Origin: Verrucomicrobiaceae bacterium
Lineage (GTDB): Bacteria > Verrucomicrobiota > Verrucomicrobiia > Verrucomicrobiales > Verrucomicrobiaceae
Reading direction: 5' to 3'
Assembly: GCA_016795485.1 (NCBI GenBank)
Contig: JAEUHM010000021.1
Span: forward strand, 62,001-126,000
Length of the DNA: 64,000 bases
Each line of letters starts with the position of its first letter. Position 1 is the stretch's first letter. Shown in pieces: positions 1 through 64,000 of the stretch. The notes beneath the pieces were generated by a model. The model was not told the DNA's origin. It saw only the letters and a program-made list of their open reading frames with translations, and searched no databases. The translations under genes and the position numbers were made by a program.

Positions 1-3000
1 CAGTGGTGGGGTTGGTGAGAGTCAGGCGGTTGGTCGTAGCTCCATCAATGGGTGCGCCATTGAGGAACCAGCGGTAAACCAAATCTGGACCGACAGCGGT
101 GACGCTGATGTCTTGCACAGAGACCTTGCCGACGGCACGCTTCACAACGGCACCTTTGGGCTGCTTGGTGATCAACGGTGCGGTGAAGACCGGGGCGCTG
201 GTGGTGTAGGTGAAGCTGTAGCCTTGGCGAGGTGGATTGGTCGCGGATGGGGAGTTGCTGCCCAGAGCCAGGGTGTAGTTACCTGCTGGAAGCGTCCAGG
301 AGCGGGTGATGCTCAGCGCTGTGGTATTGGCGAAGTGATCCATGTAGCTGATGTCTTCTGCCCAGGGCACATTGGCGCGGTTCGGGTAGGTATGGTGGTC
401 GCCACCATCGTTATCCCAACCACGATAGAGCGTGAACGACGGGAACATGTGATCGACAGCGGCAAAACCGCCGACATTGCCCGTACCCGCAAAGGGAACG
501 GTGGCATCACGGGCCATGGTCACGGAGATGGTAGTGGGTTCAGTGAGCTGAAGGGCTACCCAGTTGGAGGTGTGGGTCCAGCCCTCGCTGCCATCAGCAG
601 GGAAGCCAGGGTTGGTGTCTGACCAGCTCCAGGCACCAACGTGGCTCTTGAAGGTGCCGGTATCGTTGGCATCTGCCACAACGGAGAAGGCATACCCGAT
701 GCCGCCAGTGCCAGGATCACCAGTATTGACGCCTGGGGTAGCGGTCTTGGCCGACCAGGTGAAACTGTAGCCTTGGTTGGGGGGATTGGTGGTGGATGGG
801 GCATTGCTGCCCATCGCCATGGTGTATTTGCCAGCAGGCAGGAACCAAGTGCGGCTTACGCTGCTCTGAGAGGAGTTGTCCAAGTGGTCCATGTAGCTGA
901 GATCTTCTGCCCAACGGACGCGACCTCGGTTGTTGTAGGTGTGGTCATCGCTGCCGTCGTTGTCCCAGCCACGATAAAGTGTGAAGGAAGGACGCATGTG
1001 ATCGGTGGCGGCGAATCCGCCCACGTTACCGTTGCCAGAGAAAGGCACGGCAGCGTCTGCGGCCATTACGACGGTGACGAAGCTGTCCACGGGCACTTCG
1101 ATGGCGGCCCAATTGGAGGTGTGGGTCCAGCCTTGGGAGCCATCGGGATTGAAGCCAGGGTTTGTGTCTGACCAGCTCCAGGCGCCGACTATGGACTTGA
1201 AGGTTCCGGTTTGCCCGGCCTGAGCGACGACCGTGCATTGGTAGCCCACGCCTCCAGTGGAGGGCTGAGGGAACGGATAGGTGTTAGGCACGAGGTCGAG
1301 TGCTGCGGTCTGGGAAGTGGAGAACGTGGCGCTGAAGCCCTGGTCTTCGGGATCGTTAGCGGAAGGCGCATTGCTGCCGAGGACGATGGTGTATTGACCA
1401 GCAGGCAGAACCCAGGACTTGGTCTGGGCCGTGTTGGAGGTGTTCTCCAAGTGGTCAAGGTAGACGATGTCTTCCGCCCAAGGCACATTGCCGCGGTTAG
1501 GGTAAGTGTGGTCGTCACCGTCGTCATTATCCCAGTTTTTCCAGACCGTGAACGATGGGGCCATTTTATCACTGTCGACAAAACCGCCCGTTCCATTGGG
1601 GACCGTAGCGTCTGGTGCGAGCGTGAGCGTCAGCACAGTGGGCTGCGTGAGGGAGAGTGCGACCCAGCGTGAGGTGTGGGTCCAGCCTTCACCACCCGCA
1701 GGAGCGATGCCTTCATCTTCCCAGCTCCATCCGCCAGTAGAACCCTGGAAGGATGCGCTGTCGTTACCATCCATCTCGACATACCATTGGTAGCCGATGC
1801 CATCAGGATTGGTATCACCCACGATGACTTGTGCATTGACATTCGGATCGGGATTGATCGTCACGGTCAAAGAAGAAGGGCTGCCGACGGTGGCGTTCCC
1901 CGTGGTGGCACCGAGGCCAACGGTGAAGCTGCGTGTTGGTTGCACACCGAGGCGAGGAATGAGCGTGAGGGAGACGGTCTTGCTGGTTTCATTGGCAGCA
2001 AAGTCAACGGTGGCGCTAGGTGCCACGAAGTCCGTGCCAGCCACGGCGGTGCCATTGGTGGTGGTGAGAGCCACGGTGGAAGGCACAAGACTGGCGGTAC
2101 GATTTACGGTAAAGCTGACGCTCGTAGCGCCCTGGACGACAGTGGCAGTGGTGGCAGCAAGGGAGATGATGCCGCCGGAATCGTTGCCCTCGATGGTGAC
2201 TTCAGTCGTAGTTTGAGTGCCCGCGATGACGCCTCCGGTGATGGCACCGAGGCCGAGTGAGAAGGTGCGGGTGGGGCGGATTCCGACTTGTGGTGTTAGA
2301 GGAATGGCCACCGTCTTGCTGGTTTGGTTTGCAGCAAAGCTGACGACTCCCGTAGGAGCAGTGTAGTGCGAGCCAGCGAGTGCAGTGCCGTCTGTGTTGG
2401 TGAGCGTTACGGTGAAGGCAGGTCCACCGACAGGGCGAGTGAGCGTTACGATGGCGTTGGCAGAATCCAAAGGTGCCGTCACAGTAGCGCTGCTGAAGGC
2501 AACCGCGCTGGCGGGATTGGTCGCTGATACGGAAATCGTGCCGTTCACGCGATAGCCAAAGTCAGCGGTGGGATAGCTCCGCTCGCCGATCTGATTCACC
2601 GCATCAACGTAAACCGACGATGGGGTCGGCTGAGTGTCGTACTCGGCTCCACCCACAAAGACGCTGTAGTCTCCCGGCTGCAAAAAGAAGGTGCCGGTGA
2701 CGGTGTTGTCTGCATTGCCATCGCCCACGATCCCCGGCGTGCTGCCGAAGTTCGCGGAGGTGCCGTCCACAGCATATCCCATGAAGGTGAAGCTGGAGAG
2801 GTCTGCAAAGCTGGTGCCTGCATCGTTGCCAATCTTGAAGTCACCGATGGTAACGAGGCAGCCTTCCTGATAGCCAACTCTGGAGTCGAGCCAAGCCTCA
2901 CTGACCACGGAGAAGTCATAATCAGCCGGGGAAGCATGGGCCAGCCCCTGATACACGGTGAAGCCGGGCATCAGAAGGCCAGGTGCAGTGCCACCGGTGA

Positions 3001-3268
3001 CTCCTGTGAACGTGATGGTCACGTAGCTCGGGCTGGTGAGGGTGAAACGGTAGAAGCGGCCACGATGGCTGTCTCCCCAGTCTGCATCCGCAGCATCTGC
3101 CCAGCCAAATCGCGTGCTAACGGTCTGGCCATTGATGGTGTTGGTGGTGGTGCCGGAAGGATCGAGCGTACCGAAGTCGCGGCCCCCGTAGCCGATGTGG
3201 GCCTGTGCCGTCAAGCCGCAGGAGAGCAGCAGGGCGCAGGTTAATAGTTTTTGCAGTGTTTTTATCAT
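1..3268 (-). CDS. Exported Calx-beta and tandem-repeat surface protein, 3' end beyond the window
   Basis: The frame is open from an ATG at 3268 to the left edge, giving 1,089 codons without a stop. The first 24 or so residues form a signal peptide (MIKTLQKLLTCALLLSC then a cleavable AQA). Residues about 25-240 are a beta-rich domain that looks like a bacterial pre-peptidase or adhesin module. Two Calx-beta-like domains follow at about 243-358 and 358-480, each with the TLTNTDGTA / FAANQTSKTV pattern. Three copies of a roughly 165-residue unit span about 486-646, 666-833 and 856-1026; each contains GWTHTSxW, DHMxPSFT, a GWDNDxxD acidic stretch, HTYxNRG and GSNAPSxTNPP. An Ig-like domain begins at about 1030. 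The acidic loops suggest calcium binding. It lies 50 bp downstream of the large propeller protein on the same strand and may be co-transcribed. A surface or secreted role is inferred; the ligand is unknown. Confidence 0.85.
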   Translation of the reverse strand, partial: MIKTLQKLLTCALLLSCGLTAQAHIGYGGRDFGTLDPSGTTTNTINGQTVSTRFGWADAADADWGDSHRGRFYRFTLTSPSYVTITFTGVTGGTAPGLLMPGFTVYQGLAHASPADYDFSVVSEAWLDSRVGYQEGCLVTIGDFKIGNDAGTSFADLSSFTFMGYAVDGTSANFGSTPGIVGDGNADNTVTGTFFLQPGDYSVFVGGAEYDTQPTPSSVYVDAVNQIGERSYPTADFGYRVNGTISVSATNPASAVAFSSATVTAPLDSANAIVTLTRPVGGPAFTVTLTNTDGTALAGSHYTAPTGVVSFAANQTSKTVAIPLTPQVGIRPTRTFSLGLGAITGGVIAGTQTTTEVTIEGNDSGGIISLAATTATVVQGATSVSFTVNRTASLVPSTVALTTTNGTAVAGTDFVAPSATVDFAANETSKTVSLTLIPRLGVQPTRSFTVGLGATTGNATVGSPSSLTVTINPDPNVNAQVIVGDTNPDGIGYQWYVEMDGNDSASFQGSTGGWSWEDEGIAPAGGEGWTHTSRWVALSLTQPTVLTLTLAPDATVPNGTGGFVDSDKMAPSFTVWKNWDNDDGDDHTYPNRGNVPWAEDIVYLDHLENTSNTAQTKSWVLPAGQYTIVLGSNAPSANDPEDQGFSATFSTSQTAALDLVPNTYPFPQPSTGGVGYQCTVVAQAGQTGTFKSIVGAWSWSDTNPGFNPDGSQGWTHTSNWAAIEVPVDSFVTVVMAADAAVPFSGNGNVGGFAATDHMRPSFTLYRGWDNDGSDDHTYNNRGRVRWAEDLSYMDHLDNSSQSSVSRTWFLPAGKYTMAMGSNAPSTTNPPNQGYSFTWSAKTATPGVNTGDPGTGGIGYAFSVVADANDTGTFKSHVGAWSWSDTNPGFPADGSEGWTHTSNWVALQLTEPTTISVTMARDATVPFAGTGNVGGFAAVDHMFPSFTLYRGWDNDGGDHHTYPNRANVPWAEDISYMDHFANTTALSITRSWTLPAGNYTLALGSNSPSATNPPRQGYSFTYTTSAPVFTAPLITKQPKGAVVKRAVGKVSVQDISVTAVGPDLVYRWFLNGAPIDGATTNRLTLTNPTT

Positions 3269-3318
3269 GTGTCGTGTTCTTGGTGTTTGGTTTGAGTTTG
3301 GTCAGTTTGGGAAAGAAA

Positions 3319-6300
3319 TCAGTTCGCCTCCAGGGTGGCGCTGCCGGACATGATCCGGGTGCTGGGTGGTAGCTCGGGCAGCTGGAAGAAGCCGTAGCCG
3401 ATGTTGTTGATCACCACGCCGCTGATGGTGACGCTGCGGGTGACGGGGCGGTTGGGGACCTTGGTAGTATCTGGGTCCAGCAGCATGAAGCTGCCGGTGA
3501 AGGTGGCTTTCGTCGGAGCCAGGGTTAGGGTGACGATGCCTGGGTTTGGCGCGGTGATAGCGGCGATGACGGAACCGGTGCCAGTGCCGAGCGTGATGGT
3601 GTTGAGATCCAGCCGCGTGGCGGGGCTTGGCGCATCGCCGCCGTAGAAGGTCATCTTGGCGCTCGTCAAAGTGGGAGGGCTGACGGGTGCGTCGATCACT
3701 TGTTGGTCGATCACGGCAAAGCCCGACTTGTAACTGCGGGTGGTGGACTTGTTGGGCTGCGGATGTTTGAACCAACTGGTGGCTCCCGTGCTGCCCAGTG
3801 TGCCGAGCAACGAGCCAGTGTTGCTGTAGAGCGGCTTGAACAAGCTCACCACTCCACCTTCTTCCACCGGGGCGCTGAAGGTGACCTTGGTGCCATCGGC
3901 CAGCGTGATGACGCCGGAAGCGATGCCCTTGGTGTTGATGGTGTACGCGCCGATGCAGTGGCCCTGTGGCAGGCTGTGATCGCCGCGTTGTGGTGCCTTG
4001 ACGAGTAACGCTACGACCCTTCCTCCAGGTGTTATGGTGCCGGGTTGTCGTGCGGTGAACGTGGTGCTGTGTGTGCCATCGGAGATGGTGCCGTTCAGGG
4101 CTTTAGTGGCTGGAGTGACGGTGAAGTTGACCGTGAGTGAGGCGGCTCCAGGCCGTGTGATGGTGGCGGTGCCGGTAGAATCTACGGTGACGCCGGATGG
4201 GCTTAGAATACCTGAGAAGCTGTGCTTTTTAGTCCCAAGAACAAAGCTGCCGAGGAACTGGCCAGTGGACTTTGTTTCGACGAACACGCTGCCGCCGAGG
4301 TTGGCATTCAGTTCATTCTGGCGATCCACCGTACCGGTGTATTTGCCGACTGTGCCATCGGCGAGACCTAGTACCTGCATCTGGTCACTGACGGGCGGGC
4401 TGTTGCCAGCGGCATTCACGGCTACCACCGTGACGGTGTAGCTGCCCTCGGCGGTGGGGAATCCAGAAATGAGGCCGTCCTGAGTGGCGGTCAAACCCGG
4501 AGGAAGACCGCTGATGTTGAAGCGGGTGGGTGAGTTGGCCGCAGTGACTTGTTTGCTGTAGTTCTCACCCACACGCGCATCGTCCAGATTCAATGGCGTC
4601 ACGACCGGTGGGATTGGCACATCCATCGTGGCTGGATTGCTGATCACCGATCCCGCACCGTTGGAGACGCGAACGGTGTAGACTCCGGTGTCGGGGTTCT
4701 GCGCATTGTTGAAGGCGATGGACGCTGAAGTCGCCCCAATGAGAGTATCGCCATTCTTGAACCACTGGTAAGAAAGGCCGGTGCCCGAGGCGGTGACGCT
4801 TAGGGTGCCGACGGTGCCAGGGGTGACCAGCTTCGAGGTCGGTTGAGTGGTAATCGTGGGAGGTGTGCGCACGGTTAGAGTCGCGTCATGGCTCTCGGCC
4901 GAACCACTGCCGTTGCTCACCAGCACGTCGTAAGTGCCCGCTACGGGTGGACTCACCACGATGCTGGCAGCGTTGGCAGCACCAAACGAATCGCCGTTTC
5001 TCCGCCACGCATATTGCAAGCCAGTGCCTTTGGCCACTACGCTGAAGGTGATGTTGCCCGTTGCGCTGCTGATGGCATCCTTGGGATGAATCTGGATGAT
5101 GGGTGCGCCGCTCACTTCATCCCCATCGAGAGTGCCGTCCTCATCATGATCAATCGAAAGTCGAGCGCCCAAGCCGGGCAGCACTCCCATGAAGGTAACG
5201 CTATCGGCACCCGTGAGGAGGTTCAACAAAGCAATGCGTGTCTTGGTGCCGTCCGCTGCCTCGTCCATCTGGTAGGCGGGAGAATCAAACAGTAGTGCGC
5301 GTTCTTGGCCGCCCAGGATGCCACGCACGACCAAATCACAATCTCCAGCCACAGCTCGAGCCTCCAACAAAGTAATGTCGGCCAAAACGGCGCTGTCGGT
5401 CGCATTGCTCGCATTCACGGTGACGCTGTAGCCCACGGTCCTACCCACGCCGCTGTCAAAGCAGAGCATGAAAGCCGTCATGTTCGCAAAATCGGCGGGT
5501 GTGGTGAGTTGATCCAGCACATAGGGATGCACGATGGGCATCTGCTGGAGACCACCGGTGCCATCCATCAACATGCCAAACCCGGAAACGCTGGTGGCAC
5601 CTGGAGTGTTGTTGAACAGCTGCTTCTGATAAACCAAACGCAGAGACGGGTTCTTGATGGGTTGGTTGCGACCCACTTCATTGGGCAAATCCAGCACGTT
5701 ATTGCTTCCACGCGGCAAGGTGTGGCAGAGGGAGCAGTGGTTGACGTGTTGATTGAAATCGTCGCGCCCCGTGATGGGATTGGCTCCATTGAAGCTCGAG
5801 GGCAGCGAGCGGTCGAGATTGCGATTGGGATTGGGATGAGCCGCAAGGGACGCGATGTAGGCAGCCAGGAGATCCATGTCCTCGGAGGTTTGCAGCTCCC
5901 CGGCCATGAGGTTTTCATAGGTGCTGTTGAAGCTCTGAATCGTCGGCTTGTCGCCGCGCCAGTGAAAAGGCGCACCCTCACCGATGTCCCGTAGTGTCTG
6001 CGTCACCATCGGACCTTTCATGGGATGCGAATGGCGTGAGCGCGTCCTGTTGTCATGAATGACTTCATTGGCTCCCATGGTGGTGGTCATCGTGCCGCCG
6101 GGATTTCCCAGATCCCAGGCGAGCCCATCTCGGTCGGCGTCAGGATGGCAGATGCCACAAGACACGTTACTGGCACCGCTGAGACGGGCATCAAAGAGAT
6201 AGCCGCTGCCTTGCTTGATCTCCAGGGGCACCGGATCATGGGTGCCCACCGGAACCTCCGTGATGACTGCCAAGGTGCTGGTGTTGACCACGCTGATGGT

Positions 6301-7416
6301 GTTGGCCAGCTTGTTGAGGACGAACAACTTCTCCAAGCTTTCGTTCAGGGCCAGTCCACGGGCACCGCGCATGTTCTTGCTGTCAGGATCACCTGTGCGG
6401 ACATCCACCGTGCCAGCCACATTGCCAGTGGCAGCGTCCACTTTGGCCACTCGGTCTGAAGCAAATCCCGCCGCCCAAGCGGTGGCACCGTCGTTGGAGA
6501 ACACGACGGCTGTGGGCTGGGCGTGGTTGGATAGGTCGATGAAGCTGGTGCTGCCGCCAGGAGTGACGCGACTGAGTCGATTGGTCGAGAAAACGCCATT
6601 CAAGGCGGGTTCGGAGGCGACAAGGTTGTGCGCCTCGGTGTTCGCCACCCACAGTTCGGTACTTCCTGGACGGTTCGCGATGGCGAACAAGCAAGTGCCT
6701 GCTCCTTCGAGATACTGCGATACCGCTTGAGTGGCTACATCGATCTCAGCGACATCGTGGTCGAGCACGGTGTAGTTGATGCGTGAGTCATCCACATCCA
6801 CGATCAACGCTGTGGATGGGGGCGCTGGTAAAGCACTGTTGGTGGGTGCGGGCTGAGGCGGGGCGAGTGTGCGCTTCATCGCGGTAGTGTGATTGCCGGA
6901 GTAAAGAAACGCTGCGTACACTTTGCTGCCGTCGTTGCTGACACAAAGCGCGCGCGGGTAGTCGCCCGTGAGTGGGATGGTGCCGAGATCAGCGCGTGTG
7001 ATTTCGTCAAAGACCTGAATCTTGCCCGCGCGAGAGCAAGAAACAAAGGCCTTTCCTCCCGCAAAGACAACGTCACCTGGCTCATCGCCTACACGGAGGG
7101 TAGCGACCACGCTTTGCGTTGTTAGTGAGACCACCGTGACGCTGTCCGAGACTTCATTGACGACCCAAGCCTCGGTATTGCTCCGCGCCCTGACGGAAAC
7201 CGGCTCCACACCAACTGGAATCTCGGCACTCAATGTCATGGCCGAGGCATCAAAGACGCTCAGCTTGGCATCCGGCGAGTTCACGGCCAGGAGCTTGCTA
7301 CCATCTGGCGTGAGCGCGATGGGATGCACCTGCCTTGCTTCAAAGTGCTTGAAGTCAGCCTGCGCTAGTGCGCCGGTGGTGAGCGCGGCAATGAGAAGAG
7401 GACGGCGCATTATCAT
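3319..7416 (-). CDS. Exported beta-propeller, di-heme cytochrome and Ig-like multidomain protein
   Basis: This is a 1,365-residue protein with an N-terminal signal peptide (ATG at 7416; an ATG at codon 3 is also possible). Residues about 25-410 carry YVTN-type beta-propeller repeats such as GDEPGDVVF and PTAVVFSNDGATAWAAG. Two heme c motifs follow: CGICH at 420-424 and CSLCH at 561-565. The pattern around them resembles the MauG/cytochrome c peroxidase-like segments found in large PVC propeller proteins. An EF-hand-like DHDEDGTLDGDE stretch lies near residue 760. Two Ig-like domains (SYQWFKNGDTL type), a cadherin/putative-Ig module (PPGLTATQDGLISG) and a C-terminal beta domain complete it. 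It overlaps the upstream HMA gene by 4 bp (ATGA), so it is translationally coupled to the copper cluster. The inferred role is extracytoplasmic electron transfer or oxidation; the substrate is unknown. Confidence 0.9.
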   Translation of the reverse strand: MIMRRPLLIAALTTGALAQADFKHFEARQVHPIALTPDGSKLLAVNSPDAKLSVFDASAMTLSAEIPVGVEPVSVRARSNTEAWVVNEVSDSVTVVSLTTQSVVATLRVGDEPGDVVFAGGKAFVSCSRAGKIQVFDEITRADLGTIPLTGDYPRALCVSNDGSKVYAAFLYSGNHTTAMKRTLAPPQPAPTNSALPAPPSTALIVDVDDSRINYTVLDHDVAEIDVATQAVSQYLEGAGTCLFAIANRPGSTELWVANTEAHNLVASEPALNGVFSTNRLSRVTPGGSTSFIDLSNHAQPTAVVFSNDGATAWAAGFASDRVAKVDAATGNVAGTVDVRTGDPDSKNMRGARGLALNESLEKLFVLNKLANTISVVNTSTLAVITEVPVGTHDPVPLEIKQGSGYLFDARLSGASNVSCGICHPDADRDGLAWDLGNPGGTMTTTMGANEVIHDNRTRSRHSHPMKGPMVTQTLRDIGEGAPFHWRGDKPTIQSFNSTYENLMAGELQTSEDMDLLAAYIASLAAHPNPNRNLDRSLPSSFNGANPITGRDDFNQHVNHCSLCHTLPRGSNNVLDLPNEVGRNQPIKNPSLRLVYQKQLFNNTPGATSVSGFGMLMDGTGGLQQMPIVHPYVLDQLTTPADFANMTAFMLCFDSGVGRTVGYSVTVNASNATDSAVLADITLLEARAVAGDCDLVVRGILGGQERALLFDSPAYQMDEAADGTKTRIALLNLLTGADSVTFMGVLPGLGARLSIDHDEDGTLDGDEVSGAPIIQIHPKDAISSATGNITFSVVAKGTGLQYAWRRNGDSFGAANAASIVVSPPVAGTYDVLVSNGSGSAESHDATLTVRTPPTITTQPTSKLVTPGTVGTLSVTASGTGLSYQWFKNGDTLIGATSASIAFNNAQNPDTGVYTVRVSNGAGSVISNPATMDVPIPPVVTPLNLDDARVGENYSKQVTAANSPTRFNISGLPPGLTATQDGLISGFPTAEGSYTVTVVAVNAAGNSPPVSDQMQVLGLADGTVGKYTGTVDRQNELNANLGGSVFVETKSTGQFLGSFVLGTKKHSFSGILSPSGVTVDSTGTATITRPGAASLTVNFTVTPATKALNGTISDGTHSTTFTARQPGTITPGGRVVALLVKAPQRGDHSLPQGHCIGAYTINTKGIASGVITLADGTKVTFSAPVEEGGVVSLFKPLYSNTGSLLGTLGSTGATSWFKHPQPNKSTTRSYKSGFAVIDQQVIDAPVSPPTLTSAKMTFYGGDAPSPATRLDLNTITLGTGTGSVIAAITAPNPGIVTLTLAPTKATFTGSFMLLDPDTTKVPNRPVTRSVTISGVVINNIGYGFFQLPELPPSTRIMSGSATLEAN

Positions 7417-7733
7417 GGATTACCCCTCAGTTTCAGACTGCGGATGTCATACATCTTGGCGTCCGCACCCAGGGCCTTGACAGCGGCCTCCTTGGTCAGA
7501 GATGGCGAAGACGATACAACCACGATCTGCGGCAGCCCTCCGCTCTTGGGCAGCGTGATCTTCACCGACTTTACGCCTTCGATGGTGCTTAGCGCTCCTT
7601 TGACGCGATTGGAACAAGCGCTGCACATGACACCTGCGACCTCACCTTCATAAGTATAGATGGGTTTGTCAGCTGCCTGGAGAAACGTCGCCAGCAGGGC
7701 AACGATGAGTATGGTGATGGATGGAGTTTTCAT
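7413..7733 (-). CDS. Exported HMA-domain copper-binding protein
   Basis: A 106-residue protein with a signal peptide (about residues 1-20) followed by a single heavy-metal-associated domain. The metal-binding motif is VMCSACS with cysteines 37 and 40, and the conserved EGVKSVKI turn follows. This is the MerP/CopZ fold, known to carry Cu(I) or Hg(II). The signal peptide places it outside the cytoplasm, unlike CopZ. It starts inside the stop of the SCO gene (ATGA overlap) and its own stop overlaps the start of the propeller protein, so it sits in the middle of a tight operon. Copper delivery to the SCO protein or to a periplasmic oxidase is inferred from this context. Confidence 0.88.
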   Translation of the reverse strand: MKTPSITILIVALLATFLQAADKPIYTYEGEVAGVMCSACSNRVKGALSTIEGVKSVKITLPKSGGLPQIVVVSSSPSLTKEAAVKALGADAKMYDIRSLKLRGNP

Positions 7734-8413
7734 AGAATGGGGTCGTCGAGTAAAGCTTTGGCATCGCGGTGCAGTCGTTCACACATGAGTGCGGCCAACT
7801 CTGCCTGAGGGTGAAACACATCGTAGTAACCACGCACCTGCCCGGCACGGTCGATAAGCACGATGCGCAAGTCGTGCTCGAACATGTCAGCCGGATTCAG
7901 CCGCTTGCCCGGCGGGATGAAGCGGCAAGGATTGAGGCGCAACTCACGCGTCATGAAACCAACCAGCGGATCACGAGGCCCAGTGACGAACCACCAGTGA
8001 TCACCCGGCTTCACTCCCAGAGCCTCGGCATAGCTTGCGAGCGTCACTGGCGTGTCCCGTTCAGGCACCACGGCCACCGACAGTTGGTGGAAATCAGAAC
8101 GCGCTCCGAAGTCGTGATGTAGCTTCTGCATTTGCGCAACCACCGCAGCGCACCCATGAGGACAAACGGTGTAAAGATAGGCACAGGCTACAACCTTGCC
8201 CTTCAAGTCCGAAAAGTTCACGTATTGTCCGCTGCGTTCCTGGGCCTGGAGGTCAGCTTGCAGGGTTCCGTAGACTGCAAGTTTAGGAGGCTTCGGTGTC
8301 ATCACTTCGGTGGCGTAACGACCGAATGCGAAGCTCGCCAGCACCAGTAGAACAACAACGGCGAGAATCCACAGCACCTGCTTGTTCGGATCAACTTGAG
8401 CATGTTCACTCAT
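7730..8413 (-). CDS. SCO1/SenC-family copper chaperone, membrane anchored
   Basis: A 227-residue protein with one transmembrane anchor (about residues 13-32) and a thioredoxin-like domain. The copper and thiol motif CPHGC is at 84-88, and the conserved histidine of the family lies in FEHDLRIVLID in the last third. SCO proteins insert copper into the CuA centre of cytochrome c oxidase or act as thiol-disulfide reductases. The protein has the usual length for the family. It overlaps both neighbours by 4 bp (ATGA), lying between a c-type cytochrome and the HMA protein. No oxidase subunits are visible in this window, so the client is unknown. Confidence 0.9.
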   Translation of the reverse strand: MSEHAQVDPNKQVLWILAVVVLLVLASFAFGRYATEVMTPKPPKLAVYGTLQADLQAQERSGQYVNFSDLKGKVVACAYLYTVCPHGCAAVVAQMQKLHHDFGARSDFHQLSVAVVPERDTPVTLASYAEALGVKPGDHWWFVTGPRDPLVGFMTRELRLNPCRFIPPGKRLNPADMFEHDLRIVLIDRAGQVRGYYDVFHPQAELAALMCERLHRDAKALLDDPIL

Positions 8414-8955
8414 GGCAGCCTACCTCCTAGATTCTGGTCTGCAGTTGGCAGGGAGTCTCCAGTCCAACGAGCGAGTTCTCCGAGTGCCCAAGGAGTTAGT
8501 CGATCTGCATAACGTTCCCGGTGAATCTGCACCATCGCCAGGCGGATTTCGGCGGCACGACCTATCCAGGCTCTCGCCACATAGTTGCAAACCTCAGCGA
8601 GTTGGTAATCGCTCAGCCAGTCCCGCATGGCCACCATCACAGGGTATGGCGTATCACTACCCGGAATCCTTCCATGAACACCGTCCATCACCAAAGCAAT
8701 CAGTTGCTCATCTTGACAGGTCTTGAGCCAACTAGAAGCATTTAAGGCTGTGCCAAGGCCAAAGCGTCCCTCACCATGGACGCCGTGACATTGTGAGCAA
8801 GTTTGATGGTAAACCTCCGCGCCCGTGGTGCCCGGAAACCGAGAATCCACGGACACGGATCCTTCACTGACGAGCGCCATGATCATACCGCTCATCAGTG
8901 CAAGGACGACCTGGAGCATTCTCCAACGCGCCAGGGTCTGGATTCTTTGGAGCAT
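8410..8955 (-). CDS. Monoheme c-type cytochrome
   Basis: A 181-residue exported or membrane-anchored protein with a hydrophobic N-terminus (about residues 12-30). The heme c site CSQCH is at 53-57, followed by GVHGEGRFGLG, a usual class I cytochrome c context. The likely axial methionine is one of several in the MVAMRDWLSDYQLAEVCNYV segment, which matches the terminal helix of class I cytochromes. The C-terminal 60 residues have no obvious family. The ATG at 8955 shares a base with the stop of the upstream cytochrome (TGATG), and the stop overlaps the SCO start (ATGA), so it belongs to the copper/heme operon. Confidence 0.87.
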   Translation of the reverse strand: MLQRIQTLARWRMLQVVLALMSGMIMALVSEGSVSVDSRFPGTTGAEVYHQTCSQCHGVHGEGRFGLGTALNASSWLKTCQDEQLIALVMDGVHGRIPGSDTPYPVMVAMRDWLSDYQLAEVCNYVARAWIGRAAEIRLAMVQIHRERYADRLTPWALGELARWTGDSLPTADQNLGGRLP

Positions 8956-9632
8956 CAGCGGTCAGGTATTTTGAGCAACTCCGCCTCAGTCCACATCGCT
9001 GTGCGGGCCTTCTCTGCTTCACGAATAGCCTTCACTTGGTCCGGCGTCACGGCGTTCGCCTTGTTACCCCAAGAACTGCGCACATAAGTGAGCACATCGG
9101 CGATCTTTTGATCATCCAAAGCAGCACCTTGGGGCGGCATAAGAGGAGCTGGCGTAGTAAACGGCTTCCCGTTGATGCTAATCGGCCCAGTGACGCCGTG
9201 GAGCACATTACGGATGATACGGTCAGGTTTTGGAGCATTAACCCAATCCGTACCTGCAAGAGGCGGGAACATGTTTGGCAAACCCATGCCAGTGGGTTGG
9301 TGACAGGCTACACACACCGTCATATACACTTGCTGCCCCGCTGCTGTGTTGACGGCAGGAACTGGAGCTTCGGGCGCCGCGCCTGGACTTGCTGGTTGGG
9401 GAGATGGCGCAGCAGATGTCGCTGAGGGAACAGGTGCATCCGGCACAACAGGCGCGGCTGCCACAGCAGAAGATGGAGGCGTATCAGCCTGCACGTGGCG
9501 CATGATGCCGCCATAGATCATGGCAGCAGGCGGAACGGCAGCAAAAGTTGCCACCGCAGCGGCGATCACCTTGTTGGCAATCGCCCAAAAGGACAAAGAA
9601 GAAGATTCAGAGGTAGATTTCACAGGTTTCAA
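8955..9632 (-). CDS. Monoheme c-type cytochrome with a Pro/Ala linker
   Basis: A 225-residue protein: a short cytoplasmic start, one transmembrane segment (about 15-42), a proline- and alanine-rich linker (about 50-95) and a class I cytochrome c domain. The heme motif CVACH is at 107-111, followed by GMGLPNMFPPLAG; LMPPQGAALDDQKIADVLTY supplies the probable axial methionine and last helix. This resembles cytochromes attached to cytochrome oxidases or reductases. No ATG exists near the start: the frame begins with TTG at 9632, or GTG at 9623, and neither has a clear Shine-Dalgarno site, so the exact start is unsure. It is the first gene of the overlapping cytochrome-SCO-HMA-propeller run. Confidence 0.85.
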   Translation of the reverse strand: MKPVKSTSESSSLSFWAIANKVIAAAVATFAAVPPAAMIYGGIMRHVQADTPPSSAVAAAPVVPDAPVPSATSAAPSPQPASPGAAPEAPVPAVNTAAGQQVYMTVCVACHQPTGMGLPNMFPPLAGTDWVNAPKPDRIIRNVLHGVTGPISINGKPFTTPAPLMPPQGAALDDQKIADVLTYVRSSWGNKANAVTPDQVKAIREAEKARTAMWTEAELLKIPDR

Positions 9633-9662
9633 AAAAGGGGGCAGGATGGGCAGTTAGAAGTT

Positions 9663-9698
9663 GCCTGCCCGGCGAACTGACCCGGACGCCGGACAGGC
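9663..9698. other. Strong inverted repeat upstream of the cytochrome operon
   Basis: GCCTGCCCGGCG and CGCCGGACAGGC face each other across a 12-base loop, giving a 12-bp stem with one mismatch that is a G-U pair in RNA. It lies about 30 bp upstream of the TTG start at 9632. No T-run follows directly, so it is not a typical intrinsic terminator. It may be a leader structure or a REP-like palindrome. I see no convincing gene in the rest of 9633-9834. Confidence 0.5.
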
Positions 9699-9834
9699 TA
9701 TGCGCGGTGCCCGAATAACCACAGGCCATCAAAGGCCAATAAGACGGGCCGCAGCCAAACGGACGCCCACGCAAATTGGCGTAGAAAAGATGAGGCACAC
9801 TTCCAACAGGAAGGGCACTGCGATCTCTAAGATA

Positions 9835-10239
9835 TCAGGCTTCGGCCTGCCGTGGCGGCGGCGCTTCAGGCGCGCTACTCCACTGCGACTTCAGAGCATA
9901 AGGCCCGGCAAATTGTGCCTTCGGAACCTCAGTGAATGCTCTCACGGGTATAACCACGTGCCAGTCGCTAATTGGAAAAATCTTGATCCACTGTTCAATC
10001 TGCGTCACCCCAGACTGATTCTGTTTCTCTTTCTCGTGTTCCTCCCAGATGCGCTTGCACATCTGGCATCCATGTTCTGCGTCGAACGTCTCTTCTAGGC
10101 CCTGAGCCAAGCCTTTCTCGGCAGTGTAGTCGATTGCCATCTTGCCCCAAGCAATCACCTGAAGCACACCCCAGTGACCGCCTGCCAAATACATGACGGT
10201 CACTATGAGAACAATACGCTGGAGCGCGGCTTTCAACAT
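9835..10239 (-). CDS. Small membrane protein with a CxxC motif, function unknown
   Basis: A 134-residue protein starting at the ATG at 10239; the frame continues upstream to a TTG at 10284, but the ATG gives a clean N-terminal hydrophobic segment (residues about 5-25). After it comes AWGKMAIDYT, then GCQMCKRIWEEH, a CxxC pair with flanking histidines that could bind a metal. The C-terminal tail is rich in proline and alanine (SAPEAPPPRQ). I do not recognise the family. It lies between the heme dehydrogenase gene and the cytochrome/SCO/HMA genes on the same strand, so a role in copper or heme handling is a reasonable inference only. Confidence 0.7.
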   Translation of the reverse strand: MLKAALQRIVLIVTVMYLAGGHWGVLQVIAWGKMAIDYTAEKGLAQGLEETFDAEHGCQMCKRIWEEHEKEKQNQSGVTQIEQWIKIFPISDWHVVIPVRAFTEVPKAQFAGPYALKSQWSSAPEAPPPRQAEA

Positions 10240-10294
10240 TGCTGTGCTAACTCGGCTAATCGTTCGTGTCAACCTCGGTGACAACTGGGGCCAA

Positions 10295-12745
10295 TCACGG
10301 CTCGCCTTCGACCAAGAACGCCAGAAGGTCTCGCACCTCAGTATTGGTCAACATCGTCACTAACGCCGGAGGCATCAGTGACGTCCTAAGCTCAGTCCGA
10401 CTGACGATCTCGCTCTCTGGAAATGACTTCTCCTTCCCACTGAGGTCACGAAACACTTCACTACTCGAAGACCTCAACAGAATACCCATAAACTCGCTCC
10501 CATCCTTCAGCTTAACATGTGATGGATAAAACTGAGGAGCTACTTCTCGATGAGGCTCAAGGATAGAACGCATGATGGCCACTCGATCGCCCTGTTTCGC
10601 GATCAACGACAAGTCAGGTCCAACCACATTGCCACGCCCACTGTGTCTGTGACAGGTCCCGCATAGTCCGACCTTGCTATTGAAGAATATCCTTCGCCCT
10701 GTTTCGCGATCGGCTTCACCCGCCAATCCATCCATCAACTTGACCCAACCTGCTGTGTCAGCGAAATCCGGCCTCTTCTCTTGAGGAATCTTCCCTTGCA
10801 CGGCCCGCAAGGCTCTCACAGCCTCAAGTTTCACTTCCATAGCGGCGTCCTGCTCAAGTTTCCGCAGCAACTCCAAGTCATCCACGCCCAGAATAGCCTC
10901 TGCCCGCAATCGGGTTGCTCGGGCCGTGTCCATTGCCACCTCGGCACTGGCACGGCGGGACGCTAACGTTCTCACTGCTTCCAGCGCCAGCACTTCATCC
11001 TTGCTAGATGCTAGTTTGGCCAGAGCATCGTCCGTTAGTGATTGGTGAGTCACTGGAAGAAGCCGCAAGGCATAGCCCTTGATTCTGTCCGGAGCCTTGT
11101 CGTCCATCAATTTGTTAAACAAGACTTCCGCATTGGTCACACCAGCACCGGGATCACCCTTCAGCGTGTTCCATGCAGCCAATGCCGCTTCAAACAGCCT
11201 GAAGTCCGTCTTGGGATCATTCAACACCGCCTCCACTTGTGGCTGGAACTCCATCAAGACACCGTCCGCAATCCAACGGAGACATTCGAACTTCATCTCC
11301 TTGTCGTCATCGTTCACAAACGCTCTCACCCACTTCTCATCCTCCAGTCCAGCTCGCCTCATGGCAACGAATGCCCAAACACGATTTTCAGACGCGAGTG
11401 CACCTACTTGTTCGGGCGTGAGGGCACTCTTGGACAGAGCCGTGAGCGCCGCATCGGCTAGCGTCTTGTCACCACCGCGTGCCAGTTTGAGAAGTTCGGC
11501 CACGTCGAGCTTTCCCTTCCCTGCCCGCAGGCTCGCCGCCAGTTCTGCCGCACTCGTAGGCTCCTGCTTCGGCTCCAGCCATGTCGCCTTGTCGTTATCC
11601 ACAGTTATCTTCCAGAGGCGACCCTTGCCATGAATAGGGTACGAACTGTAAACCCAATCAGTCAGGTAAAAATAACCATCGGCTCCCTGAGCCATACACA
11701 CGGGTCGAAAGAAATCACTTCCTCGAACGAGCGGCACGCGTTCCGAGGAAAAACTCGCTCCTTTTTGCCTCAGCGGGAAGTAGTCGATGCTGTGATCGCT
11801 CCAGCTTGGGATCAGAACACCACCCCCGAGTTCCACAACCGCACACGGCCCTTCTCCGCTGGGGTGCACCATTCCTAGCGTCCCACGTAGTTCGCCATTC
11901 CACGCAACGAATGGATGCACCGGCGCGCTGCCATACACCCACTGAAATCCATAGTCAGCGCCCTCTACGATGTGCAGTAATCGACAAGGCGGGCGACTTC
12001 CAGGATCATTCTCCGCCGCAAAGATCTCCCCATCACTGCGTACCATGAGCCCAAAAGGATTCCAAAAACCACGCGCCATTCTGCGCAATCCTTTGCCATC
12101 AGCGCTACAACGAAACACGCCACCCTCTCCACGGCCAGAAACCTTGCTTCCATCCGCAGCCGTGAGCGTCCAATCCTTGCCAAAGTTCTCACCCAGAGAA
12201 AAAACAAGGCCTCCATCCACATGCCATGCCATTCCGCTCAACCCATTGTGCGGATAATCCGCCACCGTGTTCAATACTGCTATGTTTTCTTCCAAATCCC
12301 CTGCCCCATCCCCATCAGTGTCTTTCACTCGAAGTATCCGGTCCCGCTCAGCCAGATAGATCCAGCCATCAGGGCCGCACTCCACATGCATGGTAGCATC
12401 CGTCCGGTTATAGAAGACTCGTCTTCCCTTGCCTGCGACATCGAACACCAAAATCTCATCATGCTCAGGACCTACATAACCCTCTGGACGGAAGTGAGTG
12501 TGGCAAGCAGCGAGCCAAATCCGTCCATCTTTGTCCACATCAATGCCTGTCGGAGTCACAAGAGCAGGATGTTCAGCCAAAAGCTCCATCCTGAGCCCTG
12601 GCTGTAGCAACTCGATCATCGGAGACAACTCCGCAGGAACGACCGGAGCCTTCGGCGGTGGTCCAGATTGAGCAAAAGCCAGCTCCGATGTTAGAACCAG
12701 CCACAAAAGACAAATCGAACTGAAACGACACGACAAGTGATCCAT
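10295..12745 (-). CDS. PVC-type membrane-bound dehydrogenase with C-terminal heme c domain
   Basis: An 816-residue exported protein (signal peptide about 1-25). Residues about 40-390 form a PQQ-dehydrogenase-like beta-propeller with GIDVDKDGRIWLAAC and PDGWIYLAERDRI, the pattern of TIGR02604. Residues about 400-660 are alpha-helical, HEAT-like. The C-terminus is the Pirellula/Verrucomicrobium heme domain (TIGR02603-like) with CGTCH at 695-699, GRGNVVGPDLS after it, and the SEFMGILLRSSS segment. Such proteins are abundant in Planctomycetes and Verrucomicrobia and are thought to oxidise sugars or related compounds outside the cytoplasm. The start is an ATG at 12745. The next gene on this strand begins 55 bp after its stop. 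Confidence 0.92.
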   Translation of the reverse strand: MDHLSCRFSSICLLWLVLTSELAFAQSGPPPKAPVVPAELSPMIELLQPGLRMELLAEHPALVTPTGIDVDKDGRIWLAACHTHFRPEGYVGPEHDEILVFDVAGKGRRVFYNRTDATMHVECGPDGWIYLAERDRILRVKDTDGDGAGDLEENIAVLNTVADYPHNGLSGMAWHVDGGLVFSLGENFGKDWTLTAADGSKVSGRGEGGVFRCSADGKGLRRMARGFWNPFGLMVRSDGEIFAAENDPGSRPPCRLLHIVEGADYGFQWVYGSAPVHPFVAWNGELRGTLGMVHPSGEGPCAVVELGGGVLIPSWSDHSIDYFPLRQKGASFSSERVPLVRGSDFFRPVCMAQGADGYFYLTDWVYSSYPIHGKGRLWKITVDNDKATWLEPKQEPTSAAELAASLRAGKGKLDVAELLKLARGGDKTLADAALTALSKSALTPEQVGALASENRVWAFVAMRRAGLEDEKWVRAFVNDDDKEMKFECLRWIADGVLMEFQPQVEAVLNDPKTDFRLFEAALAAWNTLKGDPGAGVTNAEVLFNKLMDDKAPDRIKGYALRLLPVTHQSLTDDALAKLASSKDEVLALEAVRTLASRRASAEVAMDTARATRLRAEAILGVDDLELLRKLEQDAAMEVKLEAVRALRAVQGKIPQEKRPDFADTAGWVKLMDGLAGEADRETGRRIFFNSKVGLCGTCHRHSGRGNVVGPDLSLIAKQGDRVAIMRSILEPHREVAPQFYPSHVKLKDGSEFMGILLRSSSSEVFRDLSGKEKSFPESEIVSRTELRTSLMPPALVTMLTNTEVRDLLAFLVEGEP

Positions 12746-12955
12746 TCACTGTCTACGTCATTCAAACCTGCGCTCTCGCTTTTACTAGGACGCGCGTTGG
12801 AAAAGCAGCACACCGCCAACCGGGCGGCACTAAAGAAACAAACTAAACTCGATCCACGCTTGGATGGTTCTCCCTAGCGTAGCAGGCAATAAAGCCAACC
12901 ACAGCAGAACGCTCGACAGGTTCAGGCTGAGATTTTTGCTGGAAATGGTTTGGGT

Positions 12956-13054
12956 ATGGCTTATGGAAGCGGCGACATGTTCACTGGTATCTTCATCGCT
13001 ATCTTCCTTTTGTCCCTGGGGGCCATTGCTTTCGCTTATTTGCGTTACGCTTGA
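12956..13054 (+). CDS. Candidate 32-residue single-span membrane peptide
   Basis: The interval 12746-13077 has no large gene. Within it, an ATG at 12956 opens a 32-codon frame that ends at TGA 13052-13054. The product begins MAYGSGDMFTG, continues with an unbroken hydrophobic stretch of about 18 residues (IFIAIFLLSLGAIAFAYL) and ends LRYA. This is the architecture of small membrane subunits such as CydX- or CcoQ-like peptides, but no homology is claimed. A GGAAA sequence lies about 10 bases upstream and is a weak ribosome site. It is on the opposite strand from both flanking genes. The rest of the interval shows nothing I can name. Confidence 0.4.
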   Translation: MAYGSGDMFTGIFIAIFLLSLGAIAFAYLRYA

Positions 13055-13077
13055 GCGGCGAACGTGCGGGGTGTGCT

Positions 13078-15282
13078 CTAAGGCTCGTCTGTGGCAGGCT
13101 CTTCCAAGGATTCATACCATGTGTGAAGTTCGTTGAGGCGAGCTTCCCCGATGCTGTCGCCTGTGTTTTGGATGAGCCAGCGGATGTCGTCTCTCGCGCC
13201 TGATTTGTCTCCATTTTTGCTCCGATAGATAGCTCTGAGCACTCGCTCGCCTGGAGCGTGGTCCATGAGCGCGATTTGGAGGCTGAGATATCCGGCTTGC
13301 TGTTCTGAGGGTGGAGATTGGTCGTCGATCTCACCCATGAGATTGCGAGTCATCCGAAGGACCATTTCTTTCTTCGTGGATGGCACGAGAAACTCACTCA
13401 AACCTTCCGGGTCTGGGAAGCCTATGTCTTTTGCCACTTGCTCCAACGTCATGAATCTCCCGTTCTCCGCTACATCAATGATTTGGGTCGGCGCGGTCTC
13501 GTTGTTGGCCTTCCAACCGACCATAAACTTGACGGGAAACCCTAGTCCATGAAGCCCTTGAATGCCGAGACGCTGGCCCAGTTCCAAGTAAAGGGTGCAA
13601 AGCATGATGGGGAGGCCTTCTCGGTCATCCAAGACTTCGTTGATGTAGCTATTTGAGTCGCTCATATCGTGACGGCTCACGTGGAAGCCGCTCTCGTGGA
13701 AGAGGTACTTATTGAGACATTTGAGCGCACTGGTGCCGCCCTTTTTGATCGCGGCGTCATTCTTCAACTCATCTGCCATGCGCTCAACAAGCGCTAGGTA
13801 TGGCTGAGGATCCACCTCGGGGTTGTCCAAACGCGCGAGAAGTAGCGCTGAGTGAAGGAGACTGATTTCACCCTCCGGCTTATCCAGGTGAGCTGCAAGT
13901 TGCGTGATGACCGCATCTTTATGCATGGAAGTGCCAAGTCGCTTCAGGGCTTTGATCCGCTCGTTGAGGCTCTTCATATCTTCTTCGATCTGATTTAGCG
14001 CTGAATCCTCACTGCCGGAGAGCTTGCCCGTGGCCAAACTGAGTGTGGTCTTGCCTGCCACGTAGCCATCTATTGCCTCGCGCACTGCTCGTGTTTGTTT
14101 TATGTCCAACACAGGGCGCGAGAGATCCGAACCCACTTTGAAGTTTTTAAACTCTGCCTGTGGATTACGGAAACGGCAAAGTCCGGCTGAACCGCCTTTG
14201 AGCACACTGTCCTCAACTTCGCGCCATAGCTCGCCATTGACCCAACATGTCATTTTCCCAGCATCCAATCGAACGTGGAGATCATTCCATTCACCAGGCA
14301 TGTAGGCGGACGAAGGTGCCTGTGCGAGGACCGTCCAGGAATACACATCTGGACCCTCAAATCGGGTTAGCCGCATCTGGCCGTTACTCGGATAAAAGCC
14401 GTAGTGGAGATCTTCCCCATCGCTACAAAACACGAGGCCCGCCGCTCCGCTTTCGTCAGCTAGTTTGACTTTAACGGACACTTCATAAGCGCCTGTGGGC
14501 GGCTTTAGGCGAGAGATGGCGACGGTGCGCCCCCCCATACCAGCTCCCAGACCCTCACTGCGGATGACTCCTGCCCGCTGCGTCCAGTCAGCTCCTCCTT
14601 TGATTACCTGCCACACTTTCTCATCCAGCACGCCTAGAGTCATCCATCGAGCCATCGACACCGGATTTGGATCGACCAGCAAGCGTTGTACATGCGATGC
14701 AGGCATCGCAAAGCCGAGGTTCTCAGTCCGCATTGATTTGAGCGTCAGCACGCCGAGCACTTCTCCTTTGCGATTAAGCAAAGGACCGCCGCTGTTGCCA
14801 CGCTCAATGGGCAAGGCCACCTGGATCATGTCGATGCCATCGACATCCCGGGTGGCAGAAACAACCCCTTCCACGACGGAAAACTCGAGGCCCTCTGGAT
14901 TCCCAATCGCTACCACTGGGTGACCGGGTCGAGCGGTCTTTACGTCTGCAATTTTTAAGGGCTTGAGCCCCTTGGCGTTAACCCTGAGGACAGCCAAGTC
15001 CAAATGTTCATCCCAAGCATGAACATCTGTGACTTCATACCGGGTTCCATCTCGTGCCTCAACCTGTAGCTTACGACCGCGACCGATGACGTGAAGATTG
15101 GTCACCAAGAGGCCCGATTCATCGACGATCCAGCCCGCGCCAAGTCCTTCCGTGCCATTCCTGCCGAGTTGAGTCACTTTCACCACGGACTTCATCCATT
15201 CTTCCACCAGCTTCTCCGTTTCGTCCGCAGCCGCGACTTGGGCGCCAAGGAGAGCCATGGTAAGTAGACCGATGATGCGCAT
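13078..15282 (-). CDS. Trypsin-like S1C protease fused to a laminin-G-like domain and a SirB1/transglutaminase-like domain
   Basis: The chosen start is the ATG at 15282, which opens a clean signal peptide (MRIIGLLTMALLGAQVAA); a TTG 36 bp upstream extends the frame but adds a poor leader. The protein is 734 residues. A DegP/S1C-type protease domain fills about 20-200, with the catalytic triad histidine 64 (NLHVIG), aspartate 95 (DLAVL) and serine 164 (GNSGGP). Residues about 230-385 resemble the concanavalin/DUF1080 fold (GAYEVSVKVKL, LHVRLDAGKMTCWVNG). Residues about 440-730 match the SirB1/transglutaminase-like family (YLFHESGF, INEVLDDREGLPIMLCTLYL, GLHGLGFPVKFMVGW). No PDZ domain is evident. 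This three-part arrangement is unusual. The gene diverges from the pectate-lyase-like gene 59 bp away. Confidence 0.85.
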   Translation of the reverse strand: MRIIGLLTMALLGAQVAAADETEKLVEEWMKSVVKVTQLGRNGTEGLGAGWIVDESGLLVTNLHVIGRGRKLQVEARDGTRYEVTDVHAWDEHLDLAVLRVNAKGLKPLKIADVKTARPGHPVVAIGNPEGLEFSVVEGVVSATRDVDGIDMIQVALPIERGNSGGPLLNRKGEVLGVLTLKSMRTENLGFAMPASHVQRLLVDPNPVSMARWMTLGVLDEKVWQVIKGGADWTQRAGVIRSEGLGAGMGGRTVAISRLKPPTGAYEVSVKVKLADESGAAGLVFCSDGEDLHYGFYPSNGQMRLTRFEGPDVYSWTVLAQAPSSAYMPGEWNDLHVRLDAGKMTCWVNGELWREVEDSVLKGGSAGLCRFRNPQAEFKNFKVGSDLSRPVLDIKQTRAVREAIDGYVAGKTTLSLATGKLSGSEDSALNQIEEDMKSLNERIKALKRLGTSMHKDAVITQLAAHLDKPEGEISLLHSALLLARLDNPEVDPQPYLALVERMADELKNDAAIKKGGTSALKCLNKYLFHESGFHVSRHDMSDSNSYINEVLDDREGLPIMLCTLYLELGQRLGIQGLHGLGFPVKFMVGWKANNETAPTQIIDVAENGRFMTLEQVAKDIGFPDPEGLSEFLVPSTKKEMVLRMTRNLMGEIDDQSPPSEQQAGYLSLQIALMDHAPGERVLRAIYRSKNGDKSGARDDIRWLIQNTGDSIGEARLNELHTWYESLEEPATDEP

Positions 15283-15341
15283 AAAATAAAAAAGATTCCT
15301 GGCAACAAACGCAGACAATCCACGTCGTCCATCAATACACT

Positions 15342-16832
15342 ATGCTTACGCGCTGCCTTGTCCTCACGCTACTTTCCTCCTCCACATTGCTGGCGCAGGA
15401 GAAGAAAACGACGCCTGCTCCCGATCCCTACCCAGTTCCGTCAACGGTAGCAGAGTCGATGAAGCGGGCAGTCAGCTACTACCGGACTCACCTGAGCTTT
15501 GCTGGGGGATATGCTGGAAAATGGTCGCGTGATTTGGAGAAATCAGGTAACTCGGATCGGAGTGGTGCCACACTTATCACGATCGAGACTCCTGGCACCC
15601 CAACCATTGGGCACGCCATGCTGAGAGCCTATCAGGTGACCAGAGACAAAGTGCATCTCCAGGGCGCTCGGGAGGCAGCTCAAGCTCTGCTTTGGACGCA
15701 ACTCGCATCCGGGGGATGGAACTCAGATCATGACTTCGCTCTATCAAAGGCACACGGACGCCATTACCGCAGGGACCTCGAAGCTGGTGATACGGAAAGA
15801 GCAGGCCGTAATGCCCACAGCAACCTGGATGACGACAAAACTCAGTTTGCGCTGCTGTTTCTCCTGGAGCTGTCACAGCTTCCGGAGTGTCGGGATGACA
15901 AACAGATACCTGAAGCAGTCAAGTTTGGCATGGAGGGACTGCTTGCAGCCCAGGCTCCCAACGGCGGCTGGCCGCAAGGCTTTAGCGGGCCAACAGATCC
16001 AACCTTGCCTGTCAAATCACCTACTCTGCCAAAAGACTGGCCAAGAAAGTGGCCGGATTTGGATTACACAGGTTATTACACGCTCAACGATGGCAATTTG
16101 CTATCGATCGCCCGTCTGCTAATCCGCGCTAATGAGCTTCAGCCTGATCAACGTTATGTCAGTGCGGTGAAGAGGCTGGGTGACTTTTTGCTACTTTCCC
16201 AGTGCCCCGCACCGCAAGCGGGTTGGGCTCAACAGTATAATCTCAACATGGAACCCGCGTGGGCACGCAAGTTTGAACCACCATGCATCAGTTCCCTCGA
16301 GACGCTGCTTGCTCTTGTGACGCTCCAAGAAATCTGGGTGGAGACGGGCGATGACAAATACCTCAAGCCACAGGAGTCTGCGCTCAAGTGGCTTGAAAGC
16401 AGCCGCCTTCCGGATGGGCAATACGCACGCTTCCAGGAGTTGCATACCAATACGCCGCTTTACTTCGTGAAAGACACGTATGAACTGACCTATGACGACA
16501 AGAACATGCCCACTCACTACGGGTTCAAAGTTGATGAGCTACAGGACGACATTGACGCATTCAAGAACCGCATGACCGCGTCTCGCGAGGATCAACTGGC
16601 GAAGAGGAAAGGCCCGCAAACCGAGAAAGAGTGGCTTTCCAAAGCAAAAGGGGCGGCAAAAAAAGTCGTAACGGCTCTCAGCGGACAAAACAAGCAAGGC
16701 ATTTGGACAGATGAGAACATGATTGATGCCGGCTTGTTCATTAAGCACATGCTGGCGATGACCAACTACTATGAGGCGGCCACCAAAGCAGGCCCACTTT
16801 TCGAGAAACTTCGTGCCGAGGGCAGCCAGTGA
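15342..16832 (+). CDS. Exported pectate-lyase-like (PF09492 type) protein
   Basis: A 496-residue protein with a signal peptide (MLTRCLVLTLLSSSTLLAQ). It shows the pectic acid lyase pattern of an alpha/alpha toroid: AVSYYRTHLSFAGGYAGKW, a GGWNSDHDF segment, NGGWPQGF and LPDGQYARF. Proteins of this group are often annotated as pectate lyases (family 10-like), which cleave polygalacturonate by beta-elimination, though many PVC members have not been tested. Length is near the family norm. The stop overlaps the ATG of the amidohydrolase by one base, so the two are probably one operon. Confidence 0.82.
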   Translation: MLTRCLVLTLLSSSTLLAQEKKTTPAPDPYPVPSTVAESMKRAVSYYRTHLSFAGGYAGKWSRDLEKSGNSDRSGATLITIETPGTPTIGHAMLRAYQVTRDKVHLQGAREAAQALLWTQLASGGWNSDHDFALSKAHGRHYRRDLEAGDTERAGRNAHSNLDDDKTQFALLFLLELSQLPECRDDKQIPEAVKFGMEGLLAAQAPNGGWPQGFSGPTDPTLPVKSPTLPKDWPRKWPDLDYTGYYTLNDGNLLSIARLLIRANELQPDQRYVSAVKRLGDFLLLSQCPAPQAGWAQQYNLNMEPAWARKFEPPCISSLETLLALVTLQEIWVETGDDKYLKPQESALKWLESSRLPDGQYARFQELHTNTPLYFVKDTYELTYDDKNMPTHYGFKVDELQDDIDAFKNRMTASREDQLAKRKGPQTEKEWLSKAKGAAKKVVTALSGQNKQGIWTDENMIDAGLFIKHMLAMTNYYEAATKAGPLFEKLRAEGSQ

Positions 16833-17617
16833 TGCGCATCTGGGATCTTCACTGCCACTTGTCTGGAGTTGCAGGCCTTACGCCAGAAGCCAGGCTCGGC
16901 GAGTTGCTGAAGTACGCCGACAGGCTTGGGATTGAACGCCTGTGCATTTACATGGGCATGAAGTGGTCCCAAAATCCCACGCCAGATGATCTCGTGCGCC
17001 AAAACGATGAGGTTCTGCGCGCTTTGAACAAGTATCCTGATCGAGCATTTGGATTTGTGTATCTCAGTGCAGAACACACGGAACAGAGCATGCTGGAACT
17101 AGAGCGATGTGTGGCAAACGGACCGATGGTAGGCGTCAAACTCTGGGTGGCGGCAAGATGTGCGAATGAGCGCATCGATCCCATCATCCAGCGAGCTGCC
17201 GATTTGCAGGCCGTGATCTTCCAGCACACATGGTTCAAGACCAACGGCAACTACGCGGGTGAGTCTACGCCCGATGATCTCGTGGCACTCGCTAAGCGCT
17301 TTCCCCAGGTCCCGATGATCTGTGGACACACAGGCGGCAATTGGGAACTGGGCATACGAGCAATCCGTGCTCAGACCAATCTTTATGCTGACCTAGCAGG
17401 GAGTAACCCTACTGCAGGCGTGACAGAGATGGCGGTGCGTGAACTTGGCACCAAACGGGTTATCTACGGCAGTGATGGTGGGGGGCGTTCTTTCGCCACT
17501 CAGTTGGGCAAGGTTCTGGGAGCCCAGATTGCAGAGGAAGACAAAAAACTCATTCTTTGCGAAAACCTCCGGGCACTGATGCTTCCCATCTTAAAGGCCA
17601 AAGGCATCAAGGCCTGA
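16832..17617 (+). CDS. Amidohydrolase-family metal-dependent hydrolase
   Basis: A 261-residue TIM-barrel protein of the amidohydrolase-2 family. It begins with the metal-binding DLHCHLSG motif and continues with FQHTWFKT, MICGHTGGNWELG and the aspartate-bearing VIYGSDGGGRSF near the end. The substrate cannot be told from sequence; relatives are decarboxylases or lactone hydrolases. There is no signal peptide. ATG 16832 overlaps the preceding stop (TGATG); a GTG three bases earlier is also in frame. Co-transcription with the lyase-like gene is likely. Confidence 0.85.
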   Translation: MRIWDLHCHLSGVAGLTPEARLGELLKYADRLGIERLCIYMGMKWSQNPTPDDLVRQNDEVLRALNKYPDRAFGFVYLSAEHTEQSMLELERCVANGPMVGVKLWVAARCANERIDPIIQRAADLQAVIFQHTWFKTNGNYAGESTPDDLVALAKRFPQVPMICGHTGGNWELGIRAIRAQTNLYADLAGSNPTAGVTEMAVRELGTKRVIYGSDGGGRSFATQLGKVLGAQIAEEDKKLILCENLRALMLPILKAKGIKA

Positions 17618-17678
17618 GCCAGGAAAGAGTCCAGCCCGCCTGGCCGTAGGAATCTCACAACAGATTCCGAAGCGCCGA

Positions 17679-20327
17679 ATGCGAATCTCACTAATCCCCC
17701 TCTCCCTCGCCCTCAGCCTCCCTGTTATCGCAGAGGAGAACTCACCGATGTTCGAAAAGGACATTCGCCCGATCTTCAAGGCGCACTGCTTCCACTGCCA
17801 CGGAGAAGATGGCACTACCAAGGGAGGATTAGACCTTCGTTTGGCACGATATGCTATCAAAGGCGGCGAGTCTGGACCGGCCATTGTACCAGGGAAAGCT
17901 GCGGAGAGTCATTTGCTCGAATTGGTAAAGAAGGGCGAGATGCCAAAGGGCAAAGCGAGACTTTCGGAACTGGACCTGAGCAAACTCGAAAAGTGGATCG
18001 CAAACGGTGCGCCTACGGCAAGACCTGAACCTGAGAAACTCGGGCCCGAGCATGCTTTTACGGACGAGGAACGCCAGTGGTGGTCGCTACAGCCCATCAA
18101 GCGCCCAACCGTGCCGATATCGTCCAACCCAAGTGTGCGGAACGCTGTCGATTCATTCATCGTGGCGAAAATGCCAAAGGAGCTGTCCCTTTCTCCTGAA
18201 GCGGGACCGGCGACTTTGATCCGCCGCGTCACCTTCGACCTGACTGGTCTGCCACCTTCTCCCGAAGACGTGCGAGCATTCGAAAACCATTACGCAAAGT
18301 CAGCTGAAGATGCGATGCGGGTTCTAGTCGATCGTTTGCTAGAATCACCAGCATACGGAGAGCGCTGGGGCAGGCACTGGCTGGATGTAGCCGGATACGC
18401 TGACAGTGACGGCTACTCTGCCACCGATCCAGAACGCAAATGGGCGTGGAAGTATCGCGACTACGTAGTGCGCGCATTCAACATCGACAAGCCGTGGGAT
18501 CAGTTCATCCAGGAGCAGTTGGCCGGGGACGAGATGGTTCCACTTCCACACAAGAACCTCGCACCTGATGCCATTGAGAAGCTGACAGCTACCGGATTTC
18601 TGCGAATGGCCCCAGACGGTACGAGCGCCACAAACGTGCTCGTGGCGCAGAACGCTTGCATCTCTGACACAATCAAGATCGTCGGCACAGCACTCTATGG
18701 CATGACCATTGGTTGTGCGCAGTGCCACGACCATCGCTACGATCCGATCAGTCAAGCCGACTATTACAAGCTCCGTGCCGTGTTTGAACCCGGATTTGAT
18801 ATCAAAGCATGGCGCACTCCTGCTGGTCGGCTTGTTTCTTTGCTAACGGATGCCGAACGTGAACAGGCAGCTAAAATTGAAGCTGAAGCGAAGAAGCTAG
18901 ATGCCGCTCGTCTAGCCAAACAAGAGCAGTTCATCACAGAAGTGCTGGAGAAAGAGCTACTGAAAGCGGCGGAGAAAGACCGGGAACTGCTCCGCGCTGC
19001 CTATCGCACCGCCACAGCCAAACGCACTCCAGACCAAATCAAGCTTTTGAAGTCGTACCCACGGGTAAATCAGTTGAGTGCTGGTTCTCTCTACTTGTAC
19101 GACACCACTTACAAAACCACTCACGCCAAGACACTGGCAAAGATGACTGAAGAGGCGACAGCCGTGAGAGCACGTAAGCCAACGGAGGAGTTTCTGCATG
19201 CATTCACTGAGGTGCCAAAGCCAAAACCAGAACTCGTGCCCGCCACTTTTGTTCTGAACCGTGGGGAGCCAGACCAACCCAAGGAAAAGGTCACGCCTTC
19301 GGACCTCAGTGTGCTTGCAGGCATCAGAAATACCGAAGTGCCATCCAACACCGCTCCGGGCGCAACCACTGGGCGGCGCTTGGCTTTCGCGCGGAGTTTG
19401 ACTGATGGGAAACACCCCCTGCTGGCTCGCGTGCTGGTCAATCGTTTCTGGATGCACCACTTCGGACGCGGATTGGTGTCCAGTGCGGGAGATTTTGGTC
19501 GCCTAGGCAGCCATCCAACGCATCCTGAACTGTTAGACTGGCTTGCAAGCGAGTTCATGGCAGGTGGATGGAAACTCAAACCACTTCACCGCCTCATTCT
19601 CATGAGTAGAACCTATCGCCAGATGAGCGCTCGCGACAGTCTCCGTGACCGTGTGGATCCAGACAATGCTTTCCTCAGCCGTATGAACGTCAGACGTCTG
19701 GAAGCCGAGTCACTGCGGGATGCCATGCTCACCGTGGCTGGGCGGCTGGTTCGGAGCTTCGGTGGTAAACCCGTTCCGGTTATGCTGAACACGGAAGGTC
19801 AGGCCGTATTGGGATTGGACACCACCGACACGGCAGGACGACCATCTGGGAAGTTCTTGAGTCTTAACGGTGAGGATTTTCGCCGCAGCATCTATGTGCA
19901 GAATCGGCGAACTCGCCCACTGGAGATGTTTAACACCTTTGACGCACCGGCAATGATGGAAGCAAACTGCGAAACGCGTCCCGTAACCACCGTGAGCCCT
20001 CAAAGCCTTCTCTTGATGAACAACGGCTACATGCGGGAATACGCAGGACACTTTGCCAAACGGGTGGCAGCGGAACATCCTTCAGACGTGCAGGCTCAGG
20101 CACGCAGAGCCATCGAACTTGCGTACTCGCGTGCGTCATCCATGAGCGAGGTTGCCAATGCGTCCGACTTCATCTCAGCTCAAACTGCGCACTACAAAGC
20201 CAATCCCGCTCCGCTTGAAGTCGCCGTAGGACCCGTAGACAAGCAACCTGCCGCACCGGAGCTTCTTGGTCTGGCAGCGCTCTGCCATGCGCTAATGAGC
20301 GCCAACGAGTTCCTCTACATCGACTGA
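17679..20327 (+). CDS. PSCyt1/DUF1549/DUF1553 (PSD1) planctomycete-type cytochrome
   Basis: An 882-residue exported protein. The signal peptide ends near residue 18 (LSLALSLPVIAEE). The PSCyt1 heme site CFHCH is at 37-41 with GEDGTTKGGLDLR after it. The PSCyt2 (DUF1549) region follows with AVDSFIVAKM, LTGLPPSPEDV and ESPAYGERWGRHWLDVAGYADS, plus CAQCHDHRYDPISQADYY, a second CxxCH. The C-terminal PSD1 (DUF1553) domain has RVLVNRFWMHHFGRGLV, GDFGRLGSHPTHPELLDWL and LILMSRTYRQ. The family is a signature of Planctomycetes and Verrucomicrobia and is often linked to polysaccharide use, but its biochemical role is unsettled. It starts 61 bp after the amidohydrolase. Confidence 0.93.
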   Translation: MRISLIPLSLALSLPVIAEENSPMFEKDIRPIFKAHCFHCHGEDGTTKGGLDLRLARYAIKGGESGPAIVPGKAAESHLLELVKKGEMPKGKARLSELDLSKLEKWIANGAPTARPEPEKLGPEHAFTDEERQWWSLQPIKRPTVPISSNPSVRNAVDSFIVAKMPKELSLSPEAGPATLIRRVTFDLTGLPPSPEDVRAFENHYAKSAEDAMRVLVDRLLESPAYGERWGRHWLDVAGYADSDGYSATDPERKWAWKYRDYVVRAFNIDKPWDQFIQEQLAGDEMVPLPHKNLAPDAIEKLTATGFLRMAPDGTSATNVLVAQNACISDTIKIVGTALYGMTIGCAQCHDHRYDPISQADYYKLRAVFEPGFDIKAWRTPAGRLVSLLTDAEREQAAKIEAEAKKLDAARLAKQEQFITEVLEKELLKAAEKDRELLRAAYRTATAKRTPDQIKLLKSYPRVNQLSAGSLYLYDTTYKTTHAKTLAKMTEEATAVRARKPTEEFLHAFTEVPKPKPELVPATFVLNRGEPDQPKEKVTPSDLSVLAGIRNTEVPSNTAPGATTGRRLAFARSLTDGKHPLLARVLVNRFWMHHFGRGLVSSAGDFGRLGSHPTHPELLDWLASEFMAGGWKLKPLHRLILMSRTYRQMSARDSLRDRVDPDNAFLSRMNVRRLEAESLRDAMLTVAGRLVRSFGGKPVPVMLNTEGQAVLGLDTTDTAGRPSGKFLSLNGEDFRRSIYVQNRRTRPLEMFNTFDAPAMMEANCETRPVTTVSPQSLLLMNNGYMREYAGHFAKRVAAEHPSDVQAQARRAIELAYSRASSMSEVANASDFISAQTAHYKANPAPLEVAVGPVDKQPAAPELLGLAALCHALMSANEFLYID

Positions 20328-20372
20328 ACTCCGCGATTGCCCAGGGCCGAGGTCTCTTCTACCATCGCGGCC

Positions 20373-22349
20373 ATGTCTTCCGCCATCGTTCGTATTGTTG
20401 TCTGGCTGGCCATCTCTGCTTTAGGGGCCGGAGCTGTTGCTTTCTCCGCCTTCCACAAAGGGGAAACGATCAATGCCCTGTGGCTGGTCGTTGCAGGGCT
20501 TTGCTCGTTCGCAGTAGCGTACCGCTTCTACTCAAAGTGGCTGATGGCAAAAGTCCTTGTCTTGGACTCTCACCGGGCACCACCAGCGGTAACCCATGCC
20601 GATGGCAAAGACTTCGTGCCAACAAATAAATGGGTGGTTTTCGGCCATCACTTTGCAGCCATTGCAGGACCGGGACCACTCGTGGGACCTGTTCTGGCAG
20701 CTCAGTTTGGTTACTTGCCTGGGATGCTGTGGATTTTGATCGGCGCAACTCTCGGTGGCGGAGTCCACGATGCGATTGTGATGTTCGCTTCCATTCGCCG
20801 TGGTGGAAAATCTGTCGGACAAATGTTGAAGGAAGAAGTTGGGACCTTTGTGGGTCTCGTAGCGATGATTTCCATCCTCGCGATCATGGTCATTCTCCTT
20901 GCCGTGCTCGGTCTTGTGGTGGTTAAAGCGCTCGCTCACAGTTCCTGGAGTTTGTTCACCATCGCGATGACCATTCCTCTCGCCCTGATTATGGGGATCG
21001 GGCACACCAAAATGGGTCTTTCCGTCCGTTCGGTCACCATTTTTGGCATCGTGGGGCTCTTGCTCAGTGTTTGGGCGGGTGATCACCTCGACGAGTGGGG
21101 AATCAAGTCATGGTTTCACCGCAGTGGTGAGTGGCAGGCTTGGGCCATCATGATCTACGGGTTTGTGGCAGCGGTACTCCCGGTTTGGATGCTTTTGGCC
21201 CCGCGCGACTATCTTAGCACCTTCATGAAGATCGGTACCGTGGCCGTGCTGGCCGTGGCAATCATCTATGTGGCTCCCAATCTGCAAATGCCCAAGCTCA
21301 CGCAGTTCGTGGATGGCACTGGACTGGTGTTCACGGGCAAAGTCTTTCCCTTCGTCTTCATCACCATCGCTTGTGGAGCCATCTCGGGCTTCCATGCACT
21401 GATCTCCAGTGGCACGACACCCAAACTCCTCGATAACGAGTCTTCTATTCGCAGTGTCGCTTACGGTGCCATGGTCACCGAGATGCTCGTTGCGCTCATG
21501 GCCCTCATCGCTGCCTGTGCACTTCAGCCGGGGCAGTATTTCGCCATCAATGCAGCGATGAACAAGACCAAGACCCCTGCCGAGGTCACCCAAATCATCA
21601 GCGACAAAGGATATCCTGTGACGGTGGCAGAGATGGACAAGCTAGCCAAAGACATCGGAGAGGACACCATGTTCGGACGTGCGGGTGGAGCTCCCACTTT
21701 TGCTCTTGGCATGGCTCAGATCTTTGCACGGAGCTTCGGTGAGAAGTTCATGGGCTTCTGGTATCACTTCGCCATCATGTTTGAGGCATTGTTCATCCTC
21801 ACGACGATTGATGCTGGGACACGAGTTGGCCGCTTTATCCTGCAAGACTTCCTGGGACTGGCCTGGAAGCCGTTGGGTGACACCCAGAACGCAGGTTCAT
21901 CCATTTTTGCCACGGGATTGCTAGTCGGCGCCTGGGGTTGGTTCCTTTATCAAGGTGTTGTGGATCCAAATGGTGGCATCAACACTCTCTGGCCGCTATT
22001 CGGCATAGCTAACCAACTTCTAGCCGTGATCGCATTCTGTCTCGGTACCACAATCCTGATCAAAATGGGACGCCAACGCTATCTCGCGGTTACTTTGATT
22101 CCGTTGCTCTTCTTGATTGCCGCCACCTTCACGGCCGGATATACCAAAATCTTCTCGAGTGACCCCACCTTGCTTTTCCCACCTGCGACTCGCACAGTAA
22201 ACAGCATCGTGGCAGGGTTTTTCCTCATTGCAGTAGCCTTGATTGCCACGGGTTGTGCCCGCCTTTGGTGGAAGCTCCTCGTGAAGAAGGAATCCTCGGC
22301 GTTGCACGAGAGCCCTTACGTCACTCTTGAGGCTCAGCCAACCGCGTAA
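20373..22349 (+). CDS. cstA: CstA-family carbon starvation protein, peptide/pyruvate transporter type
   Basis: The ATG at 20373 gives 658 residues; an upstream TTG at 20337 is open but less likely. The family hallmark is clear: NKWVVFGHHFAAIAGPGPLVGPVLAAQFGY, cut here at residues about 85-115, then GGGVHDAIVMFASIRRGGKS. The protein has about sixteen hydrophobic spans, with ALISSGTTPKLL and TTIDAGTRVGRF in the second half. CstA proteins take up peptides, and the relative BtsT takes up pyruvate. Its 3' end overlaps the convergent DUF3592-like gene by 16 bp. Confidence 0.93.
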   Translation: MSSAIVRIVVWLAISALGAGAVAFSAFHKGETINALWLVVAGLCSFAVAYRFYSKWLMAKVLVLDSHRAPPAVTHADGKDFVPTNKWVVFGHHFAAIAGPGPLVGPVLAAQFGYLPGMLWILIGATLGGGVHDAIVMFASIRRGGKSVGQMLKEEVGTFVGLVAMISILAIMVILLAVLGLVVVKALAHSSWSLFTIAMTIPLALIMGIGHTKMGLSVRSVTIFGIVGLLLSVWAGDHLDEWGIKSWFHRSGEWQAWAIMIYGFVAAVLPVWMLLAPRDYLSTFMKIGTVAVLAVAIIYVAPNLQMPKLTQFVDGTGLVFTGKVFPFVFITIACGAISGFHALISSGTTPKLLDNESSIRSVAYGAMVTEMLVALMALIAACALQPGQYFAINAAMNKTKTPAEVTQIISDKGYPVTVAEMDKLAKDIGEDTMFGRAGGAPTFALGMAQIFARSFGEKFMGFWYHFAIMFEALFILTTIDAGTRVGRFILQDFLGLAWKPLGDTQNAGSSIFATGLLVGAWGWFLYQGVVDPNGGINTLWPLFGIANQLLAVIAFCLGTTILIKMGRQRYLAVTLIPLLFLIAATFTAGYTKIFSSDPTLLFPPATRTVNSIVAGFFLIAVALIATGCARLWWKLLVKKESSALHESPYVTLEAQPTA

Positions 22350-22855
22350 CGCGCAACACCGGGCTGGATCTCGCGAGAGAATGCAAGGGTGCGCCTAGCG
22401 GCAAAACCACCGAAAAGCAGGCACAACAGCGAGAAGAGCGTGCCAACGACCATTGGGAGCCAGAGCTGCTTTGCCGAGTAAATCTTGGCGTTTTCAGGGT
22501 CTGACTTCAGGTAGATCAGCGGATGCTTGTCACCAAGTTTTGCCTCTGTGTTGAACGTCGCAAGAGTCTCTACCTGAGTCATGCGTCCGTTACCGGGATC
22601 GAACTCGAGTGTCATGAACTCCAAATCGCTGCCTCGACTCACCGCAACCTTCTTGAATCCTTTCCTTTCCCACTTGGAACTGGTGCTGGTCGTAATCTTT
22701 TCGACTTTCACGACAGTCGCCATTGAGTGGTGACCAAAAAGAGCAAGCCTGAACTCTTTAGTGGCCAGCGACCAAGAACCAAGCAAACCAAGACCGATCA
22801 AACCGATGCTAACCAGCCCAAAAAAGACCTTGGATTGCGAGCGAGCGACATTCAT
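22334..22855 (-). CDS. DUF3592-like two-span membrane protein
   Basis: A 173-residue protein with hydrophobic segments at about 12-32 and 132-152 and an extracytoplasmic loop between them. The loop begins ATVVKVEKI, the usual DUF3592 entry, and contains FNTEAKLGDKHPLIYLKSDPENAKI, matching the vxYdPxnP-type motif of the family. Function unknown. It is convergent with and overlaps the end of cstA. ATG 22855 was chosen. Confidence 0.75.
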   Translation of the reverse strand: MNVARSQSKVFFGLVSIGLIGLGLLGSWSLATKEFRLALFGHHSMATVVKVEKITTSTSSKWERKGFKKVAVSRGSDLEFMTLEFDPGNGRMTQVETLATFNTEAKLGDKHPLIYLKSDPENAKIYSAKQLWLPMVVGTLFSLLCLLFGGFAARRTLAFSREIQPGVARYAVG

Positions 22856-22898
22856 AAACAGATGAAGTTGGGTGGTTCACTTTCAGCGTCAGAACGCA

Positions 22899-23300
22899 CT
22901 ATTTGATCAGACGCAAATTGAACGGGTAGCGCAGAATGTAGCCCTGTTGAGCCTTTAGCGCTCCAATCACGACCAGCATCAACACTGCAAAACTGACAAG
23001 GGAAGTAACGATACTCACCAAAGTTGCAATGATTGTGGAACCAACCAGCCCAGATATGAATCCGAGTGGGAACATGATGATGAACAAAGTTATACCCATA
23101 TTAAGTGCCTCCTTACCGTGGGCGTCCACAGCTGGACTTGCGGCACGCTTCCAAGGCCAGATGACGAGCGGAAACAAGTGAGCGAGCAACACAAAGGTCT
23201 TTTCCTTCTCCACGCTCATGGAGCCGCCGCCAAAGGCAGGAGCGGATTCAATGCGGATGGGGAGACGATTCGTTGGATCAATGGTAGCGTTGGTATTCAT
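22899..23300 (-). CDS. DUF4870/Tic20-like small membrane protein
   Basis: A 133-residue protein from the ATG at 23300. After a polar lead, EKEKTFVLLAHLFPLVIWPWK and AVDAHGKEALNMGITLFIIM give the DUF4870 pattern with three or four transmembrane spans; the end is YILRYPFNLRLIK. The frame stays open upstream to 23489, but that part overlaps the neighbouring gene and has no family character, so the shorter start is preferred. Function unknown. Confidence 0.72.
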   Translation of the reverse strand: MNTNATIDPTNRLPIRIESAPAFGGGSMSVEKEKTFVLLAHLFPLVIWPWKRAASPAVDAHGKEALNMGITLFIIMFPLGFISGLVGSTIIATLVSIVTSLVSFAVLMLVVIGALKAQQGYILRYPFNLRLIK

Positions 23301-23431
23301 GGTGTTGAAGTGTTCAGATGGTTGAAGTTGAGTGAAGTCACTCAGCTTGAGCGACAGAACCATCATGGACCCACTTGTGTGATGTGGGTATAGGACCAAC
23401 GGTCTACGACTTTGGTCGGATAGGTATAAAC

Positions 23432-24226
23432 TCAAACACCGCAATCCAGCTCGATGGCAACCACCGCCTCGCCCTTCTTCATCTCCCACACCTTGAGCCC
23501 GCCACCCTCGTAGTAAGCGGTATTCACAAGCACCTCAAGAACGCCGTCACCATTGAGATCAAGTACACCTGAGATTTCATGAATACTTGGTGCTGCATCT
23601 GGTTCCCTCTTGGGATAAAACTCACCATTCAGCACTTGGGTCCGCACCTTTTTGTCAACAATCCTCCTGATCGCGACAAACGAATAGTCGCCTGGCTCTG
23701 CCATCATCAACTCGTCTTTGTGAACAAAGTGGGTTCCAGACAAAATCACCTCCATTTGCCCATCACCCTCAAGATCGACTCGAACGATCCTAGTGATCTC
23801 AACCTTAGTGTTGCTCAAGCCCTCTGCTTTGAGTAACTCGCCCACCGCAGTGACGTAGACCTCTTGTTTGTTGTCCAGCACTTGCGGCTTTCGCGGCTGA
23901 GGATCCCACATCGCATTGACTCCGATGGCTGGAACTTCCAAATCCGGCTGGGGCGTGATGTTCTGTATCCAGATATCAGGACAAACATCGACATCGGGTG
24001 CTGCTTTGCTGCCATACACTTTTCCTACTTCACCACCCAACGTGAAGAGCCGATACTCGGTCTGCTTCCCGTTCAATTTCTTGCCCGCCGCCTCGCTCTT
24101 CAACCATTTACCACTTTCAGAGCCTCCAATCACGTATCGCCACGGCAGTTCGACGAACGACGCAAACGGCTGCGATTGAGCCATTAGCGACTGCGAAAGA
24201 ACAAGGGAGAACAAAAGAGTTTTCAT
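23432..24226 (-). CDS. Exported FG-GAP/VCBS-like protein of unknown function
   Basis: A 264-residue protein with a signal peptide (MKTLLFSLVLSQSLMAQS). Two calcium-binding-like repeats are visible: DLEGDGQMEVILSG near 155 and DLNGDGVLEVLVNT near 225, the pattern of FG-GAP/integrin-type loops. The N-terminal half, with YRLFTLGGEVG and PDVDVCPDIWIQN, has no family I can name. It stands alone, 131 bp upstream of the DUF4870-like gene on the same strand. Confidence 0.75.
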   Translation of the reverse strand: MKTLLFSLVLSQSLMAQSQPFASFVELPWRYVIGGSESGKWLKSEAAGKKLNGKQTEYRLFTLGGEVGKVYGSKAAPDVDVCPDIWIQNITPQPDLEVPAIGVNAMWDPQPRKPQVLDNKQEVYVTAVGELLKAEGLSNTKVEITRIVRVDLEGDGQMEVILSGTHFVHKDELMMAEPGDYSFVAIRRIVDKKVRTQVLNGEFYPKREPDAAPSIHEISGVLDLNGDGVLEVLVNTAYYEGGGLKVWEMKKGEAVVAIELDCGV

Positions 24227-24313
24227 TGTGCTGCCAGATTGAACGTCACCCTACACTTCCGTCTTCCCCAAAGTCTGGTGTGTGAACATCCTATACTGCT
24301 AGGATTCACATTC

Positions 24314-26509
24314 TCACTTCTTTGTCAGAATCAACTCCACTGCATCAGGGGCCACTCGCTGCAAGTCCCGCCAGTTCTCGCGAACTAGGTTTCTTTTGGC
24401 GAAATCAATCCGCTGAAGCGAGTCAGATCCGTGCTCCAAGGCCTGGTTATTGTCGGTAACGGGATCAACTTTCGTGCTGTAGTTCTTCAACAAATCTGGA
24501 GTCAGCAACACATTCGACGCACTTGGCCAAGGTTCTTGGCCTTTGCGCCCCAAAAGAATCCCTTGCTGCAATAGACCACTAGGATCTTTGCCATTCGGAT
24601 CAATCCAAAGGACAGCATTCGGGAAAACATCCACAAAAGCCGCTGCCACTTGCTTGGCTTGAGTAGGAGTCAGCAGATGCAAAGGGAACCATTGCGCAAG
24701 AACGCCCCCATTACTCATTCGTTCTCTCGCAAGTCGATAGAACTCGATCGAATACAAACTGTTACTGCCAGCGAATGATGGCGGCATCGGCTCCAGCGTA
24801 ATCACATCATACGTCGTGCGAGTACGCCGCAGCCATTTTCTACCATCCATCACTTGAGCGGCTACACGTGGATCTGAGAGGACATCTTTGTTGGATGCGA
24901 AAAGCCTAGCGGTCTCAAAAACGGCCGGATTGATATCCACAAGATCGACACGAGTCGCTCCAGCATCAAGGACTGCACGAGCCGTTTGTCCCGTTCCAAA
25001 GCAGATCACCAACGCAGCCCCTGCTTTGCCGTGTAACTCCATCGGCTGCCGCCCCATCTGCCACATATAGCCGGTTAGCTCGCCAGCTTCGGCTGTAGCG
25101 CCGTACCCGTCAATAAACAGCACCCGATGGCCTCCCTCGACATCTGCAACAGCAGTCGTGACATCGGGTCCGTTGATATGCGCTATTACTCGATGGGGTT
25201 TCTTAAGCGCGGCTGCACTGCCAGCGATTCTTGACACTCCAACTCCAGAATCAAGCATCCATGCAGCACCTCCAACTAGAGACAGAGCAATGACAGCGAG
25301 CGTCCGCCAGTTTTCATCCGTTCGTGGAAGCATCCAAACACCAGTAATCGCGGCGATGAGACCGAGAATCCAAGTTGAAGTGATGGGACCCACTTCCCCC
25401 AACAGATACCAGCCGACAAAAACACTACCCATCACACATCCAACACAATTGAAGCCATACAAAGCAGCCCAACTTCTGCTGTTGGAATGCTTATCGAATA
25501 ATAGAGGCAGGATCATGCCCATCAAAGCGCCTGCTGGTCCGATGAAAATCAGCGCTTGGCCACCTCTCACCAGGGAGCGAATGGCGTAGCTTCCACTGAG
25601 GGCCGTCCAACCGTCGAGACGCTCCAAAAACAATGTCCCAATCCAAACACTTGCAGCGCCAAAACACAGGACGACTCCAACGCCGGCAGGGGTAAGCGTT
25701 ACTTTGCGGCTAGCCCAGGAACCGAAGGCAAGCGCGATCAATATACACGCCAACATCGCTGCAAATGCGTCCGCTGTACTCAACCACGCAGCTCGCAGCA
25801 TACGAAACCATGCGACTTCAAGACCAAACACCACGAATCCTGTCAGAAAGGCAAGCAGCAACGCGCTACGTGGCGCAGAAGATGTGTGTTTGGGTTCTAT
25901 GGGATGATCCTGTTCGGCCAACGAGTCAGATTTGGCCATCCAGAGGCCCAGAAGACCCGCGAGCAACTCCATCCCACCAGTCGCCAGCGCACTCCCTGCC
26001 CTACCCAACAATGGCAGCAGAACATGCGCACCCATCAGCGCCCCAAAAGCCGCACCAAACGTGTTAGCGGCGTATCCACCCGACACCCGTGCGCCACTCG
26101 CTCGACTAATGAGCCCCAACAGCGGCATCGTAGCACCCATGCAAAAGCAGGCAGGGCCGATGACTACTCCAAGAATGAAGATCGTCACCAAAGAAGCGGC
26201 CACAGGAGGCAGGGAGGTGAGTGAATCCTCCAGTGCACCCATCCCCATCTCTAAAGTTCGGGGCAGCAAACCAAGCACCGCCGAAGCGAACTCCAAAGTA
26301 GCCAACATTCTCCAAGCCGCGCCGTCGCTCAATGATTGCCAACGCCTACCAGCCCATAGGGCTCCAATCCCGAGGCCAACCATCACCGCAGCCAACGTCA
26401 AAGCTGCTCCCTGGGCAGACGCACCAAGTGCCAAAGACAGATCCAGATGCCAAAGAATCTGCCAAGACAATGCCGCAGCGCCCCCGAGGAAGAAAATGAC
26501 GTGGCGCAT
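24314..26509 (-). CDS. Integral membrane protein fused to a spermidine-synthase-like domain
   Basis: A 731-residue protein from the ATG at 26509, four bases after the stop of the upstream gene (a TTG at 26542 would overlap it). Residues about 1-430 contain roughly a dozen hydrophobic spans. Residues about 480-690 form a Rossmann methyltransferase-like domain related to spermidine synthase: VICFGTGQTARAVLDAG, DLVDINPAVFETA and YDVITLEPMPPSFAG. Many such fused proteins lack the aminopropyl-acceptor residues, so polyamine synthesis should not be assumed. It is the last gene of the MoxR operon. Confidence 0.85.
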   Translation of the reverse strand: MRHVIFFLGGAAALSWQILWHLDLSLALGASAQGAALTLAAVMVGLGIGALWAGRRWQSLSDGAAWRMLATLEFASAVLGLLPRTLEMGMGALEDSLTSLPPVAASLVTIFILGVVIGPACFCMGATMPLLGLISRASGARVSGGYAANTFGAAFGALMGAHVLLPLLGRAGSALATGGMELLAGLLGLWMAKSDSLAEQDHPIEPKHTSSAPRSALLLAFLTGFVVFGLEVAWFRMLRAAWLSTADAFAAMLACILIALAFGSWASRKVTLTPAGVGVVLCFGAASVWIGTLFLERLDGWTALSGSYAIRSLVRGGQALIFIGPAGALMGMILPLLFDKHSNSRSWAALYGFNCVGCVMGSVFVGWYLLGEVGPITSTWILGLIAAITGVWMLPRTDENWRTLAVIALSLVGGAAWMLDSGVGVSRIAGSAAALKKPHRVIAHINGPDVTTAVADVEGGHRVLFIDGYGATAEAGELTGYMWQMGRQPMELHGKAGAALVICFGTGQTARAVLDAGATRVDLVDINPAVFETARLFASNKDVLSDPRVAAQVMDGRKWLRRTRTTYDVITLEPMPPSFAGSNSLYSIEFYRLARERMSNGGVLAQWFPLHLLTPTQAKQVAAAFVDVFPNAVLWIDPNGKDPSGLLQQGILLGRKGQEPWPSASNVLLTPDLLKNYSTKVDPVTDNNQALEHGSDSLQRIDFAKRNLVRENWRDLQRVAPDAVELILTKK

Positions 26510-26513
26510 CACG

Positions 26514-28724
26514 CTAGAAAGCACCTGCCATTTTGCGGCCAATCCAAAAGACCGCCATCAACAGCAACATCAGCCCAGCCCAAGCAGGGTGACCCCAGAT
26601 GAGCACACGCCGTTCCTCAGGTTCAGGCTCAGGCAAAGCGCCGATGGCATTTACCAGTGCAACAGGGTCCAGCAAGTTCATCACTTGACCTCGGGTGAGC
26701 GTTGCGATTTCCCTCAACACATCGTGACGCGCTGGTTGACCCAGTTTCTCGCGAGTCGAGCCCTGAATGCTCAAAGTCGCATCAAGAGGCGCTCCACTGT
26801 CCGGACAAGTGAGGCGCACCTTGTGCTCACCCGGTTCCGTGGGAGTAAAGGTCGAAGTAAACAATCCATAGCTCTCTTCACCTGCAGGAAGCAGACGCAC
26901 ACTGCTCGCTTTCCCACTCGGAGCCACAATCTGGGCCGTCACTACGGCATCACGCAGCGGCTCCCCTGTGGTGCTGAGGGCATTTGCATTCAGCGTGAGC
27001 ACATCACCCGTCCGGGGACGGTCTGGGCTGTAAAACAAACGCAGATTGCCGCCTGCTGCCATGTTTCTCTGATACGCCATCCATCGCACGACTTGGCCCC
27101 AGAAGCGATAGTGATACTTATCCTCAACTCCACGGCGCCAACGCCACGCTCCGTCACTGCCCATGAACAAAATCTTTCCGGCTCCGAAAGTTCTCGAGAC
27201 TAGCAAAGGAATGCGTCCATAGCGACCGCTCTCGCTGCTATGTGTAGCCAGGATTTCGGAGCCAGCCTTGGCGCGCAGTGCTGGTGCATACCATTGGAAG
27301 CCAGGCAAACTGGCCCACACACGCGCACTTGCTTCGTCTGTGTCCTCCAGGCGCGTGAGCAAACTCCGCTGACCACTCTCAGTGAGCGCGAAACGCCCAG
27401 GAGCCGCGCTGCCCCATCCTTTGGTCTGAGCTGTGTCCAGCACCACAGGATAAAGCTCGGATAGGGGCGATGGTTCGGTGGCTAGCTGGATCTGATGGCC
27501 TTGGAAGCCCGGAAGAAACACAAGACCGCTGGCCTGATCGCGCACCAATTTCTTGATCTGAGCCACTTGATCTGCAGTGAGCATTCCGGGAGCAATCCCC
27601 ACATCGCCTATGAAGACGACATCGTATTTGCTGAGGTCCTCCTGTTTCGGAAATGCGTCCAAATAACCTCGACCTTGGCCAATCTTATTTAGACCAGGAT
27701 GAAAGAGAAGCGTGTTTACATCGACCCCGGGATCACGCTCCATGGCGTTGCGCATGTAGCGGTATTCCCAACGCGGAAGCCCTTCAATGATAAGCACCTT
27801 TAGCTCCTCTTTCCGAATGGAGACGGGTGCTTGCATGGTGTTGTTATCCGGAAAGCGTTCCCCTTCGACCTTTGGGAGGGTCAAAGTCAGCGTTGCATCA
27901 CCGATGCTTCCTGGTTTCCAAACAATCGCATCCTGAACGCGTCCCATAGGGGGAAGAGTTACCTCTTTGGTCAAGCGCTCACCTTTTCCTGTCGTCATCT
28001 CGACTGTGACGAACTGCTCGCGCGGCAGTGATGACTCAATGACAAACGGAACACGCAAAGGTTTACCCTCTACTCCAAAGGTCGGCACATCGAAGCTCAC
28101 CACTTGCACATCGGGAAGCTTCGTTTCTGCTCCTGCGGGGATAGCGAGCACCGGCACACTTCTCATTCGCAATTGCGTAGCAGCTTCAGATGGCGGCTTG
28201 CCAGTATTCCAGTCTCCATCAGTCGCCAAAACAACAGCCCTGAGATGCTTTTGCTCTTCTACTACCTTGGTCAGCGCCTGATTGATGTCCGTGGCTTCAT
28301 CCGCAGGGCTCAGCGTCGAACTGAATGGCTCAAACACGACATCGAGTCTTTCTTTGAGCGGTTGCCACAACTCAGGCTGGGTGAGACGAGACACAGCAGC
28401 GGCTCGAGCTTTTGGCGGTGCCGAAGCGTTGTCTGGATCAAGGACATCCTCGGTCCGCATCGACTTGGATTGGTCATGCAACACAGCAAGCACAGGCTTG
28501 TGCTCCGGCTTGTACAGTTCACGCCATTCAGGCTGATTGAGGGTGATCGCGATGCAAACTGCGATCAACACTCGCATAACCTCCAGGAAGCCTATTGCAC
28601 CTTTCTTATTGATCGCCCGGCGATACCCCATGACAGCTAGCACCAAGGTGACCAAAACGATCACTACACCAAGAGTCACACTCCAGGGAGTCGTAACGAA
28701 CGTCAAAGTGCCGGTGGAGTTCAC
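26514..28724 (-). CDS. VWA and GATase-like membrane protein of the MoxR operon
   Basis: A 736-residue protein starting with GTG at 28724, whose GTGA overlaps the stop of the upstream gene. Two N-terminal membrane spans (about 15-60) lead into a von Willebrand A-like domain with a degenerate MIDAS motif (LHDQSKSM). Residues about 300-560 resemble a class I glutamine amidotransferase-like domain (LKVLIIEGLPRWEYRYM, YDVVFIGDVG, RTFGAGKILFMGSDGAWRW). A beta domain and one C-terminal membrane span near residue 720 follow. Such proteins are regular partners of MoxR, DUF58 and BatA proteins; their exact function is not known. Confidence 0.85.
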   Translation of the reverse strand: MNSTGTLTFVTTPWSVTLGVVIVLVTLVLAVMGYRRAINKKGAIGFLEVMRVLIAVCIAITLNQPEWRELYKPEHKPVLAVLHDQSKSMRTEDVLDPDNASAPPKARAAAVSRLTQPELWQPLKERLDVVFEPFSSTLSPADEATDINQALTKVVEEQKHLRAVVLATDGDWNTGKPPSEAATQLRMRSVPVLAIPAGAETKLPDVQVVSFDVPTFGVEGKPLRVPFVIESSLPREQFVTVEMTTGKGERLTKEVTLPPMGRVQDAIVWKPGSIGDATLTLTLPKVEGERFPDNNTMQAPVSIRKEELKVLIIEGLPRWEYRYMRNAMERDPGVDVNTLLFHPGLNKIGQGRGYLDAFPKQEDLSKYDVVFIGDVGIAPGMLTADQVAQIKKLVRDQASGLVFLPGFQGHQIQLATEPSPLSELYPVVLDTAQTKGWGSAAPGRFALTESGQRSLLTRLEDTDEASARVWASLPGFQWYAPALRAKAGSEILATHSSESGRYGRIPLLVSRTFGAGKILFMGSDGAWRWRRGVEDKYHYRFWGQVVRWMAYQRNMAAGGNLRLFYSPDRPRTGDVLTLNANALSTTGEPLRDAVVTAQIVAPSGKASSVRLLPAGEESYGLFTSTFTPTEPGEHKVRLTCPDSGAPLDATLSIQGSTREKLGQPARHDVLREIATLTRGQVMNLLDPVALVNAIGALPEPEPEERRVLIWGHPAWAGLMLLLMAVFWIGRKMAGAF

Positions 28725-30736
28725 GCCATCACCTCCCGTTGCTCTGGTTTGACGGTCTGTTTTCTTGGCAGACAGAGAACCGCTTCAAGAATGATCGCCA
28801 GCGCCATCAGCAACAAGAACGTACGCCAAATCTCATTGGCTAAGTCCCTCCCGCTATCCACGCTGTCATCGACCCGATGAAATTGTAGCCCGTTGAATAG
28901 TTCTTTGAGGGAGTCATCACTCAAGATCGACGTGACGTCCTCACGCAAGGGACGGTTCAGCGCCACGGATCTGTCTCCAGCGGTGAGCACACCCGCCCGC
29001 AAAGATTGAACCACTGCCGTGACGCCATCTTCCATCGGCTTCCAAACGACATCTGGTGCAAGGGCTTTAGCCCCCGCCTCGCGTTGCTGGGCATTGCCGA
29101 GAGACTTCGCTCCTTCAGCCAAGGCCCGCTGCAGCACCGCATACCAAACCACTCCATCACGGGCCAAAGAAGATCCACTGCTGCCTGGGGTGGTGCCCAG
29201 AAATGCCACCAACCCCGCAGTGCCGTCCGTAGCTTGGGCAAGCAGAGGCTCACCATCGGCCAGCCTCGCCAGCGGCGTGCTGTCTCCCGTGATTGGGCAG
29301 TAGCGAGACACCTGCAGTTCGCCCACAGGCAACGGCTGACCACTCCGAGCATTCGCCAGAAGTCCATCCGTGGCACGCCACCACTCCACATCTGAAGTCT
29401 GCTCCTTTTTGCGCTCCAAAGGCTTCCAAGCTCCGAAACTGACTCCCATAAACTTCTGTTCAGCACCGCCACCAGCTAGGGGAGGCATGAACAATACGCT
29501 CCGTCCCTCCTGCACATGCTGCGTAAGTTGCTTAGCCAACACATCGCCCTCGACGGGCATTGGCGACTGCCACACGATCAGTGCAGTTTTATCCCACTCG
29601 ATCTCGTTAGCGCTGCTGGAGGGAAGCACCCGTGCTTCTTGTTTACGGCCGGGCTCAGGACTCACGGAAAGAGCAGCTTTGGTCGGTCCCGCTGTCTCTG
29701 GATCATCACTCACAATGACGCTGAGTGGGGCTACAGGCTGATCGAAGACCAAATGCCATATGTTATCACTTAGATTACTGTCAGCCGGCAACTCGACTCG
29801 GCCCCAGCCCTTCTTTGTAGACTTATCGATGGGGATCGTGTGACCCTGAATCAGCAGTTCAGTCTCCTTGATCTGAGCCGCAAGACTGCTGCGAGCTCCG
29901 TTCACGACAAAGGAGAGTGTCACGTTCTGGTCGCCCGCACTTGCGCTTTCACGGCGCAAACGGATATCAAACATCAACTCCGCCTTTTCTGCTGTTTCTC
30001 GCCGCACAAAGTTTTCTACCTGAACGCTCAAGTTGTCTGGACTGGACTGCGGGTAGGCCAGCAAATGAAAACGTACGGCCTCCAATTTGCCAAATGCAGC
30101 CCGCAGAGCCTCCCAGCGACCACTGGTAGCATTCCAGTCTGCCTGCCGCAGATCACTCGCTATCCAAATGTCAGTGCGCCCAAGTTGATTGGCCGTGATG
30201 TAATCAAGTGCCGCTTGCAACATTGCCGGTAAGTCCGCTCCGGTGTCTGTACCACTCGTCACCGGCACATCAGTCAGAGCCTTGACGTTGGCGATCTCTA
30301 TCGGCGCATTGCTGGCGCTATCGATAAGCACCACCTTGGTTCTGCTTCCGAACATGTCCTCGATCCCTTCCGACATTTTGGTCAGTGCGGAGGCACGTTT
30401 TGAGATTCCTGTCGTGAGGTTCTGTTGCTCCATGCTGGCGCTTCGATCCAGCAGGACAAGAACGGTATCAGGAGCCCCACCCGTGAGTCCAAGCCAACCG
30501 CCAGCTAACGGGCGGCTGATCACAAACACCAGCGCCAGCACCGCAAGCACCCGTGCAGCCAAAATCAGAAACTGCCGCAGCTTGGAGAAGCCGCGATTCA
30601 TCTTCTGCGCCATGAGCAGAAACATCATGGCTGCCCAAGGCACCGTTCGACGCCTATGCAGGTGGATGAGGTGAATGATCACCGGAAGTGCGGCCAACGG
30701 TAGCCCAAAGAGCAGAACTGGGGCGAGGAAACTCAA
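28721..30736 (-). CDS. BatA-like protein with VWA domain
   Basis: A 671-residue membrane protein with a TTG start at 30736; TTGA overlaps the stop of the DUF58 gene. The start is supported by the family N-terminus (SFLAPVLLFGLPLAALPVIIHL), which matches the aerotolerance regulator BatA domain. HLHRRRTVPWAAMMFL and a second span precede a VWA domain with the MIDAS-like VLVLLDRSASM near residue 95. A long extracytoplasmic region and a last span near 650 complete it. It acts with MoxR and DUF58 proteins, probably in envelope protein maturation. Confidence 0.87.
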   Translation of the reverse strand: MSFLAPVLLFGLPLAALPVIIHLIHLHRRRTVPWAAMMFLLMAQKMNRGFSKLRQFLILAARVLAVLALVFVISRPLAGGWLGLTGGAPDTVLVLLDRSASMEQQNLTTGISKRASALTKMSEGIEDMFGSRTKVVLIDSASNAPIEIANVKALTDVPVTSGTDTGADLPAMLQAALDYITANQLGRTDIWIASDLRQADWNATSGRWEALRAAFGKLEAVRFHLLAYPQSSPDNLSVQVENFVRRETAEKAELMFDIRLRRESASAGDQNVTLSFVVNGARSSLAAQIKETELLIQGHTIPIDKSTKKGWGRVELPADSNLSDNIWHLVFDQPVAPLSVIVSDDPETAGPTKAALSVSPEPGRKQEARVLPSSSANEIEWDKTALIVWQSPMPVEGDVLAKQLTQHVQEGRSVLFMPPLAGGGAEQKFMGVSFGAWKPLERKKEQTSDVEWWRATDGLLANARSGQPLPVGELQVSRYCPITGDSTPLARLADGEPLLAQATDGTAGLVAFLGTTPGSSGSSLARDGVVWYAVLQRALAEGAKSLGNAQQREAGAKALAPDVVWKPMEDGVTAVVQSLRAGVLTAGDRSVALNRPLREDVTSILSDDSLKELFNGLQFHRVDDSVDSGRDLANEIWRTFLLLMALAIILEAVLCLPRKQTVKPEQREVMA

Positions 30737-31635
30737 GCTGACCCTCCCTTCTTCGGCGTGCGAGACAGGAGGAATCTGGCCAGCACCTCTTCATAGGGCT
30801 CGTGCATCTTGACGCGATGATAGTCGACACCAGTTGTTCGGATTACATCATCGATACCGCTCAAATACGTTCGAACTGCCTCGCGGTATCGATCTGCGAT
30901 ATCTGTAGGATCAGCCAGGATAGCCTCCCCACCTTCCAGATCCACGAATCGAGCTGGACGGTCAAAGTTGAAGTCAATCTCCTGCTGATCGAGCAGGTGG
31001 AACATAGTGACGTCGTGCTTTTTGAACCGCAGATGCTGAATCGCTGGCTTAAGGGCATCTGGACTCACGAACAGATCAGAAAGAATCACCACAAGCGCCC
31101 GCTGACTGATGCGCTCGGCTGCGTCATGCAAAGCAGCCACTAGATCGCTCTCTCCTGTGGCCTCGGTCTCTGCTAGGGCATCCAGCACCAGTCCCAAATG
31201 AGAGGCACCTCGCTTAGAGGGCAGTTCCAGCCTCGCCCCTGCTCCCACACGCCACAGTCCGACTCCGTCGCCTTGATGTGCAGCGATGTAACTGAGCGTG
31301 CCGGCCATCCTCCGCGCGTAATCAAGGCGAGTGGCACCCTCGGGGCCAAACTTCATCGAGCCAGAGGCGTCCAACACGAGGCAAAGCCGCAGATTCGTGT
31401 CTGCTTCAAACTCTTTGATGTAAAAACGGTCGGTCCGGCCCCAAGTTCGCCAGTCCAGACGCCGTGTGTCATCACCAGGAACATACTTTCGATATTGGGC
31501 GAACTCGATGGACGAGCCTCTCACGGGACTTCTGTGCCGACCAGACACTGAGCCCAGCATCGCCTGCCGTGCATGAAGCGGGAGCGGCAACAGGCGCGAG
31601 AGAACCGTTGGGTCGATGAAGTCTCTTGGGTTCAA
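30733..31635 (-). CDS. DUF58-domain protein of the MoxR operon
   Basis: A 300-residue protein. The TTG start at 31635 is preceded at 8 bases by AGGAGG, one of the few strong ribosome sites seen in this window, which decides the start. The DUF58 core is clear: YRKYVPGDDTRRLDWRTWGRT, FYIKEFEADTNL and the VWA-like LCLVLDASGSMKFG. DUF58 proteins are almost always encoded beside MoxR ATPases and are thought to act with them as chaperones. The stop overlaps the TTG start of the BatA-like gene. Confidence 0.92.
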   Translation of the reverse strand: MNPRDFIDPTVLSRLLPLPLHARQAMLGSVSGRHRSPVRGSSIEFAQYRKYVPGDDTRRLDWRTWGRTDRFYIKEFEADTNLRLCLVLDASGSMKFGPEGATRLDYARRMAGTLSYIAAHQGDGVGLWRVGAGARLELPSKRGASHLGLVLDALAETEATGESDLVAALHDAAERISQRALVVILSDLFVSPDALKPAIQHLRFKKHDVTMFHLLDQQEIDFNFDRPARFVDLEGGEAILADPTDIADRYREAVRTYLSGIDDVIRTTGVDYHRVKMHEPYEEVLARFLLSRTPKKGGSA

Positions 31636-31721
31636 ATCGACTTCCTCCTATCCGGCCAAGCAAAGTGCCCCACCAAATCGGCATCGACCTGGATTTTCTC
31701 GCGATCGGAGTAGCGGGCCAT
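31632..31721 (-). CDS. Candidate 29-residue small protein between moxR and the DUF58 gene
   Basis: The 155-bp gap between the MoxR and DUF58 genes carries a frame that is open from the moxR stop to a TGA overlapping the TTG start of DUF58 (TTGA). The first ATG (31721) gives 29 residues, starting MARYSDREKIQVDADLVG and ending WPDRRKSI; a TTG at 31766 would give 44. The overlap has the same form as the other junctions of this operon, so it may be a coupled small gene. The strong AGGAGG of DUF58 lies inside it. No homolog is recognised. Confidence 0.4.
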   Translation of the reverse strand: MARYSDREKIQVDADLVGHFAWPDRRKSI

Positions 31722-31790
31722 TGCTATGGAATGCTGAAGGGCGTGATATGAATGAGGGACAATCAAATACCGATTTGCGTCGTGCGATAC

Positions 31791-32795
31791 TCAACCCTCT
31801 TTAGCCAAGTCATCGACCAACCGCTTGACCACCTTCTTGCTATCCACCCCTTCACTCTCTGCGGTGAACGTGGTGATGACACGGTGACGCAGCACCGGTT
31901 CAGCAACCGCCATCACATCTTCTTGCCTCACCATGTAACTACCATTCAAGGCCGCGCGAGCTTTCGCGCCGAGAACAAGATACTGCACAGCTCGTGGTCC
32001 AGCCCCCCAACCAACGAGAGGCTTGACCCACTCTGGCGATCCTTCTCGTCCAGGACGTGTGCGGCGCACTAGATCCACCACAAACTCGTAGATGTGATCG
32101 GGCACAGGAACACGACGAACCAACTCTTGGAATGCCATCACACGAGATCCATCAAGCACGTGGTCCAGGCTTGGCAAAGTGGCTCCAGTGGTAGTTTTGG
32201 CGATCATGAGCTCCTCTGATCGACTTGGATAGTCCACGCCGATCATGAACATAAAGCGGTCGAGCTGAGCCTCTGGCAGCGGGTACGTTCCTTCTTGTTC
32301 GATTGGGTTCTGTGTAGCAAGGACGAAGAACGGCTGATCCAGTTTGTAGGTTCGGCCTGCCACCGTCACGCGATGCTCCTGCATGGCCTCCAACATCGCC
32401 GCCTGCGTCTTGGCAGGTGCCCGATTGATTTCGTCCGCCAGCACGATGTTTGCAAACACTGGTCCTTTGGCGAACTCAAACTGCCGCCGCCCACCTTGGT
32501 CCTCCTGGAGGATGTCTGTTCCTGTGATGTCCATTGGCATCAGGTCCGGCGTGAACTGGATGCGGTTGAAACTCAAACTCATCGTCTCGGCCAGCCGCGA
32601 AATGAGCAACGTTTTTGCCAGACCAGGCACACCCATCAGCAGCGCATGACCACGAGCGAAAAGGCAAATGCAAAGCTGCTCAATCACATCCTCCTGACCA
32701 ACTATGATTTTGGAAAGCTCCGACTTGAGGCGCTCATAAGTAGAACGCAGTTCATTAATGGCGGCGACATCGTCAGTTGGCAGGGGCGTAGACAT
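31791..32795 (-). CDS. MoxR-family AAA ATPase
   Basis: A 334-residue protein of normal family length. Visible motifs are the Walker A GVPGLAKT, Walker B IVLADEINRAP, sensor 1 LATQNPIEQEGTYPLPEAQ and the arginine-bearing LDRFMF. The C-terminal lid contains RAVQYLVLGAKARA. MoxR ATPases act as chaperones that mature metal-containing or envelope complexes together with VWA-domain partners. It is the first gene of a five- or six-gene minus-strand operon with DUF58, BatA-like, VWA/GATase-like and synthase-like proteins. The start is ATG 32795. Confidence 0.95.
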   Translation of the reverse strand: MSTPLPTDDVAAINELRSTYERLKSELSKIIVGQEDVIEQLCICLFARGHALLMGVPGLAKTLLISRLAETMSLSFNRIQFTPDLMPMDITGTDILQEDQGGRRQFEFAKGPVFANIVLADEINRAPAKTQAAMLEAMQEHRVTVAGRTYKLDQPFFVLATQNPIEQEGTYPLPEAQLDRFMFMIGVDYPSRSEELMIAKTTTGATLPSLDHVLDGSRVMAFQELVRRVPVPDHIYEFVVDLVRRTRPGREGSPEWVKPLVGWGAGPRAVQYLVLGAKARAALNGSYMVRQEDVMAVAEPVLRHRVITTFTAESEGVDSKKVVKRLVDDLAKEG

Positions 32796-32984
32796 GGCAG
32801 GACTTTTCAGTGTGGGGGGCGAATCACAAAATGTCGCCTAGTTTCCACTCTCAAAGCAAGGAATGAATCTTTTCTTGGGAAGAAAAACGCGGGAATAAAG
32901 ACGCAGAACGGACACGCTCGAGACTCTGCACCGCTCGTTCTTGATACAAATCAATCCAAGCCGCTGCGGCATCCACCAAAAGGC

Positions 32985-33014
32985 GAAGGCCCGTCACTTG
33001 CATGACGGGCCTTC
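32985..33014 (-). terminator. Intrinsic terminator originally behind the tRNA-fMet gene
   Basis: GAAGGCCCGTCA and TGACGGGCCTTC form a perfect 12-bp stem with a 6-base loop. On the minus strand the stem is followed by GCCTTTTGG. It sits directly beyond the displaced tRNA 3' end at 33015, in the position a tRNA terminator would hold before the element inserted. It could also stop rightward transcription. Confidence 0.7.
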
Positions 33015-33061
33015 ATTGGTTGCGGGAGCAGGATTTGAACCTACGGCCTTCAGTTTATCAG
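33015..33061 (-). repeat. Left attachment site: displaced 3' fragment of tRNA-fMet
   Basis: Bases 33015-33045 match 39737-39767 exactly over 31 bp, covering the CCA end, acceptor strand and T-arm of the tRNA. Similarity continues with mismatches to about 33061 (anticodon arm region), as expected of an attP that resembles its target beyond the crossover. There is no complete tRNA here. Confidence 0.88.
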
Positions 33062-33098
33062 ACGGAAGGCATACATTGCAAATAAAGGATTCTCCTCA

Positions 33099-33164
33099 AC
33101 TCGTGCCTTGACTCGTGCCTTTTTGCCTCGTTATTCGGGAACAATCCGGCACGATATGGCACGA
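33099..33164. repeat. Left cluster of arm-type integrase-site candidates
   Basis: ACTCGTGCC occurs at 33099-33107 and 33111-33119, 12 bp apart start to start. Inverted copies of its core (GGCACGA) lie at 33148-33154 and 33158-33164, over the integrase start codon. The same motif clusters at the other end of the element. Binding by the integrase, and autoregulation through the sites over its start, are inferred. Confidence 0.7.
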
Positions 33165-34454
33165 AAGAAGACCCAAAAACGAACCTCGCTGATTCAGAGT
33201 TTTGGACCGCTTACCCTCAAGCGCTGCAACACCAGTGACCACGGCTATCAGTATTCGTTCTTCATGGTGGAAGGCGTGGACGGCACTGGAACCCGGATTC
33301 GGCGCAAGTTCAAAAACGAGGAAGAGGCCCGGAGTTTCGCCACGGCGAACGTGGAGCGCATCGCGAACCGGAAGGAACTCAAGAAAGCGATTTCTACTGA
33401 TCTTGAGGCGGAGCAGATTGCACAGGCGGAGAACGCCTTTCGCCGTCTTCGTGGCCGCTACTCTCTGGACGAAGTAGTTGAATACTTCCTTCGCCACTTC
33501 AAAGCACCAGAAACCGAGATCATGCTAACCGAAGCACGGCGGAAGTTTCTGGACGGTAAAGAGCGCGAAGGACTGCGAGAGCGCTCCATTTACCAGCTTG
33601 AGCGGACTCTCGCTCAGTTTGCTGAGTTCATGGAAAGAACCATGGCTAGCAGCGAATCCGGACCGCGTGAATGCATGGTGCATGAAATCTCGACGGGCGA
33701 CATTGAGACTTTTCTCGGCTCGCTAAAGTCGAAGGACGGCATTCATCGTGCAAAGTTCTCCACTTGGAACGGCTACCGTGCAGACTTGTCTTCCTTCTTT
33801 GCATGGTGCTCGGACAAGAAGCGCCGTTGGTGCTCAGAGAATCCCGTCACGAATACGACCCGCTACGCTCACAAGCTCGTTCACCAACAACGACCAGAAC
33901 CGGACGTTCTCACGCCGGAGCAGGCAGAGGCGCTTCTTGCCTACGCTACCACGTTCAAAGGCGGCGCTTACGTGCGTTACTTCGCCTTGCTCCTTTTCGC
34001 TGGACTCCGGCCCACGGAGGCGCTGAAACTTGCGCGGCATGAGAAGCGCCACGAGTTGATTGACCTAGAGTGCGGTGAGATCGAACTCCCGGCAGAGATC
34101 ACGAAGACGGGACGCAAGCGCACAATCAAGATACAGCCGAACTTGAAGAAATGGCTCGTAGCCTTTCCTGGCGAAGTGCTGCCGGAGAAGAACATTGACC
34201 GCGATTTGAAACATCTCCGGCGCGAGTTCAAGCTCACGCATGACGTGTGCCGTCATTCATGGTTTACCTATTTCGTGGCTAAGTTCGATAGCTTCGCCAA
34301 AGCCGCAAAGGAAGGCGGGAACAGTGAGCAGATCGTGAAAGAGCACTACGAGTCACCTGCAAAGAAGCGTGGCGAGCAGGCGCGCAAATATTGGAATCTT
34401 ACTCCACTGCCAGTGATACAAACAAAGATTATTCCTTTTGAGAAGAGCGCATGA
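33156..34454 (+). CDS. int: Tyrosine recombinase (integrase) of the element
   Basis: The ATG at 33156 gives 432 residues; a TTG at 33108 extends the frame across the arm-type repeats and is unlikely. The basic N-terminus (MARKKTQKR) suits arm binding. A SAM-like core-binding domain spans about 125-240. Catalytic residues are visible: arginine 285 in GLRPTEAL, a lysine in ITKTGRKRTIKI, histidine 362 and arginine 366 in HDVCRHSW, and the nucleophile tyrosine 398 in KEHYES. The usual second histidine/tryptophan position reads GGNSEQ, an asparagine variant. It lies next to the left attachment site and catalyses insertion into the tRNA. Its stop overlaps the next ATG (ATGA). Confidence 0.92.
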   Translation: MARKKTQKRTSLIQSFGPLTLKRCNTSDHGYQYSFFMVEGVDGTGTRIRRKFKNEEEARSFATANVERIANRKELKKAISTDLEAEQIAQAENAFRRLRGRYSLDEVVEYFLRHFKAPETEIMLTEARRKFLDGKEREGLRERSIYQLERTLAQFAEFMERTMASSESGPRECMVHEISTGDIETFLGSLKSKDGIHRAKFSTWNGYRADLSSFFAWCSDKKRRWCSENPVTNTTRYAHKLVHQQRPEPDVLTPEQAEALLAYATTFKGGAYVRYFALLLFAGLRPTEALKLARHEKRHELIDLECGEIELPAEITKTGRKRTIKIQPNLKKWLVAFPGEVLPEKNIDRDLKHLRREFKLTHDVCRHSWFTYFVAKFDSFAKAAKEGGNSEQIVKEHYESPAKKRGEQARKYWNLTPLPVIQTKIIPFEKSA

Positions 34455-35353
34455 AAAGGACTAAGACCACCATTCTTCCAGCCGAAATGACCGAGCACCC
34501 ATTCATGCGCTACCACAAGTTTCGCCTTCCAGGTGACCAAAAACACGTGCCTCGTGCTCCCCTCGATGCCACTGCATTAGTGAAGAAACTGCACCTCTTC
34601 ACCGAGCAGATCACGGCCCCAGTTGGGACAACTCCCGAAGCACGTGAAGACCTCATGATGCTAGGTGCGAGCATGGCAGCTTGCTGTCTTCTAGATTGGC
34701 TGAGTGCTCATGCTATTCTTGGCAATAACGCTGCCCAGGGTCAGATTGCTGAAGTTGCATGGAAACTCACCGACACCTTCGTCTTCCACGCTCGCAAGCA
34801 CTCTCCAGGCATCATGGACAGACTAAAGCGATGGCCCAAAATGCCGGGGTGGATTTCGAGGGCACCAGAGATCAACGAAGAAATGAGCAAACTCTGCCGG
34901 GGAGTGGATCTCGGAGTCAACTATCCCTTCCCACTTGCAGCAGCCGAAAAGGCGAAAGGAAAGGTGCACAGCGTTCGGAGCGCCCACCATGAACTAGCAG
35001 ATTCACTCCATGCATATATTGAATCCTATCGCCGAGAGAAGGAGCTCGCTCCTTGGGCAATTGAAAAGGAGTTCTTAGCGCGCGCAAACTTTTACGTTAA
35101 TCCGCTAGCTCTCCGCATGGCGGGTTTGCCTGCCCTTTCGCCTACAACCGTGAAGGACTGGATTGCCGTGTCTCACGACATACTGAAAGACGCGACAGAC
35201 GGCAATCCGGCATCGCACCCCGCGTTCGTTAAGGGCGGAAGATATGCCAATCTTGGAATGCCTCCCCCAGAGTCAAAGCGTGCTGAGATAGTTCTCTGGA
35301 AGAGGCTTGCCGAGGCTTGGAAATTGCGCGCCAAAGAGACAACTTTCAGCTAG
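34451..35353 (+). CDS. Unknown 300-residue protein coupled to the integrase
   Basis: The ATG overlaps the integrase stop by 4 bp, so the two are translated together. I do not recognise a family. The sequence looks alpha-helical, without signal peptide or membrane span; recognisable stretches are EAREDLMMLGASMAACCLLDWL (residues about 65-86, cited only in part here), WPKMPGWISRAPEINEEM, VRSAHHELADSLHAYIESYRR and a C-terminal basic helix. It has no visible catalytic motif. It could be an integrase partner, a copy-control factor or a cargo such as a defence gene. Nothing in the sequence decides between these. Confidence 0.8.
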   Translation: MKRTKTTILPAEMTEHPFMRYHKFRLPGDQKHVPRAPLDATALVKKLHLFTEQITAPVGTTPEAREDLMMLGASMAACCLLDWLSAHAILGNNAAQGQIAEVAWKLTDTFVFHARKHSPGIMDRLKRWPKMPGWISRAPEINEEMSKLCRGVDLGVNYPFPLAAAEKAKGKVHSVRSAHHELADSLHAYIESYRREKELAPWAIEKEFLARANFYVNPLALRMAGLPALSPTTVKDWIAVSHDILKDATDGNPASHPAFVKGGRYANLGMPPPESKRAEIVLWKRLAEAWKLRAKETTFS

Positions 35354-35483
35354 GGGAATACGAGCCTCGGCAAGATTGTTGCCCGCCTTTATGGTTGGGA
35401 CCTAGCGGCGCGCCGTGATCCCGGCGAGATCAAGGCGGGTGGACATCTCGCACGCGGAATGAATTGACACGATTGCGCTCTGT

Positions 35484-35738
35484 ATGGCGCAACAATCTAC
35501 CAAATCTACGCAAACGAGCCCCGAATCGCTCCGTTCTGGCCTCGTTGATGACACAGGGCTCCTTGAAGCTCTTTTTCCCGACCCCCGAAGCAGGCCCACG
35601 GAGCGGTGGCTTCGCAAAATGCGGCAGCAACGCTTGATTCCGTGCGTGAAGATCGGACACCGCTTCGTGCGCTACGACGTGCGACAAGTGGAAGCCGCAC
35701 TAAAGAAACAGTTCACCCGTGAAGCAAAGTGGGCATGA
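35484..35738 (+). CDS. Small helix-turn-helix protein, excisionase/AlpA-like
   Basis: An 84-residue protein. Residues about 38-75 resemble a winged helix-turn-helix of the excisionase/AlpA kind (RWLRKMRQQRLIPCVKIG, then RFVRYDVRQVEAALKK). In P4-like satellites such proteins control integrase or act as excisionases. It begins a new run of genes after a 130-bp gap, so it may be a separate transcript. Its stop overlaps the next ATG (ATGA). Confidence 0.72.
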   Translation: MAQQSTKSTQTSPESLRSGLVDDTGLLEALFPDPRSRPTERWLRKMRQQRLIPCVKIGHRFVRYDVRQVEAALKKQFTREAKWA

Positions 35739-36154
35739 GCGAGAGCGAAAAGAAGCGGCTTCGCCACAGTGCCTTCATGCGCGAGTATCGGCAGCGCCCG
35801 GAATATCGCCGAAGTGATCGGGCCTACAACGTGGTGGAATACCTCGTGCGCTGCCTGCGGGCAGGTTGGGAGGCGGGTGAGTGCGTGCTCCGACTCGTGG
35901 GAGTGCGTTCGATGGCGGAGTTTCGCGAGAAATGGGAGAACGCCACGGGCGGGAAACTCGACCTCGCCAGTTATGGCGTGACGTGGTTCTTCGCACATAA
36001 GGAGCCAATCAAGAACTTCGACTTCTCAAAGCCGGAGCAGTTCCACAAGTGCGTCTCCGTGGAGAACCTGACTCGCGGCGAGATCGCGAAGCCCTGGCGA
36101 AAACCGCGAAAGAACCCACGAGATGAATCTCCGCCCCTTCCTGGCATGGCATGA
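35735..36154 (+). CDS. Unknown 139-residue protein of the element
   Basis: The ATG at 35735 overlaps the upstream stop (ATGA); a GTG two codons earlier is possible. The N-terminus is basic (KKRLRHSAFMREYRQRPEYRR), followed by a helical region (VVEYLVRCLRAGWEAG) and an aromatic segment (ASYGVTWFFAHKE). It has no family I can name. Its place just before the primase suggests a replication or regulatory role. The stop overlaps the primase ATG. Confidence 0.72.
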   Translation: MSESEKKRLRHSAFMREYRQRPEYRRSDRAYNVVEYLVRCLRAGWEAGECVLRLVGVRSMAEFREKWENATGGKLDLASYGVTWFFAHKEPIKNFDFSKPEQFHKCVSVENLTRGEIAKPWRKPRKNPRDESPPLPGMA

Positions 36155-37185
36155 AACACGATCCTCACAGCGCCCTGGCAAGGGCGAAGGTGAAGCTCCC
36201 GCTCTCCGACCTCTGGCGGCTCCGTGGCTGGCCTCACGAGCCGGGAAGGGAGTGCTTTTGCCCCTTCCGGCCTGATGATAGCCGGAAGAGTTTCTCCGTC
36301 TTCACCAGCGGCAGCGGCGAGGAACTGGCGAAGGACTTCAAAAGCGGAGACGTGTTTGATGCTCCGGCGCTTCTAGCAGCGGTGGAAGGTTTGGACATGC
36401 GCGATGCGTGTCGCGTGTTCATCGAACTGGCTGGAGTTAAAGGCGAGCCGCAAGAGGGAGCACACGGCCCACGGATACCACGATCGCGGCAGATCGTGCC
36501 GAAAGCGGCCCCAGTTCGCGAGAAGCCCATGCTACCCGCGCTCAAGACTCCTTCCGGTGAAGAGGCGGAGCAGATTGCACAACAGCGCCACGTCTCACCG
36601 GAGTGCGTGCTCTATGCTGCATCGCTCGGCTTGCTGTTCGTGGCAATGTGGCGCGGTTTTTCCTCGTGGTGCATCGCGGATTCGGCCCGTTGGAACTGCC
36701 AGTTCCGGCGCATGGACGGGAAGCCTTTCCCGCATCCGGCGGGCGCAAAGAAAACTCTAGCGGCTCCTGGCTCGTGGGCCTCGTGGCCTATCGGCGCGGC
36801 GGACCTCGCCACGTCAGAGAGCTTGCTTCTCGTGGAAGGCTCTGGCGATTTCCTCGCGGCTTGGCATTTCATCACGGCAGAGCGTTTACAAGGGCTATGC
36901 GCTGCCGTGGCCATGACCGGGGCGGCAAACTGGATTCCCTCGGAAGCATTGGCGGAGATCGCAAAGCGGCGCGTGCGCATCTTCCCGCATCTCGACACTA
37001 GCAAGGCGGGAGAAGAGGCGGCTTTGCGGTGGGAAACGCAAATAACGAAGGCGGGAGGCTCGGCGCATTGCTTCGACCTTTCCGGCCTCGCCACCAGCTC
37101 CGGCGCTGCCGTGGGCGACTTGAACGATGTGCTTGTGATGGAGCGGCACGAGATCGGTGAACTAGGCCCCATCGCAACTTTTTGA
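36151..37185 (+). CDS. Toprim-type primase of the element
   Basis: A 344-residue protein. The N-terminus shows a shortened CHC2-like zinc-binding pattern (ECFCPFRPDDSRKSFSVF, cysteines near 35 and 37), typical of DnaG-like primases but incomplete. The Toprim fold follows with the catalytic glutamate 229 in LLLVEGSGDF and acidic residue 282 in FPHLDTSKAGEEAA. It is a single-function primase, whereas in phage P4 the primase and helicase are fused. It overlaps the preceding gene by 4 bp and lies 4 bp before the helicase, so they probably work as a pair. Confidence 0.82.
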   Translation: MKHDPHSALARAKVKLPLSDLWRLRGWPHEPGRECFCPFRPDDSRKSFSVFTSGSGEELAKDFKSGDVFDAPALLAAVEGLDMRDACRVFIELAGVKGEPQEGAHGPRIPRSRQIVPKAAPVREKPMLPALKTPSGEEAEQIAQQRHVSPECVLYAASLGLLFVAMWRGFSSWCIADSARWNCQFRRMDGKPFPHPAGAKKTLAAPGSWASWPIGAADLATSESLLLVEGSGDFLAAWHFITAERLQGLCAAVAMTGAANWIPSEALAEIAKRRVRIFPHLDTSKAGEEAALRWETQITKAGGSAHCFDLSGLATSSGAAVGDLNDVLVMERHEIGELGPIATF

Positions 37186-37189
37186 ATGC

Positions 37190-38734
37190 ATGAATGATCG
37201 AAAGCGAAGAACCTACTCCGCGAAGGTGCGCGCCGCCGAAAACGGCGCGGAGAATCCGGCGGAGGAACGAACGGAACGAGAACTCCGTCAGCAGCTAACG
37301 AAAGACCACGGAGACGGGGCTTTCTACCGGCACCTAGCAGGCGTTCCGGCTAGCGTGTCGAAAGTCTCCGCCCCCTTCTTTGCTGGCCTCTACAACGCAA
37401 AGCATGACATTCTATGGGAGCCAGAAGAGCAGCGCTTTTACGGCTATGATGGAAGCACGGGACTCTGGCAGGTGATGACGGAGGAAAAGCTCGTGGCAAG
37501 CGTGCGGGCCTTTATGCTGGCAGAGAGTAGGCGGGAAGAGATCGCCCCAGGAATGCCAGTCTTGAACCTTCAAGAGCGGCTTTGCCTCAAGCTCGACAGC
37601 GAGATTGTGTATCGGCTGAAGGCGATAGCTGAAGCGCGAGATGCGTTCAAGCGCTCCCCGGACTTCATGTATGGCGAACGGTTCATTCACTTTGCCAATG
37701 GCGTGTTTGTGATCCGTGATGGAAAGCCTGCCGGATTCCGCGAGGGCTTCGATAAGCGCCATTTCTCGCGCAATCGCTGCCCCGTGAACTATGACCCAGA
37801 CGCAGACTGCCAGCGGACGATTAACGACTTCCTGCGTCCCGCGATGACACCAGAGACAGCGGACGCGGACATGGACTTGCTCTTCGCGTGCCTCGGCTTC
37901 GCCCTTCTTGGCTTCAATCCTCTTCAAAAGATTCTTTTGCTTCAAGGTGCAAGCCAAAGCGGCAAGAGCACTTTTGCCAAGCTCGCGGCCTTGCTTGTGG
38001 GTGAAGAGAACACGGCCCAACTCCGAACCCATCTTTTGCACGAGCGCTTTGAACTTGGCTCCTTTATCGGGCGCACGTTGCTTCTTGGCGCTGATGTGAA
38101 TCCTAAGTTTTTTCTATCTCCCGGAGCGGAGGCGCTGAAGTGCCTCACTGGTGGCGATTTGTTGCAAGCGGAGTTGAAGCAGGGAAATGCCCGGCCCTTC
38201 ATTTACGGCAACTTCAACGTGATCGTGGCGACAAATGACCAACTGCGCGTCAAAGTGCAGGGAGATCGTGACGCATGGGAGCGGCGGTTTGTTGTTGTGC
38301 CCTTCCTGGCACACGAGGTAAAGCAACGCATTCGTGGGCTAGAACGCGTGCTACTGCGTGAAGAAGGCCCTGGCATTGTAAACCGTGCTCTGAGCATGGC
38401 TCTCACCTGCCTATCTTCCGGGAGCGTCCCACTAACCCCCGCACAGCAGCGCCGCATTGATGATATGCTTGACCGCTCAGACCCGGTGCGGGAGTTCGCG
38501 CTAGACCGGATCGAGAAACGAGCTGGCCAAAGCCTCGTGAAAAAGGACGTTCGCGAAGCCTTCAAAAAGTATTGCCAAGAGAGGCGTTGGAACGTCCCGA
38601 GTGATCGCGAGATTGGGGCGCGTCTACGTTTGGTCATGAAAGAACTTTTTGGCGCTGATGAATCCAACAGCGTAGAGGATTATGCTGGAAAGCACGCGAT
38701 TGGCTACCGTGGCATTGAATGGCGCTCTGATTGA
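37190..38734 (+). CDS. P4-family (superfamily 3) replicative helicase
   Basis: A 514-residue protein. A P4-type N-terminal region (about 100-230) precedes the SF3 ATPase. The Walker A motif GASQSGKST is at 253-261, and TLLLGADVNPKF and VIVATNDQLRV (sensor) follow, with the arginine finger region DAWERRFVVVPF. The C-terminus has a winged-helix-like segment. SF3/P4 helicases open an origin and drive replication of satellites and plasmids. With the primase, this implies the excised element can replicate itself. Confidence 0.9.
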   Translation: MNDRKRRTYSAKVRAAENGAENPAEERTERELRQQLTKDHGDGAFYRHLAGVPASVSKVSAPFFAGLYNAKHDILWEPEEQRFYGYDGSTGLWQVMTEEKLVASVRAFMLAESRREEIAPGMPVLNLQERLCLKLDSEIVYRLKAIAEARDAFKRSPDFMYGERFIHFANGVFVIRDGKPAGFREGFDKRHFSRNRCPVNYDPDADCQRTINDFLRPAMTPETADADMDLLFACLGFALLGFNPLQKILLLQGASQSGKSTFAKLAALLVGEENTAQLRTHLLHERFELGSFIGRTLLLGADVNPKFFLSPGAEALKCLTGGDLLQAELKQGNARPFIYGNFNVIVATNDQLRVKVQGDRDAWERRFVVVPFLAHEVKQRIRGLERVLLREEGPGIVNRALSMALTCLSSGSVPLTPAQQRRIDDMLDRSDPVREFALDRIEKRAGQSLVKKDVREAFKKYCQERRWNVPSDREIGARLRLVMKELFGADESNSVEDYAGKHAIGYRGIEWRSD

Positions 38735-39531
38735 AATCGCGACGGTCCCCACGTGGGGATTAACACCGGACGCAGATTTAGGCCCCCCTTTTCCCCTCGA
38801 ACGCATGTGGCGTGCAAGACTCCCGTCACGCATTTGCGCACAATACGTGCGGCTGCACGGTTTGTGCGGCTCAGACCTATTGCATCTCCCCTGGTAGGGT
38901 GTGAGACATGGCCCACGAGCTTCAGATCGGGCGGCCCGTGATCCCGAAAAGGAAGCTATCACCCGTCCACGCTTTCTCGGTTTGGTTGTCACCTTTGTTT
39001 TTTATGAGATGTCGCGACATGGTGCGCATGGCGACACTCTCGCGGCGAAAATGTCGCTTAGTGCTCGGACGCGACACCAAAACGGATATTCAGCACCTTC
39101 GGAGTGCTAGCCCCCGGCCATTTCCCGCAAGAGGGGGGCCACAGGAAGGAATCTCTTCGCAAAGACCACCCCCGTTGCGGGTTTATCGTCTCTCATTGCG
39201 TGTGCAGATCGGCAGATTTTCGCCAGTTTTGCGGGAAATGCGTCCCAGGAGTCCCAGATGGTTCCCAAACTTCTCCAGCCAGATCAAAGCCTCAGACTTG
39301 CCGGGAGACTTGGGACACTTCTTTTTCACCCATGTGCAGAAATTGAGGAAATGAAGAGCAAGGAACCCGAAGACGCGAAATAAGAGACAAGGGCGGCTTC
39401 AATGTCTCCCACAGTTCCCAGACACGCCGGAAGCCCTGCCAAATCAAGACCATCACAGGAGACTTGCGGGAGCCGAAGCGCTGATTCTGGGAGACTTCTT
39501 GCCTTTCAAAGCGAAAAGGGGGGAGAGCCAA
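38735..39531. other. Non-coding, palindrome-rich block, possible element origin
   Basis: No convincing gene is seen. Perfect palindromes include TCCCCACGTGGGGA at 38746-38759, just after the helicase stop, and ATGTCGCGACAT at 39009-39020. TGTCGC or its complement recurs at about 39031, 39052 and 39071. Further right, short GTCCCAG/CTGGGAC-like words recur on both strands (39242, 39251, 39303, 39403, 39415). This is where a replication origin for the primase-helicase pair could lie; that is an inference. Confidence 0.45.
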
Positions 39532-39631
39532 ACTCGTGCCTTGTGCAATGGCACGAGTTCAACCCACCAGACCGCTAGCCAAGGGAATACAAGGAAAGCA
39601 TCGTGTCGCCACTCGTGCCGTAACTCGTGCC
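39532..39631. repeat. Right cluster of arm-type integrase-site candidates
   Basis: ACTCGTGCC occurs at 39532-39540, 39611-39619 and 39623-39631, with an inverted copy at 39550-39558. The last pair has the same 12-bp spacing as the left cluster. The symmetric placement just inside both attachment sites is the evidence for integrase binding. Confidence 0.7.
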
Positions 39632-39701
39632 ATTTTAGAGGCATTTTAAGGTCATTTTGTGCCGTTTGGCCCGCTGCTTCAATTTACGCAGAAACAAATA
39701 A

Positions 39702-39733
39702 AAACCCCGTAGAACCTTGATTCTACGGGGTTT
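39702..39733 (-). terminator. Element-borne intrinsic terminator for the tRNA-fMet gene
   Basis: AAACCCCGTAGAA and TTCTACGGGGTTT form a 13-bp perfect stem with a 6-base loop. On the minus strand it is followed by a T-rich run (TTTATTTGTTT). It lies 5 bp beyond the CCA end of the tRNA, inside the element, and so replaces the host terminator at 32985-33014. Confidence 0.85.
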
Positions 39734-39736
39734 CAA

Positions 39737-39815
<79 letters not shown>

Positions 39816-39832
39816 GTTTTGGATGGGCCGTT

Positions 39833-39860
39833 TAGTTACTCTTCACCCAGCTTTTGGCAA
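39833..39860 (-). promoter_or_regulatory. Probable promoter of the tRNA-fMet gene
   Basis: Reading the minus strand, TTGCCA (39860-39855) and TAACTA (39838-39833) are spaced by 16 bases and lie about 18 bases before the tRNA 5' end. This fits a sigma-70-type promoter; it rests on pattern only. Confidence 0.4.
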
Positions 39861-39995
39861 GGACTTTCTCAATGTGCGAATCTTGCTCCGCTCATTGCAA
39901 TATCCGCTCCTTGAAAAGTCCCCTCCTCCTCGGGACGTTTATTTTTCAAGTCTCGCCATTATTTCGGTTCTGGTGTGACGGAAAACCACTCACTC

Positions 39996-41135
39996 ATGCC
40001 CAGCCTCACCTCTGATCGTTTATCCAGTGCCAACGGACTTCTGGAAGACCCGCCTCCCTATCACCTCTATTGGTTTGGCTCTATCGTCCTGGCAGCCGCC
40101 TTTGCAGGTACGTTGGCCTTTTGTCCGCCCGTCTTGGCAGAGCCCACCACGCCTGCACCACAGTGGATGGCTTTCCTTGGGCGCTTCCACCCCATCATCC
40201 TGCATTTACCTGTCGGAGTGCTTATTCTTCAGGTGCTGATTGAGCTTTTATGCCTGCGGTCCGCCACCGAGTATCGCTGGGGACCCGTGGCTTTGTTCAT
40301 CTTATTTGTCGCTACAGCGGGAGCGGTTAAAGCCTCAATCTACGGCGTGTTTTTGGCCCGCTCAGGTGGCTACACGGACGGCGGCACCTTCTTCATGCAT
40401 CAGGCATTGTGCTTGGGCATGACTGCGGTGCTACTGGTGGCCCTGTTCCTGCGCCTGAGCGCTATGTCGTCGGGGGGAAAGGGAACTATGCATGCCTACC
40501 GTGGCGCTTTGCTGCTCTGCATGAGCCTAATGTCCGTAGGAGCTCACTTTGGTGCCAATCTGGTGCACGGCAGCACTTACCTCACCAAATACGCACCACC
40601 TGCCGTGGCAGAAGCCATGCATGGATTTGAGAACTGGGTGCTGAAGCTTGCTCCAGCCAAAGCTTCCGATCCAACTGAGCCAAAGTCGAATGACTCACCT
40701 TCAAAAACTCCCTCCAACGCCTCGCCCAACCCCTCATCGACTCAAACCCCTCCAGCCACCACTTCTGGCGGCAAGGACAAGTTGGTCTTCCAGGACGTGG
40801 TGCTCCCTATTCTAGAGGACAAGTGCAACTCCTGCCACAACGCAGACAAAGATAAAGGCGACCTCCGCATGGACACGCATGAGCTTCTGCTCAAAGGCGG
40901 CTCCGAGGAAGGTATGACCGTCATCCCGGGCAAGCCTGACGAGTCCCTGCTCGTTCAGCGTGTGATGCTGCCGCTTGACGATGACGAGCACATGCCTCCA
41001 GACATGAAGCCCGAACTCACTCCTCAGGAACTGGCTCTCATCAAGTGGTGGATTCAGTCTGGAGCATCCGCCTCCCAAAAAGTAGCTGATTCCGCTGGCG
41101 CTCCTCCCGAGGCAAAGTCTCTCCTCACGCCCTGA
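39996..41135 (+). CDS. DUF2231-like membrane protein with C-terminal heme c domain
   Basis: The ATG at 39996 gives 379 residues; a GTG at 39975 is an alternative. Five or so membrane spans occupy about 25-190, with FHPIILHLPVGVLILQ, the DUF2231 pattern that resembles a heme- or quinone-linked membrane domain. A Pro/Ser/Thr linker follows, then a PSCyt1-like heme domain with CNSCH at 277-281 and the conserved GKPDESLLVQR and DDDEHMPP segments. The heme domain is close in sequence to that of the next gene. Probable role: membrane-linked electron transfer. Confidence 0.87.
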   Translation: MPSLTSDRLSSANGLLEDPPPYHLYWFGSIVLAAAFAGTLAFCPPVLAEPTTPAPQWMAFLGRFHPIILHLPVGVLILQVLIELLCLRSATEYRWGPVALFILFVATAGAVKASIYGVFLARSGGYTDGGTFFMHQALCLGMTAVLLVALFLRLSAMSSGGKGTMHAYRGALLLCMSLMSVGAHFGANLVHGSTYLTKYAPPAVAEAMHGFENWVLKLAPAKASDPTEPKSNDSPSKTPSNASPNPSSTQTPPATTSGGKDKLVFQDVVLPILEDKCNSCHNADKDKGDLRMDTHELLLKGGSEEGMTVIPGKPDESLLVQRVMLPLDDDEHMPPDMKPELTPQELALIKWWIQSGASASQKVADSAGAPPEAKSLLTP

Positions 41136-41266
41136 TACGCCTAAGGGGCCAACACTTTGCCCTCATTGGAAGAATCCCGGAACATTTCAGATGTCTCGGC
41201 CGTATTATCCGGCGGTCCCTCCTCCACTTTTCTGTTCATCGACCCAACCCACCTGAATCACGACTC

Positions 41267-43075
41267 ATGAAGACTCACGCACTCACAGGGATGCTCCTGC
41301 TCGCCGCAGCGCTCAGTCCTTTGGCACACGCCCAGGAGGACAAAGCACTCGCTGACGCACTGGCCAAGATCAACGCCACCGGTGCATCCATCATGCCTGT
41401 GGCTTCAGATTCCAAGAATCTCCGCTTCACTGCATTGAACGTAGCCAAGGAGTTTTTAGACGCTGGCCTAACGCCGCTTGCAGCAGTAGCAGACAAGATC
41501 ATCTCACTGGACCTTGCCCGCACCAAGGTCACAGATGCAGGCCTCGTCTCCGTAGCCGCCATGAAGAACCTAACCGAGCTTCATTTGGAGAACACGGGCA
41601 TCACTGACAAAGGCCTGGATCAACTCAAAGGACTCAGCTCTCTTGAGTATCTCAACCTCTACGGCACCCAAGTCACAGACGCAGGCGCGGCCAAGCTCGC
41701 CGGGCTCAAGAAACTGAAGTCCCTCTACCTTTGGCAGACCAAGGTGACCAAGGCAGGAGCCGACTCGCTCAAAAAAGCCCTAGCTGGCACCCACGTGAAC
41801 ATCGGCTGGACCGCCGAAGATGATGCCAAGCCACGCCCAGTAGAGGTGCCAGCCGTAGCCGCAGCACCAGCAGGCGCTAAGCCTGGAGCAGCACCTGCAC
41901 CAGCGGCAAAACCAGCCGCTGCCCCCGCACCTGCCGCTCCCGCAGCTGCTGGAGCCAAGCTGGATGCTGCCGTTGCTGCCAAAGTAGTCGTTTTCCGTGA
42001 TGTCATCCTTCCCATTCTCAATACCAAGTGCGCCTCCTGCCACGGCGAGGAAAAGTCCAAAGGCAAACTCAAGCTCCATACCTTTGCTGATGTCATGAAG
42101 GGCGGCAGTGAGGGAGATAACGTTATAGCTGGAAAGCCAGACGACTCCTTGATGATCAAGCGCGTGGTTCTCCCCACCGATGACGACGAGCACATGCCGC
42201 CTAGCGATGAGCCGCAGCTCACCAAAGAAGAAACCGCCCTGCTCCGCTGGTGGATCACAGAAGGTGCCAACGAAACACTCACCGTAGCCGCAGCCAAGAA
42301 GAGCCCCGACATCGAGGCGACCCTCGCCACCATCCTTTCCAAAGGCCTGCCGAAGGCTCCGACCGCAGCCGCTCCTGCCAAGAACAAGCCCGCTCCCCTC
42401 TCCGAGGAGCAAAAGAAAGCCGTCTCCGCTGCCGCAGCCAAAATGCAGGCACTTGGCGCATCGCTCATGCCCCTCGCGCTCGATACCGAGCAACTCCGCC
42501 TCTCCGTCATCAATGCTGCGGACAAGTTTGCAGACGCTCAACTCGCAGAGCTTTCACCCATCGCCCCACACATCCTCTGGGTGGACCTCGCCCGCAGCAA
42601 GGTCACTGACGCAGGCCTCGGCACTATCTCGAAGATGACCGCCCTAGAGCGCCTCCACCTAGAGAACACCACAGTTACCGATGCAGGCATCGCTCAGTTG
42701 GCCGGACTCAAGAAACTCGAGTATCTCAACCTCTACGGCACCAAAGTGACGGATGCAGGCATCGCCAAGCTCGCAGGCAACTCCGCCCTCAAGAAACTCT
42801 TCGTCTGGCAGACCGGAGTCACCCCCGCAGGAGCCAAAGCACTCGAAGCCAAGATCCCTGGCCTCGTCGTCAATGTAGGCCTAAGCGAGGCAGAAATTGC
42901 CAAACTCACCGCTCCACCGCCCGCACCACCAGCTCCTCCTAAAAAAGAAGAGCCCAAGAAGCCGGAAGCCAAAAAGCCCGAGGCCAAGAAAGAAGAGCCA
43001 AAGAAAGCAGCATCTCCCGCGCCAACCCCAGCAAAACCCGCCGCTACCCCAGCCAAGCCAGAAGCCAAAAAGTAG
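41267..43075 (+). CDS. Exported leucine-rich repeat, heme c, leucine-rich repeat protein
   Basis: A 602-residue protein with a signal peptide (LLLAAALSPLAHAQ). Residues about 75-165 are ribonuclease-inhibitor-like leucine-rich repeats (LDLARTKVTDAGL, LTELHLENTGITDKGL, LEYLNLYGTQVTDAG). An Ala/Pro linker leads to a PSCyt1-like heme domain with CASCH at 255-259 and DDDEHMPP. A second block of repeats at about 436-528 is nearly a copy of the first (VDLARSKVTDAGL, LEYLNLYGTKVTDAG). The tail is a Lys/Pro/Glu/Ala low-complexity run. The duplicated leucine-rich block on both sides of one heme is unusual. It lies 131 bp after the DUF2231-like gene and probably forms an operon with it. Confidence 0.88.
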   Translation: MKTHALTGMLLLAAALSPLAHAQEDKALADALAKINATGASIMPVASDSKNLRFTALNVAKEFLDAGLTPLAAVADKIISLDLARTKVTDAGLVSVAAMKNLTELHLENTGITDKGLDQLKGLSSLEYLNLYGTQVTDAGAAKLAGLKKLKSLYLWQTKVTKAGADSLKKALAGTHVNIGWTAEDDAKPRPVEVPAVAAAPAGAKPGAAPAPAAKPAAAPAPAAPAAAGAKLDAAVAAKVVVFRDVILPILNTKCASCHGEEKSKGKLKLHTFADVMKGGSEGDNVIAGKPDDSLMIKRVVLPTDDDEHMPPSDEPQLTKEETALLRWWITEGANETLTVAAAKKSPDIEATLATILSKGLPKAPTAAAPAKNKPAPLSEEQKKAVSAAAAKMQALGASLMPLALDTEQLRLSVINAADKFADAQLAELSPIAPHILWVDLARSKVTDAGLGTISKMTALERLHLENTTVTDAGIAQLAGLKKLEYLNLYGTKVTDAGIAKLAGNSALKKLFVWQTGVTPAGAKALEAKIPGLVVNVGLSEAEIAKLTAPPPAPPAPPKKEEPKKPEAKKPEAKKEEPKKAASPAPTPAKPAATPAKPEAKK

Positions 43076-43728
43076 TATTTTCGTGTTGACTGGGTTGCTT
43101 TAACTGACGCTTGCAGCTCATACAAAGGCTCTCAACCAAGCCATCATATCCAGTTTCGATGTTGTCGGCGTAGTTCGCGGCCCAAGCATGGCAAACACAT
43201 GACTGCTTGGAGGGAACGGCAGCGGGATGTTTAGACGTTGCACTGATGCAATTTCATTATCTTAGAAGTGAGCATGCTCGAAGCTAAGCCCATCGAATCC
43301 CCCATTCGTTGTCAGTGCTAAGGCGGTGAAATCCTTGCGTCAGTTCTTCGATTCGATCGCTGATTCGCTTGTCTGGCGACGCACACTCCATCGCCTCGAC
43401 GAACTAATGATGGGACCGCATTTTCCTCCAGACTCTGCTGCTACGAACGATTCACTGAGATCGCCATGTTCACTGGCAGGGAAGCACGTAGTGTTTGATG
43501 ACAAGGCCAGTGGGGGTGGGCGATGTTCGTCTCAGTGCTGATCATGTGCTATGCGATGAGAAGAACAACGAGATTGAAATGCTAACCACGGCTCTTTCGA
43601 GGAAGATCTGGCACAAAATGAGTCTCGTTGAACGCCCGATGGCCGCCTCGTCTGCTGCTGATGTGACACCCGAGGCAGACACGGAGCTTTGGTCAGGTCC
43701 GTGTTAGGACGGTTTGTCCCTGGGCTAG
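43076..43728. other. Gene-poor interval, possibly decayed sequence
   Basis: About 650 bp without a supported gene. Two short rightward frames overlap, one from a GTG at 43326 (71 codons) and one from an ATG at 43495 (70 codons, ending at 43707). The first reads like protein at its start (KSLRQFFDSIADSLVWRR) but not later. They may be remnants of a frameshifted gene. No clear terminator or RNA gene is seen. Confidence 0.3.
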
Positions 43729-44925
43729 TTACTTGCGCTGGTTCCAATAGATCTTGACGTTTTTTGTCCTCCGGCCGGCAGCGATGAGGTCCTGATCTTT
43801 GTCGCCGTCGAGATCAAATGAAGCGAGGTCCTCGCAAGCCATTGTATTCTGGTCAATGGGCGTCGTGGTCCATTCGGCACCGGTTTCCTTGGTGGTATGC
43901 AGGAACTTGACTCCCACATTTGGGCCGATCTTCTGCTGAGCGCGCCAGCCAACGGCGATTTGGCGGTTGCCTAGGCCCAGAAAGTCATAGGTGGCGAGTG
44001 CATGGCCGTCGACTAAGCTGTCGTCTAGGACTTGGCGGTTCCACGGGAGATCTTTTGGGCCGCTAGGAGCGGGGGTGTAAAGCGCGAGCATGTTCCCGTG
44101 CATGGGTTCGATTGTCACCACGTAGGGCATGCCATTGGCAAGGACACCGTAGCGCACTTCACCTGCACCGGGGAGTTCCTGACTGTCTGTCGGATGTCGC
44201 GCGATCCATTGTTGTTGCCAACGAGTGCCATTCTCCAGCGGATTGAGCCGCACGACGCCCTCCCTACCACAAACGAGAAGGGACTCAGCCTCAGTGGGAG
44301 GTGCAGGAATGATGTCGAGATTGTGGGTGGCGTGCATCGTGTCTACCAAGACGTGAGTGGGCCAAGTGGCATGGATGTCTGCTGGACGCTGATATGCGAG
44401 CACTCGTACCCCAGCACCCTGTCCGTTCTTGTTGCCTCGCCCGTGAAGTGGAACGACCACGAGGTCGTAACGATCTGGATTTACTGCGGTGCGCACCCAC
44501 TTCATGCGGTGAGTCGTGGGCTCATGAGGCAGGCGGATGGCCTTCCATGGTTGAGTGCGATCCTTTGGCGCTTCGAGATAAAAGACAGCGCCAGAACCCT
44601 CGGTATCGCCCGGATTCCACTCTGCTCCCACTGCGATCTCTGCCTTTCCATCGCCATCAATGTCCCTAGCGGCAATACAGACATGATCTTTGGCAGTCAG
44701 GGAGGTGGCGATGACGTGTTTTTGCCAGCTCGGATTTTGATACCAAGCGATCTCATTCTTATCGGCTAGCAAGATGTCTGTCTTGGCGTCCCCATCCACA
44801 TCCGCGATGGCAAGACCGTAGCCAATTTGGATGTTAGCATCGATGGTTTGCTCTTTAAACTGAGGCTGTTGGCCCTGGAGCGCGGCGGCAAGGGAAAGGA
44901 GAATCGTAGGGACGGTGTGCTTCAT
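43729..44925 (-). CDS. Exported FG-GAP/VCBS-repeat protein
   Basis: A 398-residue protein with a signal peptide (MKHTVPTILLSLAAALQGQ). Calcium-loop repeats of FG-GAP type recur: ADVDGDAKTDILLAD, RDIDGDGKAEIAVGA and FDLDGDKDQDLIAAG near the C-terminus. This fits a beta-propeller, common in Verrucomicrobia and Planctomycetes, of unknown substrate. It ends WNQRK, just beyond the gene-poor interval, and diverges from the asparagine synthase gene 76 bp away. Confidence 0.85.
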   Translation of the reverse strand: MKHTVPTILLSLAAALQGQQPQFKEQTIDANIQIGYGLAIADVDGDAKTDILLADKNEIAWYQNPSWQKHVIATSLTAKDHVCIAARDIDGDGKAEIAVGAEWNPGDTEGSGAVFYLEAPKDRTQPWKAIRLPHEPTTHRMKWVRTAVNPDRYDLVVVPLHGRGNKNGQGAGVRVLAYQRPADIHATWPTHVLVDTMHATHNLDIIPAPPTEAESLLVCGREGVVRLNPLENGTRWQQQWIARHPTDSQELPGAGEVRYGVLANGMPYVVTIEPMHGNMLALYTPAPSGPKDLPWNRQVLDDSLVDGHALATYDFLGLGNRQIAVGWRAQQKIGPNVGVKFLHTTKETGAEWTTTPIDQNTMACEDLASFDLDGDKDQDLIAAGRRTKNVKIYWNQRK

Positions 44926-45001
44926 GATGGGATACTAAATACGGTGAATCCAGGGGTTGTCTGAGTTACTTCGGTGATGTTAAGTTTCAGCGGCAAGACC
45001 A

Positions 45002-46921
45002 ATGTGCGGATTCCTAGGATGGTTCAAGGCTCTTAAACAGCCATGGCAGAAAGCCGAGCGTGCTCACCAGAGCGCCGTGCTCGACGGTCTGACTCATCGT
45101 GGGCCTGATGATGCCGCAGAACTTGATGGGAATGGCTGGTGGCTGGGTTTTCGGCGGCTCGCTATTCAAGATTTGTCAGAACGTGGCAGACAGCCAATGC
45201 GGTTCGGTGATGGTCGGTGGACTTTGGTGTTCAACGGTGAGATCTACAATCATCGGGAACTCAGGCAATCTCTCGGTGACTACCCGTTTCGATCTTCCGG
45301 AGATGCTGAGGTGCTTGGCGCTTTGTTGATGCGGCAGCCGATCACTCAGGTATTGCCCCAACTCCGTGGAATGTTTGCGTTTGCATGGTGGGATCAGCAG
45401 GAGCACGTCCTCCTGGCTGCCAGAGATGGTTTTGGCATCAAGCCACTCTATTACTCTGATGATAGGAGTGGAGATCTTTGGATCGGGTCCGAGGTGAGGT
45501 CCGTTCATGCCCTTGTTGGCAAAAAGTCATCCATCAATGGGAACGCACTTGCCCAATTTCTCCGATGGGGCGCTGTTCAAGCACCCGAGACGATCTACGA
45601 TCAAGTCCAGAGCCTTTTGCCTGGTCACCTCATGCGTTGGAGCATCGCTGGCTGCAAGGTGGAGCCGTGGTTTAGCCCGGAGTGGCCGACCGAAGCGTCC
45701 ACAGGGATGTCTTGGGAAGAGCAGCGGTCGCTTGTGCGTGATACGTTGATCGACAGTGTGCGTGCCCACCTCGTTAGCGATGTGCCAGTTGGGGTATTCC
45801 TGAGCGGCGGATTGGATTCCACCCTGCTCGTGGCTTGCATGAAGCACCTCGGACAATCCAACGTGCAAGCTTTCTCAATCGGGTATGATGAGGGAGCCGG
45901 CGTTCCTGATGAGACGAGTGCAGCAGAGATGACGGCCAAAGAGTTCGGCTGTCAGTTCATCAAGCACAGGCTCGACTCGCAACAAGTGGAGATGGAGTTT
46001 GACTCGTTCATTTCCTCGCTCGATCAGCCGAGCAGTGATGCGCTTAACACTTACTTGGTGGCAAAATTGGCTGCCCAGCATGTTAAAGTAGTGCTCAGCG
46101 GGCTCGGGGCGGACGAATGGTTTGGCGGGTACAACTATCACCGATTGGCATTGATTGGAGCACGCTCACCGTTAATCGGCTCCCCCTTGGGTGATGTTCT
46201 GGCTCCTTTGGCAAGGCGACTACATCAGTCTGCGGGCCTTGCTTGGAGGAACAATCCCGTTCTGCTTGCCCTATGCATGGCCACGGGGGCAGCCGGACAG
46301 ACTGGCCTGGACTGCCAGCAGTATCGCCGGTCCATTCTCGATCCACAGAGTGTCGCTGAGCTTTTGAGAAGGACTAGCAGTGAAGTGGATTTGGTCACTC
46401 GTAATGACTTGGGGTTGCTTTCCCGATCCTGGATGCAGGAAATCATGCTTGCCGAAACAAGGACCTATCTTCCTAACATGCTTCTAAGAGATAATGACAG
46501 CACCAGTATGGCACACTCGCTTGAACTTCGTGTACCAATGGTAGACAAGGAGGTGTTCGCGCTCGCCGGAAGGTTGCCATCCAGTTCCAAAGTTAGCACA
46601 AGATCGGGCAAGTTGATTCTGAGAGCAGCTTTTGAAGAAATGCTGCCATCCTGGATGAAAGGTAAGTCCAACCCAAAGCTCACCTTTACGCTGCCGCTCA
46701 TGAAGTGGCTGTTGAGGCCATGTTGGAGAGAACGACTGCATGACACGCTGTTAAGCTCAGATGCTTTGTTGCTCGAGTGGATCGATCGCAAGATCATCAA
46801 AAGTCATCTTTCGGAATATGAGACGACGGCAAACACAACGAAGGCTGGATGGTCCCTCTGCCAGCCGGTTTGGATGTTGTTGGTGCTTGAGTCATGGCTT
46901 CAAAAACAACGCAGTTCATGA
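45002..46921 (+). CDS. asnB: Asparagine synthase (glutamine-hydrolysing)
   Basis: A 639-residue protein. It begins MCGFLGWF, with cysteine 2 as the glutaminase nucleophile, then GLTHRGPDDAAE and FNGEIYNHREL of the N-terminal hydrolase domain. The synthetase domain has the ATP pyrophosphatase loop VFLSGGLDSTLL and LSGLGADEWFGGY. This converts aspartate to asparagine with glutamine and ATP. Copies beside glycosyltransferases often belong to surface polysaccharide or sugar-modification clusters, and the next gene is a glycosyltransferase with a 4-bp overlap, so that is the likelier role here. Confidence 0.92.
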   Translation: MCGFLGWFKALKQPWQKAERAHQSAVLDGLTHRGPDDAAELDGNGWWLGFRRLAIQDLSERGRQPMRFGDGRWTLVFNGEIYNHRELRQSLGDYPFRSSGDAEVLGALLMRQPITQVLPQLRGMFAFAWWDQQEHVLLAARDGFGIKPLYYSDDRSGDLWIGSEVRSVHALVGKKSSINGNALAQFLRWGAVQAPETIYDQVQSLLPGHLMRWSIAGCKVEPWFSPEWPTEASTGMSWEEQRSLVRDTLIDSVRAHLVSDVPVGVFLSGGLDSTLLVACMKHLGQSNVQAFSIGYDEGAGVPDETSAAEMTAKEFGCQFIKHRLDSQQVEMEFDSFISSLDQPSSDALNTYLVAKLAAQHVKVVLSGLGADEWFGGYNYHRLALIGARSPLIGSPLGDVLAPLARRLHQSAGLAWRNNPVLLALCMATGAAGQTGLDCQQYRRSILDPQSVAELLRRTSSEVDLVTRNDLGLLSRSWMQEIMLAETRTYLPNMLLRDNDSTSMAHSLELRVPMVDKEVFALAGRLPSSSKVSTRSGKLILRAAFEEMLPSWMKGKSNPKLTFTLPLMKWLLRPCWRERLHDTLLSSDALLLEWIDRKIIKSHLSEYETTANTTKAGWSLCQPVWMLLVLESWLQKQRSS

Positions 46922-48099
46922 GCAGGCGAATCGTGCAAGTGTTCAACCGCTATCTTCAGCCTGGTGGTGAGGAGAAATCGGTGGATCGCATTCACGAACA
47001 TCTTCGTGACAGGCATGCAGTCACGCGTTGCCTTTTTGACAGCCGGGAATGGACCGGACATCGAGCACCTTCACGCCTAGCACAGTTAGGCGGACTATTT
47101 TACAATCGCGCCAGCCGTTCAGTGTTCGACGAGATGCTAGTTCGGTCGAAGGCGGAGGTTGCTCTGTTTCACAACATCTATCCGGTAGGTTCGCCATCAC
47201 TCTTCAAGGCTGCCCTGGATGCGAAAGTTCCGGTGGTTCACTTTCTGCACAACTTCAGGCCATTCAGTGTGGGTGGTACATTGTTTGCGAATGGCCAACT
47301 GATGCCTGAAGCACTAGTTGGAAACTACTGGCGAGAAGTGCGGACTGGAAGTTGGCAGGGCAGCGTTTTGAAATCAGCCTTGTTCGCTGTGATGCTGAAG
47401 TGGCTTCATCGCACTGGCTGGTTGAAGAGTGTGAAGCACTGGGTGGCCATTTCTGAGTTTATGAAGGCCCAACTCATCCAAGCGGGGGTTTCGGCCAGCC
47501 AGATCACTGCTTTACGCCACTCGTGGGACGCACTTCCAGAGCAGCCTGCATTTGGTGATGATGGCAGCTACCTTTTTCTTGGTCGCCTTGTTGAGCCAAA
47601 GGGAGTCGAGATGCTTCTGACTACATGGCAGCGATTAAACTCAGGACTTGGATCCAAAACACCAAGGTTGGTCATCGCTGGCGATGGACCAATGCGAGCT
47701 GAGGTCGAGAAAGCAGCAGCGATTCTTCCGTGCATTGACTATGTGGGGCAACTTTCGGGAACAGAGAAGGAATCGGCACTGAGAGCAGCCAGGGCTGTCG
47801 TTGTGCCGTCAGTTTGGTGGGAACCGCTTGGGCTTGTCGTCTATGAAGCTTACGATTATGCCAAACCAGTGCTCGCTGCTCGTTCTGGTGGGCTCACCGA
47901 AACGGTATCGCATGGCGAAACAGGACTTTTGCATGCGCCTGGAGACTGTAGAGAACTAGCGAGGCAAGTTTGCGAGATGGAAGCCTTTTCCGTAGATCGA
48001 CGAAGGCAGTTAGGTGAGAATGGGAGGCGATGGCTGCTTCAGGAAGCGAATCCTGAACAGTGGAAACAGCGAATGGACAACTTGTTGGCCGCTATTTGA
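46918..48099 (+). CDS. Glycosyltransferase family 4 protein
   Basis: A 393-residue GT-B protein. The start is the ATG at 46918, overlapping the asnB stop (ATGA); an ATG at 46894 is in frame but overlaps more. The C-terminal half has SYLFLGRLVEPKGVEML, RLVIAGDGPMRAEVEKAA and VVVPSVWWEPLGLVVYEAY, the donor-binding motif with glutamate. It probably moves a nucleotide-sugar unit to a lipid carrier or polysaccharide. Acceptor unknown. It converges on tatC with no gap. Confidence 0.9.
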   Translation: MSRRIVQVFNRYLQPGGEEKSVDRIHEHLRDRHAVTRCLFDSREWTGHRAPSRLAQLGGLFYNRASRSVFDEMLVRSKAEVALFHNIYPVGSPSLFKAALDAKVPVVHFLHNFRPFSVGGTLFANGQLMPEALVGNYWREVRTGSWQGSVLKSALFAVMLKWLHRTGWLKSVKHWVAISEFMKAQLIQAGVSASQITALRHSWDALPEQPAFGDDGSYLFLGRLVEPKGVEMLLTTWQRLNSGLGSKTPRLVIAGDGPMRAEVEKAAAILPCIDYVGQLSGTEKESALRAARAVVVPSVWWEPLGLVVYEAYDYAKPVLAARSGGLTETVSHGETGLLHAPGDCRELARQVCEMEAFSVDRRRQLGENGRRWLLQEANPEQWKQRMDNLLAAI

Positions 48100-49176
48100 T
48101 CAACCACCAGTGTTCCTCGCCTGATCTTCTTCAGAGTAGTCCTCAAGCGACTTCTCAGAGTCTTTCTTTGGCTCGGAATCCGCTGGGGGCTTAGGCTGAT
48201 CGGTAGGGGCATCCTTCTTGCGATAACCCTCATCGTCATCACCATCGTCGTTCTCGTCGTTGCTGCTCCAGGGGTTGTAGTCGTCGTTGTCCCACGCATC
48301 AGAGGGTCCAGCTTTCTCCAACTCTTCGGCATCTTTCTCGATCTGAGCGTAATACTCAGGATACATCTCACGGTCTTTTTTCTCCATGAAGTAGGCGAGC
48401 CAGATGCAAATCGCGTAAAGGATGTAGAGGGGGCCAGACATCAGAGCCAAGGTCAATACATCCGGAGTGGGCGTGATGATGGCTGCGAACAATGTGATAC
48501 CGATAATGGCATGCCTCCACGTGCTCTTCATGAGCTTGTAGTTCAGAATGTCCAGCTTCACTAAGGCCATCACGATGACTGGCAACTCGAACGCTATGCC
48601 AAAGACGAGCACGAAACGAGTCGCGAAGGTGATGTAGTCACCGAGCGTCCAATCTTGGCGCACACCCATTGAGCGACCAAACTCCTCGAAGAAGTACAAT
48701 GCTTTCGGGAGCACCACGAAGTAGGCAAACGTTACTCCGGTCAAGAATAAGCCAGCACCCACTGCAATGGCGGGGAAGAGGAGTTTCTTCTCGTTGTCCT
48801 TTAGGCCCGGCAAGATGAACTGGAGGATGAACAACAGCAGCAGCGGAAATGAAATGATTACCGCAGCGATGAGCGAGAGGTTCACCATGGCCATGAACGT
48901 CTCGGCTGGTCCATTCGACCGGAGGTAATTGATGGTCTCCTCCATCGTCTTCACGATTCCAGCGTTTAGAAGCGGAAGCTTGATGAAGTAGAACAACTGC
49001 TTGTGGAAAACGAACGTGCCAATCACCGAAAGGATGATCGTGAGCACCATGCGCACGATCATAGTGCGCAAGTCCTCAAGGTGTTCTAGGAAGGGCTTCT
49101 CCTCATCCTCTTTGGCCAAGTTGAGCGCGAACTTCTCGCGCGCCTTGAAGACTTTATTCAGTATTCCTTGCCACAT
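48100..49176 (-). CDS. tatC: Twin-arginine translocase subunit TatC
   Basis: A 358-residue protein. The TatC signatures are FLEHLEDLRTMIVRM near the start and a conserved loop before the third span; six hydrophobic spans fill residues about 35-270. TatC is the receptor for folded twin-arginine proteins. The protein is about 100 residues longer than typical TatC because of a strongly acidic and lysine/proline-rich tail (DNDDYNPWSSNDENDDGDDD and onward). No tatA or tatB is near. It lies 38 bp downstream of argH on the same strand. Confidence 0.95.
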   Translation of the reverse strand: MWQGILNKVFKAREKFALNLAKEDEEKPFLEHLEDLRTMIVRMVLTIILSVIGTFVFHKQLFYFIKLPLLNAGIVKTMEETINYLRSNGPAETFMAMVNLSLIAAVIISFPLLLLFILQFILPGLKDNEKKLLFPAIAVGAGLFLTGVTFAYFVVLPKALYFFEEFGRSMGVRQDWTLGDYITFATRFVLVFGIAFELPVIVMALVKLDILNYKLMKSTWRHAIIGITLFAAIITPTPDVLTLALMSGPLYILYAICIWLAYFMEKKDREMYPEYYAQIEKDAEELEKAGPSDAWDNDDYNPWSSNDENDDGDDDEGYRKKDAPTDQPKPPADSEPKKDSEKSLEDYSEEDQARNTGG

Positions 49177-49213
49177 ACGGATTTACCAACGTTCCAGACG
49201 ATCTTTGATTAGT

Positions 49214-50581
49214 TTAGGCACCGAGCGCCTTTCTCCAGCGTTGCAACTGCGCACTCACGTTATCAGGGCTCGGCGCTCCTGGATTTTTTCTGGCTTTGAG
49301 GGCTGTTTCGACGTCGAGCACCGCAAAGACATCTTGCTCAAAGCCCGTCCAGAACTGGCGATACTCGTCCAAGGTGAGTTCAGAGAAACTTCTGCCTTCA
49401 GCGATGGAGAAAGCCACGAGCTTGCCGATGACTTCGTGCCCCTGACGGAAGGGCAGGCCTTTTTTGACCACGTAGTCGGCAAGGTCTGTTGCGAGGAGCA
49501 TCGGATCGCTCGTAGCGGCCCTAGTTTTGTCTTCTTTGACGGTCAATCCTGCCATCATCTCAGCAAACACAGCAAGCGCGGCCTTGATGGTATCGACCGA
49601 ATCAAAGAGCGGCTCTTTGTCTTCCTGCAAGTCGCGATTGTAGGTCATCGGCAGTCCTTTGAGCAGAGTGAGAAGCGACATCAGATTGCCCACAAGCCGT
49701 CCTGTCTTGCCGCGAGTGAGCTCTGCGACATCGGGATTCTTTTTTTGTGGCATCAGGCTGGAGCCTGTTGTGTGAGCATCGCTAAGACTGACGAAACCGA
49801 ACTCGGCACTGACCCAAAGGATGACATCTTCACTTAATCTGGAGAGGTGAACACCGCAAAGAGCGATGGCGAACAGCACTTCGGCCACGTAGTCACGGTC
49901 ACTCACGGCGTCCATGCTGTTTTGCGTGATTGCTGGGAACTCTAGCTCTTTTGCAACCAGTTCACGGTCCAGGAGAATAGTGGAACCGGCGAGTGCGCCC
50001 GAGCCGAGAGGCATGACGTTGATCCGCTTGAGCGAATCACTCAATCTGCTGACATCTCGCTCAAACATCTCGATGTAGGCCAGGAGATGGTGGCCAAAGA
50101 GCACGGGCTGCCCGCGCTGAAGGTGAGTGTAGCCCGGCAGAACGGCATTCGGGTGGCGCTCGGCACACTCCACGAGCGAGCGCTGCATTTCCCGCAATGC
50201 CGCAATGATCTGCCCCACTTCCTCGCGGCAATACATGCGCACATCGAGCGCGACTTGGTCATTACGACTGCGTCCTGTGTGGAGCTTTGCGCCAGCGGCA
50301 CCGATCCGGCGCGTCAGCTCGGACTCGATGTTCATGTGAACGTCTTCCAAATCCTCCCGCCACTCGAACTTGCCGTTCTGAATGTCAGCAAGGATGCCAT
50401 TTAGCCCGTTTTCGATCGCCGACTGCTCTTCTGCGGTGATGATCCCGGCTTTCAGAAGTGCCTTAGACTGGGCGATGGAGCCGCGAATATCATGGGGATA
50501 GAGCCGATGATCAAACGACACGGACTCTCCATAGCGCTGCACGAGCGCGCTGGTTGGCTGGCTGAAACGTCCTTTCCACAT
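49214..50581 (-). CDS. argH: Argininosuccinate lyase
   Basis: A 455-residue protein of usual length. The superfamily signature GSSLMPQKKNPDVAEL is present, with HTGRSRNDQVALD and LPGYTHLQRGQPVLFGHHL. It splits argininosuccinate into arginine and fumarate, the last step of arginine synthesis, in the cytoplasm as a tetramer. ATG 50581; 131 bp separates it from the divergent alcohol dehydrogenase gene. Confidence 0.97.
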   Translation of the reverse strand: MWKGRFSQPTSALVQRYGESVSFDHRLYPHDIRGSIAQSKALLKAGIITAEEQSAIENGLNGILADIQNGKFEWREDLEDVHMNIESELTRRIGAAGAKLHTGRSRNDQVALDVRMYCREEVGQIIAALREMQRSLVECAERHPNAVLPGYTHLQRGQPVLFGHHLLAYIEMFERDVSRLSDSLKRINVMPLGSGALAGSTILLDRELVAKELEFPAITQNSMDAVSDRDYVAEVLFAIALCGVHLSRLSEDVILWVSAEFGFVSLSDAHTTGSSLMPQKKNPDVAELTRGKTGRLVGNLMSLLTLLKGLPMTYNRDLQEDKEPLFDSVDTIKAALAVFAEMMAGLTVKEDKTRAATSDPMLLATDLADYVVKKGLPFRQGHEVIGKLVAFSIAEGRSFSELTLDEYRQFWTGFEQDVFAVLDVETALKARKNPGAPSPDNVSAQLQRWRKALGA

Positions 50582-50712
50582 GGCTTAAGGGGCCGCCAAC
50601 CTAGCCCCGGCACTGTGCCGCGCAACCAGGGAAAGCATTTAGCAGCATTCGCCAGAACTGAACAAAAAGCGCTGGCCAGACTCCAAGGAAGTCTGGATGA
50701 TCCAGGTCCTTC

Positions 50713-51822
50713 ATGAACGCACTCGCCGCAGTTTTGTATGAACAAGGTAGCCCCCTTCAACTGGAGGAGGTGGAGGTCCTTCCGCCGCAGCGCGGTGAGG
50801 TGACGGTGCGGATGAAGGCCGCCGGGGTCTGCCACAGTGACTACCACGTGATGAGTGGGGACTTGAAGATGCCTATGCCGATCATTTTAGGCCATGAAGG
50901 GGCAGGCGTAGTGGAGGCAGTGGGTGAGGGCGTCACGTCCGTCGCTGTCGGTGACCATGTGATTCTAATGTGGCGCGGCCCCTGTGGTCGATGTGACTTC
51001 TGTGCCCGTGGACGGCCCGCGCTCTGTGAGATGGGCACCGCCATGCGCTTCAATGGCACCATGCCAGATGGAACCCTGCGGTTTCGGAATCATCGTGGAG
51101 AAGGCATTCGGCACTATGCAGGCGTTTCAGCGTTCTCTTCTGCCGCGACGATGCCGGAGGCCTCAGTCGTGAAGATTCCGCACTCGTTCTCATTTGCCAA
51201 GGCAGCGCTGATTGGCTGTGGAGTCATCACGGGTGTAGGTGCAGTCACCAATGCAGCTGCGGTGCAACTGGGCTCTACGGTGGCAGTCTTTGGTGTCGGA
51301 GGGATCGGCCTCAATGTGGTGCAAGGAGCACGCATGGTGGGCGCTAGGCAGATCATTGCCGTGGATGTGCATGACCAGAAGCTAGAGGATGCGCGGATTT
51401 TTGGGGCCACTGACGTGGTGAACGCTAAGAACCTCGATGCGGTGGAGGCTGTGCGTGGTCTTACCGAGGGCAGGGGCGTCGATTTTGCTTTTGAGGCGGT
51501 CGGAGATGCGAGTTTGATCGCTCAAGCGTTTGATGCCACTCGCAAGGGTGGAAAGTGCGTGGTGGTGGGCATCGCGCGTGCTGAGGCGCGAGCTCCTATC
51601 AACGTGAATCAGCTCGTGTATGCAGAGAAATCGCTCATTGGCAGTCTTTACGGCACGACTAGGCCAAGGCAGGATTTAATCACGTTGATTCAAATGCATG
51701 AGAACGGCGGACTCATGCTCGATGAGTTGATCACGCGAACATGGAAGCTCGAAGATATCAATGAGGCCTATGAGGCGCTCGTGGCAGGGAAAGTGCGCCG
51801 AAGTTTGATCTTGTGGGACTAA
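50713..51822 (+). CDS. Zinc-dependent alcohol dehydrogenase, class III-like
   Basis: A 369-residue medium-chain dehydrogenase. Catalytic zinc ligands are cysteine 40 and histidine 61 with glutamate 62 (GVCHSDYH, LGHEGAGVV). The structural zinc site has cysteines 91, 94, 97 and 105 (CGRCDFCARGRPALC). The NAD(P) fold shows VAVFGVGGIGLNVVQGA. The substrate class cannot be set from sequence; the overall pattern is nearest to the glutathione-dependent formaldehyde dehydrogenase and related groups. Confidence 0.92.
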   Translation: MNALAAVLYEQGSPLQLEEVEVLPPQRGEVTVRMKAAGVCHSDYHVMSGDLKMPMPIILGHEGAGVVEAVGEGVTSVAVGDHVILMWRGPCGRCDFCARGRPALCEMGTAMRFNGTMPDGTLRFRNHRGEGIRHYAGVSAFSSAATMPEASVVKIPHSFSFAKAALIGCGVITGVGAVTNAAAVQLGSTVAVFGVGGIGLNVVQGARMVGARQIIAVDVHDQKLEDARIFGATDVVNAKNLDAVEAVRGLTEGRGVDFAFEAVGDASLIAQAFDATRKGGKCVVVGIARAEARAPINVNQLVYAEKSLIGSLYGTTRPRQDLITLIQMHENGGLMLDELITRTWKLEDINEAYEALVAGKVRRSLILWD

Positions 51823-51875
51823 CTTCAGCATAGCCATATCGCCGCTGTTGTCGTAGAATCCTCCCTCACACCCCC

Positions 51876-53693
51876 ATGCTATCAACCCAGCAGATCGATC
51901 CCACCCGAAGCGGCCAGGCTAGGCGTTTCCTGCCTGTGAAGTGGATCGTGAACGCGTGGCGCTGGTTGTTCCCGAAGACCCAAGCGGACAAAGACCGACA
52001 AGCGAAAGGACCTCGACTTCTAGCGCAGATTTTCTTGGTGTTGTTTTGTCTGATGATGATCGCAGGGGCGGTGATCTATGCCAAACCGATCAAAGACACC
52101 TACGATGAGTGGCGGTCCAAGCGCCTCATTCGTGATGCGGAGAAGCATCTCAAAGAAGGTGACCCAATCAAGGCCTACCTTGCAGCTCAAGAGGCACAGC
52201 AGTTGAGTCCTGACTACATCCCAGCCCTTCGTGTGCTGGCGCAGTTGCTTACTTCTGCTGGTCAGAATCAAGCCATCTATTTTTGGCAACGACTGGAGAA
52301 GTTTGGTGCCAATACGCTGGAAGACGACGTTGGCCATGTGCGCGCTCTTCTTCGGCTCAGCCGGTCAAAAGAGGCCGAAGACGCACTCACTGACTTGCTA
52401 GACAAGCACCCAGCCAACCCGCAACTCATCAAACTGGGCGAGGAGGTTTGGGGCAAGTCCGGGGCGGATCAGCGCCATCTCACAAAGATGCGCCACTTCC
52501 TTCAGGCAAATCCAGAAGATCGCGATAGCGCCCTCCTGACGGCTCGGCGAGAGCTCGCATCGGAAAATGCCGACGATAGGCTGCTCGGACGTGCTAGCTA
52601 TTTCGCTCTCGCACAAGGCAAGGACGCCGTGGCTCTTACGGCGCTACGAGATTTGTCCATGCTTGAAGATCTCACGCCCGCAGAGCGACATGAGATTGCT
52701 GAACTGACGCTGAATCATCCTAATGCTCAGGAGGGAGATCGAGTCATGGCGTTTGATCACCGTGTCAAAAATGACCCACTGAATAAGAATCGGTTGATCG
52801 AGCAGGAACTGATTCGCACACGCGATCTCAAACGGGATGACCTTTACCCTATCTGCCGCTGGCTTGCATTGAACCGTGAGTTTAATCGACTCGTCGCCAT
52901 CACGAACGTGCAGGAGATTAAGACGCATGAGCTTCTGCTTCTCAACTATATGGGTGCGCTTAGCATGCTGGGTCGCCTGTCTGAGCTTGAGGATCTCGTG
53001 GAAGACCCAGAGACTCACATTTCGGTCGGCTCGCGTTCCTTCTATCGTGCACATCTTGCTCTGGTGAAAGGTATGTCAGCTGGCACGCTCGATCGGGACA
53101 AACTGTTGGATCTCCTGAATCGTGCCAAGGAAGCTGCCTTCAAAGAACGCCGGGCAGACATGCTAATGCGTCTCGCGGAGTATGCAGAGAGTCATATGTT
53201 TCCGTCCGTTGCTCTTGAGGTTTACAAGATGGGGGCATTGAGCTTGAAGCAGAACGTCCGGCAGTTTTTTGCAGGCTGGATGCGCCTCGCCTTAGCTACA
53301 GGAGACACAAAATCCTATCGTCACGCGGCTCGAGAAGGCGGTAGAAGGTGGCCCGACGATCAGAACTTCATCGATGGTGCGATTTACGCTGACTTGCTCA
53401 TTGGCGAGAACGTGGAGCGGCAACTGAGCCGTGCGAGGAAGCAGTTGGAACTGCGTCCAGATGATTCATCACGCAAACTACTGGTAGCCCTCGGCTATTG
53501 GAGGTTAGGAGATGAGGCCACGGCGGTCCGGAACATGCAGGGGATTGACTCCGAGGACGTCGGCGGCCCTGGTCGCAAGGCGGTTTATGCCGCCCTGGCT
53601 CACCGCGGCGGAGTCTTGAAGGAATCAATGCCGCTGGACGAAAAGCTCAAGATGCTGCCTGAAGAAAAAGATCTTTGGGAGCGTTTGAGGTAG
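51876..53693 (+). CDS. Membrane-anchored TPR-like protein, function unknown
   Basis: A 605-residue protein. One transmembrane segment (about 52-72, IFLVLFCLMMIAGAVIY) is followed by a long helical region with tetratricopeptide-like repeats (AEKHLKEGDPIKAYLAAQEAQ shortened here, PDYIPALRVLAQLL, PDDSSRKLLVALGYWRLGDEATA). It has no catalytic motif. It is probably a scaffold on the periplasmic side. The next gene begins 3 bp after its stop. Confidence 0.78.
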   Translation: MLSTQQIDPTRSGQARRFLPVKWIVNAWRWLFPKTQADKDRQAKGPRLLAQIFLVLFCLMMIAGAVIYAKPIKDTYDEWRSKRLIRDAEKHLKEGDPIKAYLAAQEAQQLSPDYIPALRVLAQLLTSAGQNQAIYFWQRLEKFGANTLEDDVGHVRALLRLSRSKEAEDALTDLLDKHPANPQLIKLGEEVWGKSGADQRHLTKMRHFLQANPEDRDSALLTARRELASENADDRLLGRASYFALAQGKDAVALTALRDLSMLEDLTPAERHEIAELTLNHPNAQEGDRVMAFDHRVKNDPLNKNRLIEQELIRTRDLKRDDLYPICRWLALNREFNRLVAITNVQEIKTHELLLLNYMGALSMLGRLSELEDLVEDPETHISVGSRSFYRAHLALVKGMSAGTLDRDKLLDLLNRAKEAAFKERRADMLMRLAEYAESHMFPSVALEVYKMGALSLKQNVRQFFAGWMRLALATGDTKSYRHAAREGGRRWPDDQNFIDGAIYADLLIGENVERQLSRARKQLELRPDDSSRKLLVALGYWRLGDEATAVRNMQGIDSEDVGGPGRKAVYAALAHRGGVLKESMPLDEKLKMLPEEKDLWERLR

Positions 53694-53696
53694 ACC

Positions 53697-54677
53697 ATGT
53701 TTTTGTCCCACCGCACTTTTCTTGCTTTAAGTCTCAGTCTTTCCATCTGCCCGGCTGCCACTGCCGACATTTCCGTCGAAAAGTCTGACGCAGGAGCTGT
53801 GGTGAAGGTGGATGGGCAGTTTTTCACTGAGTATGTCACGCTGAGCGAGTCCAAGCCCATTCTTTACCCGATCATCGGACCTACGGGCAAAAAAATGACT
53901 CGCGACTATCCGATGGTGAAGGACTCTCAGAATGAAGAGCATGATCATCCTCATCACCGCTCATTTTGGTTTACCCACATGGAGGTGAACAATTGGAACT
54001 TCTGGGCTGAAAAGACTTCTTTTGGCAAAAAAGAGGTCAACAACCTTGGCATGACCAAACATCGGGAGTTCACCAAGCTCGAAGGCGGCAAGGACAAGGG
54101 GGTCATCCACTCCGTCACCGACTGGATTGCTGGTGATGGCAAAAAGCAGCTCGAAGACGAGCGCCGGATTACCTTTTCAGCCACTCCAGATGCGCGCATC
54201 ATTGATTTCGACATCGACCTTAAGGCTACTGAGAGCGATGTGGAGTGGGGCGACAACAAGGATGGCACTTTTGGGCTTCGAGTAGCGAGCAGCATGGATG
54301 TAAAACACAAAGAGGCCAAGGGTGAGCCTGGACGTATCGTCAACGCGGAAGGCCTCATAGATGCCGCAGCATGGGGCAAGCGCTCCAACTGGGTGGACTA
54401 CAGCGGCAAGGTGGAGGGGGATCACCTCGGTGTGGCGATTCTTGATCATCCAGCCTCGTTCCGCCATCCTACTCCATGGCATGTCCGCGAGTATGGCCTG
54501 TTCTGCGCCAATCCGTTCGGCCTTCAGGATTTCGACAAGGCCAGCGCTCCAGGCACTTACGTTCAGAAGAAGGGTGAGACGATGAAGTTCCGCTTCAGAG
54601 TCATTTTTCACAAAGGCGACGAGAAGGCTGCTGACATCGCAAAAGCCTACGAAGCATATTCTACTGAGACGAAGTAG
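53697..54677 (+). CDS. Exported PmoA-family (DUF6807) protein
   Basis: A 326-residue protein with a signal peptide (LALSLSLSICPAATA). It shows the PF14100 pattern: LYPIIGPTGKKMTRDYPM, DHPHHRSFWFTHMEVN and DHPASFRHPTPWHVREYGLF. These proteins are common in Planctomycetes and Verrucomicrobia; the family name comes from a methane oxygenase label but no such activity is established, and the fold suggests a sugar-related enzyme. It follows the TPR gene by 3 bp and converges on the DUF2726 gene. Confidence 0.85.
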   Translation: MFLSHRTFLALSLSLSICPAATADISVEKSDAGAVVKVDGQFFTEYVTLSESKPILYPIIGPTGKKMTRDYPMVKDSQNEEHDHPHHRSFWFTHMEVNNWNFWAEKTSFGKKEVNNLGMTKHREFTKLEGGKDKGVIHSVTDWIAGDGKKQLEDERRITFSATPDARIIDFDIDLKATESDVEWGDNKDGTFGLRVASSMDVKHKEAKGEPGRIVNAEGLIDAAAWGKRSNWVDYSGKVEGDHLGVAILDHPASFRHPTPWHVREYGLFCANPFGLQDFDKASAPGTYVQKKGETMKFRFRVIFHKGDEKAADIAKAYEAYSTETK

Positions 54678-54682
54678 AACGG

Positions 54683-55147
54683 CTACCGCTGGAGCCTCTG
54701 AAGCACTGCCCCGCGGTGGTGCCAAGCGTAGCTGAGTTTCTGCACGAGCAACTCAGCGCGATGGATTTCCTTCACGTGAATCCTCAGCAACGGAATGCCT
54801 GTTGCTGCGAAAAGCTCATTCACGAAGACATCTCGGCGTTTTCTTTCCGCGCGCTGATGACTGTCATCATCCAGTTCAATAGCGAGCATCGGTAACCAGT
54901 CTTCATTTCGACAAATAAGGAAGTCCACGTGCTTCTGGCTGATCTTGGCAAATCCAGCAAAGTCGCCGCGCGCATGCTGGAACACGTCAGCTAGACGTGG
55001 TTTGATCTGAATCCGGCACCTATCCGACGACAACGCTTGCAGGCATTGATAAAATCGTGCCTCGCTAGGGGTCAGCAGGGGCTTCGGTGTGTAAACATGC
55101 TGTTGATTGGCGATTCGGGCCTCTGGCGGAGGGGCAACTAGCTTCAT
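54683..55147 (-). CDS. DUF2726-domain protein, possible nuclease fold
   Basis: A 154-residue protein. The central segment KHVDFLICRNEDWLPMLAIELDDDSH, shown here only by its key parts (VDFLIC then IELDDDSH), is the DUF2726 core and has the D...ExD spacing of restriction-endonuclease-like folds. The N-terminal stretch has LLTPSEARFYQCLQ. Function not established. It is convergent with the PmoA-like gene at a 6-bp gap. Confidence 0.82.
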   Translation of the reverse strand: MKLVAPPPEARIANQQHVYTPKPLLTPSEARFYQCLQALSSDRCRIQIKPRLADVFQHARGDFAGFAKISQKHVDFLICRNEDWLPMLAIELDDDSHQRAERKRRDVFVNELFAATGIPLLRIHVKEIHRAELLVQKLSYAWHHRGAVLQRLQR

Positions 55148-55223
55148 AAGGGCAGGCGGATGGAAAGTGCTGGTTTATAAAAACCATAACACACTCAACT
55201 CGCTTGTCAGATGCTTTTTGCTG

Positions 55224-57455
55224 CTACTGAACCGCTGCCGTTTTTGCCTTTTCTGCTCCGCTCTGAGATCCGGGCTTTAGCAGTTTCTCGAGATCTGCAT
55301 TTGGTTTCACGCCCTTCTTGAGAGCTTCGTCGTATTGGCTGCGGGCTTCGTCCCACTTGGGTGGCTCCCAAGTGGCGTAGAGCACGGCCAAGTTAAAGTT
55401 GGCCTCGCCATAGGTCGGATCGATAGCCAATGCTGACTTAAACTCTTTCTCAGCGCGCTGCGGAAGATTCATGCGATTGGCAATGACACCGAGGTAGTGC
55501 CTAGCACGAGCGTTTTTCGGATTGAGTTCAAGACTCTTCTCGAAAGATGTCATGGCATCGTTGACTCGGTCTCGTCTAAAAAGACTAACGCCGAGCATGT
55601 AGTGAGCCATGGAGTTCTTGGCATCGTGCGCCAATGCTTTGCGCATCGAAACTTCGGCATCCTCGTTCTTGCCGAGTTGAACTTGAGCCCAACCGAGGCC
55701 GAGGAAGGCATCAATGTTCTTTGGGTCAGCGCGTAGAGCGTCTTGGTAGGCCGTTGCGGCTTCAGCGAGCTTTCCGTCTTGCAAGAAAGTGTTTCCTTTT
55801 GCGAGCAAGTCGGCCACGATCTTCTTTTGCGCATCTTCTGCCGAAACAGGCTTTGTGATGCTTGAGCCCGCTTTAGCATTGGCCTCTGCAACGATGGTGC
55901 CCTGCAGGCCTTCACCTCCGCCCATCATCTCCTGTAGTTGCGGGGTAGTGAAAAGTTTCTGCTCTTCCTGGCTAAGCACAAATCGATTGTCATCCAATGC
56001 CTCCACTTCTTCCAAAAGCGTCTTGGAGGCATTCTCCATGGACTTGACCTCACGAATGACAGCTTCGTTCTGCACTTGCTGGCGCGCTTGGATGCGCAAC
56101 TGCCGCATGATGATGCTTCGGAGCAACTGGTTCTCGGCGGTGAGTTGAGGATCGCTTTTGGGATCTTTGACGGCTGCTATGGTCGAGTTCAACTCCTTGA
56201 TCTTGATGGTCAAATCCGCGACTTGAGTTTCATAGTCGGCGTTTTGTTTCTTCAGAGCAGCGAGTTCGCCCTGAAGTTTGGAGAGGTCACCTTTGATGGA
56301 AGCAATTTCCGCATCTTTCTTGGTGATATCTGCCTTCAGGATATCCACCTGCTTTTTGGCGGCGGTTAGTTCGGTCTTAAGTCGCTGATTTTCTTCAACG
56401 AGCTTCTTCATGCCTTCGGAAACGCCTTTGCCTTCCATGGCTTTGAGCCCGATGATCTCAGTATTGAGTGTGTCCCGCTCTTTAGTCACAGCGGCCATGT
56501 TCTTCTCTGCCTTTTCGAGGCTGCTTTTCAAATCTGCCACGTCTTTGGCGAGTTTTGCCCGCTCAGCCTCGCTGAGTTCCTTTTCTTTTGCCAAACTGTC
56601 CCGTTCCTTTTGCAAGGCAGAAAACTTGTCCGTGGCTGCCATCAGTTGCTTGCTCTGGTCCATCACGGCCTTCTCAGCGCGGGCGACTCGGTCCCTGGCA
56701 TCACTGAGCATGGCGTCTGTCTCTGATTTTTCCTGGCGCAGTTTTTCCAGATCGGTCTTGGCTTGAGCGTTGCTGGTCGAAGACTTCTCCAGTTCGCTGA
56801 TTCGGCCCTGTTGTTCCGTAGCCGCCTTGGTCAGCGTCTGATAAGCGGTCACGTATTCATTGAGGCGACCTGTGGCTGCTTCGTAAGCCAATGCCATCTC
56901 TCCCACTTTGGCCATTAGCTTCTGATTCTCGGCGGCGAGTGTAGCTTTTTCGTCAGTCAGTGCTTTTTGGATGATAGCAAAAGCATCATTGAGCGTCGTG
57001 GGCCCACTGGGGATTTGGATTGCAGATGGCTGCGGAGTGACCGCGCTTGCCATCCCGGTGCCGAATGCCGTCAGCGGCACGCTGTTGCTTGCCGGAGTTG
57101 CTGGCTGCGGTGGTGCTACTGGAGCCGCTTGAGCCTGCTGGGCCTTGGATTTAGCAGCTTGGGCCGCTTCCTGGGAGTCTGTGATCTTGCCACGACGAAA
57201 GCGAATCATCTCAGGCTGCCAAGTCGGGTAGTTTTTTGCCAGGGAATCGAGGATAGCCAGTGCCTGGCCAAACTTTTCGAGGGCACGATCATGCTCGCCG
57301 GACTTGGAGAGTTTGTCCGCGTCATTTCCGAGCAAATAAGCGCGGAAAAAAGTGTCGCCGGGCTGTTCGGCGATGGTAGTAGCCTGGCCAAGTGCCAAGC
57401 CAGTAGCGGCCAGCAACAAAGCCAGACTGTAGAGCACAGTACGGAAGGGGGTCAT
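55224..57455 (-). CDS. Exported coiled-coil and TPR protein
   Basis: A 743-residue protein with a signal peptide (LYSLALLLAATGLALGQ). After an Ala/Pro/Gln region, residues about 155-430 are predicted coiled coil (many heptad-like KLAKDVADLKSSLEKAEK stretches). The C-terminal 200 residues are tetratricopeptide repeats (AATAYQDALRADPKNIDAFLGLG, AKNSMAHYMLGVSLFRRD, shortened). The combination suggests a periplasmic scaffold, as in other Verrucomicrobia. It is 76 bp upstream of the DUF2726 gene on the same strand. Confidence 0.82.
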   Translation of the reverse strand: MTPFRTVLYSLALLLAATGLALGQATTIAEQPGDTFFRAYLLGNDADKLSKSGEHDRALEKFGQALAILDSLAKNYPTWQPEMIRFRRGKITDSQEAAQAAKSKAQQAQAAPVAPPQPATPASNSVPLTAFGTGMASAVTPQPSAIQIPSGPTTLNDAFAIIQKALTDEKATLAAENQKLMAKVGEMALAYEAATGRLNEYVTAYQTLTKAATEQQGRISELEKSSTSNAQAKTDLEKLRQEKSETDAMLSDARDRVARAEKAVMDQSKQLMAATDKFSALQKERDSLAKEKELSEAERAKLAKDVADLKSSLEKAEKNMAAVTKERDTLNTEIIGLKAMEGKGVSEGMKKLVEENQRLKTELTAAKKQVDILKADITKKDAEIASIKGDLSKLQGELAALKKQNADYETQVADLTIKIKELNSTIAAVKDPKSDPQLTAENQLLRSIIMRQLRIQARQQVQNEAVIREVKSMENASKTLLEEVEALDDNRFVLSQEEQKLFTTPQLQEMMGGGEGLQGTIVAEANAKAGSSITKPVSAEDAQKKIVADLLAKGNTFLQDGKLAEAATAYQDALRADPKNIDAFLGLGWAQVQLGKNEDAEVSMRKALAHDAKNSMAHYMLGVSLFRRDRVNDAMTSFEKSLELNPKNARARHYLGVIANRMNLPQRAEKEFKSALAIDPTYGEANFNLAVLYATWEPPKWDEARSQYDEALKKGVKPNADLEKLLKPGSQSGAEKAKTAAVQ

Positions 57456-57517
57456 GAGGAGTTTTGGACCCTCATCCTAGCCGGAAATCGGCTGGTTGTA
57501 AATACGGCTTCCAGTTC

Positions 57518-58642
57518 TCAGCGCTCGTCAATGGGCACTACTTTCTGACCGTACGGACGGCCGACGTACTCGCTCATTGGGCGGAAGAGGCGGTTCTCTG
57601 ACCATTGCTCCAGGACGTGTGCGGTCCAACCGCTCATGCGGGCAATGGCAAAGATCGGAGTGAACAGATCCGTGGGGATTCCCAGGCTGTAGTAGACGGT
57701 GGCGCTGTAGAAATCGACGTTCGCATTCAGGCTCTTGCGCTCACGCATAATCGTAGCGATGCGCTCTGACATTTGGATCCACTTGGGCTCCCCGAGTTGC
57801 TCGGTCAGCTTGACCGCCATGTCACGCAGATGCGGCGCGCGTGGGTCTAGCACCTTGTAAACGCGGTGGCCTATGCCCATGATCTTCTTTTTCTGAGCAA
57901 GGGCGTCTTCAACCCAAGCGTCCACTTTGTCTGGTGAGCCAATCTCTTCCAGCATGTGAATAACGCCCTCATTGGCACCGCCGTGCAACGGACCCTTGAG
58001 TGCGCCAATCGCCGCGCTGATCGCAGAGTGCATATCGCTCAGCGTAGATGCCACTACACGTGCGGTGAAGGTGGAAGCATTGAATCCATGTTCAGCATGC
58101 AGCACATAGGCGACATCAAGAGTCTGCTCAGCCTCCTTGGTGGGCACTTCTCCGGTCATCAGGTAGAGGAAGTGGGCTGCCTCACTGATGTCCTTCCGGA
58201 CGGGTGGGAGGCTTTGGCCGTTCCTGGCACGATGAAAATAGGCAGCGATGACTCCAATTTGGGCCACAAGTTTGATCGCAGTGGCTTGTTCGTGGCTCAT
58301 GTCCAGGTCATGGCGCATGGTGTCATAGCAGCCAAGCATGGATACTGCGGTGCGCATCACGTCGATCGGACGGGCCGACTTTGGAGCGCTCTGAAGGTAG
58401 TCGATCACGCCCTGTGGGATTTCCCGCTCTGCCCGGAGTGCGGTAGTTAGTTTATCGAGCTCGGCGCGATTTGGAAGGCGCTGATAAAACAGCAAATGAA
58501 CGACTTCCTCGTAGCTGACTTTGCCTGCGAGTTCATTGATGTCGTAGCCGCAGTAGAAGAGCACACCTTCCTGTCCACGCACCTCACCAAGACGCGTTTC
58601 TGCTGCCACGATTCCTTCGAGTCCTTTGGATACCACTGCCAT
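57518..58642 (-). CDS. gltA: Citrate synthase
   Basis: A 374-residue protein of the short dimeric class. The active-site histidines are seen in GPLHGGANEGVI and GIGHRVYKVLDPRA, and the aspartate in NVDFYSATVYYSLGIP. It joins oxaloacetate and acetyl-CoA, the entry step of the citric acid cycle. The start is ATG 58642. A two-copy 23-bp tandem repeat lies 50 bp upstream and may take part in its control. Confidence 0.95.
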   Translation of the reverse strand: MAVVSKGLEGIVAAETRLGEVRGQEGVLFYCGYDINELAGKVSYEEVVHLLFYQRLPNRAELDKLTTALRAEREIPQGVIDYLQSAPKSARPIDVMRTAVSMLGCYDTMRHDLDMSHEQATAIKLVAQIGVIAAYFHRARNGQSLPPVRKDISEAAHFLYLMTGEVPTKEAEQTLDVAYVLHAEHGFNASTFTARVVASTLSDMHSAISAAIGALKGPLHGGANEGVIHMLEEIGSPDKVDAWVEDALAQKKKIMGIGHRVYKVLDPRAPHLRDMAVKLTEQLGEPKWIQMSERIATIMRERKSLNANVDFYSATVYYSLGIPTDLFTPIFAIARMSGWTAHVLEQWSENRLFRPMSEYVGRPYGQKVVPIDER

Positions 58643-58691
58643 AGATTGCCGACTCTAACGAGGCGCACAGAGCGCGCCAGTGTTTCGTCTA

Positions 58692-58737
58692 TTTTTGCTG
58701 AGTTTTCGGCAAAATTTTTGCTGAGTTTTCGGCAAAA
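58692..58737. repeat. Tandem 23-bp repeat, two exact copies, upstream of gltA
   Basis: Copies at 58692-58714 and 58715-58737 are identical and adjoining. Each unit begins TTTTTGCTGAG and ends TTTTCGGCAAAA (with a one-base overlap in this description), so its ends, TTTTGC and GCAAAA, make an inverted repeat. The pair could be two operator sites or a hairpin in the gltA leader. Confidence 0.85.
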
Positions 58738-58760
58738 ATAGGCGGCACGCTGACACAAAT

Positions 58761-58785
58761 AAGCCCGGAGGGTCGCTCCGGGCTT
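58761..58785 (-). terminator. Probable terminator downstream of ilvC
   Basis: AAGCCCGGA and TCCGGGCTT form a 9-bp stem with a 7-base loop, 31 bp after the ilvC stop. The minus-strand sequence after it (ATTTGTGTC) is only weakly T-rich. It separates ilvC from gltA transcription. Confidence 0.65.
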
Positions 58786-58816
58786 AGATGGTTCAACTCG
58801 TTCAGAGTTTGGCGGC

Positions 58817-59845
58817 TTATTCGTAGCTAGCTTGAGCAGCTTTGATATCGCGCTTCTTGATCCATGGCATCAGGGAACGAAGTTTGGCACCGGTCTTCTC
58901 GATTGGGTGCTTCTCGCCGTCCTTGAGCAGCTTGTTGTAGGTCTTGTAACCGCCCTTGTATTCAGCCACCCACTCTTTGGCAAACTTGCCCGCCTGGATG
59001 TCTTTGAGCGCCTTCTTCATGCGCTTCTTCACGCCGGCGTCGATGATAGCTGGGCCGACTTTGACGTCTCCCCACTTGGCGGTTTCGGAGATAGAGAAAC
59101 GCATCCCGGCAATGCCAGACTCGTTCATCAGGTCCACGATGAGCTTAAGCTCATGCAAGCACTCGAAATAAGCCATCTCAGGGCTGTAGCCAGCCTCAAC
59201 AAGCACTTCAAATCCAGCCTGGACAAGGGCGCTAGTTCCACCGCAAAGAACGGTTTGCTCGCCGAAGAGATCGGTCTCAGTTTCTTCCTTGAAGGTCGTC
59301 TGGATGACGCCACCGCGGGTGCCGCCGATGCCGTGTGCCCAAGCGAGTGCGATCTGCTTAGACTTCTTGCTTGGGTCTTGATAAATGGCGATGAGAGCAG
59401 GCACGCCTTTGCCCTCAAGGTACTGACGGCGCACGATGTGGCCAGGGCCTTTGGGTGCCACCATGATGACGTTGACATCTTTTGGCGGAACGATGGTCTT
59501 GAAATGAATCGCAAAGCCATGGGAGAACAGCAGAGTCTTGCCCTTGGTAAGGTTAGGAGCGATGTCCTTCTCGAAGCAGGCAGGGATCTTGGTGTCAGGC
59601 ACTGCGACGAAGATCACGTCAGCCATTTTCACAGCTTCGGCGGTGTCGTAGACCTTGAGGCCTTTTTCCTCGGCCACTTTGCGGCTAGGGCTGCCAGGGT
59701 AGAGCCCGATGATGACGTTCACGCCGCTGTCACGGAGACTCAGAGCGTGGGCATGGCCTTGGGAGCCGAAGCCGATGACGGCGCAAGTTTTGCCTTTAAG
59801 GGGGGCCAGACTGGCGTCTTTTTCAGTGTAGATTTTGGCGGGCAT
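58817..59845 (-). CDS. ilvC: Ketol-acid reductoisomerase
   Basis: The ATG at 59845 gives 342 residues, the class I (short) length; the open frame upstream begins with TTG and is not needed. The NADPH loop is IGFGSQGHAHALSL, and the C-terminal domain has ETDLFGEQTVLCGG and the metal-binding glutamates of EAGYSPEMAYFECLHELKL (shortened). It is the second enzyme of valine and isoleucine synthesis, in the cytoplasm with Mg. The early motif IVPPKDVNVIMVAPKGPGH is also present. Confidence 0.97.
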   Translation of the reverse strand: MPAKIYTEKDASLAPLKGKTCAVIGFGSQGHAHALSLRDSGVNVIIGLYPGSPSRKVAEEKGLKVYDTAEAVKMADVIFVAVPDTKIPACFEKDIAPNLTKGKTLLFSHGFAIHFKTIVPPKDVNVIMVAPKGPGHIVRRQYLEGKGVPALIAIYQDPSKKSKQIALAWAHGIGGTRGGVIQTTFKEETETDLFGEQTVLCGGTSALVQAGFEVLVEAGYSPEMAYFECLHELKLIVDLMNESGIAGMRFSISETAKWGDVKVGPAIIDAGVKKRMKKALKDIQAGKFAKEWVAEYKGGYKTYNKLLKDGEKHPIEKTGAKLRSLMPWIKKRDIKAAQASYE

Positions 59846-60122
59846 GAGGTTGTGTGGTTTGAGAAAAAAGGGCGCGCATAGTGCAGCAGTGGTCAAACCG
59901 GGTCAAATGGCATTTTCACCGTGCATCTGGGCGCTGCCAACAGTGATCCAGAGTTGAATCAGGCCTGGATAAATGCCCAGCCTGTGAACCACTTGTTCCA
60001 GTTCAGCCGATGCCTCCTGATTAGCGAGCTTTTGCTGATACGGGGTGCGTTGAGGATCAGGATGAAGAACCCCAGCGCTTCTCCCGTAGACACTGTTGCC
60101 GCTTTCTGACAGGCTGGCGTTT

Positions 60123-61421
60123 ATGACCGACTCACGCCCGACCAAGATCCGTTTCCAGGTGCTGACCATGGCCACGGTGGTGGCTTTCTTGATGTATCTG
60201 GACCGCATCTGTCTGGCTCAAATCGTGGCTTCGGATTCCTTTAAGTCGAGCATCGCGATGGAAGGATGGCAGATCGACTGGGTGAAGGGCGCGTTCTTTT
60301 GGGCCTACGCGCTGGCCCAAGTTCCTGCCGGGATGTTGAGCGACCGTTTTGGCGCTCGTATGCTGATCACCATCTACATCGCCGCGTGGTCACTCTTCAC
60401 AGCGGCTACGAGTTTTGCGGTCGGGTTCACCACCTTGATGCTTGCTCGGCTCGGATGTGGCCTTGCTGAGGCCGGCTATTACCCAGCTAGCAGCGGGCTT
60501 TTGACTCGGTGGGCCCACATTGGCAGTCGTGGCATGGCCAGCAGCATCATTTCCTGGGGAGGGCGTGTGGGTGGTGCCCTTGCACCAGCTCTGACGGCAT
60601 TTGTGATCCTCGGCTCAGGTGACTGGCGTTGGGCGGGTTGGTCCTACGGGGTGTTTGGGATTCTCGTTGCCGCAGCTTACTGGCATGTGTTTCGTGAGCA
60701 TCCACGTCAGCATCCGCGATGCAATGAAGCGGAGATCGCCATCCTAGCCGAAGGGCGTGGTGACTTTCTGCCGGTCAAGGATCCACCGCGGGCCTTCCCC
60801 TGGGGTCCAGCTTGGACCTCCGCCAACCTTTGGATGGCCAATGGCGTGCAGTTTTTCACCAATGTCGGCTGGGCCTTTCTCATTCTGTCGCTTCCAGACT
60901 ATCTCAAACAGGTGAAGCACCTTGGGGAAGGAGATGCAGGCTGGATCACAAGTGTAGCGCTCACCGTTGGCATAGCCGCTCTCCCCCTCGGAGGATGGAT
61001 GACGGACGTGATCACAAGGAAAAGAGGCCGTCGGCTTGGCCGGATGTTGCCCATGTCCGTCACCAAGTTCGGTGCGGCGGCTTGTTATTTAGTGGCGTTG
61101 CAGTTGGACTCCCCCTGGGGCATGGCCATTGCCTTTGGTGCAGTAGCATTCTTTGCCGACATTGGGCTGCCCGCCATGTGGACGACCATGCAGGACATCA
61201 GTGGCAAATATCAAGCCCAGCTCTTCGGCTGGTCCAACATGTGGGGGAACTTTGGTGCCGCTCTCCAGCCGATCTTCTTTGCCGCTGTGCTGAAGAGCTT
61301 TGACACCAATCACGACTTCCATGAAGGCGTATGGCTCTGTGCTGGTGCTTTTGTCCTCGCAGGCTTGTTTGCTTGCTTCGTTGATGCTGAGAAGTCAGTA
61401 GTGCCTGAGTCTGCCCAGTGA
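60123..61421 (+). CDS. Major facilitator superfamily transporter
   Basis: A 432-residue protein from the ATG at 60123 (a TTG at 60096 is possible). About twelve membrane spans are visible. The MFS motif between spans 2 and 3 reads GMLSDRFGARMLI. The N-terminal YLDRICLAQI resembles the anion:cation symporter subfamily, which takes up organic acids such as hexuronates or phthalates. The substrate is unknown. It converges on the SprT-like gene with a 1-bp gap. Confidence 0.9.
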   Translation: MTDSRPTKIRFQVLTMATVVAFLMYLDRICLAQIVASDSFKSSIAMEGWQIDWVKGAFFWAYALAQVPAGMLSDRFGARMLITIYIAAWSLFTAATSFAVGFTTLMLARLGCGLAEAGYYPASSGLLTRWAHIGSRGMASSIISWGGRVGGALAPALTAFVILGSGDWRWAGWSYGVFGILVAAAYWHVFREHPRQHPRCNEAEIAILAEGRGDFLPVKDPPRAFPWGPAWTSANLWMANGVQFFTNVGWAFLILSLPDYLKQVKHLGEGDAGWITSVALTVGIAALPLGGWMTDVITRKRGRRLGRMLPMSVTKFGAAACYLVALQLDSPWGMAIAFGAVAFFADIGLPAMWTTMQDISGKYQAQLFGWSNMWGNFGAALQPIFFAAVLKSFDTNHDFHEGVWLCAGAFVLAGLFACFVDAEKSVVPESAQ

Positions 61422-61422
61422 T

Positions 61423-62121
61423 CTAGCTTTGGGCCGCTGGGTCGGAAAGCGCCACCCTGAAGAACCGGAAGCGCTCGTGGTAGTGCCCGCCATTGTGGGC
61501 GCGGCAGCAGGCTAGGCACGCAGTGGGACGTTTGAAAATACGCACCCGCTTCACTACCACCAGGCAGTGCGGGCACTGATAAGCCAGATTCCTCTCTCGC
61601 CGACTCCGAGGCAGAGGCAACCGGTGATGAGCTGGCTCGCCGGGGATACCCAGGTCGGCACACGCTTTTTGCCATTCAGGACCATGAGGCTCTATCCGCC
61701 TCCGCCCCGCACGATGGTACGCCACGAGGTGGGCAAGTTCGTGCTTCAATGTTCGATCCACCTGCCCTTCAAATCCAAGCAGCCTCGGATTCAGCTCGAT
61801 CCGCCACGAAGGATATGCCGCGTAACCCGCCGTGCTCTTCAATCGAGGATTCCACAGCACCTTCACATACGGCACCGCCTCCTCCATGCCCAAGTCCAGG
61901 AGCATTTGACGCGCCTGATCCTCCAAGCCCATGTCAGGCCCACGGACCAGCGGTTCCTCACCCCCAGGCGGCTCATCGCCCGAGTCTGTCAACTCTTCGA
62001 CCGGACCCTCATCCTCCTCGCACGGAACCTCCGTGGCTTCAGAAGCCTCATTCACCGGCACATTCTCAAGGAACGAGAACGTTGCCTGGGTCAGTTCATC
62101 AATGGTAGGCTGGATCCGCAT
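61423..62121 (-). CDS. SprT-like zinc metalloprotein
   Basis: A 232-residue protein. An acidic N-terminal region (about 30-65) is followed by a SprT-like domain: the metalloprotease motif KHELAHLVAYH with histidines and glutamate, then EPHGPEWQKACADLGI. The C-terminus has a zinc-ribbon-like pair of cysteine motifs (QCPHCLVVV, TACLACCRAH). SprT proteins are putative zinc peptidases, some acting on DNA-bound proteins; this one is not tested. Its start is 11 bp after cysE. Confidence 0.87.
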   Translation of the reverse strand: MRIQPTIDELTQATFSFLENVPVNEASEATEVPCEEDEGPVEELTDSGDEPPGGEEPLVRGPDMGLEDQARQMLLDLGMEEAVPYVKVLWNPRLKSTAGYAAYPSWRIELNPRLLGFEGQVDRTLKHELAHLVAYHRAGRRRIEPHGPEWQKACADLGIPGEPAHHRLPLPRSRRERNLAYQCPHCLVVVKRVRIFKRPTACLACCRAHNGGHYHERFRFFRVALSDPAAQS

Positions 62122-62132
62122 CGCTTCCCCTA

Positions 62133-63026
62133 CTAAGCCGCTGTTTTGCCCTTCTGCTTGTTACTGATGCGATGCTCCTGATCACCAAGCGCAAGCACAT
62201 GGTTATCCGGCACACTCTCCATGAGGAAAACGCTAGCGCCGATCGTGCTGCCATGCCCGATGATCGTATCCCCGCCCACGATGGTAGCATTCGCGTAAAC
62301 CGTGACGTGATTTCCAAGCGTGGGATGACGCTTCTTGCCCCGCAAGGCCTGCCCAGCGGCCAGAGATCGTGCCACAAGGCCCACACCCTGGTACAGCTTC
62401 ACGTGGTGACCGATCTCGCACGTCTCCCCCACCACCACCCCCGTGCCGTGGTCGATGAAGAAGTGCGATCCGATCGTCGCACCCGGATGAATGTCGATCC
62501 CCGTGCGGCCATGAGCCCACTCAGTCATCATCCGCGGAATCAAGGGCACCCCCAGATTGTAGAGCACATGCGCGGTCCTTTGGATCGCTATCGCCTCCAG
62601 CCCAGGGTAAGCCAGCACCACCTCCTCCAGTGAGCCCGCCGCCGGATCACCCTCAAAGGAAGCCTCCACGTCCGTATGCACCAACTCCCGCACCGCAGGC
62701 AGTTGACGGAGGAAAGAGCACACCAGATGGCTAGCCTCAGCGGTGTGGTCACCATTCCCGTTTCTTAGCCGCAGACTCCGCCGCACCTCGGTGCTCAACT
62801 TTTGGCGCGTAGTGGCCACCAGCTCATTCGTCAGCATCTCCAGCTCTCCGGTGGCCACCGCCTCCTCACTGAAGAACCCAGGGAACAGCAGATGAAGTAA
62901 ATCCTCCGCGATGGAGGCAATCGCCCGCTTGGACGGCAGGCTACCGCAGTCGAGGTGATTGATACCGCCGCGCGCACGATACGATTCCATGAGCGCGCTG
63001 ACGATTTCTTCCTGGTGGCAGTCCAT
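62133..63026 (-). CDS. cysE: Serine O-acetyltransferase
   Basis: The ATG at 63026 gives 297 residues; the frame is open upstream to a GTG at 63095. The N-terminal helical domain is followed by left-handed parallel beta-helix hexapeptide repeats: GIDIHPGATIGSHFFIDHG, GVVVGETCEIGHHVKLYQGV and TVYANATIVGGDTIIGHG. The DHGTGVVVGE segment is the CysE family core. It makes O-acetylserine for cysteine synthesis. The 22-bp array lies 220 bp upstream. Confidence 0.93.
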   Translation of the reverse strand: MDCHQEEIVSALMESYRARGGINHLDCGSLPSKRAIASIAEDLLHLLFPGFFSEEAVATGELEMLTNELVATTRQKLSTEVRRSLRLRNGNGDHTAEASHLVCSFLRQLPAVRELVHTDVEASFEGDPAAGSLEEVVLAYPGLEAIAIQRTAHVLYNLGVPLIPRMMTEWAHGRTGIDIHPGATIGSHFFIDHGTGVVVGETCEIGHHVKLYQGVGLVARSLAAGQALRGKKRHPTLGNHVTVYANATIVGGDTIIGHGSTIGASVFLMESVPDNHVLALGDQEHRISNKQKGKTAA

Positions 63027-63245
63027 GGCAGAACATGATGAAAATTGGCCATTGCGCAAACGCGCCGGTGAGATTTGCCACATCAAGATATTCACAGCCC
63101 CTCCAAGCTGATTGAGGAGTCATCGTCGGAATCCGCTGTGGCAGACGCGGGTTGTAGCCCACCGCACCCGAAACGCCCCAGTCAGCATCAGCAGCTTCAC
63201 GTACATGACCCCCATCACCCAACTGCCTTAGGCAGAGAAGCCGCA

Positions 63246-63542
63246 GGGGTGACCCCAGCGGGAGCGCGGGGTCACTCCAAGCGATGCTCTAGGTGACCCA
63301 AAGAATCCGTTGGGGTCACCCCTACAACTCAATGGAGTCACTCCGAGCTCTGCCTGGAGTCACTCCAATAAACCGTAGGGGTCACCCCTGCGAGTCACTG
63401 GAGTCACTCCAAGAACGGAACGGAGTCACCCCGAGAGTTTACTGGAGTGACTCAAAGAACCGATTGGAGTCACCCCAAGACCCGACTGGGGTCACTCCAA
63501 TGAACGCATGGAGTCACCCCAATGACTTACCGGAGGCACCCC
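63246..63542. repeat. Array of fourteen 11-bp palindromes with an exact 22-bp period
   Basis: Palindromic units of type GGRGTCACYCC start at 63246, 63268, 63290 (degenerate), 63312, 63334, 63356, 63378, 63400, 63422, 63444, 63466, 63488, 63510 and 63532; every start is 22 bp from the last. A decayed fifteenth unit may lie near 63554. The 11-bp gaps vary but often look like AAGAAYCGNNT. A spacing of 22 bp puts all dyads on one DNA face. The array sits in the 748-bp gap between divergent cysE and the TIGR03803-like gene. Elsewhere in that gap I see only a TGGGTC/GACCCA hairpin at about 63605-63619. Confidence 0.9.
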
Positions 63543-63774
63543 AACGCTGTTCATGGGGGCCACATGTCACTCCGATGTGAGCCATACACGCCACGGCTGT
63601 AGCTTGGGTCTGTGACCCAGGAGGCGTAGGACTACATTCAAGCCCAAGGACAAAAAACCCCGCCCGCCTCCCGCTTACCACTTCAGGATTGACTTTCCCT
63701 GCCCAACAAGAAATCCTCGGCTTCTGACACACCCCATCTTGGGCGGCTTTGTGTGCGTCACCTCACTCACTCTC

Positions 63775-64000
63775 ATGATAAAGGCTCTAGTTCTCAATAC
63801 TCTGCTGATCGCTGTTACAGGAACGCTGCTGTTCTCGGTGTCAGCTCATGGGCAGAGCTTTGAGGTGCTGTTTTCGGATAATGAAGGTAGCCGCCCTCGC
63901 GCCGGACTGGTGCAAGGCAGTGATGGCAACTTCTATGGAACCACTGATGAAGGTGGGGAAAGCAACAATGGCACGGTGTTCAAAGTTACCGCTAGTGGCA
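63775..64000 (+). CDS. TIGR03803-like (choice-of-anchor) repeat protein, 3' end beyond the window
   Basis: An ATG at 63775 opens a frame that runs off the right edge (75 codons seen). A signal peptide (MIKALVLNTLLIAVTGTL, ending about AHGQ) is followed by the beginning of a repeat domain: GLVQGSDGNFYGTTDEGG then NNGTVFKVTASG. This GSDGxFYGTTxxGGxxxxGTVFKxT pattern is the Gloeobacter/Verrucomicrobia repeat (TIGR03803), usually present in many copies on exported proteins. It is the divergent neighbour of cysE across the 22-bp array. Confidence 0.8.
   Translation, partial: MIKALVLNTLLIAVTGTLLFSVSAHGQSFEVLFSDNEGSRPRAGLVQGSDGNFYGTTDEGGESNNGTVFKVTASG

Follow-up and report, generated by a model that had tools for sequence, protein, structure and literature searches.

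A 14-unit dyad array at an exact 22-bp period and its two-turn companions in a Verrucomicrobiaceae genome

The dyad array and its surroundings

In the window, by which we mean the whole stretch of 64,000 nucleotides that was analysed, an array of short dyads lies between two divergent genes, a cysE-like gene on the minus strand, whose start codon is about 220 bp away from it, and a repeat-protein gene on the plus strand, which begins at about the same distance of 220 bp. The features of interest are the following.

62133 to 63026, minus strand: gene for a CysE-like serine O-acetyltransferase (Pfam Hexapep, 24.9 bits, the curated cut-off of 27 not being reached)
63246 to 63542, no strand: dyad array of 14 units, consensus GGRGTSACYCC, with 11-bp linkers of loose consensus AAgaa..ga.t
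63290 to 63300, no strand: the most degenerate dyad, unit 3, TAGGTGACCCA, 8 of 11 positions matching, on the 22-bp grid
63311 to 63544, no strand: higher-order repetition of 44 bp and 88 bp in the array, seen by TRF and lag analysis
63775 to 64000, plus strand: start (ATG at 63775) of a gene that runs past the window; its product has 50-aa repeats and is putatively secreted

The genes nearest to the array, cysE-like, SprT-like, MFS and repeat-protein genes, are ordinary ones on both sides, and plasmid records contain no similar DNA. Neither a sigma-70-like promoter match in this setting nor an Rfam match to the array was found. The array falls between called genes and is non-coding; a coding repeat was discarded, since the 22-bp unit is not a multiple of 3. 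The repeat protein belongs to a recurrent family of the source genome, in which several genes carry coding repeats of 150 or 156 bp (50 or 52 aa): in addition to positions 63775-64000 of the window, they are found at L098:10902-12808 (150-bp repeat), L142:2472-4560, L151:19606-19952 and L152:800-1110, where L numbers denote the sequence stretches sampled. Elsewhere in the window (58691-58737), a perfect 23-bp tandem duplication, two copies of ATTTTTGCTGAGTTTTCGGCAAA, lies between citrate-synthase-like and ketol-acid-reductoisomerase-like genes.

The 14 units, each of 11 bp, start at 63246 + 22n, and each of the 14 slots of the 22-bp grid has its best dyad match at offset 0, which confirms the exact period, free of insertions and deletions, that had been described from the sequence; the slots flanking the array on either side contain nothing comparable to GGRGTSACYCC. 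The fit to this consensus is complete in 11 units, with one mismatch in two others and three mismatches in the last. Dyad words with a score of at least 10 number 18 in the window, against a mean of 4.3 and a maximum of 8 in shuffled 64-kb sequences.

The description of the units as palindromes holds in part: 11-bp dyads do recur, but the term is slightly too strong, because positions 3 and 9 vary independently, the pairs being G-C in 4 units, A-T in 4, A-C in 4 and G-T in 2, so that 6 of 14 units carry A-C or G-T (Fisher p=0.63, in a weak test with one informative pair and 14 units). The claim that the dyad is kept over the gap is borne out by the mean pairwise identity between units, 0.81 for the dyad and 0.37 for the linker, and by a similar contrast in other arrays. 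The gap was also rightly called variable but biased, since linker identity exceeds the 0.26 expected of random linkers (p=0.0005). Linker conservation is strongest next to the dyad, with AA following it, and part of the gap is therefore an extended core. The 44-bp and 88-bp repetition, in turn, is a trace of tandem duplication.

Two-turn arrays in the source genome and elsewhere

A genome-wide pattern search for the dyad, as had been proposed along with the original prediction, found it at two more intergenic places in the source genome (G000, its contigs numbered C): at C14:230941, the gap between two convergent genes is taken up by a run of ten units with a 22-bp step, and four dyads at 66-bp spacing lie at C2:103545-103753. 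The dyad thus occupies three unlinked intergenic sites. A search of 387 other genomes of the phylum was negative, none of them having three in-phase RGTSACY words.

These arrays are part of a larger population. Stretches of the source genome amounting to 1.30 Mb were sampled, and TRF together with a lag-match scan served to collect tandem arrays. Of the 21 intergenic ones, 19 have lags of 21, 22, 41, 42, 44, 65 or 66, the remaining two having a period of 14, and the scan found no two-turn arrays in shuffled DNA. Intergenic autocorrelation shows sharp peaks at 21, 42, 63, 84, 105 and 126 and at 22, 44, 66 and 132, with the lags beside them near background. A heptamer origin of the 21-bp arrays was rejected, as the genome gives no signal at lags 14, 28 and 35. 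The two-turn arrays fall into about 12 families of unrelated sequence, examples being CGCGTTACTCGACCTCGAACAT (22 bp), CTGGCCGGATGGAGCAAACGG (21 bp), TTTCCAATTGGAAA with its linker (21 bp) and CTGAACCTCGGAACGCCAATC (21 bp). Since the bins 21-22, 41-44 and 63-66 comprise 10 of the 56 lags in the range 15-70, chance clustering of some 12 independent families within them is very unlikely. The idea of a constraint on helical phase is supported more strongly than when it was put forward from the single array, as the intergenic arrays of the sampled genome share a two-turn period.

No word of 4-6 bases is common to the families, the best one occurring in 6 of 12 with a 2-fold enrichment. Neighbouring genes are oriented almost at random (5 divergent, 4 convergent and 10 co-directional pairs), and therefore show no regulatory bias. 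One family forms two 21-bp arrays about 3 kb apart on contig C4, with 28 units at L143:4156-4745 and 19 at 7741-8143; exact pattern search found no further copies in the source genome.

The window array has no ortholog in the genomes searched, being absent from 56 other relatives and from the 387 other phylum genomes. Six relatives of the same family, sampled for 1.2 Mb with the lag-match scan, contain 6 intergenic arrays, none at two-turn lags. Homologues of the CysE-like protein in relatives of the family and order are 54-74% identical to it, but the stretches examined around their genes, where recurrence of the array had been envisaged, contain no two-turn noncoding array, and a conserved cis element of cysE was discarded on this basis; the repeat matches seen there in two relatives (L071 and L072) have lags that are multiples of 3 and look coding. 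Absence from relatives, and membership among many arrays, had been named beforehand as circumstances weighing against a function, and both are found, yet the arrays are phased and not the unphased minisatellites then envisaged. Five genomes of the same family (G005, G006, G011, G012 and G031) carry arrays of the heptamer AGGCA(A/G)N, a repeat habit unlike that of the two-turn arrays.

When 84,980 species were scanned for a two-dyad pattern, 20 stretches came up, most with 2-5 units; most of these matches, having identical linkers and coming from unrelated taxa, are independent arrays or chance. One stretch (L040, RFVF01000134.1) comes from a metagenome-assembled genome (MAG, G433) labelled Proteobacteria, 'Proteobacteria bacterium WB5_2B_004', which appears to be verrucomicrobial, because its cysE is 56% identical to that of the window, the level seen in other families of the same verrucomicrobial order. 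In this MAG, GGRGTCACCCC, its linkers variable, and, in L224, GAGGGTCACCCTC recur every 22 bp, and AGGCARYTGCCT recurs every 21 bp; the arrays of L040 share the build of the window array. The 21-bp array is located as follows.

L040:7232-7460: 21-bp two-turn dyad array of the MAG 'Proteobacteria bacterium WB5_2B_004'

What is kept and what drifts

In each of the five dyad arrays tested, which come from two genomes, the units agree better in the dyad than in the linker. Besides the window array, the values are 0.95 against 0.52 in the 22-bp array of L040, up to 0.89 against 0.45 in L152, 0.79 and 0.94 against 0.59 in the 21-bp array of L040 and, weakly, 0.86 against 0.76 in L100. By column permutation, the dyad is significant in the window, L152, L159, both L040 arrays and L224, and not significant in the two-turn arrays L116, L118, L123, L153, L156 and L157; given how many arrays are without a significant dyad, the dyad is not general. 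A kept dyad with a drifting linker is the build of the window array, of L152 and, in part, of L159.

Phase is lost very rarely. Gapped alignment of each of 21 arrays to its consensus gave 883 substitutions against 17 alignment gaps, and these few gaps, mostly located in the most degenerate arrays, may be alignment noise. Indels commonly make up some 5-15% of changes in neutral bacterial DNA, which predicts more phase slips than are seen, and thus supports, without amounting to proof, a constraint on the two-turn spacing, detection being biased because an array that has slipped out of phase more easily escapes notice. That the two halves of the window dyad do not covary speaks against an RNA stem as well as against template-switching correction, and would suit half-sites that are contacted separately. 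Of the selection on a dimer-binding site and on helical phase suggested at the outset, the phase and the better conservation of the dyad are found, while the dimer-binding protein is something we infer.

A known repeat class, its origin and the alternatives

Subirana and Messeguer have described bacterial noncoding tandem repeats whose unit size is constant and whose sequence varies, with units of 20-23 nt in many groups and of 52 nt in Firmicutes; several families may occur in one genome, most species have none, and 20-21 nt was equated with two helical turns (PMC8161180). A protein polymerising on DNA at constant repeat size, or small RNAs, were proposed, the function being left open (PMC8161180). 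Many unexplained periodic repeats in prokaryotes were likewise reported with SPADE (PMC6344855). The window array very probably belongs to this class, of which it is an additional representative, the class being already described and poorly understood. Its unit is 22 bp, with 21, 22, 42 and 44 bp in the genome, in agreement with a constant size of 20-23 nt or its double; it is noncoding; about 12 families of the same size and unrelated sequence share one genome; and it is species-specific, relatives and phylum genomes searched being without it. A characteristic short word in all repeats of a species, a typical and not a defining trait, is missing: the 20-23-nt repeats of B. weihaiensis are reported to share TCGCGG, whereas the arrays of the source genome have no common signal word. 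They differ from the published descriptions also in being verrucomicrobial, and in that several combine a kept dyad with a drifting linker. Two-turn satellites are known from many bacterial groups; the source genome brings together some 12 unrelated families, including old, decayed arrays in which what is kept (phase and dyad core) can be told from what drifts (the linker), and this contrast makes the question of function testable.

The reading that we favour, with a probability of roughly 60%, is that of a two-turn noncoding satellite which grew by duplication, drifted under constraint on spacing and dyad, and may be bound by a protein. The array would have grown by local tandem duplication, as the 44-bp and 88-bp traces suggest, and would then have drifted under two constraints, one on the short core of the dyad, the other on the 22-bp spacing, which puts all units on one face of the helix. 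The most likely cause of these constraints would be a putative dimeric or polymerising DNA-binding protein, perhaps involved in nucleoid folding, which might bind once per unit and require the two-turn step; this mechanism is a tentative one, which may well prove wrong. As no word of 4-6 bases is common to the families, no single sequence-specific binder is implied, and the protein would have to read shape or phase, unless each family had its own binder.

The chief rival, in our judgement rather unlikely, is a neutral satellite, in which slippage or unequal exchange in a lineage prone to two-turn duplications, seeded by hairpin-forming dyad cores, would produce the arrays with no function at all; such seeding would account for the persistence of the cores. 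Duplication is indeed active, as seen in the 44/88-bp repetition and in the homogeneous arrays L103, L105 and L143, and the arrays are lineage-specific, unrelated in sequence, indifferent to gene orientation and, in some cases, devoid of dyads. However, decayed arrays hold their phase almost without gaps, five arrays from two genomes have linkers that drift around a conserved dyad, and template switching that corrects palindromes predicts covarying halves, which are not seen. To our knowledge, no slippage mechanism preferring exactly two turns has been described. An RNA element, transcribed arrays acting as chains of small hairpins or as small RNAs, we hold to be improbable. The folds of both strands of the array are much more stable than those of shuffled sequences (z -9 and -12), the fold is weakened somewhat when just the linkers are shuffled (z -2.1 for the minus strand of the window, -2.6 and -4.9 for L040), and 52-nt repeats are transcribed in B. 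coagulans (PMC8161180, PMC8625621). Yet the low free energy is largely due to the dyads alone, the linkers adding little in the window; the fold of L100 is more stable after linker shuffling (z +1.4 and +1.6); Rfam gives no match; and the stem, of 4-5 bp, shows no covariation at positions 3/9 and has an A-C mismatch in 4 of 14 units. An RNA stem for the window dyad was rejected on this missing covariation, a weak test with one informative pair and 14 units.

The array had also been likened to plasmid iterons, parS/centromere arrays or an operator array, here for the two neighbouring genes, and its position between divergent genes would suit the last of these. Iterons of some plasmids recur at 19-22-bp steps, and are, like the present units, direct repeats about two helical turns apart; they are read on one face of the DNA, as the present units would be. 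In contrast to them, the window array shows no sign of a replicon context, being one of many arrays of unrelated sequence dispersed in the chromosome, and no Rep3_N initiator (PF01051, the profile searched) was found in the 99.9% complete genome. Similar DNA is absent from the plasmid and phage collections searched, so that a phage or plasmid origin was discarded; the dyad recurs at two other unlinked intergenic sites, one between convergent genes; and relatives have no such array beside cysE. The comparison is thus not supported, and these readings are very improbable. The probability of a TIGR-like or CRISPR-like guide array, with 11-bp repeats and 11-bp spacers, is practically negligible, even though the repeats of TIGR arrays measure 8-12 nt and their spacers 9-12 nt (PMC12045711), short repeats thus alternating with variable stretches of similar size as in the window, and the CCA that follows many dyads and the TG that precedes them are reminiscent of box C and box D. 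Each of these two motifs is retained by just 9 of 14 units, the window has a single repeat type instead of alternating box C and box D repeats, its linkers are related to each other, and no Nop-domain protein (PF01798) was found in the source genome, with positive search controls; membership in TIGR-Tas, lacking a Nop-domain Tas protein, was accordingly rejected.

A further possibility, distinctly unlikely, is a sequence-indifferent DNA-packing system, which would read only the two-turn step and the local shape of the dyad and would coat many unrelated intergenic arrays of the source genome. Were this the case, selection would act on phase and symmetry, not on sequence.

Arrays of 22-bp period with a GTSAC core, many per genome, are also present in Nocardioidaceae (GTGAC arrays in L026, L027, L039, L221 and L222). 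They differ from the window array in that one sequence family per genome is found among those seen, and the linker is kept about as well as the core. In Nocardioides aequoreus and a Nocardioidaceae MAG, these arrays often form inverted pairs, a few tens of bp apart, and about 70 three-unit GTGAC matches are found per genome.
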